Shown here piece after piece: positions 1-64,000 of a stretch of 64,000 nucleotides of DNA. A program made the position numbers and the translations under genes. The notes beneath the pieces are model-generated. The model was not told where the DNA came from. It saw nothing but the letters and a program-made list of their open reading frames with translations, and did no database searches. Within the stretch, counting starts at the first letter, position 1, and each line of letters starts with the position of its first letter. The stretch comes from Norana najaformis (taxonomy: Eukaryota > Annelida > Clitellata > Crassiclitellata > Hormogastridae), in contig OZ029927.1 of assembly GCA_964023275.1 (NCBI GenBank), forward strand, positions 11,203,726 through 11,267,725, read 5' to 3'.

Positions 1-461
1 CTGCAGGCAATTTCCAGCGATTATATATGATAAAAACGCATGTATGTATATATCTAGACACTTATTATAGCACCTATATGCAAACATCCCGCATGAAATT
101 ATATAAAATTAGGCAAAAACAAATTAATCTAGCCGAACAACAATTTCGTGTGATCAAAGGCTAAATTACAAATGAAATGCTGGCGACATCTATTGCCTTA
201 TTAAAGGCCTTTAAAGGCCTAAATAGGCCGAAACAGAAACGACAAGAGCTGTGGACAGTGCATTTTGGCCTGTCTGCAGTTGATACTGTGTACATAGATA
301 GGCCTGTGCAGCATATAAGAGGAGTAATTACGATGACAGATTTTCGCAATAAATTTGATCTAGCAATATGTCACCTAATGACTTGAGTTGTTAGATGCAA
401 GTGCATTCGATTAGAGGTCATAAAATGTCTTAATAAGCACTAATTATACCAGTTACAAAGG

Positions 462-495
462 AGGAGGAGGAGGAAGAGGAGGAGGAGGAGGAGAA
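462..495. repeat. (GGA)n microsatellite
   Basis: A run of GGA triplets with one interruption. Trinucleotide simple repeat in noncoding DNA. Confidence 0.9.
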
Positions 496-771
496 TGAAC
501 TTGCGATTGAATGTATGGGCTATTGTTGTCATGGTGCCTGGATATAATAACATTCCTGCATGATGCATGATTGTAAATTAAGCTAAATTGTAATACTCGG
601 TATGATGTGCATTATAATTAGACATTTGTTGCGTCTGGTATATCTAATTACGGTGGAAGAACCGTATTGCGTGATGAGGTAATGGCAATGATGGTAACTG
701 GCTTCGGGTATGTATTATGTAACTGGAACTGCTGCTACGGGTAATTCAGGCTTATTGGCCCCATGGAGGAC

Positions 772-894
772 AACGAGGAGGAGGAGGAGGAAGACGAAAA
801 GGAAGAAGAAAAGGAGAACAAGTAGGAAGAGGAGTAAGGAAAGGAAGAAGAAGAAGAGAAATATGAGGAAGAGCAGTAAGTAGAGGAGGAGGAA

Positions 895-963
<69 letters not shown>

Positions 964-996
964 AAGGGGAAGGGAGAAAGAGAGAGAGAGAGAAAG

Positions 997-1057
<61 letters not shown>

Positions 1058-1103
1058 AAGGGGAAGGGAGAAAGAGAGAGAGAGAGAGAAAGAATGAGAG
1101 AAT

Positions 1104-1153
<50 letters not shown>

Positions 1154-1210
1154 GAAACAGAATGAGGAGAAATGAGAGAGGAGAAGGAAGAAAAGAAGAA
1201 AAGAAGTATG
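772..1210. repeat. Purine-rich tract with (GA)n blocks and a duplicated compound unit
   Basis: More than 400 bp of almost pure purine on the + strand. The core (about 895-1152) is (GA)n interrupted twice by the same non-GA block (gggaaaggggaagggagaaa, then a GA run and aaagaatgagag), at about 958-1002 and 1053-1100. The interrupted unit was therefore copied in tandem. The minus-strand Leu/Ser-rich frames across it are artefacts. Confidence 0.92.
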
Positions 1211-1806
1211 AAGAGGTAGAAGAAGAATATGAAGAAGAAAAAGTTGTAAGACGATGGAGATGAATGGAAAACAGAGGAAGACAATTAGGAGGAAGAATAG
1301 AAGAGATGTAATAAGACGAAGAGCAAAGGACGGAGGATGAAGAGGAATAGGAGGAAGTAAAGAAGTAAGAAGATGGTGACGACTGGCATGATGTATAAAT
1401 GCAACTTGAAGTGCTATTGCTGGTAATACAAGCTCAATGACGCTGAGGTGGATAAGGAAGTGGTAGAAGAGAAGGTGGAAAAGGAGGATAAGAAATAGGA
1501 GCATCATGATGAAGAATGGAAAGATGACACAACAGGACTCGAAGGAGAAAGTAAGAAGGAGGAACGAGAGGAGAAAGATGAAGAAGAGGAAGAAGGAACA
1601 GAAGGAATTGAAATCTGTTTTTCCTCGTATGTATAGTCTGAGTCTTGTTATGCATAAACATATAACCTGATTAGATTAGCTACACCTGTTTCTGTTTCCT
1701 CTGCTAGTTCTGTAATGTCGTGTAATTCACGGCTGTTGTTCCATCTTTTCCTTTGGCTTATCCTACGTAGCCTGTCTTCCGGTTTCAAATAAATAAATAA
1801 ATAATT

Positions 1807-2068
1807 GATAAATGTACATGGTTTTACATAGCGACCGTATGGCCTCGACCCTGCTCATTATAACTGAATTTATCGGGTGAGGTCCTTTCCTTCAACACCG
1901 CTGCCCGTTTAAATGGGCGCCACGCATTTGAGGTCCCCGTGTGCGGACCGTGCTAGCCCGAGATTCAGATCTCTGAAATAAGCCACAACCGGGACGCGAA
2001 CCGGCATCCTCACGCTCAGAGGCGACTTGACGCACGCGTTAACCAATGTAGCTAACCAGGTCACTATG
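1807..2068 (-). mobile_element. tRNA-derived SINE, family A (most complete copy)
   Basis: Reading the minus strand, the element opens with a tRNA-like head: an A-box-like stretch around ggttagctacattggttaac and a B box ggttcgcgtcc. A conserved body and a tail near ggtcgctatgtaaaacc follow. Related copies lie at 13748-14003, 23241-23392, 29578-29697, 30541-30600, 33141-33262 and 50575-50825, in both orientations and variously 5'-truncated. The split A/B promoter plus dispersed copies with a shared 3' end indicate a SINE and not a tRNA gene; no complete cloverleaf is present. Confidence 0.75.
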
Positions 2069-2631
2069 TCTTGTGCTGCTGTGAGTTATTAAAACGGCGT
2101 CATATCAGTTTCTAAATTAGTTATATCCAACAGCGGAAATTGGTGGGAAGACATATTTACATATGTAGCCTATCATACGCCTATACACTCAGGAGCAACG
2201 GACGATGACTGTTCAATGTATTATGTATACAAGGCTGCGGTTATTGTATTGTCTTCCGAAGGCATGCGCCTCAGTCGCTTTGACGTGTGTATATGTTCGG
2301 ATAAGGTTGGAATGTGAGTTTTCCGATACAATCGAGGCTTCAAGTTTCTGCATAAAAAGACCTACATATCTTCGTGCAAAAGGGGTATATGCTTAAAGGC
2401 CTATGAAGGACAAGGCCTGTAAGTGCGTGAGTATAAGGAATATGTACACAAAGAGAGAAGATCCCATGAGTGAGAGATTGAAAGATTTGCCTTAAGAGGA
2501 GTATGTGTGTACAACATGTTTGTTTCATAATGCTTCTGATGCCCAAATTTTATGTTTAAAAAAACTCATTAAACAGTGTTTTTTATTCCACAACGGACTG
2601 CTGCTTGGCCTAAAAAGCTTCAGGGCTGGGG

Positions 2632-2644
2632 ATCATAACACCTG

Positions 2645-2688
<44 letters not shown>

Positions 2689-2697
2689 AGCAGATGT

Positions 2698-2703
<6 letters not shown>
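2632..2703. repeat. (TA)n palindrome
   Basis: A TA tract flanked by inverted arms: atcataacacctgcttata on the left and tataagcagatgttatgat on the right, complementary with one mismatch. The whole 72 bp can fold into one hairpin. A second (TA)n run follows at about 2704-2756. Confidence 0.85.
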
Positions 2704-2755
<52 letters not shown>

Positions 2756-3139
2756 CTGTTTGTGCATATTACGTGAATGTATAGTTATATGTATATGTAT
2801 ATTGTATGCATATGTTTGTATATATGTACATTTGTAAGTATATTTATATGTTCAATTTATTGTCCAAGACATGCTGTAAATTTCAATCTTGACTACACTT
2901 GACACTTGGAATTTTCCACTATAGTTGTATTCGGATGAAGTACACGATGCAGGTGAGTTCATGTTTCAATGCGGTCACACATGAGAGGTTCTTAAGAAGC
3001 GCTATATAAATGTTTGCTTACATGCCAGAAATTCGCTACATTCTTATAGACTGTATGGACCTGTCTTACCTAAGACTGTTCAATCACTAACTGTCATTAA
3101 TGGCACTAACTAATTATGTTAAATTAGTAGAGTAAGAAA

Positions 3140-3370
3140 TTGCCTTGTCCTATCTTGTCTTCAATCGTCCTCGAGCCGAGGACTGGCTGCACCACGGACA
3201 ATTTTGTACCATCTGCTTCTCTCCAGCGTCTCTTGTAATAACTGGGCGAACGATTATTCAGTCCACGACCTGATGTTGTCTTTCCATGTCATCTTGGGTC
3301 TTCCCCGAGCTCTGGATCCAGGATTTGTGCCTTGGGTGATCTCTTTTATCTTAGCAGTTCGAAATTAATA
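3140..3370 (-). mobile_element. Non-LTR retrotransposon ORF2 C-terminal fragment
   Basis: The minus strand encodes a degenerate peptide of the kind that ends many LINE ORF2 proteins: GSRARGRPKMTWKDNIRSWT, then after a stop LLQETLERSRWYKIVRGAAS and PRLEDD. This matches the familiar GRPK-x-TW-x-D-x-I ... R-x-W-x-x-x-V-x-x-AANPR-x-EDD pattern. It is 5'-truncated and has in-frame stops, so it is a dead copy. Confidence 0.75.
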
Positions 3371-3516
3371 AATAAAATTTCCCAAAATGTTTAATAAATT
3401 AACTCAAGTACTAATGAGCAAGAGTTTTAGGTATAATATAACTAATTGCATTGTTCAATCGTAGTTTATGCTATCAGGTCATCCAATACGGTTCTTCCAT
3501 CGTATCTAGGTACACC

Positions 3517-3541
3517 AGACAAGACAAGACAAGACAAGATA
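3517..3541. repeat. (ACAAG)n microsatellite
   Basis: Four to five copies of the pentamer acaag. Confidence 0.85.
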
Positions 3542-3638
3542 ATGCAACATAGACCTAATCATAATGCACAGCATACTGGAGTTTCTCTTTAAGTGGCGCC
3601 ACATAAGTTTCCGAATACAATTACATTTACAATTGTAT

Positions 3639-3895
3639 GTTATAAAAACTTGCTCATATACTTCATAACTGTGTGCACTTTCATTCCTTTGATGGTTAAG
3701 TGCATATCGGATGAACTTATTTATGATATACTTTGAGATTCATATAATGCTTTTATGAACTGCCGAAAACGCTTTTTCTCACGCCTTCTCATGCTTTTGC
3801 AATGTTTGACTACTTGATCTGCAATATTCACATAGTGGATCTCTCTCTCCCTCTCTCTTTGCCTGTGTCTCTTTAGGTCTCTCTGCTTATGTGTC
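3639..3895. repeat. Direct duplication, copy 1
   Basis: About 250 bp that recur, diverged, at 4688-4930. Shared landmarks in the same order are ttgctcata/aatacttcata, gatgaacttattt, ttcatataatgctttta, cgctttttctcacgccttct and a run into a CT-rich microsatellite. The spacing is about 1.05 kb, so this is either a local segmental duplication or two copies of one element. Confidence 0.8.
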
Positions 3896-4446
3896 TTTCG
3901 ATCTGCGCCTATGTCTGTCTTTCTTTTCCTCTGTCTATCTGTTGTTTTGGCTTATATGTACACTCGACAATTCACCTCGTTTTTTCAGGTATATTTGCAA
4001 ACAAGGTTTGGCCGAATCGTAAAATTAAATTCGATGCAAATTTATGTAGGATGTTTGACTGGGCCTATAAATTATTTCGGGGTCATAATATATAACGATG
4101 ATCGTAAAAACGAAGAGTTATTATTTGAGGACGAGACACGAATTAACTCCTTTAAGAGTCAAGCTATGCGCAGCTCGTCAACGTCTCAATTGGTCCTCGT
4201 CGAAATCTTTTCACTCGTGCATGCTGCGACTTTCAAACGTCGGCAAAACAATGTTGTCACTTTCGAACGTTAGACTTTGATCTAGTTTTGTGTTTATACA
4301 GACAGCATAAGCGCAACGTTTAAGATTCAACTTGTAAGTTTTGGTTGATGTATTTTCCTGTTAAACACATTGAAAAACCGTCCTATGCACAACGTGTTAA
4401 CAAATGCATTATTTACTTACTAGTGACAATAATGACAACAGTGAGT

Positions 4447-4549
4447 GACAATAGTGAGTAGTAGTAGCAGTAGTATTGTAGTAGTAGTAGTGAGTACAGC
4501 AAGTAGTAGTAGTAGTAATAGTGGTAGTTGCTGTAGTAGTAGTAGTAAA
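4447..4549. repeat. (AGT)n microsatellite
   Basis: Interrupted AGT/GTA triplet array. It produces a poly-Ser frame that I regard as an artefact. Confidence 0.85.
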
Positions 4550-4687
4550 AGTGGGCCTCAAAAACATTTTGTGCATTACGACAAAAGCAGTTCGTGCTGG
4601 AAATGTTTCGTCCTGGAAGACATGGGTCGAAAGATTCCGAGAGAATTCATTGTCGAATCAAAAACTGGCGACCTTCGGACTGAAATC

Positions 4688-4897
4688 GTTATAAAATCTT
4701 GCTCAAATACTTCATAGCTGTGTGCACGTTTCAGTCTCTTGATGTTTAAATGCATATCAGATGAACTTATTTGTGTATTTTGCTATTCATATAATGCTTT
4801 TACGAACTCCTGAAAACGCTTTTTCTCACGCCTTCTCATGCTTATGCATGTTTGACTACTTGTTCTGCAATATTTACATGGTGGATCTCTCTGTCTC

Positions 4898-4928
<31 letters not shown>

Positions 4929-4956
4929 TTCTCTTTCTCTCTCTCTCTCTGCCTAC
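4688..4956. repeat. Direct duplication, copy 2, ending in (CTGT)n/(CT)n
   Basis: Second copy of the segment at 3639-3895. Its 3' side runs into gtctgtctgtctgtctgtct and CT repeats at about 4888-4956. Confidence 0.8.
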
Positions 4957-5605
4957 GTCTCTTTCCTCATCGATAGATGGTATCAAATTTTAGATCTGGA
5001 CTGACGAGGCTTACCGGACAGCCATCAGTTGTCGTTAAACAATGGATAGTGGATACTACTGCTTGATTCAGTCATAACTATCATATTCTCTACCGCGCAT
5101 CTGTCTCCCTTTTTGGTTTCCCTCCCGCCTCCCTCCCTTCCTGCCACCCGTCCATTCATCCATCCATCTGTTTTGAAGAAGATCTCTCGAAGTGCTTATT
5201 ATCTGTGGCGGCGCTCTATCTTCTTTTCTCATCGATAGATGGCTTCGCATTAAAAACCACTTGATCAACGCTTTAATTCATCTGTTGAGACTCACGGTCT
5301 CCCGTCGACGAACAGTAACCCTCGGATCACGAACAGAGGCATTCGAACTTACGAAGGAGATTTGTAAAAATAAATTCCTAGCGCCTTAGGTATGTCAGCA
5401 TTCTCCCCTGGGCCCAACAAACATCCCTATTGTATGCGAGCGCTTGTATAAGTATACACGATGATACATAAAGGTTATTACATATGTATGATTATATGAA
5501 AGAATGTCGATTAAGTTAGGCTGATCGGTTTCTATTAAAGCACCGGTCAGATTAGAGGCAGAGATAACGGACCGCATTCCAAACTAATCGACCCTGCCCT
5601 TAGAG

Positions 5606-5607
5606 AA

Positions 5608-5684
<77 letters not shown>

Positions 5685-5930
5685 CAGAGACAGAGACAGA
5701 GACAGAGACAGAGACAGAGACAGAGACAGACAGAGACAGACAGAGACAGAGACAGACAGAGACAGACAGAGAGAGACAGAGAGACAGAGACAGAGAGAGA
5801 CAGAGAGAAAGAAAGAAAGAAAGAGAGAGAATGGGAATGAGAGAGAGACAGAGAGACAGAGAGACAGAAAGATAGAGAACGGCAATGAGAGAGAGACAGA
5901 GAGAGACAGACAGACAGACCAGTATAACGC
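5606..5930. repeat. (GA)n / (CAGA)n compound microsatellite
   Basis: Begins as pure GA, changes near 5680 to GACA and CAGA units, and ends with short diverged duplications (atagagaacggcaatgag and relatives). Noncoding. Confidence 0.92.
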
Positions 5931-6021
5931 TAACCCAGGAATGCTGCAATCGGTTGCAGTAGGACGTTGCAGATAACAACAAAGGCCACGGAAACCAGGC
6001 CCACTTCGCCGATTGCCTCTA

Positions 6022-6086
6022 CGGCGACGGATGGCCGTCCGTCCGTCAGTCCGTCTGTCCGCCCGCCCACCCTCCCGTCCACCGCT
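6022..6086. repeat. (TCCG)n-like microsatellite
   Basis: Degenerate tccg/cccg tetramers, GC-rich compared with the flanks. Confidence 0.7.
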
Positions 6087-6612
6087 GTGCTAGTGGTAAG
6101 TGGAAGTGAGCGCTGTTTGTCAAACACACCTAATCGACAAGACGCACGGTGTGCTGTTACGGCCTATGTATATATACATTGAACGTAGGCTATTTACGTG
6201 TATATATATTCCTACTTATATATATGAAATGACAAGCCACTGCGTGCTTGACAACAGGCTGCCTCGCACGGCTTCGGATCAACGTACAGCTCTGCGTGAG
6301 TCGCATGCATTTGCGTGTATATCACAACAGACACTGGTGGTAATATAACACATTTAAGAGGGTTTTCGGATTATAATAAGGACAGCTAATAAGGTGCAGA
6401 TATTCGTCGAAAGCAGGTGCCTCGATTGGCTGGTTGCGTGGCTCGATGATTGCTGATTCGTAGCCTAGGATAGCTCTTTGTACTCGCGAGCTTATATATG
6501 CTTTCACCTTTACCTGAAGCGGATTATCTTTGCTAGAACGGTGAAAGGTAAATAGATCTCGTGGCGTTGCCGTGTAAGGTAATTATGTAATTATTAGGTA
6601 ATTATGTATTGT

Positions 6613-6790
6613 TCTATGGCTGGTAGCTGTGTGGTAGCATGACGGGCTGTAAGAGCTGAATTCGGGGTTCGAATTGCCGGTATTGTGGGTTTGTTGCCGA
6701 GCGATGCAATGCGTAAGGAAGCGTTGTCCATCGATTGATGCTGGGGCGTTATGATAACGGCGCTATATAAGTCATTAGATTAGATTGTCC
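6613..6790 (+). mobile_element. tRNA-derived SINE, family B
   Basis: The plus strand shows an A-box-like ggtagctgtgtggtagcatg and, about 30 bp later, a good B box ggggttcgaattgcc. A body with gccgagcgatgcaatgcgta and the tail ggcgctatataagtcattag follow. Related tails lie at 22290-22335, and a reverse-strand partial copy at 46670-46830. Box spacing and tail fit a tRNA-derived SINE distinct from family A. Confidence 0.65.
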
Positions 6791-8160
6791 AGTTCTTGGA
6801 TGGTTGTTGTCGTGTGTGCGCTTCAGCCAAAAGACATAACAAATCAAGTGGCGCATCTGCGAGGATTACTGGGTTAAAGGTGAACGCTTTAAAACGAATC
6901 TTGCTATGCCTTATTCTGCAAGTTTCGATAAAGTGAACAGCAAGTTACGATTTCATGATACACTACTTAGCACTCTGGCGTAGGTCATACGTGTATGCGA
7001 TGTCGTTATCCAGGTTTGCGTGGATAGGCAGAAAGTATTTCACCTGTATTTAAATGAACACGATTATCTGATCTAGTGGATGTCAATGGCACCTTGGTCT
7101 CCAGGTAACTGCTTCTGCACTGGGCAAGGCTCCACGCTCTTCTGAGTATTAAACCCCTTTCAAGAGACTGTAGATTCCATAATTACTATATTACCTTAAG
7201 TGTTGGTAATACATACGACTTCGCTTTGTTGGGCGCAGAATAAATGCGGAGATTACAATTGCCTCCATATAAAGCCTGATCATATGTCTGTACAACTTAT
7301 TCAGCTCGCGTATGGTTTTACTATCATTAGTAATTGTTTGATCTAAAGCCACATATATGTATATTATTGCGATTATTACTTAAATTGATGTTAGTTATAG
7401 AACTATATTTTACGATCGGCGCTTTGTGCATGAGAATAATGGCGCTACATAATTTACAGAATTGGGATCGTTTAGTGAACTGATTAGGCCTAGTTAAAGT
7501 TTACCCAAAATGTCACGAGACTTACTCAGCTGATCAAAGAGCTCTCGGAAATATGTGCGCTATGCACCTACACAGGTGGATAAATGTCACATGGTATCAA
7601 ATTTTAGATCTCTGTGCTTAGAGTATGTTTGCACGCTGGTTCACAGGTGGCGCCAACACGTGTAAACACTGGACTTGGCCGTCTTTGTGCAAATAAATCG
7701 GACCTTTAAGATCTGTTAAGCCATGTTTAGCCCATTTGTGAGGTTCTTAATAGGCGCTATATAATTAGCTAGATACATGCACGCATGCAGGTATCTCGGG
7801 CTGCTTGGCTCTTAATTCGTCTGTCTTTGCAAATCGTTTACCATTTCAACATCAAAATGTGTTAGAATGTAAGTGTAATGTACTTATGTATGTGTGTATG
7901 TATCTGGTTAGTGATATAACGCCTTTTAAGAATCTGAAAAAGTGCTGGAATGCGTGGAAAAGTGCATTGCTCCAATAGCTAGATTAATTTTCTAGTAACA
8001 GGCAACACATTCAGGTCGATTGTTTTTTCGTTTTCTAGATTAAAACAACTAGGAAACACGGCGAACAGAGGAGAACATTAAACGAACAGTGGTACAGAGT
8101 AACAAGAACACAGAGTATATTTTTCCACGTCTTCGGTTCACATGTTCTTAACTCGGGGAC

Positions 8161-11100
8161 ATGTATCGTAGTCAGTCAACATCGTCCGTCTTCTTTGACA
8201 CACTGCACCACTCGGATGGCCGTTCGTGGACCGCTGTTGATCCATCGGAATACGGGAACGGCGAAACCAGTGGTGCCTCCGCGAGACTGTCATCTACCTC
8301 GCGAAGAACGCCAGAGGCTCCAGTAACAGTGAACACCCTGACGAGTGCCCTCACCGGATCAAAGATGGCCACCCACACCGGAATCCCGACTGGGACGAGC
8401 AAGCGCCCGTTGCCGAAAGCGCTGCTTCCAAAGTCGGCCCGCACACCTGCCACTCCCCCGGTGATGGTCGGATCCTCGTATGGACTAAATTCGCCAGATG
8501 GAGTGAGGCGTGGCAGTTTTTCCAGTAGCAGTTTTTCCAGTTCGCTAACACCGACTGTGGCAAAGTCTCTTACCTTGCCTCCTGAACGACGTGTAGCAGC
8601 AGCACAACGATTGGAGTCGACCCCTGTTTGTGTCATGTCGTCCCTAGGTGGCCACCAAGTGACGGAAAGTGATCCCTGCAGCAGTGCAAGACCCCGCCCT
8701 CAGACGGCTGGGATATACCCTCCGGGCAGCTGGACACAGCGACCCTTAGGAGTGAGCGTTGATACTGCTGGAAGAGACAGCAGGGACGCTGGTAGGTTGC
8801 ATTCTGTCGGGCACCCTGTGACCGCCTGGAATTCTTTGAAGGTCACGCCTGTTCGGCGCAGGGAGCCAGTGGTGCAGGACAGCATCATGCCTATTCTGAA
8901 AGCCGCCCTTGGCAAGGACAATGACCAGCAGGATAAGAGGATCGACAAGGAAGAGGAGGCTGTCAACCGGCAGGTGTTTGGACGAGCGGCCAGAGCTGGA
9001 CCCGGGACCCCTCGTACTTTATCCTTGTACGGATCAACCGATGACGTCTTTGCAAGATCTAATTCCTACTTACAGGGGTCGCCATCTTGGGATGCCACGA
9101 TCCCTCGAGTTCACCTCAAGTCGCACTCGGAGGTACTTCCGCCTACCAGGTCCGAGGAGCTTCAGAGAAAGGCCTTAAGAAACAGTCTGTCATCTGCCGT
9201 TAGCACGCCTAACATCAATGGAATGAAGATTCTGGGCGCCCCAGGTGTCCAAGGGACTCCGCAGAAGGAGTTCAGTTCTTACGCTGAAGCCCAGTCTCCA
9301 AGCATCTCACAGAATCTGCCTCCGACGCCATCAGAAGGACTCCAGCATCCTCGTCCTTCTTCACGCCCTGCAGTGCCTTCCTATGGAATGAAACCCACAC
9401 CAGCTGAACTTTCATCCAGGAATTCTCCCCGTTTCTCTTCCAATTCCATGCATCCCAATGAGACGAGGCCCTCTCCTGCTCGCCTGCCATCGTGGGACCC
9501 AACTCCACCTCACTCAGCTCCTCCCATTCCTTCTTACCACATGAGTTACCTATCAACGGACCGGTCTTTCGCGGATATGGCTAATCGCAGCAGCAGCTGG
9601 TACGACCCCGTGCCAATTCAGCCGCGGAAGACCATCAGAAACCCGAGTGTGGACTTGCAATCGCCTCGTAGTCAGAAAGAAACGATGAGATCTTCAAGAT
9701 CGCTGGTGTTCTTTGGCGAGTCGTTTTCACCGGCGAGTTATCCGCTCCTGGCGAAGGTTGAAACGGAAATCCTGGCTGATGATGCCGATTCCATAGGGAC
9801 AACAAGAGATTCCAGGGACGCTGGAAGCAAAGACACTGCTGCCGTCGGTTGGAAGGAACCTGGATTACGGGAAACTTCCACAAAGAAAAACGGACTCGGT
9901 TACTCCAAAGCATCTCCTGCAGAGGTCGTTTCAGTCACACAACGGACCTCTGGCGTTGAAAACATTCCGGTGCCTCCTCCACCGTTTGGATTCCGAGATG
10001 ATACCACGGTGTTTTCTAGCTCCCTAGCAACCACCACCGCTAAAACCACCACCACCACCGCAGCCGTCAACATACCTCCTCTGACGATGAGTCACCAGGC
10101 AACAGACAGCATCAACACAGAAGACAGCGGACTGGATCGGTGGGAGAAGGAGGGAAACGACCACTCGGCTGATGAGCTGGAGACGTCTGCGGGACACACA
10201 AGCTCAGCAGCTGCCGGGGATCGCAGCTCAGCGGCGAAGAGACGCAGCGGCAGCTGGCGTGAGGATGTCTCCGAGGGTAGGGGGTCTCTGACCAGTAGCC
10301 CTCGTCCACACAACTCCGACGAGCAATGGCTTTCTCCAACTAACGAACCATTCTCAAGTAAGGAATGACTATCAAACAATAATCCCCTTCTTACCCCTTC
10401 TTACCCTTACCTTCTTACCCTTACCTTACCTTACCCTTACCTTACCCTTACCTTCTTACCCTTCTTACCCTTCTTACCCCTTCTTACAATAATCCCCTTC
10501 TTATTGTAATACGACACAAGTAAAAATCAACCGGTGGCACCCTCTGACTTTGAGCTAGGCAGGCACTCTTGTCTAGGAAGACAATGATGGGCTCAGAATA
10601 TTTATACATGTATGATCTTTATCCTAGTGACTGTAAGTCTGTAAGCCTTTCTACTTTTCAGTCTCTCCAATCATGTGAGCGATTCTGCAAGTCTTTTGTA
10701 CTCCTCTGTTCTGCATCTTAGAATTGCTCTAGCAATTAGTTACTTATTTCCTCGACCAAACAACTATGAAAACTTCTGAAAGGCACTGAAGTAATGCTAT
10801 CAATGTCAAAAACGTGCATGGCAACAATGCCCTATGCTTCACGGACAGAAAAGGAAAGAGTCATCAGCCAGCACCTCTTTCCGTCGTGGGGCAGCACTTT
10901 GGAGCCGAATTCCTGTTTGTTTTCCTTGACTTAATTTCTAAACTTTTCCTGTGCTTTATTCAGTTTTCACACATTTTCGCTTCAAAAGCACTGTCACACA
11001 CTTTTTAAATCTAACTTTTCTACAGGACAACGCTCGCCTAACCCGGTTGGGGAGCAACTCATTGGCGTGCCCCATTTCAACTCAAATGGGGCATTGCCGC

Positions 11101-14100
11101 ATTGGCCACCCTTGGATCTGTCCTTGTTAACATTGGTGCTACATAATTAGGTCTATTCATCTCATTAGTCATGTCTAGTCTGTTCTAGACAATTTCCCTA
11201 TGCATATATAATGTATCTATAATATATAACATAACAATATAGTATATGATACATAATATATATAATGCCAATAATATTAATATTTTGTATTATATAAATC
11301 TTTAGTTTTCGTGATTCTCATTTGCAGATGTGCCAAATTCCAACGGTTTCGTAGAAGATAAGACGTTTCATTCAAACAACATCTTACATCAACTCTTAGC
11401 AGAAAGTGGACGTCAAAAGGCACGAAACTCCGAAGAGACGACCCTTACTTCCGGTTCTGAGAGAGAACCACGTTCGATGGAAAGTAAACATCACCTGCAC
11501 CATTCCAAAGTCACAGATACGGAAGCTCCTTTGCCTCCCAGTGTTCCACCACCGTCCGACTTCGATTCACACTCAACCGTGTCGACTGGGGGAATCGACT
11601 CCGAAAGCTGTTATTCGTTCTCGACTGCCGTCCAGTCAACCGTGACGGTCTCGGGAGGCAGCGCGGTGCCAGGCAAGTGGCCACGCTTGACGGAAGACGC
11701 GCAGAGGGAGCACGAAGAAGAAACGCTGCGTGGTTCTGCTGCGGAAGATGAAACGCAAGATGAAGGTTCGTTGAAGGAAAGATGTGCCGTCGTAAGTGAT
11801 GCGGGTCTGGATCTTGGCAAGCCTTTGATACTGTTGCCTGGTGTCAAGGAAACCCAGGATTCGTCGCGAAAACTCGCTTCTTTCGAAGCATCACAGAACG
11901 GCACCGACAGACGGATTTCTTTGACCAAGAAAAATGGTGGTGAGGAGGAGAAGAAGAAGGAGGAGGAGGAGGAAGCGGAACGAATGGTCTTTGAGATCGC
12001 CAAGGGATCTGTAGGAGTGGGATTCAGCATCGAAGGAGGAAAAGGATCGCTTTCGGGGGACCGACCTATTGCCGTCAAAAGGGTTTTTAAAGGTAGGTCT
12101 GCGTTCACGCGAATCACGGGTATAATTAGACTTATATGCCATTGCAGCGTCGCCATATAAGACTACGCGGTGTCTGTCGATGCTCGTTTCCAAGCGACGG
12201 TCGCCATTCGGGTCTTTCTGAGAGTCAACAGGTCGCTTAAGGTGGATATGGAAGCTGGAAATTGTATTGTTGGATCTGGATATGGGCAAGAATGGGCCTA
12301 ATAACATCAGGCATTCCTTCTTTGAAGCAATGCCGGACAGCATGAACCAGATACTAATGTGCTGCCTAAAATAACAGAAAATGGCGCTTCTAAGGGATTG
12401 GAAGAGGCGCTATTGTAATGTTCTGTTACAGTTACAACTACAGTTACAATTACAGTTACAATTACAGTTGTGGCCGATGACCAGATTGTGTGGCTGTTTA
12501 AAGCAGCAAGACAAAAGTTTCAATTAATTTCAGATCATTTATTTAGCGCCTTCTCGAGATATTTACACAGGGGCGCTTGATATTTGGTATAAGGTTTCTC
12601 TACTACCAGATACAAGTCTGCTTATAATGCGCAATTGCAGTCGAGTAGTCTGTGTAGACAATGTCTATGTGTACAATTCTGGTCGTTTTCTTGCCTGTTG
12701 TTGCAAGATATTAGGCCTACTGTAAAAAGTGTATGTGTGTGAAGGGCTGACGAGGATTATGTAGAACGACATCTAGTGGAGTCAGTGAGTGTGACTGAAT
12801 GATCAGCATTGGAATTAATGGTACGCGAGAGGTGCGTGACAGGAATGCAATCTGTGTTGAATCCAGATTTCTCCTCGAACCTTGGACTGCAGTGGTCTCG
12901 TGACCATTCGATGTGTTTGAATTAATGGCACTTGCAGTAACGCTCGCCTATTAACCATTCTTCCCCAGTAAGTAAACCATATTACAAGAGAGGAGGACTT
13001 CAGTGCAACCCAGCGAAATAAAAGTTCCGATTATAAGCGTTTAAGATCGAATAGTCTATACTATGATAGAATGGACGACTAAGGCCGATAAGCAGGGCCG
13101 ACTTATCCATTAGGCACAGTAGGCACTGTGCCTAGGGCCTACGAACTTTACAGGGGCCTACAAAATTCAAAAACGAGCTATTGAAAAAAATTAATTTATT
13201 GATTGACCCGAAAATAGAAGAAGGAAATACAAATTTAATAACCTTAAAGTTTGTACTGAAACGTTTTAAGTTAAGCTGTACTACATTATGTTAACTTTGC
13301 GGCTCTTTGCATTAGCAAAATCACATATAATGCCCTCAAATGCCATTTCCCGCATTAAGTCGTTTTCAGTGTGTTTAGCTCTAAAGCAGAGTTGGCAGTT
13401 GGGGCTTACGAAAGCGAGAGTGCCTAGGGCCTACGACGACCTTAAAACGGCCCTGCCGATAAGGACAGGCAAGTGATAGGAACGAGTGATAGGAACTCGG
13501 GAAATGCATCCCATTGAGGTACAACATAAATGGACAACTTTCCCTTCCGCTAAAAATAGGCGATGCGCTGGTCCTGTGTCCAGGACCTTGGAGTTCATCC
13601 ACTGCTGGTTCACAAGCTACTGAGTAGGAAGTGAGCGCCTCCACTACGTCGAATCACTGGACGAAGAACGTTTTCATCATTCCAGACAAAGTAGCCTCAT
13701 TTAAATTACATAAAGATGCTCTGTGGACGAGGGCTGCTTGAGGAAATGTAAATGTACACGTTTTTCTATAGCGGTTGTATGACCTTGACCCTGCTCACTT
13801 TTCAATAAATTATTCTTTTGGGATCCTTCACAACCGCTGTCCGTTTGAATGGACACATTCCATTTAAGGTCCCCCTGTTCGGACCGTGCTACCCCAAATT
13901 TTAAATCTTTTAAATCAGCCTCGACCTGGACGTGAACCGGCATCCTCACGCTCAGAGGCGCCTTGACGTACGCATTAACGGATGTAGCTAACGAGGCCAG
14001 TTAGAGTAGTAGTTCCTCAGTTTAACGACAGCTTATGGCATCAAAGGCCGTTGCCGTCGCCCTCCTCCTTTATCCAGGCTTGGGACTGGCACTACCCCCA

Positions 14101-14400
14101 AACAAGGCAGTGGCGGAGTTAGTTAGAGTAGTAACGATGTAGCTCTGCTTTTTAACTCCGAAATGCACTCTGTCTGATGTAACATGAAGTTATCTTCTTC
14201 TTCTGTGAACGGCAGGTGGGTTGACGGAGGGGGCAGGGAATCTGCGGCCAGGCGACGAGCTGCTGTCAATCGGGGTTCAGTCCCTGGTCGATTTCTCGCA
14301 CTTCGAGGCCTGGAAGTACATCAAAGCCCTTCCTAATGGCACCGTGTCGCTCGTCATCCGCAGGAGGAGGGAGACAAATCAGCAGCCGCAGCTGCTGTAG
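8161..14400 (+). CDS. Single-PDZ-domain protein of the IL16/PDZD2 type (3 exons, 1048 aa)
   Basis: Exons 8161-10357, 11328-12092 and 14216-14400 join in frame (phases 1 and 1) at consensus GT-AG sites. The first ~945 residues are Ser/Pro/Thr-rich, with no recognisable domain, and look disordered; a Glu/Lys run lies just before the PDZ. The PDZ (about residues 948-1042) begins VFEIAKGSVGVGFSIEGGKG, with GVGF as the carboxylate-binding loop, and continues RVFKGGLTEGAGNLRPGDEL, FEAWKYIKALPNG and VSLVIRRRR. This closely resembles the last PDZ of pro-IL16 and PDZD2. The chain ends six residues after the domain, also as in IL16. An in-frame TAA at 8149 and the lack of a nearby acceptor favour ATG 8161 as the start, though an upstream exon spliced further into exon 1 is not excluded. 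Family members are cytoplasmic or nuclear scaffolds; the function here is inferred only. Confidence 0.85.
10375..10503. repeat. CTTACCC/CCTTACC pyrimidine tandem tract in intron 1 of the PDZ gene
   Basis: About 125 bp of shuffled cttaccc, ccttacc and cttcttacc units beginning 18 bp after the exon 1 splice donor. On the minus strand it reads as GGGTAAG-type units, so it is G-rich but not the canonical TTAGGG telomere repeat. Confidence 0.85.
12424..12472. repeat. Hexamer tail (ACAGTT/ACAATT)n of a retroelement
   Basis: Tandem hexamers directly after gaggcgctattgtaatgttc. This is the arrangement seen at the ends of LINE/SINE tails elsewhere in the window. Lies in intron 2 of the PDZ gene. Confidence 0.6.
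13748..14003 (-). mobile_element. tRNA-derived SINE, family A
   Basis: Full-length-looking copy in intron 2 of the PDZ gene, same orientation as the copy at 1807. On the minus strand the B box is ggttcacgtcc. The tail side is ctatagaaaaacgtgtacat. Confidence 0.72.
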
Positions 14401-19444
<5,044 letters not shown>

Positions 19445-20383
19445 ATGAATCTTGAAAAACTGAAGACGGGAAGCACCATCAACGGCGATTCTGGAAACGA
19501 TCCGAAGAAGCTTCCAGATTGGATGGATCTTGACCGATTCAGAAGAGGACAGCTGTTTTTCCAACGCCACATCGCTGCAGCAATTTTCTCTGTGCACTGT
19601 TTTCTCACAGTCGGATTCGGAATGACGAACATCGTCCAAGCTCTCGCTTTTACCAAGAAAACAGAATCCCCACCGCAAGCCCTCTTGCGCTATCTGAAAA
19701 CCTATGTTCATGTTGTTTTGTGGCATACGCAAGATGTCTGGGATGAGAACACTATGGGTCATAAGTCAACTCAGACGGTTCGAAAGATCCACGGTGCTGT
19801 GAGAAAAGCCATGGAGTCTCAGAACCCGGGGAAAACGTTTGTATCGCAATACGACATGGCTCTTGTGCAGAGTGCCTTTCTGGGGCCTGTCGTGGTCTAC
19901 CCGTCAAGTTTCGGCATTAAATGCACAAAACAAGAAGTGGAGGATTATGTGTTTTTCTGGCGTGGAATCGGATATCTTCTGGGAATAAAAGACGAGTTCA
20001 ATCTTTGTTCGGGAAATTATGAAGAAACTTATAGAGTCTGTAAGGAGATTGAACACGAGTTTTTTTCTCGCTGTCTGCTAGATCCACCAGCTGAGTATGA
20101 GACATTGTCAAATGCTTATATCGATGGTGCAAATCGCCTATTCAATTTGAAACTGTTCACAAAGGAATCGGTCATCGTTTTTGCATTCAACATCATGGGA
20201 CTCGACTCTTCATCTTTAAAACTGTCATGGGTTGATAAGCTGCGCATAACTGTTCAACAACTGTATATCATGCTGTTAAGATGGATCCCAGGATTTGAAA
20301 GGTTTTTGAACATTATTCATTTTGTGAGTTTCCATAAACGTATCTATCTTACAGAAAAGGAATTTAGAAATAAAGCTGAATGA
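19445..20383 (+). CDS. ER-bound oxygenase mpaB / DUF2236 family protein (intronless, 312 aa)
   Basis: A single open frame of 312 codons; an in-frame TGA 15 bp upstream fixes the start. The early segment (residues 21-50, PKKLPDWMDLDRFRRGQLFF then HIAAAIFSVH), the TxxTVRKIHxxVR block (residues 105-121, His116), YDMALVQSAF at 136-145 and FFWRGIGYLLGI at 170-181 followed by acidic and Cys residues match the DUF2236 (mpaB/rubber-oxygenase-like) fold. In characterised relatives a buried His ligates heme b, and some members are membrane-bound. I infer a heme oxygenase-like enzyme, but substrate and location are unknown. Hydrophobic stretches at about 42-68 and 265-297 could contact membrane. The lack of introns contrasts with the split neighbours. 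No poly(A) signal was seen close to the stop. Confidence 0.78.
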   Translation: MNLEKLKTGSTINGDSGNDPKKLPDWMDLDRFRRGQLFFQRHIAAAIFSVHCFLTVGFGMTNIVQALAFTKKTESPPQALLRYLKTYVHVVLWHTQDVWDENTMGHKSTQTVRKIHGAVRKAMESQNPGKTFVSQYDMALVQSAFLGPVVVYPSSFGIKCTKQEVEDYVFFWRGIGYLLGIKDEFNLCSGNYEETYRVCKEIEHEFFSRCLLDPPAEYETLSNAYIDGANRLFNLKLFTKESVIVFAFNIMGLDSSSLKLSWVDKLRITVQQLYIMLLRWIPGFERFLNIIHFVSFHKRIYLTEKEFRNKAE

Positions 20384-21485
20384 GACTACATGAGTTAGAC
20401 CAAAACTTTTTGATTAAATCTACAATGGTGAAGTGATTGGAGATGGAAACTTCGTTTCTATATGCCGGAGATTGATCAAGTATATAATGTATGTTAGTAA
20501 GCACTTGGGAAAATGCGTATTTGAGTTAGTCAGTGTAAAATCATGTGAAGAATGTTTTACAACTCTGCAAGGTAGTCACACATTATAAACTGGACGTTAT
20601 TTTAAAAAACTGATTGAAGACTCGTCTTAAAGAAGTTATTAAGTTATAAAAGGTTTTACACTAACAAATATGCTGTTATAAAATCATTTGCACATGAGGC
20701 ATTGTATGTTGTGGGATCACATAATTGATACATAATTACCTCGTGGTAAATCAAACCTTCGGTTAGTCATCTATTATCCTGAATCTAAACTTTGAATATG
20801 CATTGTCAAACTGATTCGATTTTTCAATTGAAAAACACCTTGTCATGCGGGCAGCGCTTTTGTGAGGTATTTATAACGCTCAATATTAAGCGTCTTGATA
20901 TATATCTACAATGGTTAATAATTACCGTTACATTATTAATTACTGGTTAACCGAAACCCTTTTGCCTATCGATTTTGTTTTGACTGAGTGCCTGTGATTA
21001 AGCTGGTTCCAGCGACTTAGTTTTCTTTGGGCGCTGTATAAGTCTCGAGTTTACAATTATGATTACGATTACAAGCCTTTATAGAAATTCCCGAAAAGCG
21101 TTGTGCCGAAGGATCTTTCTGCCGAGTTGCAGGCACGGCCACAGAAATCCAAGGACATGGCACCTCTTTCTAAGCTACTGACAATCGTTGGTACTCGTAA
21201 AATGACCCCCTAAAGGATGAAGGACAGAGTTTGCGCCAGGTAACATGCCATTTCATCGTTTTCACCAATCGGATTTTCGACCATGCTTCTCCAACTATCG
21301 ACTGAAGTGTTGTGCATTATGATAACGGGGCTATAGATCCTGTCCTGACTCCCCTTCTTCCTCTTATCTCTCTTTCCGTTCCAATCCTGCCTATAAAAGT
21401 GAGTCAGAAGACAGAGTAGGCGTAGAGTGATCTTGGCAGATGAAGCGGTAGACAATAAGACAATTTACGGCGCTATATAAATTGT

Positions 21486-21486
21486 C

Positions 21487-21543
<57 letters not shown>

Positions 21544-21562
21544 TATTATTATTATTATTATT
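21486..21562. repeat. (TTA)n microsatellite
   Basis: About 25 ATT/TTA triplets directly after the retroelement tail ggcgctatataaattgtc. It probably originated as the element's A/T-rich tail. Confidence 0.92.
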
Positions 21563-22129
21563 AGATCGACTACAGCGCATTCGAGCGACCGAAGTGTAGA
21601 CCTATATAGGAAACTGACATTTCATGCTGTGCATAATAACTGGTCAAGAAGAAAATTGCCTCAGCTGTTCAGTGTTTCGGCGAGCCTTTGTATGGCGTGT
21701 TCCATACCATTGTTACACAGGCCTACCTAGCTCACAGGGTGGGAAAGTTGAAGCTAAGTGGAACTATTTGACCCCAACAAAGTAATTTTTATGATTTTTA
21801 ACAGATTGCGTAGGCATGCAAATTGCAGAAGGAACTGCACAGATAGGCTATAATTATTCTTATAATAGCTATGTGTTCAGCTGAGTGTTAAACGGGCAAT
21901 GAATGCACGTGAAGGGTAAAATAAAGTGCCCTTCTCGTTAAAAATATATAGGCCTAACTCATGCAGGAGCGTGGCTTGTCTTCACAGAGGTCTCTATTGC
22001 TGTTTGCGCTCATTAGTCTTTTGTACTGAGCTACAGGGCTTTAATCGCTGTTGAGTCTGTCTGTCTATGGTATCTACTGTGGCATTAGTGTGTATGGTAT
22101 TTGTATATGAGCATGCAAATATGATGCAG

Positions 22130-22335
22130 TTTGTCGAGGGACGAATCAAAATCTCCCACGCCACAGATCACGCCTTCGACCCTTATTGACCCTGTTGAAC
22201 AATCGACCTTTGACCCGGCTTCTCCAACGGATTGTGGTTTCCACAAATGATCTCATTGAAGCGAAAATCGATTGAAACCTTGAACAATGTAATACCCCGG
22301 CGCTATAGAAGTCATTAAATTAGGTTAGATCCATT
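22130..22335 (+). mobile_element. SINE/LINE-like element with gcgctata tail
   Basis: Ends with ccggcgctatagaagtcatt and an aaattaggttag tail, matching the end of the family B element at 6613-6790. The 5' part is diverged and its boundary is approximate. Confidence 0.45.
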
Positions 22336-22439
22336 TACCTACCGTTGCATTTCTTCCAGATGCAAGTCTTTCCCCATCGTTCCAAGCATATCTTACTAAC
22401 TAAGGGAACTGTCTCAACAGAGCCAGCATGTTTCTACGG

Positions 22440-22560
22440 CGGATGTATGTATGTTTGTAAGTATTGATGTATGTATGTATTTATGTATGTATGTATTTAT
22501 GCATGTATATATGTATGCATGTCTATGTCTGCTATGTCTGTATGTGTGTATGTATCTGAC
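22440..22560. repeat. (ATGT)n microsatellite
   Basis: Interrupted tgta tetramers leading into the element tail tatttatataacgccttt, an arrangement also seen at about 7880-7930. Confidence 0.8.
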
Positions 22561-22810
22561 TATTTATATAACGCCTTTTAAAAAAACTTCGCAAAGGCGC
22601 TAAGCTACCGATATGGCATGGGGGGGGGGGGGCTATGGGCATTTGTAGCAAAAAGAACGGACATGACCGACGATATGAAATAGAAACTATCCTGGCATGA
22701 TACTGATGGAGGGCATAGCCATCTGCATGCCTCTGTGTTCTCCACGACCCAAGCATTGGGTGGGACATGACCCCGTTCCGCAGGAACAGACGCCTCATGC
22801 AGCTTCATGA
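22561..22810 (-). mobile_element. Probable LINE 3' end
   Basis: Begins ataacgccttttaaaaaaac and ttcgcaaaggcgct, a tail type shared with 7918-7945. It contains a G homopolymer at 22620-22632. The family is uncertain because only the tail similarity is visible. Confidence 0.35.
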
Positions 22811-22938
22811 ACTGTTTACAAGCAAGCGAAAGACGGGAAGCAACTGCGGGGTTCGTTCCTGAAAACTGGCTTAGTCATATTGTGGCGAGGTACTGGCGAC
22901 ATCTACCAACATATATATCTATATACATACATACATAC

Positions 22939-22972
22939 ACACATATTATATATATATATATATATATATATA
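22939..22972. repeat. (TA)n microsatellite
   Basis: Short TA run next to cataca repeats. Confidence 0.85.
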
Positions 22973-23081
22973 GACCTACACTTAATTATAGCCAACCGCG
23001 GATATAATGATGCATTGAACAGAGTCCTGTTGTGAGCGTTAATTATTGAGAGCATACGCAGCCTGTGGGACCTGTATGTAG

Positions 23082-23099
23082 CCCCCCCCCCCCCCCCCC
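23082..23099. repeat. Poly-C homopolymer
   Basis: About 17 consecutive C; length may be unreliable in assembly. Confidence 0.8.
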
Positions 23100-23240
23100 A
23101 CTGAGATCGCCTATTAGAATATCAGGGTATGACATCGGCAAGAATCGGATACATGGCAATCAAGGATTTGACTCTATTTAAAATAGTGTCCCGCTGAAGA
23201 AAGCTTGATCGACGATGACTCAATAAATTTAATTGTCGTA

Positions 23241-23392
23241 GGTAAATGTAAATGGTTTTCTGTAGCGATCGTATGGTCTCGACCCTGCTCGGGTGAGATC
23301 CTTTACCACCGCTGCCCGTTTGAACGGGCGCCACGCCATTTAAGGTCCCTGCGGACGGACCGTGCTAGCCCGAGAGTCAAATCTCTGAACGT
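23241..23392 (-). mobile_element. SINE family A, 5'-truncated
   Basis: Carries the tail side (gtaaatggttttctgtagcg) and the body with ccgctgcccgtttgaacggg and ggaccgtgctagcccgagag, but lacks the tRNA-like head present at 1807 and 13748. Confidence 0.7.
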
Positions 23393-24107
23393 ATATGTCT
23401 AATGAACTATCCTGCGTCCAAGTAATTTGAAGACACGTATTTTCCATCGTGATAGATAACTTATAGGAAAGTTTTACCTCTGTAATAATCCTACTTAAGG
23501 TTCATACACTCCTAGAAGAAAGCCTTAAAACAGGCTCATGAATATAGGCTTAACCGCCAAGGAGGAAAGATGTTTCGAGAATTCTGTCCCACTGTTGCCC
23601 TCTGGCGAACCAATATATTGAGTACAGGCCTACTAGCCGTACATTGTCATTGTAATCATTAAACAGCGAGGGAGAAGACTGGTCAACTGCTTTCACATGC
23701 AGAAGCTAAGGAAATGATGTCGCCAACAAAGGCTTACTTTGGGGGTCACTTATTTTCAGCAGAAACATCCGTAGAAACAAATTTACAAATATAAGCGCTC
23801 ATGTAAATCAAAGCAATGTATTCATTAAAAAATGAGCAGAGGCTATACACTCGCCACAGAGAAACGCGTATAATTACATTTTATCTATTTATACATTTTA
23901 AAATACATTTTAAAAACCTACTTGAAGCGGCTTGCTACTGACGATTCTGTATAAATTGTCGCGATTACAATTACTTGCCTTACTCGCTCCTGTTCTAGAC
24001 CCTCAACGAAATATACTCCGAGCATGCTCTGAGTGCATGCACGTGGAATAGGCATTCTGGTAGTAGGCCGCATCATGTCTTCCGGTGTTGTTCGAAAACA
24101 TGTGTAA

Positions 24108-24470
24108 GTTCGTAATCGTAATCCCGAAATTTCTACAGCGCCCAACGAAACGAAAGCCACGTCACGGGTACCAGCTTATTCACAGGCGCTCTGTCAAAAC
24201 AAACTCGATGGGCAAAAGGGTTCGGTTCCAGGTCTAGATCCAAAAGTCAGACGGAGACAGCGTGGCAGCTGTGGGGGTTGGTGTTTGAGGTTGGAGAGGA
24301 GAGATAAGAGGAAGGGGTGTCGGGATAGGATCTGTGAAAGAGTTTTCAGCTTTGAGTAAAAGGCCGATGCAGAAATTGCAAGTGGTGGAGCATCGATGAG
24401 TTTGTATGATGGGTCAGAAAACTGTCGCAGTTCTGGAAGGAGCTTATTAAGTTGTGTTTAAATGGGTAAT
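24108..24470 (-). mobile_element. CR1/L2-like LINE 3' end (family C)
   Basis: The minus strand encodes the peptide end AISASAFYSKLKT, the pattern seen at the C-terminus of CR1/Rex-type ORF2. A 3' UTR ends gggcgctgtagaaatttcgg, with a short repeated gattac tail. Related copies lie at 27771-27850, 29868-30012, 30358-31260 and 40645-40925, all minus strand. Confidence 0.7.
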
Positions 24471-24822
24471 CGGTAAATAATAAAATAAATGCAGCACCCT
24501 GATTATTCACTTTAATAAAAAATTTGTTTTGATATCTGTTAGTCGAATAAAAAATTATAATCCAGGCTTAGGACCAGATTATATCGTCGACTACGTCAAA
24601 AGACTAAAAGACAACAGCATTTACGTCAGAGACACAGGGTAACCTATCACCTAATCTGTCCTCAGCCATTTATTTTTTACTGAGCAGATTTGAGCTGATT
24701 TTGTTTACTGCAACTAGTTACATTATACGTAGTGTGCTGTTGTTGCATTTGCAGTAAGATGTGAATTTTTGCTTGTATCGTTTGATTGCAGTTAATTTCT
24801 CGTAGTTAACGACCGTTCAGCA

Positions 24823-25269
24823 ATGGAGAACTTATACGATATCCTTGGAGTGTTGCCATCATCAACATACAAAGAAATCAAGCAGGCTTTTCAAAAGATG
24901 GCACTACGTTACCACCCTGACAAATGCCAAGCCTTGACTAGAAATCTTCCAGACGTTACCAGTAACTGTGAACCTGTACTACCAAACGTTGCCAGGTTTC
25001 ACAGTATTTCAAAAGCTTGGAAGGTCCTTGGTGATTCAGATTTACGATCGGCATATGATGCTGCCTGGCAGCAGAGATGTCTTGCACAGGAGTGGCCAAT
25101 TCAAGACATAGTTGCCCTAGAAGAATTTGACCTGACCGATGATGCCGTTTACAGTTACCCGTGTCGCTGTGGTAGCGGCTACAACCTCAGTCAACAAGAC
25201 GTTCTGTTCAAAGTTGACTTGGTCTGCTGTCCTTCTTGCTCTCTCTGCATTCAAATCGAATACGACTGA
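24823..25269 (+). CDS. DNAJC24: DPH4 / DNAJC24 J-domain co-chaperone for diphthamide synthesis (148 aa, intronless)
   Basis: The N-terminal J domain (residues 1-~85) has YDILGVLPSSTYKEIKQAFQ and the invariant HPD in LRYHPDKC. The C-terminal DPH-type (CSL) zinc finger has PCRCGSGYNLS and, about 25 residues later, CCPSCSLCI, giving the CxC...CxxC metal ligands. The length equals that of human DNAJC24 (149). In the known pathway, DPH4 helps the Dph1-Dph2 radical enzyme and electron donor DPH3 make diphthamide on translation factor eEF2, in the cytosol. All key residues are intact and the frame is complete, so despite lacking introns it reads as functional and not as a processed pseudogene. It is convergent with the HSD3B-like gene, with about 0.9 kb between. 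Confidence 0.92.
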   Translation: MENLYDILGVLPSSTYKEIKQAFQKMALRYHPDKCQALTRNLPDVTSNCEPVLPNVARFHSISKAWKVLGDSDLRSAYDAAWQQRCLAQEWPIQDIVALEEFDLTDDAVYSYPCRCGSGYNLSQQDVLFKVDLVCCPSCSLCIQIEYD

Positions 25270-25592
25270 CAGATGAGTAAGTAGTGCGTTCACATTAATA
25301 CAACTCACGGCAAATAACTCACGACAGATAAACATACAGATGACTTGGAAGCTGTTTCAGCTTCAGCTGTTTAGCACAGCTGTTGGTATGCTAAGTAGCA
25401 CATGCGTACTGCATATTCATATACCTCATCAGAAGTAAAATTACATGTTGCTTATTTTTTCTCAAAACATGGATTATCTAACCTGAGTTTTTGTAGCACA
25501 AAGTCTTCTAGCAAGTAATCTGTTTGGACCAGCCTAGTCTCATCAATTGAATAGTCACTGACCTGCCATGCAGTGGTATGGTTACCTGATTA

Positions 25593-25803
25593 TACAGGGT
25601 GGCGCAAAAAAAACCGGACTAGTGACATTTGGGTTTGGCATTTAATATAACATTGAATGAACTGTAAAATTTCAGAATGTTTTGAATGCGTAAGAAATTT
25701 CAGTCAAAGTGATGTTCAATATGTCCTCCGTTTGCTGCGATAACCAATGATAATCGCTTGCGAAACTGTCCAATAGCCCGGTTGATAGTGTCCTCGCGAT
25801 TAA
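25593..25803 (-). mobile_element. Tc1/mariner-like DNA transposon fragment (3' end)
   Basis: The left end is ta-cagggtggcgcaaaaaaaac, a terminal sequence style of Tc1/mariner-type elements next to a TA target. The minus strand just inside encodes TINRAIGQFRKRLSLVIAAN followed by GGHIEHHFD and a stop, the usual C-terminal ending of such transposases (NGGHFEH). The rest of the transposase is missing. Confidence 0.7.
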
Positions 25804-26141
25804 AAGGGTACAGGTGATACAACTAGTTACGTGTCTCTACAGAACTGTTAAGAAATATGGACCCAAGTATCTCAGTGCAAACAAGAGAACAGCAATCAAA
25901 CACAAATATTTTTTTTTAATGGTAGGAAGCAAGATAAGTCCCAACACAACTCGCATTTATTCAATCACAACGCCAACATGTTTCAAAGTTTGCTTCTTCA
26001 CAACAGTTACAGCGTTAATTATAACAAGACCATTTGAAGCAGTAAAGCGGTTTTCTGAAGGAATGATCTGAAGCTGTATCATGACAAATGCAAAAAATTA
26101 AGAATAACTGCTAATGTTTCTACAGTGGAATGCAAGATGTC

Positions 26142-26147
26142 TTTATT
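26142..26147 (-). terminator. Poly(A) signal AATAAA for the HSD3B-like gene
   Basis: The minus strand reads AATAAA starting 14 bp after the stop codon at 26161, implying a very short 3' UTR. Confidence 0.55.
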
Positions 26148-26160
26148 GAAGCTTTGATCT

Positions 26161-29100
26161 CTACAGACGGGTGTCTTTGTAGAACGTAAGCGACCTCTGA
26201 AGGCTGTCAGTATAGCTGTACTTCGGCTTGTATCGCAGCTTTTTTTCGGCAAGCACACGTTTGAAACAAGTAGACTGATTTGTATAGAGAATTGTTGATG
26301 GTGAATGGGACATGTTGATTTCACAGATCTGCCGCAAAAGCCACAGCACCCACATCAGCAGGCAGTACATTCCATATACCAGTAGAAATGGCAGTCGGAA
26401 AGATGACAGACGAAAGCCACGGACCTGCAGAAATGGTTCCATGGAGTCAAAGACATTTCTGACGGGACTGTCATCGTTGACAAAGTACGCTCGTCCACCG
26501 ACTGAAGGATTGGACTGTAGTGCTTTCATGGCGCAGACTTCAGCCCAGGCCGCGTTGCCAACATAAGAACTCTGGAACAAAGCTTGGCCAGAACCAACTC
26601 GGTAAAGGGTCCCGTTATGAGCCTGAGCTTGACGAAGCATTAAAGTAACAAAGTATGGGTCACCCTCTCCATACATGACAGTAGGTCGTAAGACAAGAGT
26701 GCGAAGAATGTGGCCATTTCCTGAAAGAAATAAAGCAGATCTAAGTACTCTTTTAAATTCGTTGAATGTTATTTAAGCCATTAATAAATCTTAATTAATA
26801 AATCAGAGTAAATAAAATTACCAAATCTGAGCAATTAATAAAGTCAGAAGACCTCCTCTTAGATCCTTGAATGCACATTAGCAAACTGCTGGTCAGTTAA
26901 AATTATCTAATCACACATTAGCTGTGTACCCCTATCGACTGTTGTCCCAACTGTGGATGAACGATGCGAAATACAAACATGACAACTGTTCAACATTGGT
27001 TTTGTTTGCTTATGTGGCATAAAAAAACTGAAGGTCGATTTCATGATTCATATTCGAATTTCATATGCACTGGTAAAACCATATAGCCAACCTTTGATGA
27101 TTTTCATATTAGAACTGGGCAGTGAATAGAGCTAAGCTAACCAGCTTTCTTAGTTTCTTGTGTAAAAGTTTAAACTGACCCTTGGCTAATGGTCGACCAT
27201 TGGCAGCAAGAACAGCTTCTTCGGCTTGTTGTTTTGTTGTTCCATACCCTTTAAACAAGAGCTGCTCTGGATATGGAAGACATTCATCACCATTAATTAT
27301 ATCACCACGACCAACAGCTACGTCTACGGTGCTTGTAAAGATCAGATGAGGAACGCTGGCAGCTATGCATGCTTCGATGACGTTCTTTGTACCTTGAAAC
27401 AGATGAAATCATTCCATAAATTTTGCAATGTCATTTGCTTAGTGTAAAGTGGCAGCTTAAGAGCAAGTGAAATCATGTTAAACTGTATGTATATCAGTGG
27501 GTGGATAAAGATTCAACAATTGCCGCAGATGGGTTATTTTACTTATTTAACTTACTTAGTTTACTTAATTTACTTAGTTTATGTGTAGACCCCAACTACA
27601 CATACAACTAATAGATATAAGATTAAATAAACCTGCACACTCAGTTTGATTTTAAATGGAGTGCATGGAAACATTCCCAGTACTCTGAGGTTGTTTATCC
27701 ACAAGCATATCACAGCCAATTTGTACATTTACATGCTACAAGCTTCAAAATTACTATGTGCACTTTAATATTGTAATCGTAATCCCGAGATTTCTACAGC
27801 GCCCAACGAAAGCCACATCATGGGGACCAGTTTATACACAGGCGCTCAGACATTGTGCATACCCGAATTTGTCAAAAGGATAAAACAACTGAATAAAAAA
27901 TTAAGTAGGTGATTACAGCAAGTTAGCAGTGCTGTCACGGCACTGGGTCTGCGGAATCCATAAAACAGTAAGTTTCTCACTGACTGCCATTCACTAGCAT
28001 GCTGAAATATAAAAAACAGAGCTAAGCAGAGTGCTCTTTGGGGTTGGTAGCAGTTTGCAGAATGGTTAGCAGTTGGTATAATGCCTATAGATAGGAGAAA
28101 AATGTACAAGGGAAATATATCTTCAACGAGAGATACTGTAGTCTGAACCAGTGGGCAGAAGTTACCTCTTTCCCCTCCCTACAAACTGAACCATTGAGTT
28201 AAAAATTTTGGTTCTTTTTTACTTTTGATTTAATTAAGAAACTCGGCTGCACTGCCTACTGACCTTTCACGTTGACGTCTTGCAGCGTCTTCATGTCTGG
28301 AAACATTCGGAAGTCAACGGCCCCAGCGGCATGGAATACACAGTTCACTCCGACCATGGCATCTTGCAGGTCTTGCATCATTCGAATATCCCCAGTGTAG
28401 CTTTTCACGAGACACTTTGCTTTGTAATCTGCTTAAATAGAACGAAGAATTAATAGTTTAATTTCTCTTTAAGCGTAACAATATCTTAAAAAACTGCACT
28501 GGGAATTTTATTGAATCTATTTTCTTTACCGTGTTGATTACATAAGTGGGACATATCAGTGGTAATGTTAGTTTTTTAAGCTTATGGAAGTTTATCATTT
28601 TTGAGCTGTGATTATTTTACCAGTGGTACTAATACTTATGTAAACGTGGCTCACAATCAGACATCTTGCATTGACCATTTCAGCATAGCTTAGTGGAAGA
28701 AGTAAATGTGACTGAAGGCATTTTCAATCACAGTGTCCATAAACCATGAAGCCTCAGCTTGAGATCATTTTTAAATAGAAGTGGTAGGATGACTAACCTG
28801 AAAAAGTCCACAGCAGTATTATCTACGATGGGATATGGCCAATTTGGCAGGATATTATGGGGTATCTGATGATGTGATTGGCTTTGTGGGGTCATCCAGA
28901 GTTGATAGATGACACCATGTTTAGAGTTCCAGGACCGTGTGGAACTAAGGATCAGGAACAATGGTAAAACCTGTCAACGGTGGTTGAAACTGCCAAGATC
29001 TGATTCTTGTCATTGTAGGGTCAGAGTGACCATGTCCATATCTAGCTAACGAAACAATCCTGACTTAAACTTGTTAATAGGACTAGGCAAATTTAATGCT

Positions 29101-29354
29101 GGTGCATGCTTACACTCTGTTCAGGGCTTTTGAGAAGTTCCTAAAAAGGTACTTCACGAATGTCCATATATGATACCTAGTTTGTGATAACATATTGGTA
29201 TTATGAGTTGCATACCCAATTTATTTTCATAAGGTCTGCAGTCAAAGACTCGTATTTCGTCAACGTCTTCGTCCTGAAGTTCCCGGATGATGTGCTGGCC
29301 AAGGAATCCACTTCCTCCAGTCACCAGAACAACTTTTCTCCCATCCATTTCCAT
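26161..29354 (-). CDS. 3-beta-hydroxysteroid dehydrogenase / isomerase family protein (HSD3B-like, 4 exons, 358 aa)
   Basis: Exons in transcription order are 29354-29216, 28428-28264, 27392-27180 and 26720-26161; all junctions keep phase. The N-terminal NAD-binding TGGSGFLG is at residues 12-19 and an acidic residue follows beta2 (RVFD). VNVKGTKNVIEAC spans the exon 2/3 junction. The catalytic set is Ser/Thr in FTSTVDV (about 122) with Tyr151-x3-Lys155 (YGTTK). LRPTVMYGEGDPYF, AYFVNDDSPVR and a hydrophobic LPFLLVYGMYCLLMWVLWLL segment follow, as in vertebrate HSD3B7 and HSD3B1, where the hydrophobic part anchors to ER or mitochondrial membrane. The length fits the family (about 370). Such enzymes oxidise 3-beta-hydroxysteroids; the actual substrate is unknown, and NSDHL or SDR42E relatives are less likely alternatives. 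Intron 2 carries a LINE tail. Confidence 0.9.
27771..27850 (-). mobile_element. LINE family C 3' tail
   Basis: Matches 24108-24190 almost base for base (cgagatttctacagcgccca, then cacaggcgctcag). Lies in intron 2 of the HSD3B-like gene. Confidence 0.75.
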
Positions 29355-29577
29355 GTTTACCTTATTGTCAATCGATAGACTGTTTTGTTTTAACTCTGCT
29401 GAAGCATCAGAAAATAAGATTTATTTTTTTATACTGTCTTGATGTTATCGTGCATGAGAATGCAAATGCCTATAAATGCAATAGCTAGCATCTTTCACAT
29501 TGACCTAACTTAGCATCAATTTTTTTGCTCCAAAAATACAGTGTTTTTTTAAATATTTGACATTTAGAGAATGTAAC

Positions 29578-29697
29578 TCGTTATATGTCGTGGCACCCAT
29601 TCAAACGGACAGCGGTGGTGAAGGATCTCACCCAATAAATTCATAGCAAAATGAGCAAGGTCGAGGCCATATGGTCGCTATATAAAACATTTACAGT
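29578..29697 (+). mobile_element. SINE family A, 5'-truncated
   Basis: Plus-strand body (ggacagcggtggtgaaggat) and tail (catatggtcgctatataaaa), opposite in orientation to the copies at 1807 and 13748. Lies just upstream of the HSD3B-like gene start. Confidence 0.7.
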
Positions 29698-29867
29698 TAT
29701 TATTAATTAAGGGAATATGCAAAGAATTCATGCAGTACATTCACGAGCAAAGAAGGACTATGCAAGCCATTCGCCACTGTAACGAATTCGAAAGGATGTT
29801 TTAAACGAGTTATTTTATGAATTACCGATAGACTCGATAGTTGGCCTAAACTAAAAATAAACATTGA

Positions 29868-30012
29868 AATAATCGTAAACCTGAGATTTATAAAGCGCCC
29901 AAAGAAAGGTCGCAGGAGCCAGCTTCTTTACAGTTACACAGTCAAAAACAAATTCGATAGGCCGATAAGGTCAGAATCGGTTACGGGTAAAGATCCAAGG
30001 GTCAGACAGACA
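29868..30012 (-). mobile_element. LINE family C 3' tail, diverged
   Basis: Shares aatcgtaa, cgagatttctaaagcgccca-like and ccaagggtcagacaga segments with 24108-24260. Confidence 0.6.
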
Positions 30013-30357
30013 GACAGAGCGGATGGTGCTTGGAACTGGAGCGGAAAATGAACGATGTTCACATACAGGTAATCCTAGTGATCGTACCTAAAGACTCTGC
30101 ACTCAAAGAAGATGAACTACGCCGATCATCAAAGACACACAGACATCGATACACTAATAAAATGGCGACGAATTCACTTTTTAAACTTCACATGGTCCGT
30201 AGTACAGATAAAAGCTGCGCGTCTTTGACCAAAGTTCCCTCTTCAAATCCATGTCACCACATTTGTCAACACAGATCATTAGATAGGAATCCACACTACT
30301 TTATGACATCATATCGTTTAGCGTCATCTAGCAGTTGACTGCAAATTTCATTACGAC

Positions 30358-31260
30358 TTTGTAATCGTAATATCTAACATTTCTAAAGCGCTAATTTAAA
30401 GCTAAGCGTAGGGCACAAGATTATCGACCAGCGCTCCATCAAGTCAAAGGGTTGTCCAAAGATACCATAGACGAAGAAAGTCCGGTTGCTAGAAGACTAC
30501 AGAGAAGGGGACAATGGAGCCGTTGTAGAGCAGAAGCCTAAATGTAAATGTTTTGCAATTTCGACCGTATGGACTCGACCCTGCTTATTTTTCAATGAGA
30601 GGTCGGAGATATTTCTTTTTCAATGAGGTTGGAGATGTAATTTGAAAACGAGAGATGTGGGTCAAGAGTGATGTCAAAATTGCGTACAGGTGAATCAGAG
30701 GTGAAAGTGAGTGGTGGAATTAGTTGATAGGATAGAAGTCAGGGATTTTTCTTTTGTTTGATCTGGTAGACCTACATACAATTCAGTGTTGGCAGGGTTG
30801 AGGCAAAGATTACAGGACAACCATTTTGAGATTTGATTCACAACATCAAGCAACCAAGTGTTGGACAAGGAAAATGAATTTGGAGAAGATATGAAGAGTT
30901 GAGTATCATCAGCACAACGATGGTGGTCCACTGGAGGATTCTATAAGCATTGTACAAAATGAAGAGAATGGCTCTAGCAAATACTGTAACCTTCAGGGAC
31001 ACCACGATAAAGTGGGAAGGGTTCCACACTATGACTTGCAGCCTTTACAGAAAAGACAACCAAAGAAAGGCAGTATCAGAGGTGCCAAACTTGAAATCGA
31101 TGGTGTCAAAAGCAGCAGAAATGTCAAGAAGACAGAGGCAAGACTTGCTGATGACCATTACAGAGACTGATTTAATCGTGCAGAAACGTCTCAACACATA
31201 ACTGAACAGCTTCAGCAAAAGCTCCGTTTCACAGTTCTGAAGCGTTCTGTCGTATGTTTT
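30358..31260 (-). mobile_element. CR1-like LINE reverse-transcriptase remnant
   Basis: Minus-strand frames carry pieces of a non-LTR reverse transcriptase in order: AFDTIDFKFGTSDTAF, a CGVPEGYS remnant of the CGVPQGS motif, then ADDTQLFISSPNSFSLS (catalytic ADD), LDVVNQISKWLSCNLCLNPA and NTELYVG. Frameshifts and stops make it a pseudogene. The tail at 30358-30445 ends with the family C sequence (gcgctttagaaatgttagat, attacgattac), so the two probably belong to one insertion. A family A SINE fragment at 30541-30600 appears inserted in it. Confidence 0.75.
30541..30600 (-). mobile_element. SINE family A fragment
   Basis: Only the tail-side 60 bp (gaccgtatggactcgaccct) is present. Confidence 0.55.
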
Positions 31261-32232
31261 ATGTTTAAGAACTCATTCAATCATGTGAGTAATTTTACAA
31301 AATTTTTGTCTGGTAAGAAATTGGTAACTTACATTGCGTGTATCTAATTCGTAAAACAACCGAACTGCATCCATACCTTTCAAGTGTGGTGCATTCATGG
31401 CAACTCATTGATAATGTTCAGGCAACATAAGACTGAACATCATTTCAGTAGTGCTGAATGATTTAATTAAAAAGAACAATCCAATTTTACAAACAGAAGC
31501 AGGTATTGTTATTGGTCTTTTTTTGTTATACTAAATCAAATATAAGCAACACTGTAATCTTGAGTTTCTTATTGTTGTCTTGGTTAAATGAAGGCATTGT
31601 AACATCAGCATGCAATCCTCTTAAGAGAATTCAGAGATAAGCACTTTTTCTAGGATAACTGATTGACGAAAAGCAAACAGAATGTTGATTTAACTAAAAG
31701 CTTAGTATTTTTAGCTCACAAAACAAGTAATTAATTTCCTTGTTGCTCATCTCATAGTCCCTCCTTGTCTAAAATGAAACACAGCGGTAAATGCTATACA
31801 AATATTTGTCAGCTCTCGCTTGAGGGAACACTCGCTAATAGACGCACGCAACAACCACATTCAATAAACCCCCCCAACTGATTTCAAACTTAACCTCAAA
31901 CCGGAAACACTACATAAGTTACTTAATAATATCAGCAACTTGGGTCTGCCAAAACGTGAGTGGAGTCTTTCTATCACGAGATGGCCATCAACTTTTGCTT
32001 GATTTCAGCAGGCATATCGGTTTTCTCTATAACACAGGATCGCCTGCAGGCTCATCAACGGCAGAAAACATTGCCAAGACAGCAGGAATTGGTTGTGAAG
32101 CCTATAAACTCCACATGAATCTTAGCAACAGTTTCTTGTGGTGATGTCTGTAATCCAGACAATAGTCACTGGATCCAGGCATATAAACACGACATCAGCG
32201 CCACTAAATGTTGGAAGATGTTCCTCAAGCCC

Positions 32233-41423
<9,191 letters not shown>

Positions 41424-43097
41424 TTTTGGCTAATCATACAAGCAATTCTCTAGCACCTCAGCTGTTCAAAACAAACCAGAAGTTTCATTTCCTCCTTAAA
41501 TACCAACAAACACATCCAGCAGACTGTAAAATGTAATGTCAGTTATTAATCAGTCAGTCATCTTTAATAATTTTTAAACCTCGAAAATTTAGAAATAAAG
41601 TAATTAAGTATGTGTTTGTAGTGTCAGGCTGAGCAACTAGCAATCAAACTTCTGTGGCCATTTTTCTGGCACTAACTCCTCTGAATTCATGACATTGACC
41701 TGTTAAAAAAAAATCTGAAAGATTCAAAACGCCGATGGATCAGATTCGTTAAGTCGAAAGACCTCCACTTACTGTAGGTGGGGCGGCCTGACCGAAAGTG
41801 TACACAACAAAGGACATGCACCAGAACATTAAACTAGGAGAAATTCATACCGATATTTGTTTCGAGTAAGCGGCAATTTTTCTAGAAATCCTGATCCTGT
41901 TTTTATTAATATCGGAAAGCGATTTCATTTCCGCAGTTTTCAACTGCACATTCAGTGGGCTTTGGCTGACGACTATCAAAATGCAACTGTGAACACACAT
42001 CAACAGAATAAAGCAATCATTTTAAATACACGTAATGAACTCACAGAACTGTCAAAAATCCAAATTTTGTGCGTAATAATCGGACGCAAACCATCGAAAC
42101 ATTAAATTGAAACCCTTCACTTTTCATCCCAGTCCTATCTTACAGCGTAAGCGTAGTGATACAGTAAACCTGAAAACCGCATCACGCACTGTAATATTGC
42201 CTCCTTCCTGAACATAATGGCTCGTTTTAAAAGAAAACTATATAACCAATATTATTATTAATTTGTAACTTCTAACGCGCCGGTCTCTAATGCACAACAG
42301 AGATCACTGGATTTTAAATCATGGCTTTCATTTTCACGTCCTTACTCTTATTTTAAAAAACAATAATTTTTACCAATATCTGAGTAATTTTACTAATGAG
42401 CCACACTTAATCGAGCCAGTTTGACTAACCACTATAAACCACTTTAAAACGTCTAAACAGCTATAAACCACTTTAAAACGTCTACTTTTCTCCTGCCTTC
42501 AGTTTTTATTTCACATTCATGGTGGATTCAGAATTCCACGAGTACAATACCATCTGGCGCTGAAACTGACACAACAGTTTCGCCCTTGCTGCTTTGCTTT
42601 GACTAAGCTCAATAACTTAACTTCATAAGCTAATGGCTCCAGTTTAATCAAAATGCTTTTTTCCGAGTGTTATAAGCTTACTCTGTTGACACTGTTAGTT
42701 TCACGACTATGGTTAGTAATATCTTCATTTACTCTTCCCGACTTACCCGATACTCTACACAGTACACTCGTGCAATATGCCCTTTTTGGTGAGCGTGAAG
42801 CTTTTGAAAAAGCAGTTATTACAGAAACATAAATTCGTAACAATTGTTACTTGGAAGTTTTGAACATAGCCCAACCTTTGGAGCTTCCTTCCTTGAAATT
42901 TTTACTTCGCCCTCATGTTCTGTCGACATCGCATTCCAGACATTCCAAGTTGCAGTGCGTCACACGCAGCGACTGCACCCCGAGTGACTCTGTTACGCCG
43001 AACCCCATCACTTAAGTAGCATGGCTCGACATACAACCCTCCCACTGGCAGCTGTAGGGGGCTGCCATATGTCTGCTGAGCCGAGGAGTCAGGATTA

Positions 43098-43356
43098 CGG
43101 GTCCACCGTAAAGAACGTCTGCAAAGAGGGAGGGAGGGGTCATATAAATGCGTACAAGAGGGAGCGAAGCTTATGGCCGATGCGGACGTCCACATATAAA
43201 TTTGGTACACGTACACAGCTTTTAATGTTTTGGAGTGCGGACGTCTGCAAAGGGGGGAGGAGAAGGGTAAGGCCAAATGCGGACCAATGCGGACAAGGGG
43301 AGGGTGGGAAGAGTCCAAAGTAGGTCATCTTTCGAGGACGTACTTTGTGGACGACC
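43098..43356. mobile_element. TIR-type non-autonomous element (MITE-like)
   Basis: Left end gggtccaccgtaaagaacgt; right end acgtactttgtggacgaccc, which reverse-complements to gggtcgtccacaaagtacgt. That is about 17 of 20 positions matching as inverted repeats. The interior is G-rich and noncoding; the minus-strand frames over it are not genes. Confidence 0.65.
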
Positions 43357-43677
43357 CCTTGGCGCATTTGCAGTTTGAAAAGTAACTGGATTGCAAGACA
43401 AACAGATGGGGAGAAAGCAAAAGACCTGTGTTTTGTTGGTGACAGTACATGTAGCTAGCAAACGTAAGAAAGCTGAGACATTAAAAGAAACAGGCAAATT
43501 TTACAGCAAGAAGTTGATGTATATTAGGCTTCAGCCATTGCAGGCATTTAAGAACTGGGGTTATGCTGTGGCGCATAAGAGTTTTAGTGACAACACTAAC
43601 AAGTGAATTGGCTGTTATATGAAATCACTTTATTTGGATAAATGTCATTAAAACAAAACTGGTCTAATTCAGAATAG

Positions 43678-44013
43678 GTCTCCTCCATTAAAAACGTCTG
43701 CAAAGCAGAAAGGATGGGTCACCCAAATGCTGACAAGGAGAAAGGGGGCTATGCCCAAAGTGGCTGTCCTCATCATACTTTGGTAGTTATTTCTGTGCCT
43801 TAAAGACTAACTTCAGTCAGACAGCAGACAACATTGTGTTGGATCCAGTGAGAGTCCCTTTGCTGGAGGTTGCCCACCCTGTAGCACAGTTATCCCTGCA
43901 AGACTAAAACGGTAGCCTACAAAGTGTATGGGGAGGGTATGGCAAATGCGGACATGGGAAGGGAAGGGTCCAAAACAGATCACATTTGCAATCGTCCTTA
44001 TGGACAACCCTAT
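43678..44013. mobile_element. TIR-type non-autonomous element (MITE-like)
   Basis: Left end ctccattaaaaacgtctgca; right end gtccttatggacaaccctat. Interior landmarks are shared with 35547-35925, and the start is shared with 43098 (aacgtctgcaaag). Confidence 0.6.
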
Positions 44014-44512
44014 AAAAAATTATCAGGAACAGGGCAAATTCAACAGAAGTCACCAATGTTCATGAAACATGTGTAACTCGGTCAAAGCAGTCTACAAACA
44101 CCAGGTTTCTGTCAAATGCAAACTGAAGAGCTTGGATAGCCATCCAGACTTACTCATGTCTTGGTGACACTATGAAGACAATTTAGAACACTTGAAAAAT
44201 GAGGGAGAAAGGTATGAGTGATACATTCACATTAGCTTCATTTTCAGATTTGTTTATCCCTGGATTATGTAAGTTAATTAACAATTGTAGTCTTATCATC
44301 TATGTAAGTTCTATTTACCGACCATCCTGAAACAGAAAACTCAAAATGTTCTGAATCAAAATGCCAGTCAATTATACTGTAAATACTGAATTAATACCAA
44401 AACGAGTGGTTTCAAATTTTCTTGCAAGAAAGACTTCTATTCAGAACAGCTTTACAAAGGCAAGACACTGTAACAAGTGGTGTAAAAAAGTCACTGGATA
44501 AACACTCGAAAA

Positions 44513-45984
44513 TCATTCCCACTTCTTCAATACATTTAGGTGATCGAGATGTTCGTCCATTGTGTAGTGACTCCACATTTTCTTCCTGATTCGTTCATCT
44601 TTCATTTGAAGAAACTTTTCTATACATGCTTTTGAATCATCGAAGCAGCACTCTTCTTCCTAAAGCAACGTCACAAAATTTGTTATCATCTTGGATATAC
44701 TACTAATACATTACCCCTAGATGCGTTCATCCTGTTGTCCCCTAGATGTGTTTGTGTGTTTGTCCTGTTGCCCCTAGATGTGTTTGTTTGTATGTCCTGT
44801 TGTCCCCTCGATGTGTTTGTTTGTTTGTCCTGTTGCCCCTAGATGTTGTTTGTCTGACCTTTTGTCTCTCTGTCGGATAATCATTTAATGAGAAGACGCC
44901 AAGCTCACATGTGTATCTTTCATTTTAAACAATATATTTTTGGATTTTGTACATTTTAAATGCATGATAAATATTCCAAAAACATTATACTATTATACCA
45001 ATTTCCTGTTAAACAGAAGAAAAAGATGCAAAACATCCTGGTGTGGGCTACAATTTTTTCCAAATCCTTAAAATGAACTTGCACACTCACATTTTGCAAG
45101 GCTAGTTACTGGTTAGAACAATTTGCCATCAGCTCTAAAATGAGCAAAAACTGTTTCAACCTTTTCACTGATGTGTTCTATCAGTTTAAATGTAAAACAA
45201 CAATAAATTTACAAGCACTACCTCGCTTAGGTATGGTCGCTGAATAAGATCGAGATTATTTTTTTCCAGTAGTAAAGAAGCCAGCGCCTTCTCCTTCATG
45301 TGAACTGTGACAGGTTTCACAAGCTGATGTTTTCTAAAAGTATTATAGGATAAATTTTCAAAAATTCATGACAAAAGTTCTAAGCAGAAATGAAACAAAT
45401 ATGTTTATGTACTAATAATGTAATATAGAAGTTACTTTATCCACACTGGAACTGTTATCGTGCAAACTGTGACATGTACAGCCGTGACTCTTGTTCATAT
45501 TGGCACAGAAAAAAAATATAAGCAGACATAGAAGTAAGCGTAAAAAGGATTAAATTGTGGTAAGTTACTCGGTCAAAAGATCAGTCAGTGTGTTCGATCC
45601 CGAGTTCCGCGAGTCGGTCGAATGGCCAACCTGTACACTGCAAATATTCCGCGCGACATAAACACACTACCTCAACCATACATTCATTAGTCATCATTTT
45701 GTTCGGTTAATGTATTTTGATACGCCCGACATCATGGCTTCATTGCGCTACATAAGTTTACCTCCACGACTAGTTCTAACCTTCAGCGCTTACACATCGT
45801 AGTAAAAGCTCAAATTACCCGATATCAATTTTTCCAGGAATGCGCCTTCTCCTAACGTAATATAATAACGCACGAGTTATAAACATTTTGTCGAATATGA
45901 CGAATTCTTATTTTTTATACAAACGTGCACCAAACCAAAGACAAACGATCACAGTGAACTGTGTGGAATAATTTCGTCAGCCAT
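44513..45984 (-). CDS. Unrecognised small protein (3 exons, 96 aa)
   Basis: Exons 45333-45222 and 44659-44513 are well supported: consensus acceptors (ttttag, ctttag), donor gag|gtagtg and an open frame across the junction. A first exon at 45984-45953 (MADEIIPHSS then L) keeps phase but uses the weaker donor ct|gtgatc, so the N-terminus is tentative. The second exon reads KHQLVKPVTVHMKEKALASL, LLEKNNLDLIQRPYLSE; the third reads EEECCFDDSKACIEKFLQMK, then DERIRKKMWSHYTMDEHLDH and ends LKKWE. It is charged, probably helical, with three clustered Cys (CC-x5-C), and has no signal peptide or membrane segment. I do not recognise the family. It is head to head with BRIP1, 1.5 kb between start codons. 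Confidence 0.55.
44715..44868. repeat. Tandem repeat of about 41 bp, 3-4 copies
   Basis: Units of the form cctgttgcccctagatgtgt followed by ttgtttgt. Lies in the second intron of the small minus-strand gene. Confidence 0.8.
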
Positions 45985-47453
45985 TTCGTTGTCTGACCGG
46001 CGAGCTGTCGGAAGGGCTAAGCGTCGTCAACTCTGAGCTGAGCTAAGCGTTCACAGGAAAAACAATGCTAGATTAAAAAATCATGCCACCCGTCAAATGA
46101 AACAACCCTAATATTGCAGGTCCCAACAATAGCAAAATTGTTGAGCATATCTAAAGATAGTTTTACACGAGTATCGTGCGTCAAACTTAAGTTTCCGAAT
46201 TTATCCAGCATTCATCCAGGTCTAAGCTTCACGTAAGGGGTTCTTTTGGTTCAATGGAACAGTTTGCAATTAAAGTGACCGAATAAAATATATAACTTCA
46301 GGACCGCATATTTAATCCTGTTTCTTAATATATGACTAGGGTGTGCACATTATTTATCGCGAAACGTGACTAATGAGGGCAACGTTTGGCTGGACTTAGT
46401 GGAAAGTTAACCGATGAACCTTGGAGCATCAGAAAGTGCAACTCTGTGAGCAAGAAGTAAATAAAAAATAAAGCGGGATGATTTTGGTAAACGAAATGTC
46501 AGCAGTTAAGATGCAGATATCCGCTAAAAGATATTTTATGGGCTCAGGTGCCTAGAATCCATATTCTAAAGTAAAGGTTACACTCTTGTTTCCGTTAATA
46601 ATGAGAAGTATTTTTGTAAACTCTTGTTTATTTTCAGACAACACGTCGTTATTGAGTCAACATTTATATGCCTAATCTAATCTAATAATCCTAATGACTT
46701 ATTAAGCGCCGTTATAATAATGCCCAAGGCATCAGTCGATGGGCGCCTTAGTCCAAAACGCAATCAAAAAGCTTAATTCGTTGGAGAAGCCAGGTCGAAT
46801 TCCGGTAATGTCAGAGAAGAGAAACCAGAAGCCAGACCACGGTGGGTAAGTAAGTTGAAAGAGATGAGACATTTATGGTGCCCTGGCGTTTATTCGCGAT
46901 GGGTTAGTTTTGATCAAAACTGCTGTCTAACGGTTTGATGAGCATTGTTGAGGTATTAGGAATTTCGGTTATCCCGAATTTTCGGCTTTTAACAAGAACA
47001 GCATTTCTACAAAAATATTTTCTTATAATAATTACAATAAGTTTTAAAAAATATGAAACCTAAGCCGGTATTTTAACAAAATATTTTCTTATAATTACAG
47101 TGATGTTAAATATGAAACCTAAACTCCCCTTGAATTGTCAGCCATTCTCGGCCTGCTTCAGAAATTGAAAACTGCACCTTTACAAGTTTGTTGTAAATGA
47201 TAAGCATCTGTGAGGTGGCAATCAGCATTAATAACTATTTTGCTGTGTGGTACATAACTCAACAGTGCCATTGTGAATTTTGTTTTTTGTCTTATTTGCT
47301 GTGTTGGTATTTTTTCTGTCAAACATGATGAAATCTATATGCTTGAAATTATTCTGTACGATAATTTTGCTGAAGAAGCTGTAGCAGCACAATATTTTTT
47401 TTGATGCATGTTTTTCTAGTTTTTAGGCTGTTATTTGTGCATGTGACGACGTT
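45985..47453. other. Putative bidirectional promoter interval
   Basis: Separates two divergent start codons (45984 minus, 47454 plus). No TATA element or CpG-dense core is evident by eye. A diverged SINE fragment sits at 46670-46830. Transcription start sites are unknown. Confidence 0.4.
46670..46830 (-). mobile_element. SINE family B-like fragment
   Basis: The minus strand ends with gcgctt-aataagtcattagg followed by attagattagatta, matching the tail at 6760-6787. An internal ccaggtcgaattccggt resembles a B box. Confidence 0.5.
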
Positions 47454-50400
47454 ATGTCAGCCTCTCAGTCTTATACGATTAATGGAGTGAAGGTCATCTT
47501 CCCGTGTAAGGCCTATCCTTCGCAACTGTCGATGATGGACAAGGTAACTTGTGTGTAACACTTTTGTTAGGTCTGTTCTCAGTGATCTAATGTGATAACT
47601 TTATTGCTACCTGTGGCATGACTTTAACTTCCAAAATGTAACTAAAAATTATTGTTGCTTTCTAAGTCTGTCTGCTGAGAATGAATTTTTTCTACATGTA
47701 TACCAATGCTTGAATCATGCACTTAATGCTGACTTTTTTGAGTATTCTAGTGATTAGCATGATGGACTGTCAACCCACAGGTTGATGGTTCATATTCCTG
47801 GCAGGACAGATATTCCAAGATTTCTGTCCACTAGCACCCTGTCACATGCTCAGATATAAGTGAGTACACTTACCATATACTGTCAGTGGGAAGCTCATAC
47901 AGCATGGAAGAAGACTGGCCACCCTTCCACATCTGCCATAGCTAAGGAAATGAAGTCGCTACTATTTCCTACCCTCGCTCTTGGGATTAGCTTAAGAAGC
48001 TGCTCTTCTTCATTCTGACACTTTGCCACGTGACTAGTCACAGATTTTATTCGAATAAAGTGTGAACTTCGGATTTCTTGGTCAATGTGGAAAGTGATAG
48101 TGGCCATTCTCACATACACAATTTAAAATATTCTGTACTTTAGGAAGTTTTTGTAAACTTAGAATTAGAGTTAGAGTTGAATTATACTGTGGTGCATTAC
48201 TTATTGTTAGAATTAGAGTTAGTGTTGAATTATGCTGTGGTGCATTACTTATTGTTAGAATTAGAGTTAGAGTTGAATTATGCTGTGGTGCATTACTTAT
48301 TGTTAGAATTAGAGTTAGAGTTGAATTATGCTGTGGTGCATTACTTATTGTTAGAATTAGAGTTAGAGTTGAATTATGCTGTGGTGCATTACTTATTGTT
48401 AGAATTAGAGTTAGAGTTGAATTATGCTGTGGTGCATTACTTATTGTTAGAACTAGAGTTAGAGTTGAATTATGCTGTGGTGCATTACTTATTGTAACTG
48501 ATGTGAAGATGTTCCATTTCATTCATAACTGATTGATGGGAAAATTGGTTTTAGATTATAAAAGGGATTGATCGACAACAAAACTGTTTGCTTGAAAGTC
48601 CGACGGGGAGTGGCAAGAGCCTTGCCCTGCTCTGCTCGGCTCTGGCATGGCAGGCAGCAGAACGTGGTAAGAATGTCGTTCAAGGACTGACAAAATTGCC
48701 AGTCTTCATTTAGAAGAAAATTGCCTTTGATACCAATGTAGGATGACATTAACATCAGTTTGGCTAGCGAATTCTCTTCATTAGGTAGAGAGTGCCTTTG
48801 ATTGGTTTCTCTTTAAGTGATGCTAGATAAGTGTCCAAGTACAATTACAAGTTGATCTAACATTAATAAAATTACTTGCTTTATTGAACTGTTAACGGAA
48901 GTTCTCAGAGGTACATGGTTGAATAACTAAATCTTTTATCTGAATTGTAAAATCCACAACAACCATTAAAGATCTGGATAATTCGTTAAGTGTTGCATCA
49001 GTCAACAGCAAACACCATTTTATGGAAGGACTGCAGGACTTGAAGCTCTGGCACATTGCAGCAAATGATAATTTCTTTTTAGTTAAAAATTGGCTGTGAT
49101 CAATGCAGGTCAGCAGCAGCCTTCCACATTTATGTTGTGACCTCTGTGATTTCTTCTTCAGTGTAAACTAAGTACACGGTTACTTATTTGTAACTGATTT
49201 GGTAAGAAGATGTGTTATGTAAACATCAATGGCCATAGCAGCCGTAAGGCATTGTTAAAATTCTGTCAGCTGTTGTAGTTGTTTGAGCAAATTCTGTTGT
49301 TTCATTTGAATCTTCGACCTCTAAACTGCCAATTTAAATTATAAGCCAAAGAGAAATGTTTCTTCTTTCTGTCATCATTGACGTGCTTTCATTTAGAGAA
49401 GATTCGTCAGGAAGAAATCAAGCAGACTGACTGTGCTTGCTGCTGCCAGTGTCACAAGGCAACAGACTTGGGTGCTGTATTTCCTTCAGCTGATGTGACT
49501 GTTAGTTCTGCCAATCAGCAGCAACAGCAGCTGGGTACCGCAGCTAATCTTGATTCCTCGCACTGCACTTCTAATCTGGATCAAGAGAAATGCGAAGTGA
49601 TAAGTAGGTTGATGTCTTTTGTTGGAGAGAAATTTACTATTATGTAAGTTGCAAATGTAAACTGGTACAAAATAACTTTACAGCCACATCTAGAATCTTT
49701 GCAGTGACAAATATGCCTTTTTATTTGTTAGTACTGTACTGATTGTTTAGTGTCTTTCGAGTATTAAGGATCTTGAACAATAACCTTTGTCAGTAAATGT
49801 TCCTGAGAAAGTCTTTGGTTTATTTTAGCAATTAATGAAAATGATTCAGAAAGTGATGAAGATTTTCAGTCGAGCAAAAAGAAGCTCCGTACCAGCAGAA
49901 AACAGGTTAAAATAAAAGTTTGGTCCAAAGTTCCCTTGTAAGTTTTAATATTTCTGCATCTGTGTTGCCATATTTCAAACTTAAATATCCAGATTGTAAC
50001 CTGTAACAGAACAGATCTAATTTGGGTTAAAATAGTTTAATTAAGTAGAACCTCAGCTGTTAACATAATTGCATAGACTTGTAATAATAATAAGACAATT
50101 TATATAGCCTTTAGCACAGCTGAGCCCGGAAGAGGGCGCTGTTTATGAGTACTTCTAAAGTTTTGTATAGTTAGTCGTTGACTGCGGACATGTAGGCATG
50201 CATTTGCTTTCAAAGAGACCTTGATATCAAAAATTTATGTAGGCCTGCTTCAAGAGACATACTACGCTAGCATAAACAATGTTAGCTGCTGTTAAGAACA
50301 GAAAGTTGATCGGTTAGCAAGCAGAGTGCAGATAACAAGAAGAGTCAAATGTGGCAGGATCCTGCATGCACATAGAGCCCAAACAATGGATTCCCATCAA

Positions 50401-53400
50401 GAGTTGACAGATAACACCGTTTCCTGGACCTTGGTGCATCAAGGACAAGTAACAATGGTGGGAATAGTACAGAAAGAAAGTGAAAGTTGTGTAGTTCGTT
50501 GTCTGGACGTTTGTACAGCACTTTCTAAGAACCTCTTGAAGGTGCTCAAACAAAGTAAATGTATCATATCAGTTGTAAATGTATACGGTTATATATAGTG
50601 ACCCTAATCGTTCTTGAGTGAATTTATTGGGTGAGATCCTTCACCACTGCTGCCCATTTGAATGGGCGCCACATCATTTTAGGTCCCTGTGTACAGGCCG
50701 TGCTAGCCCGAGATTCAAATCTCTGAAATATAGCCACTATTGGAGTATCGGTATGCAGGCTGGGATCCTCGTGCACAGAGGTGCCTTGGCGTACGCTTTA
50801 ACCAATGAGCTAACCAGACCAGCTGTGATTGTTGATGTGCATAACTGGATTTCTTTCCCTGCTTACTGGAGAGTTTTCCTATCAGGTGAATTTTACTTGG
50901 CTTTTAACAGGCTGCAAAGAGTTCTGGAACAGACGTTGCTGATTCGCCAACAAAATGGACCATGGAGGTGGAGAATGATAATGCTTCAAAGGCTGCAAGC
51001 TGTGAATGCAGCTGCAGTGAAAAAGTTGGCAATACTAAGCGAAAGTACGTTGAAGAACAGTTTGTAAATTTTTAGTTAATTTTCTTGCTGACTAAGTCTT
51101 GTCACAGTTGAACAGCTGAACAACCTTTATGTGGATTGATAACATGATTTGGTATGATTTGCTCCTGCACAGCTGTCGTAGTTCCAGATCGCAAAGGGCC
51201 CAAAATCCAGTAATTGTTATTTATTGCTATTGATTTGGTTCTCCTGCATTTCTGCATCTGAGGACTGTTGCTGAAAGAGGCATGCGTCTTTGATACTTTA
51301 TGATTTATATATAAAGATAAAAGCTATAAGATCTTAATCTATAAGATTTTGACAATATAAGATTTTGAAACTATAAGATTTTGAAACTATAAGATTTATG
51401 TATCTAAGCATTTTCATTAGCCTTTAAAGAGGTTCTTTAAAGGCTAATGAAAATGTTGGATACATAAATCTTACCTTACCTTATGTATACAAAGGATGTA
51501 ACTAATGGATCTTTAGTTTCATTTTAATCCATTTACACATACAGAGCAGGTTCTTACGTTATGCAGTATATACCTATATACTTTGTTCAGTCACTCGTAT
51601 ATTTTTATGTTGTTTTATTTTTCTTACAAGATTACCTAAAGTCTACTTTGGTACAAGAACTCACAAACAGGTAGCTCAGATTATCCGTGAAATGGGAAAA
51701 ACAGCCTACAGCAAAACTAGGTAGGCACCTTAAGTGACAGTTATTTTCCTTGCTACAGGCAGCATATCAAGAAGAGGTTGTGCAAATTATATTAATATTG
51801 AGCATGTAGTTTTATCTGGGTATTTTTTAAATTTTAATTTCATTTTGATTTCTGATTTTAATGTTCTTCTAACTGTGGTTCTATCTGGAAGATGGCTAAC
51901 TAATATGACACTGTTAGCATTCTTTTGATTGCTCCATTCTTTGGCCTCATCTTCCTCCTCCTCCTCATTGTTATCGTCATTGTTCTTATATTTTAAGCTT
52001 TTGCTTATCACAAAAGTATTATTGGTGATAAGTAGTGGAATATTTCTTCTTTGTTGTACAATATTCCTTTAAAAAATTTGAAATTAAATTATTGTCTATT
52101 AGTATAGCAGCACTAAAGAAGTTGTAAGATTTGACTAAATCAGTTGTTCAGTCTGGCTTTATGCAAATTAATATTATGGTTAATGATTAATTTTGCTTTC
52201 TTAGGATGACGATCCTTTCCAGCAGAGAGCATACGTGCATCCATCCAGAAGTCATGAAGAGTTCTAACCGAAACGAAGAGTGTAAAAATCTTCTTGATGT
52301 AAGAGACATCTTCAATGTGATCTACTTTCATCTGAATTCATCTGAATGATAAAATTGTTACATGCAGTGTTGTAATATTATATCCATGTATCTTTATCTT
52401 TTTGTAACTCTGCTATTATACATGTAACTTTTCCTTTGTGTAAAATGTTCTCCATGCATTGTTAAGATTTTGATTTTGTTTGCAGTTCATGTATAGTTGG
52501 TTTGTTCTCTAGGGCGATGGATGCAGGTTTAACGATCGTGTTAAGCGTGTTTTCAGCCATTCAAACCTCGAAACTCAAGACCTTAATGCTGCTTGGGACA
52601 TTGAAGATCTTGTCGTGTTTGCAAAAAAGAAAAGGGTAATACTTTCATTCACATTTTCTTGCTCACCGTAGAGTTGTGTTGTCTGTGGTTGTCTTTGGCT
52701 TGCTTTTGCAGAACTATCGGTATTGTAATTTGTAATTGTAACGAATAATTTATATCTTACCTCTTAAGAATCTTGAGGAAGAACTATGCTTACTGTTAGG
52801 TGTTAGGCAGAAAAAGGTACATTATATCTTTAGAACTGTTGAAAATGAAAAGCTAATGGCTTTAAGCGGAATTGAGTACACGTTAAGGTTGGTTAAAGGC
52901 AAGATTCACTGATGCCTTTATGAGTTATTACTCGGCAAAACACCAGTGGGACACCACGTGTTTAAACTTAAGGCTACTTAAATGTGGGGATTTCTTTTGA
53001 CTTGTATTTGTGATACATGTGTTACGCTGTCATCCTACCTCTGCGTGGTGTGCTTTGGTGTTGCTTATTTAAATGATGACTACACTCCAATCTTCATTTG
53101 ATTGTTTTGGTACCTAGGCATGTCCTTACTTTGGAGCGAGGCAACTGCGTGACACGGCTGATGTAGTCTTCTGTCCCTACAACTATCTGGTTGATCCAGC
53201 AATCAGAAAAAGTGTAAATGCTCTACTTTTTCAATTATGAACTGTTACAGGACAACTGCTAAATGTCTTTTTTTAAATGCAGTGTTGATGATCATGAGAT
53301 ATCTAGTATCTCATGAATATTCATATCGGCACACCTAAGCTTTTTGCAACGCTCATTCAGAAACACTACTGGCCTGCTGGTAAACCAAACAATGAAGAAT

Positions 53401-56400
53401 TGTTTTAGATCTTTTACATCCAGCATTTTCTGTATGCAGCTATTCTTACTTTATTGAAGTTCTTATCATAAGTGTTGCTTATGTGAAATTTAATTATCTA
53501 AATATAGCTTATTTACATATAGGTTTATCTAAATATAACTTATCTGTGTATAGCTTATCTATATATAGCTTATCTATATGTTTATTCTGCCTTCTGTTAA
53601 TGTGACAATCTTCGTCAGGGCATAGCTTATCCCGATGTAACTTATTTAAGTAGCAAATTGTTTAGCCACAATATTTGCACCAGCACAGTCATTACAATGT
53701 CTAATAGTTTGACCTATTAAATTTAACTTAAAACATTGATTTAAAATTAAATAAGGTCTGTGTAATGCTCTGTAATGTAACCTGACATAATGTGCTTTGC
53801 ATATTAACAGCTGATTTTTCTTTGCTTTTCTTACTTCTTGACCGCAGATGGACATAGCACTGACCAATCAGATTGTGATTCTGGATGAGGCGCATAATAT
53901 TGAGGATTCGTCGCGTGAAGCAGCCAGCTTTGCTGTGATGCAAGAGCAGCTGATGGAGGCAGCCAACAATCTCAGAATCATTGGTACTTACGTGAATCAC
54001 AAGAATTTGTGGCCATGTGGCAACTCATTTTATTTCCATAAAAACTGTTTTAATGTCTTATTGATGTAATAACTCTAGCTTTAAAATAAAAAGTGCTCAG
54101 GACGTGAGGTATGGTTTAGTAAAGCTTTTTATTTCAGTTTAATACGTTACTCATTTGGTCTTAGACGGCACTGGTTCCTTCAATCAGATCGAAAGGATTG
54201 TTAATGTAATTAATGTTAATCTGTTTACAGCCAACATTGGTCAGAAACAAAGCGAGTACAGGGCACTGGCACAGATGGTAAGCAGTTACTTTAATTATTA
54301 CTTGTTTATGTGTAATTTTTGTAATGTACTTATACATTTATGGCTGTCAAAAGAACTATGTCGTTATTTGTTTGTGATCTTAATGGACAGAGTGTTTGGG
54401 TTACCAGAAATGATTGACCTTGCACTGTTGGTTCTAAGGTGTTGCTTCTGTAATCTGATATGATCAGTTTCGAAGTGATTTGATATTATAAAAATATTAA
54501 AATTATTTCACTTTATTCTGTTGGCAAGATTTGTCCTTTTGGTCTTACCTTTGAATGCCTGTTATACATTGTTTTTAATTAACTGTAATATTGTTTGTTG
54601 TGTGATGTTCAATGAAAGGACTAGTTTCAGTTCAAATAATCTAAAAAATAAATAGTAAATAATCTGTAGTTTTGATCGACTTAGTGCTCAGAGTGTAATG
54701 TGAACTGTAAGTTCAAGCTTTTTCTGAGATGGTCGTGGTACAGGAGGACCGTGAGCAAGTCCTGAATATATGAACGCTTAGCACCATTAGGATATTGCAA
54801 TGTATAAATTTCAGACAATAAAAACTAATAAATTGTTATTGTTTTTGTTTGACATTGCAGTGTGAGGATCTGACTTGTTTGATTGAGAATCAGAAAGCGC
54901 AGTTGGAGAACGGTGAATTTGAAGGTGCCTCTGAGGTCTGGACAGGAGCGGTAATTGTTGCTCAAATGGAACGTGTTGGCATCACAGCCACTCGACTCAA
55001 AGAACTTGAGGTAAAAACTAACAGAACTAGTGTTTCAACTTGGCTTCTGGTTTTAGTTTGGCTCAGTTCCAACGTAATTTTGCTCATTTATCACCACATG
55101 TTTGATCTGTTCTGATCTAATCTACTCTGGTTATTACTTCTGGATATGTTATCCTATCCAATCTTATCCTATCTCTTATTGATCAGTATTCTTTTCTTCC
55201 TCATCATGACCTGTCTTGTATTGCCTTGTCCTACAGCGACTTCATTGGAGAAACCCATGACATCATACCTTGAACACAGATACTGTCACGAATGTTTGCT
55301 AAGACAGACAAACAGACACAAACAGACAGAGACACACACACACATTGGCACCTATGTTTCCATCTGTGTTATGTGCAGCCATTTTGAAACAGACTAGTTG
55401 ATTATGTTACATAAATGCTTGTGTTACATAAAACTTGGTTACACTGTGTGGGAAATTGCAATACTTTACATGCAGTCTTTAAAACAACAGGGTATATTTG
55501 TAACTGTAGTTTTGATTTCTTCTGTTTCCTTCAGAGGATTTACAGCTCAGTTTCAGAGAAAAGTGCTGAGGAGGAAAAACGAAGTCAGTCAGACGAAATT
55601 AAGATGACTGCTGCAACAAGCACGGTGTTGGAGGGATTGTTTCTGGTCCTCGGATTCATCTATAACGAGAATTTTAGGTTCATCGATGATTACAGGTACC
55701 TAGCAAATTTCACAATAAATCAGAAGAATTATAATTCTGATTTATTTGCAACTGTCGACTGATGCCTTGTGTGTTAGGACAGTGACATTATAAAAGCCTC
55801 CTGGTTGATTAGATTAGAATTGCCTTACATTACCGAGAATATTTTTTGTTATTACTTTACATTTTAATTATTTTTGGTTACATGAGAACCTTCTTATAAA
55901 ATGTTTTATTATAACAAAAATTCTGATATAGTGCTGTTGGGAATGGGAATCCCAAATTTAGTTCAGCGTTTGAAACGAGCGCCTCCCCTACGTCTCATTT
56001 GTGGGATGTGGGATGCTTTACTTTTTTTACTTTTTAGATAATAACCTTATTAAAACACAATTCCATTACAAGTTGCTTTTGTGAAGTTCTAAGAAGACGC
56101 TATTTGAATGTTTTGATGCATACATTTAATACGTAAGGCAGTTCATGATGTGGCTAAAAATAGCATTTCCAGTGTATTGTTATATATTTATATAGTTGTT
56201 ATTTTTATATTATTAGAATTATAATTATATTTCATGCCAGAATTATTTTCTCATTTTTCAGGGTTGCCATCGTTAAAATCTACACATATGTGAATGTTCC
56301 TACTGTAAGTAGTTTCTCTTTTATTCTTTTAAAGCATTTTATGGAATGTCTTTTAATCTAATCTAGAAGTTACCTAGCTAAGTATTGCTCAGGAACAAGG

Positions 56401-57018
56401 CAGATGAATTTTGCTTAATTCGGATCTAGTGGGCTACCAGGAGAATGAATTTAAACATTAAATTTGCCTGAACATTAAAATCTAATCTAATCAAAGCTAA
56501 TTTAACATAATCTGTTGATTAAGCTATTCTGTCCAGCCCAAGGACTCGGTTACCTAAATATAAAAATCTGATTTAATAAAACGTTAGTTTAATTAAGACA
56601 CTGGTAGCCCTAGGTAACACATATGGTGTACTGCACCTCAATTGACCATCTACCAAAATTTAGTCTTTAGTCTAGTCAGTTTTCGGAAGGTCATCATTTG
56701 CAGTTAAACATAACTTCCATTATCTGTGTAGATAATGGAAGATGTTATGTGATATATTTTTCTGGTTGCTTCTGTAAATTTTAATCATTGTTTAGGATAA
56801 TCGGTGGCTTGGGAAAAGACGCGGAAACATGCGAGCAACTTGGGCATACCAGCTGAACTTCTGGTGCATGAATCCAGCTGTGGTATGGTATTTTGCCTTA
56901 TCTGTCATTAGCAGAAAGATGGCTATACGCTGAAAGGCAACTGGCTGATATGTATTTTGCCTAGTTTATCACTGGGTATCAACTGGTGTTTCGCGTAGTT
57001 GTCTACTAGTTGTGTGTG

Positions 57019-57092
<74 letters not shown>

Positions 57093-60000
57093 TGTATATA
57101 GTTGCAAAATATCTTTAAAGACATGTATACGTTTATATATATGTATCAAGACTGTTAATGTGTATCAAAAATGAATCTCACTCATGGTCCACGAACTTTG
57201 GTTTATCAGTACTTTATTATTTTGCTGCATAATGTAATTTTGTGCCATTTGTTGTCTTATGACGACGCAGCACTGGTAATACATTCCTTTTGAGAGGATC
57301 AGGACTAAAGGTGTAAAATAAGTAAGTAAATAAGTAAGTAATGCATTTGTTAGTGCACCATTTTGTCGGCTGAGTGAGGAATCGTAGGCTTGGACAAACA
57401 AATAATTAAATACATAACAAATGAATCTTTAGTTGCAATAGATCTTTCTTATGTTTCACTTTAGATAGTTTCTGTTACAAATGTAATTTTCCAGGCATTT
57501 ACGGATATGAGTGATAAAGTTCGCTGTGTTATTCTGACAAGCGGAACGCTCTCTCCGATGACCTCATTCCAGTCAGAACTCGGGGTTGTTTTTCCAATAC
57601 AGTTGGAGGCCAATCATGTTATTGGAAATTCACAGGTTCGTAACAACATCTGACATTCTCTGAATATCACGTGTGTTCAAGAATTTATTCCTTCTGTTAG
57701 TTGATAGATTATGACACAGAATTAATTACTGATGTCTGTTATTGCTTTGTTCAACATTTTATTGCATTCTAACTATCGAAGTAGTAATCATGTATTGCCA
57801 GTAGTCATCTGATGCATAATTACTGAGTTAATTGGGTACACATTTTTCTTAGACACAGGACAGGAGAGTGGGTGGTCAGTCTTCTCCCGTGCTGCCTGAT
57901 CTTCCCACTGATAGTGTACAGTCAGTGTACTCATTTTATAACTCATTTTATAGCTATGTTTGCTATGTTTACCTGGGAATTAAATAGTTAAGTGGCTTCA
58001 CATTTAGTGATGCATGGCTCTAAAGATGGCCAGTGTTTTTGTGGCTCAGCATATAACTAATGCAGCATAAGTCATGGTTACTTATTGTCTGTTAGAATAT
58101 ATTTATGCATTTGGGAGTATAGTCTAGATTTGCGTATGCTGGATCACATACTTTGACCTTGTTCTTAATCAGGTGTGGATTGCCAGCGTTTCTCGGGGTC
58201 CATCTAACCAGTCGCTTTTGGGCAGCTTCCAGAATGCCGAAACACTTGGCTATCAGGACGAAATTGGAGAGATTGTTCTCAGGATTTGCCAGGTATGAAT
58301 TTTCCATTTCTATTTCAATCGATTATTCATCAATTTTTATTGTATTTAAAACATAATATTAATTGGAAAGTTGTATTGCACTTCTTCAAGAGAAATTCCT
58401 CTTAGGGGCTTCCAGCCTAAAAACACAAAATCGTGATCAAACGAGAATCCAGTGCGGTTGCATCACTGTGATTGCATGACTTGTCTAACATCACCAGTTT
58501 TGTTTTCAACTTTGTAACGCAGCTCTTACTCTTCTAATTCTGGAATAATATGCCAAGTAACCTAACAAGCCATCTCTTACTTTCATTCTGTTGGTGATTG
58601 AAAGCTCTTTGTTGATTGGTATGTTTGTGTCAGTTTGTCATGATGCTAGAGATATTAGTGATGTAGAAGTTTAGAATGCGATACAGGCCTGTGTTTGTGT
58701 TTTAGACAGTGCCATATGGGGTCTTGTGTTTCCTGCCGTCCTACAAATCGATGGAGAAATTGATGAACAGATGGAAGGTAACTAGTCTCTCAATGTATGA
58801 GTTGTTGATTTGACAGTTTACATATTAGTCGTTCACCAAATTAGCGAACTAGTTGAGATTCTGCATTACTTGCAGCGCTTTTGAGAGGTACAGCAGAGGC
58901 TCTTAATAACAGACTTCATTATAACATAAGTTTTGATAAAAAGATGGTCAGGGACTTGGATCCCAAAATTGATTTCCCTGTAGAAGCTGAACTCGTTATA
59001 ACAATGATCTCATTATGAGGCAGATTTTGATATCACTTCCAAAGTGATATAACGAATTTCTGTTGTACTTAAAGAGCGCTGTATTAATTGTATTGAAACA
59101 TATATACTTGCATACAATTTCCTTCTTTTAATAATTAAAAGGAAGATGTTGTGAGCCTCCCCTGCCTTTAATCATTCCATCTTAAAACCATTGGGTGTTT
59201 TGAAGAGAGGAGTTCACTAGAGCATGTCTAGTTACACATGTGGCGTTACAGTACATGGTGCCTCAAAGATGTTCACCTGTCATTTAATCAACTTGTCATG
59301 TCATGTCGTGTAATTGGCATGTCATTTAATTAACTTGTCATGTCATGTCGAGTAATTGGCATGTCATTTAATTAACTTGTCATGTCGTGTAATTGGCATG
59401 TAATTTAATTAACAGTTTCGGCCAGTTTGTCAGCCGATCAGCCAGCCATAAGTTATAGCTCTGATTCAAGTTTGACTTCTGGCACTTTAATCCCATGTTG
59501 TTGGTATTATTATGATGATGATTGTAAAGCCAATTTCAGCCATTTATTAAAACAGGAATGCGATAGGCTTCTAACAATTATTGGCAGATATTTTGCAGTG
59601 CTTTTCAGAGGTACCTGAAAGATGCTATATTAAGTGACACATGCTAAAATACATTATCGAGCCACTTGGGAGGGATTCTTACAGGATTTATTCTGAAAGA
59701 GTATTAGGTTGCCTGCAAGTCAGCCCAGTATGCTAAGACTATGTGACATTATTACCAGTACTTCAGCTTATTCTGTCCATTTGTTAACGCTCAAACACCT
59801 ATTAGTACCGTCTTGCTTTTGTTTTCTGACCATTGTGACCGATCCACCAGTGATTCCTCTCTCAGCCGATGGGCATATGGCATGTTAACAAATGTATTAC
59901 TTACTCACTTATAGGAAACTGGTACTATGGCAAGAATGTCGGAGTCCAAAACCATTTTGCGGGAACCTCGAGCCTCGGACAAAGAGAGTTTTGATGACAT

Positions 60001-63000
60001 CCTCAAAGAATTCTACGAAGCAATCAGAAATGGCCATATGGGAGGTTGTATGACATTGTGTAATTATGAGTACCGTTATGAAAAATATACTTGCTTAGTC
60101 CTTCCTGTGCCGATCTGCACATCAGGCAATGCAGCTTCTCCATTCATCTCTGTTGGCTGCCAGTCTTCCTGCCTCATCCCATGACATCTCCAAACAACCA
60201 AGGCCATATGGGAGGTTGTATGACATTGTGTAATTATGAGTACTGTTATGAAAAATATACTTGCTTAGTCCTTCCTGTGCCAATCTGCACATCAGGCAAT
60301 GCAGCTTCTCCATTCATCTCTGTTGACTGCCAGTCTTCCTGCCTCATCCCATGACATCTCCAAACAACCAAGGCCATATGGGAGGTTGTATGACATTGTG
60401 TAATTATGAGTACTGTTATGAAAAAATATACTTGCTTAGTCCTTCCTGTGCCAATCTGCACATCAGGCAATGCAGCTTCTCCATTCATCTCTGTTGACTG
60501 CCAGTCTTCCTGCGTCATCCCATGACATCTCCAAACAACCAAGGTCATCTCTGATGGTCTCTGGCCAGTTCTTCCCTTGGTCTTCCCTTCCTCCATTCCC
60601 CTTCAGAATCGTAATTATGAATACTGTTATGAAAAGTGGAATTGTGGAAATTTTTGTGATGCATAATTGCAGTGTGTTAAATGTACGTTTGTGCTGTGAT
60701 CTGATCAGTTATCTGTGTATTGCCGCTTTATATATGAGTCCTTGTGGATTAGTTGGTGCATATTTGTATGCTGTTGTATTCTTAAGGTGAAGCTGATCAG
60801 GGCACTGATGGAGCACTACTTTTTGCTGTCTGTCGTGGAAAAGTGAGTGAAGGACTGGATTTTGCAGACAACAATGCCAGAGCTGTTATAACCGTAAGTT
60901 GTCTGTAGGCTGTATATAAGGCATAAATTAGTCTTTCATTTCATCACACTTGCTCGTACAAATGATAGATCACACACTGCACTCTCTTGAGTGGTCTTAC
61001 TTACTACATTCATCATATTGCCAACTTTGAATTGGCTTATTTATGTTATAGCCATTTTTGAATTGGCTTATTTATCTTATTGTCACGTTTAAATTGCCTT
61101 ATTCGTCTTATTGCCATTTTTGGCTTATTTATCTTATTGCCATGTTTGAATTGGCTTATTTATCTTATTGCCATGTTTGAATTGGCTTATTTATCTTATT
61201 GCCATTTTTAAATTGGCTTATTTATCTTATTGCCACATTTAAATTGCCTTATTCATCTTATTGCCACATTTAAATTGGCTTATTTATCTTATTGCCATTT
61301 TTAAATTGGCTTATTCATCTTATTGCCATGCTTTAAATGACATTTGATCTTGTTACCCTGATTAGTCACCTGGGTTTTCACTGCAACGGAGGCCATTATG
61401 TGTAGAGCTGTTATTGTTTGACTTGTAGATTGGAATTCCTTATCCTAATATTAAAGATACACAGGTACGTTAGCGATGACAAAGACGTTGTGTGGTGGTA
61501 GTGATGATTGTGCTGAAATGGCATTTATGGTGATGATGACGAAAAATTTTGATAACTGCAATGTTGGCTTTGAAGCTGACAGCTGTGAGAATGACTATTT
61601 CATTGATTCTGATGATTGTTGCGCTGATGGTTTTTCGTCTCTGATGGTCTCTGGCCAGCAAAACAGACTGTTGGTCTCAGATGAGGCATCTGTTTTTTCT
61701 TAGAACTAGTGGTGGAACTGGTAGTTAGAAGTGCACTGGACTAAACTTTATAATACAGTAAATCCTTAATATTGTGGAAGAGTTTAACTCTGTTTTGCTA
61801 AACTGACGATAGTTTCGCTCTGTATTACTAAATCTGAGATTGTTTGACCTGTTATAACTTAAATGATACTTTCTAGATCTTGTTCTAAATCCCCTGTGAA
61901 GTTGGCACTGATAAGTGAAGGATTGTGGCGATAGATTAATGTTGTTAAGATTTGATCGGTTGATCTTTTCCTTCTATAGGTTTTACAGAAGAAGAAATAC
62001 AACGATGGAAAGAGTCACACAAAGGGTCTTTTGTGTGGAGCCGAGTGGTACGAGATCCAGGCTTACCGGGCGTTAAACCAGGCTTTGGGAAGGTGCATTA
62101 GACACAGGTCAGTAAGTGGCCTGCGATTGGCTCACAAATAACATTGTCTCAGTCTTTCATTTCTGTGTGAGGGTACGCATACAAGTGGGCACAAGAATTT
62201 GACGTGTTTGTTTGCAAACGTTTAACTTGTTAGGGAAGGTTTTTGAATTGCTCTTCTGTAATATGGTAAAATTGTGCTTAAACTCTCTGACCCACTTTCT
62301 CTGAGGAACTGTTCATTATAGAGGCATGTGATACGTGTGGCATTATTTACAGTACTTTATTCAGTTGTGCTTACACTTTTTGGAAGTATTTTGCTCTGTG
62401 TTGATTTTTGCTGTTGAAAAGAAAATATGAAATCTTTGTTACTATATTGTTCATGATGATATGAAGTAACTGTCATTACCCTCTCATGATCTCTGTCACT
62501 GTGACCATGTGTGTGATGTACCATAGTCAGAAGGTACCCCTCCCATCTGCTGTGGGGGTCTGTTTGGTCTATTCATGGCCATCTGTTCATGATGAGTCAA
62601 TAATTGAAAAATTGTGGGTTCATGTCTGCTGTGTATGCTTCTTGCAATAACCTTGGGCAAGTTGTTTGGCCGCTTGTGCCTCTGCCACCAGATAGTGGAA
62701 TTTGGTGCTGGCATAAGATGGGAAATAAACTGCAAATCCTGAGATGCACTGGCGTCATGACGAGGACCTTGGGTTTCATAGGCTGTCGACTCAAAGGCTG
62801 AAGAGCAGGAATTAGCACCTCCCCTACATTCCACTAGGGATATGAGTGCTTCACTTTACATCCTCTGTGATATCTTGCATCACTGTATTTTGTGAAATGG
62901 AAACAACACATTGTGATCTTGATGAATAGAATTTTAACTTTTATCTGTTTTTTTCAGACGTGACTGGGGTGCCTTGATTCTTATTGATGAACGATTTGGT

Positions 63001-63648
63001 AAAAATCCACAGAAGTACACATCAGGCAAGTTTTCAATTAAAAGAGAAGTCTATTTATCAGTTTACTGAAGTATTGTGACATAATGTAGCAGTTTATTTA
63101 TATAGCAGCACTATAATTTAATAGTATTTTGCCATATGCATTTGTGATGCAGTGGTAATTAATAATAATAGTAATAGAAACTTATAATGTGCCAGTGTCT
63201 GATGCACAAGACATTAGCTGGTGGTGCACCCAAACCAAGTTGCAACATCCAGAAGGACATTCCACAAGACAGAGAGGCAGCCTATGGCAGATAAGCAATT
63301 TGAAAAGGGTAAGTTTTAGGTTTTAAGTTTTGGAGTTAGACATTTATTGCCACTGTTTTGGATATTTTAGGCCTGAAGGCGTTGAACTTCGTTATAGACT
63401 ATATTGTTTTACAATGCTGCATCACAGTTTGTGCAGAATTAGTTTTAAAACTGAAGCACGTCTGACTTTGATGTGCGGAGTTTGCCCTTGTAGGACTTTC
63501 AAAGTGGGTTCGGCAACGTATGCAGTATTATGGTGACTTTCAGAATGCTATGAACAGCCTGAAACAATTCACTCACGACAGACTGAATTCCACTGCTCCC
63601 GATGAAACGAGGTATTCAAGAAAATGGTCTAAAAGCTTTCATGCTTAA
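47454..63648 (+). CDS. BRIP1: BRIP1/FANCJ DEAH-box 5'-3' DNA helicase (24 exons found; C-terminus uncertain)
   Basis: Exons: 47454-47543, 48555-48666, 49397-49603, 49829-49905, 50911-51044, 51631-51720, 52205-52298, 52513-52635, 53118-53213, 53848-53983, 54231-54277, 54861-55010, 55535-55695, 56262-56304, 56796-56882, 57495-57635, 58173-58292, 58706-58777, 59915-60044, 60787-60893, 61429-61464, 61980-62107, 62958-63025, 63494-63611. All phases agree. Walker A SPTGSGKS ends at residue 52; motif Ia is YFGTRTHKQ; the four Fe-S cysteines are C248, C263, C272 and C311; DEAH is 354-357; LTSGTLSP is present; motif V is [11 protein letters not shown]; motif [10 protein letters not shown] is 785-792. 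This is FANCJ and not RTEL1 or DDX11, judged by the Cys-rich insert and LSKWVRQ. Known role: nuclear interstrand-crosslink and G-quadruplex repair. Exon 24 either splices onward at 63612 (weak donor) or reads through to TAA at 63646, giving 867 aa. Confidence 0.93.
48159..48495. repeat. 48-bp minisatellite, about 7 copies, in BRIP1 intron 1
   Basis: Unit attagagttagagttgaatt atgctgtggtgcattactta ttgttaga, nearly identical between copies. Because 48 is divisible by three it yields long open frames on both strands (repeating [16 protein letters not shown] on plus). It ends 60 bp before exon 2. There are no unique spacers, so it is not a CRISPR array. Confidence 0.93.
50575..50825 (-). mobile_element. 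tRNA-derived SINE, family A
   Basis: Full-length-looking copy in BRIP1 intron 4, ending 85 bp before exon 5. The minus strand gives a convincing tRNA-like A box (ggttagctcattggttaaag); the B box is degenerate. Confidence 0.72.
51316..51392. repeat. Short tandem repeat (ctataagattttgaaa)n
   Basis: Four to five imperfect 14-16 bp units directly before a hairpin in BRIP1 intron 5. Confidence 0.75.
51390..51473. repeat. Near-perfect inverted repeat (about 40-bp arms, 5-nt loop)
   Basis: The left arm starts taagatttatgtatctaagc and ends ttttcattagcctttaaag (51390-51429). The right arm at 51435-51473 is its reverse complement with one mismatch and one 1-nt gap. The loop is aggtt. It can form a long hairpin in the BRIP1 pre-mRNA or a DNA cruciform. 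Confidence 0.9.
56708..56750. repeat. Inverted repeat, 18-bp arms
   Basis: acataacttccattatct, loop gtgt, then agataatggaagatgttatg t; one 3-nt bulge. In BRIP1 intron 14. Confidence 0.8.
57017..57086. repeat. (TA)n microsatellite
   Basis: About 33 TA units in BRIP1 intron 15. Confidence 0.92.
59275..59415. repeat. Tandem repeat of about 45 bp, 3 copies
   Basis: Units of catttaattaacttgtcatg plus tcatgtcgtgtaattggcat; unit length varies by loss of tcatg. In BRIP1 intron 18. Confidence 0.85.
60032..60542. repeat. Threefold tandem duplication (170/170/171 bp) containing the BRIP1 exon 19 end and a LINE fragment
   Basis: Units start at 60032, 60202 and 60372, each with ggccatatgggaggttgtat. 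The first 13 bp of unit 1 are the last coding bases of BRIP1 exon 19, so the coding end and the 5' splice site (gggag|gttgta) are present three times. The rest of each unit is a minus-strand LINE ORF2 end (next entry). Confidence 0.95.
60084..60610 (-). mobile_element. LINE ORF2 3' fragment inside the tandem duplication
   Basis: The minus strand encodes [40 protein letters not shown] and ADWHRKD, the familiar last residues of a non-LTR retrotransposon ORF2. The outermost copy is flanked by taattatgagtaccgttatg (60060) and taattatgaatactgttatg (60612), a probable target-site duplication of about 25 bp. Confidence 0.8.
61007..61335. repeat. Tandem repeat of about 31 bp, about 10 copies
   Basis: Units ttattgccatgtttgaattg plus gcttatttatc with sequence drift. 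In BRIP1 intron 20. Confidence 0.9.
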
Positions 63649-63726
63649 TGCTAAATTGTCAGGCTTTTATTGATTTCAAATCCACGTTTTTTGTACGAAA
63701 AGAACAAGTTGCTCTTGGGCTATGCA

Positions 63727-63732
63727 AATAAA
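63727..63732 (+). terminator. Candidate poly(A) signal AATAAA
   Basis: 79 bp past the read-through stop codon of BRIP1 exon 24; a second AATAAA is at 63843-63848. They support, without proving, a transcript that ends here. Confidence 0.35.
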
Positions 63733-64000
63733 TTTGTGGAAATGGCTGTCATGTTGGTTCAATGCTGTTGTCTGGCATACGCTTCTGCCATATGATTCTT
63801 AATACGATCTGTGGAGACTGTTGTTGAGAGGCATAAAAGTTGAATAAATATCACATGAAAACATGTTGACATGGGCTTTGTTGTTGCGTATCATTGCTGT
63901 CAATATTTTAACACTTGTTACATTCACAAGGTTAGTAAATCTGAATCTGAGGTGAAATACAAGCGTGAGCAAATTGGCTTGTTACACGGAGCCTGCTCCG

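Follow-up and report, generated by a model that had tools for sequence, protein, structure and literature searches.

The stretch of Norana najaformis DNA analysed here (64,000 nucleotides; hereafter, the window) carries exons of a BRIP1 (FANCJ) gene on its plus strand, and the end of one of these exons is repeated, together with part of what we take to be a LINE, in a tandem array that runs into the following intron. The exon in question belongs to the helicase core and lies at 59915-60044 (plus strand, 130 bases, ending ...IRNGHMG in phase 1); it was identified through a phmmer match to human FANCJ (9ej9), and the acceptor in front of it, CTTATAG|GAAACT, scores above 98.0% of the AGs in the window. 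The next BRIP1 exon, at 60787-60893 on the same strand, begins GT GAA GCT behind the acceptor TTCTTAAG|GTGAAG. The first-pass annotation gave 60786 as the position of the acceptor; this is the last base of the intron, with the exon starting at 60787. The introns before and after the 130-base exon measure 1137 and 742 bases, respectively.

Human FANCJ (BRIP1) is the best solved relative of the 79 residues encoded by these two exons (5.9e-16), in which a Helicase_C_2 domain is found. When 12 exon pieces were joined into 417 residues and compared with PDB chains, the match to FANCJ reached 3.9e-144, as against 1.2e-36 for CHL1 and a weaker match for XPD, which bears out the BRIP1 identity first assigned from the letters of the DNA. 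This alignment covers FANCJ residues 349-486 and 598-886, and within the 598-886 stretch, the loop at the array intron is the sole place with extra residues relative to the human protein. Searches of the organism's own genome (608 Mb in 17 contigs, with the window on contig 15) returned only two matches to the 79-residue query, both of which are the array-flanking exons themselves. Given the FANCJ match of the joined exons and these lone matches, the BRIP1 exons found are apparently intact and single-copy. A pseudogene reading was discounted, as 12 exon pieces match FANCJ and no second copy of the array-flanking exons was found in the genome.

Tandem Repeats Finder reports the array at 60032-60548, with a period of 170, 3.0 copies and 98% matches. 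All three units read on the plus strand: unit 1 spans 60032-60201 (170 bp), unit 2 spans 60202-60371 (170 bp) and unit 3 spans 60372-60542 (171 bp). Each starts with ggccatatg and finishes with caaccaa inside the LINE, and contains the last 13 coding bases of the BRIP1/FANCJ exon together with its splice donor, the flank of 25 bp and antisense LINE sequence of 113 bp. Coding sequence (atcagaaat) precedes unit 1 alone, units 2 and 3 are preceded by caaccaa, and beyond unit 3 the similarity to the LINE extends to 60610. In all three respects (the number and size of the units, their left-hand neighbours and the continuation of the LINE past the last of them), the locus is as it had first been described. 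Between units 1 and 2 there are 3 differences in 170 sites; one substitution and an inserted A separate unit 3 from unit 2, and four substitutions and an inserted A separate it from unit 1. The units thus vary at five positions, namely 43, 81, 125, 142 and the site near 49 where unit 3 has its extra A. All three are letter-identical over positions 1-42, where the end of the exon and the donor region lie, although with no more than five variable positions this identity is not significant by itself.

The LINE piece occupies 60430-60610 on the minus strand, opposite in orientation to BRIP1; as far as 60542 it belongs to unit 3, and the rest is an unduplicated remainder. Matches in the same genome mark it as an antisense, 5′-truncated tail. 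Forty of 1037 candidate matches were scored, one of them being the window itself, and the ends of the other 39 all fall within 60595-60618. Base-by-base comparison of 27 of those 39 copies with the unit-3 version gave a mean identity of 0.899. In 23 of the 27, the edge of the similarity lies at precisely 60610, and in the remaining four it lies at 60595, 60606, 60608 and 60616. Most of the seven related copies that we label L002-L008 visibly continue beyond the equivalent of 60610. On the minus strand of related copies, an open frame ends in this region (in L008 and, with small changes, in L006); its end is presumably akin to that of non-LTR reverse transcriptase proteins, and the LINE assignment is based on this likeness. 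Three ORF pieces of the related copies had no Pfam match, with the reverse transcriptase core falling outside the stretches examined, and the one of the three that was searched in the PDB had no match there either. At the 3′ tail, copies such as L008, L013 and L014 show TTACTTACTTAG on the plus strand, and the array locus has just ATACTTGCTTAG.

Directly behind the LINE edge, at 60611-60635, lies a 25-bp sequence that also occurs on its other side. This right copy matches the left copy at 60060-60084 (both on the plus strand) at 23 of 25 positions, and matches the repetitions of the left copy in unit 2 (at 60230) and unit 3 (at 60400) at 24 of 25 positions each. As a control, we looked across the window for pairs of 25-mers that lie 150-699 bp apart and agree at 23 positions or more; apart from this locus, all such pairs fell in 300-bp bins that contain microsatellites or tandem arrays. 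Since the LINE ends at 60610 and the direct repeat starts at 60611, the interpretation of the repeat as a retrotransposon target-site duplication, which had been proposed at the outset, is well supported by the sequence.

The continuation of the LINE past unit 3 implies that the element was present before the duplication. The boundaries, and with them the 27 LINE copies, support the order of events proposed in the first-pass annotation, in which a LINE inserted near the donor with a target-site duplication and a tandem duplication followed. The same copies give a direction to three of the four substitutions that separate the units. At unit position 81, G is found in 19 of the 27 copies, A in six and T in two, and it is likely that the G of unit 1 is ancestral and the A of units 2 and 3 derived. 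At position 125, where all 27 copies have A, the G of unit 1 is derived by this comparison, and so, by the same comparison, is the G of unit 3 at position 142, where 25 of the 27 have C. At position 43, the C of unit 1 is probably new, as the right target-site copy has T. A sister relationship between units 2 and 3 has thin support from one shared derived base, at a site that is variable in the LINE; gene conversion could possibly yield the same pattern. With regard to relative age, 15 of the 181 sites of the unit-3 LINE piece depart from the per-site majority of the copies (one of them privately in unit 3), compared with three substitutions in 170 sites between units 1 and 2 and four, plus the inserted A, between units 1 and 3, which suggests that the duplication is several-fold younger than the insertion, an estimate qualified by small numbers and subfamily differences.

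The proposal that the duplication was mediated by the microhomology ggYcatMt fared less well. GGCCAT and GGTCAT differ at the third base, and the junction reads GGCCAT, so that the exact microhomology is GG only, with a chance probability of about 0.17 when two breakpoints are drawn at random from the locus. The longer match is imperfect, with 6 of 8 bases, and although its probability is about 0.003, it was chosen post hoc.

The acceptor of the exon at 60787 calls for a donor in phase 1, and three GTs of unit 1 are in that phase, at 60045 (GAG|GTTGTA), 60048 (GTT|GTATGA) and 60060 (TGT|GTAATT); a fourth, at 60075, has a far lower matrix score. The donor and acceptor matrices that we used are simple human frequency tables, applied here to another animal, and by these tables the GT at 60045 scores -4.34, above no more than 58.6% of the window's 3786 GTs, with 60048 and 60060 above 75.3% and 67.5%, respectively, and four neighbouring BRIP1 donors above 95.0-99.9%. 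Pairing with the 5′ end of U1 gives a different order, with -6.8 for 60045 (stronger than 96.0% of GTs), -5.2 for 60048 and -1.9 for 60060. Because it has the best U1 pairing of the in-phase GTs, we regard GAG|GTTGTA at 60045-60046 (plus strand), with copies at 60215 and 60385, as the likeliest true donor, in line with the first-pass annotation, even if it is unusually weak by the matrix. The GT at 60060 was rejected, as its pairing is poor (-1.9 vs. -6.8) and its use would add five residues to a loop that is already longer than in the human protein. A minor-class (U12) intron was likewise discounted, as no good donor for it was seen by eye, and inspection by eye showed no convincing GC donor near the exon end.

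When the donors of unit 1 are not used, the reading frame runs into a TGA at 60182-60184 (plus strand), 89 codons from the first base of the exon. Every donor of units 2 and 3 that was tried (60215, 60385, 60218, 60230 and 60400) leads to this codon after 89 codons, with LINE sequence in the mRNA, as had been predicted for donors 2 and 3 with a stop at about 60182, and translation of the splice products accordingly keeps the frame with donor 1 and loses it with donors 2 and 3. The corresponding introns would be 742, 572 and 402 bases long. The related claim that three equivalent 5′ splice sites compete holds in that the donor regions are identical, but each unit has three candidate GTs rather than one and the donor that was named is weak by the matrix.

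The behaviour of identical donors has been studied in minigenes, in which the upstream donor was used exclusively when two identical strong donors were placed between flanking introns of 365 bases (PMC9225289). When both donors are weakened to GAG/guguca, smaller constructs keep the upstream preference, and larger exons are preferentially skipped (PMC9225289). In view of this upstream preference and of the long introns that flank the exon here, donor 1 should still be dominant, and skipping of the 130-base exon would be a possible side product. The two situations are alike in having identical donors after one exon and long introns on both sides, and also in that the GAG/guguca of the minigenes (PMC9225289) is weak and far from the consensus, as is GAG|GTTGTA. 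They differ in that the donors described there (PMC9225289) are two and designed, whereas those found here are a natural triplet.

A further splice signal, which the first-pass annotation does not mention, may have arrived with the LINE. In antisense, the element carried in a pyrimidine-rich tract and a CAG at 60604-60606, which together form an acceptor-like site on the plus strand, CCCCTTCAG|AATC, with 60607 as the first base after it. By the crude matrix, its score of 8.92 ranks second among the 4056 plus-strand AGs of the window, behind 9.11 at 14078, and the true acceptor at 60787, 180 bases downstream, scores 0.90 and ranks 299th. If splicing is disturbed in this species, suspicion should fall on 60607 no less than on the extra donors. 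The units themselves could also supply short exons. In each extra unit, the 12 bases GCCATATGGGAG (residues GHMG) lie between the CCAAG junction and the donor and form a candidate micro-exon, and adding one or both of them preserves the frame (GHMGGHMG...). As acceptors, however, the AG at 60203 falls at the 50th percentile of AGs, and those at 60215 and 60385 fall at the 28.6th.

We consider it fairly probable that a LINE insertion with target-site duplication was followed, later, by two rounds of duplication, and that donor 1 is still the one mainly used. According to this proposal, the tail of a LINE would have inserted in antisense into a BRIP1 intron, leaving a 25-bp target-site duplication that starts 15 bp past the probable donor; tandem duplication of a segment that begins with the last 13 bases of the exon and ends within the LINE would have followed much later, and one copy would then have been duplicated again to give three units. 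Splicing would presumably proceed mainly from the first donor, the extra copies would leave as intron, and the array would be nearly neutral or mildly harmful baggage. The low matrix score of the donor and the skipping of larger minigene exons with weak donors (PMC9225289) weigh against this reading. It is unlikely, by contrast, that the identical donors compete in earnest, with use of donor 2 or 3 bringing LINE sequence and the TGA into the transcript and making part of the BRIP1 mRNA non-productive. The letter identity of the three donor regions, the greater closeness of donors 2 and 3 to the acceptor and the TGA reached from every one of their GTs that was tried would all fit such competition, but the exon-definition context predicts the upstream donor (PMC9225289), and no decay is visible in the BRIP1 exons found. 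Moreover, since only 13 bases of the exon were copied, exonic enhancers situated farther upstream would remain with unit 1. An assembly artefact, with one or two units in the true locus, seems very improbable to us: repeats of this size can be mis-assembled, but the units can be told apart by bases of their own (two in unit 1 that are likely private; in unit 3, a substitution and the inserted A), and the array has sharp junctions.

The remaining alternatives concern the acceptor and the micro-exons. The acceptor at 60607 might outweigh the extra donors in its effects by rivalling the weaker true acceptor, yielding a pseudoexon or a faulty splice. Its high rank speaks for this, as does a donor-like GTACGT at 60683, at the 95th percentile by the matrix, that would close a pseudoexon of 76 bases and introduce a stop; nevertheless, U1 pairing at 60683 is poor, surpassing that of just 20.7% of GTs, the matrix is crude and gives its top rank to an AG, at 14078, without a known role, and the BRIP1 exons found appear functional, so that we regard this outcome as distinctly unlikely. 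Far less plausible still is the inclusion of the in-frame GHMG micro-exon from each extra unit, or a dual-specific or recursive role of AG|GT in splicing. The frame would be kept with one or both micro-exons, and tandem repeats such as that of UBC do use dual-specific AGGT sites (PMC10809524), but the acceptor scores are poor (50th percentile at 60203, 29th at 60215) and an exon of 12 bases is hard to define. It would likewise be extremely surprising if the triplication acted as a splice-signal ladder, in which AG|GT sites and micro-exons allowed stepwise removal of the intron or the addition of GHMG repeats to the helicase-core loop that already has extra residues relative to the human protein.

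The reading that we prefer, with insertion, later duplication and continued use of donor 1, brings together processes that have been described elsewhere. Tandem duplication over an exon-intron boundary is a known route to new introns (PMC4974935), and another starts from exonic sequence that holds a proto-splice site and is duplicated in tandem (PMC2891723). The Rogers model resembles the present case in that a tandem duplication spans an exon-intron boundary and copies splice signals, but there, the copied segment was the 3′ side of an intron together with the beginning of the following exon, and the outcome was a new intron. AGGT sites within tandem repeats can be dual-specific (PMC10809524), and the arrays of this type in UBC and VCX3A share with this one an AG|GT in every unit. 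In contrast to those arrays (PMC10809524), the units here are nearly all intron, two of them are 170 bases long, which is not a multiple of 3, and the acceptor context is poor. Dual specificity is not indicated by our acceptor scores, which put the unit AGs at the 28.6th percentile of the window AGs, nor do units of 170, 170 and 171 bases, mostly intron, form the multiples of 3 within coding sequence that would be expected of such an array. Finally, LINEs are depleted near exons, within 50 bp in human and 100 bp in mouse (PMC3088655). The fragment described here lies inside that zone, but it is a very short fragment in another genome and was later copied in part together with an exon end.

The locus therefore joins known ingredients and is a new example rather than a new kind. 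We did not find a report of it in the literature searched, and we do not claim that it is absent from print. Its value lies in being a clean natural case of a conserved DNA-repair gene with tandem copies of one and the same 5′ splice site, in which the order of insertion and duplication is readable. It also bears on the cross-exon proximity rule derived from minigenes, which might hold for weak donors duplicated in nature or might give way to skipping of the exon. Apart from this splice-site interest, the locus is ordinary structural variation.

Several other features of the BRIP1 introns deserve mention. The intron directly after the exon at 60787-60893 contains a 31-bp minisatellite of 10.8 copies (61008-61338). 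In the intron after the exon at 61429, a sliver of 22-24 bases (61635-61658) is 96-100% identical to an inner part of the LINE and has a match in each of the seven copies L002-L008 except L004. As this sliver is not the 3′ end of the LINE and no flanking repeat is obvious by eye, it may be a templated patch left by repair. Farther downstream, the BRIP1 exon that ends ...TSG has an apparent GC donor, CAG|GCAAGT, with 63026 as the first base of the intron. Elsewhere in the window, there is an uninterrupted (TA) run at 16436-16638, with 101.5 copies and 100% matches, and an array of seven copies of a 48-bp unit, 98% alike, at 48159-48495, through which more than one frame stays open, 48 being divisible by 3. 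An ORF at 24796-25269 encodes DnaJ and CSL zinc finger domains, and we take it to be DPH4-like from the order of these domains, while another, at 26161-26772 on the minus strand, encodes a 3Beta_HSD domain.
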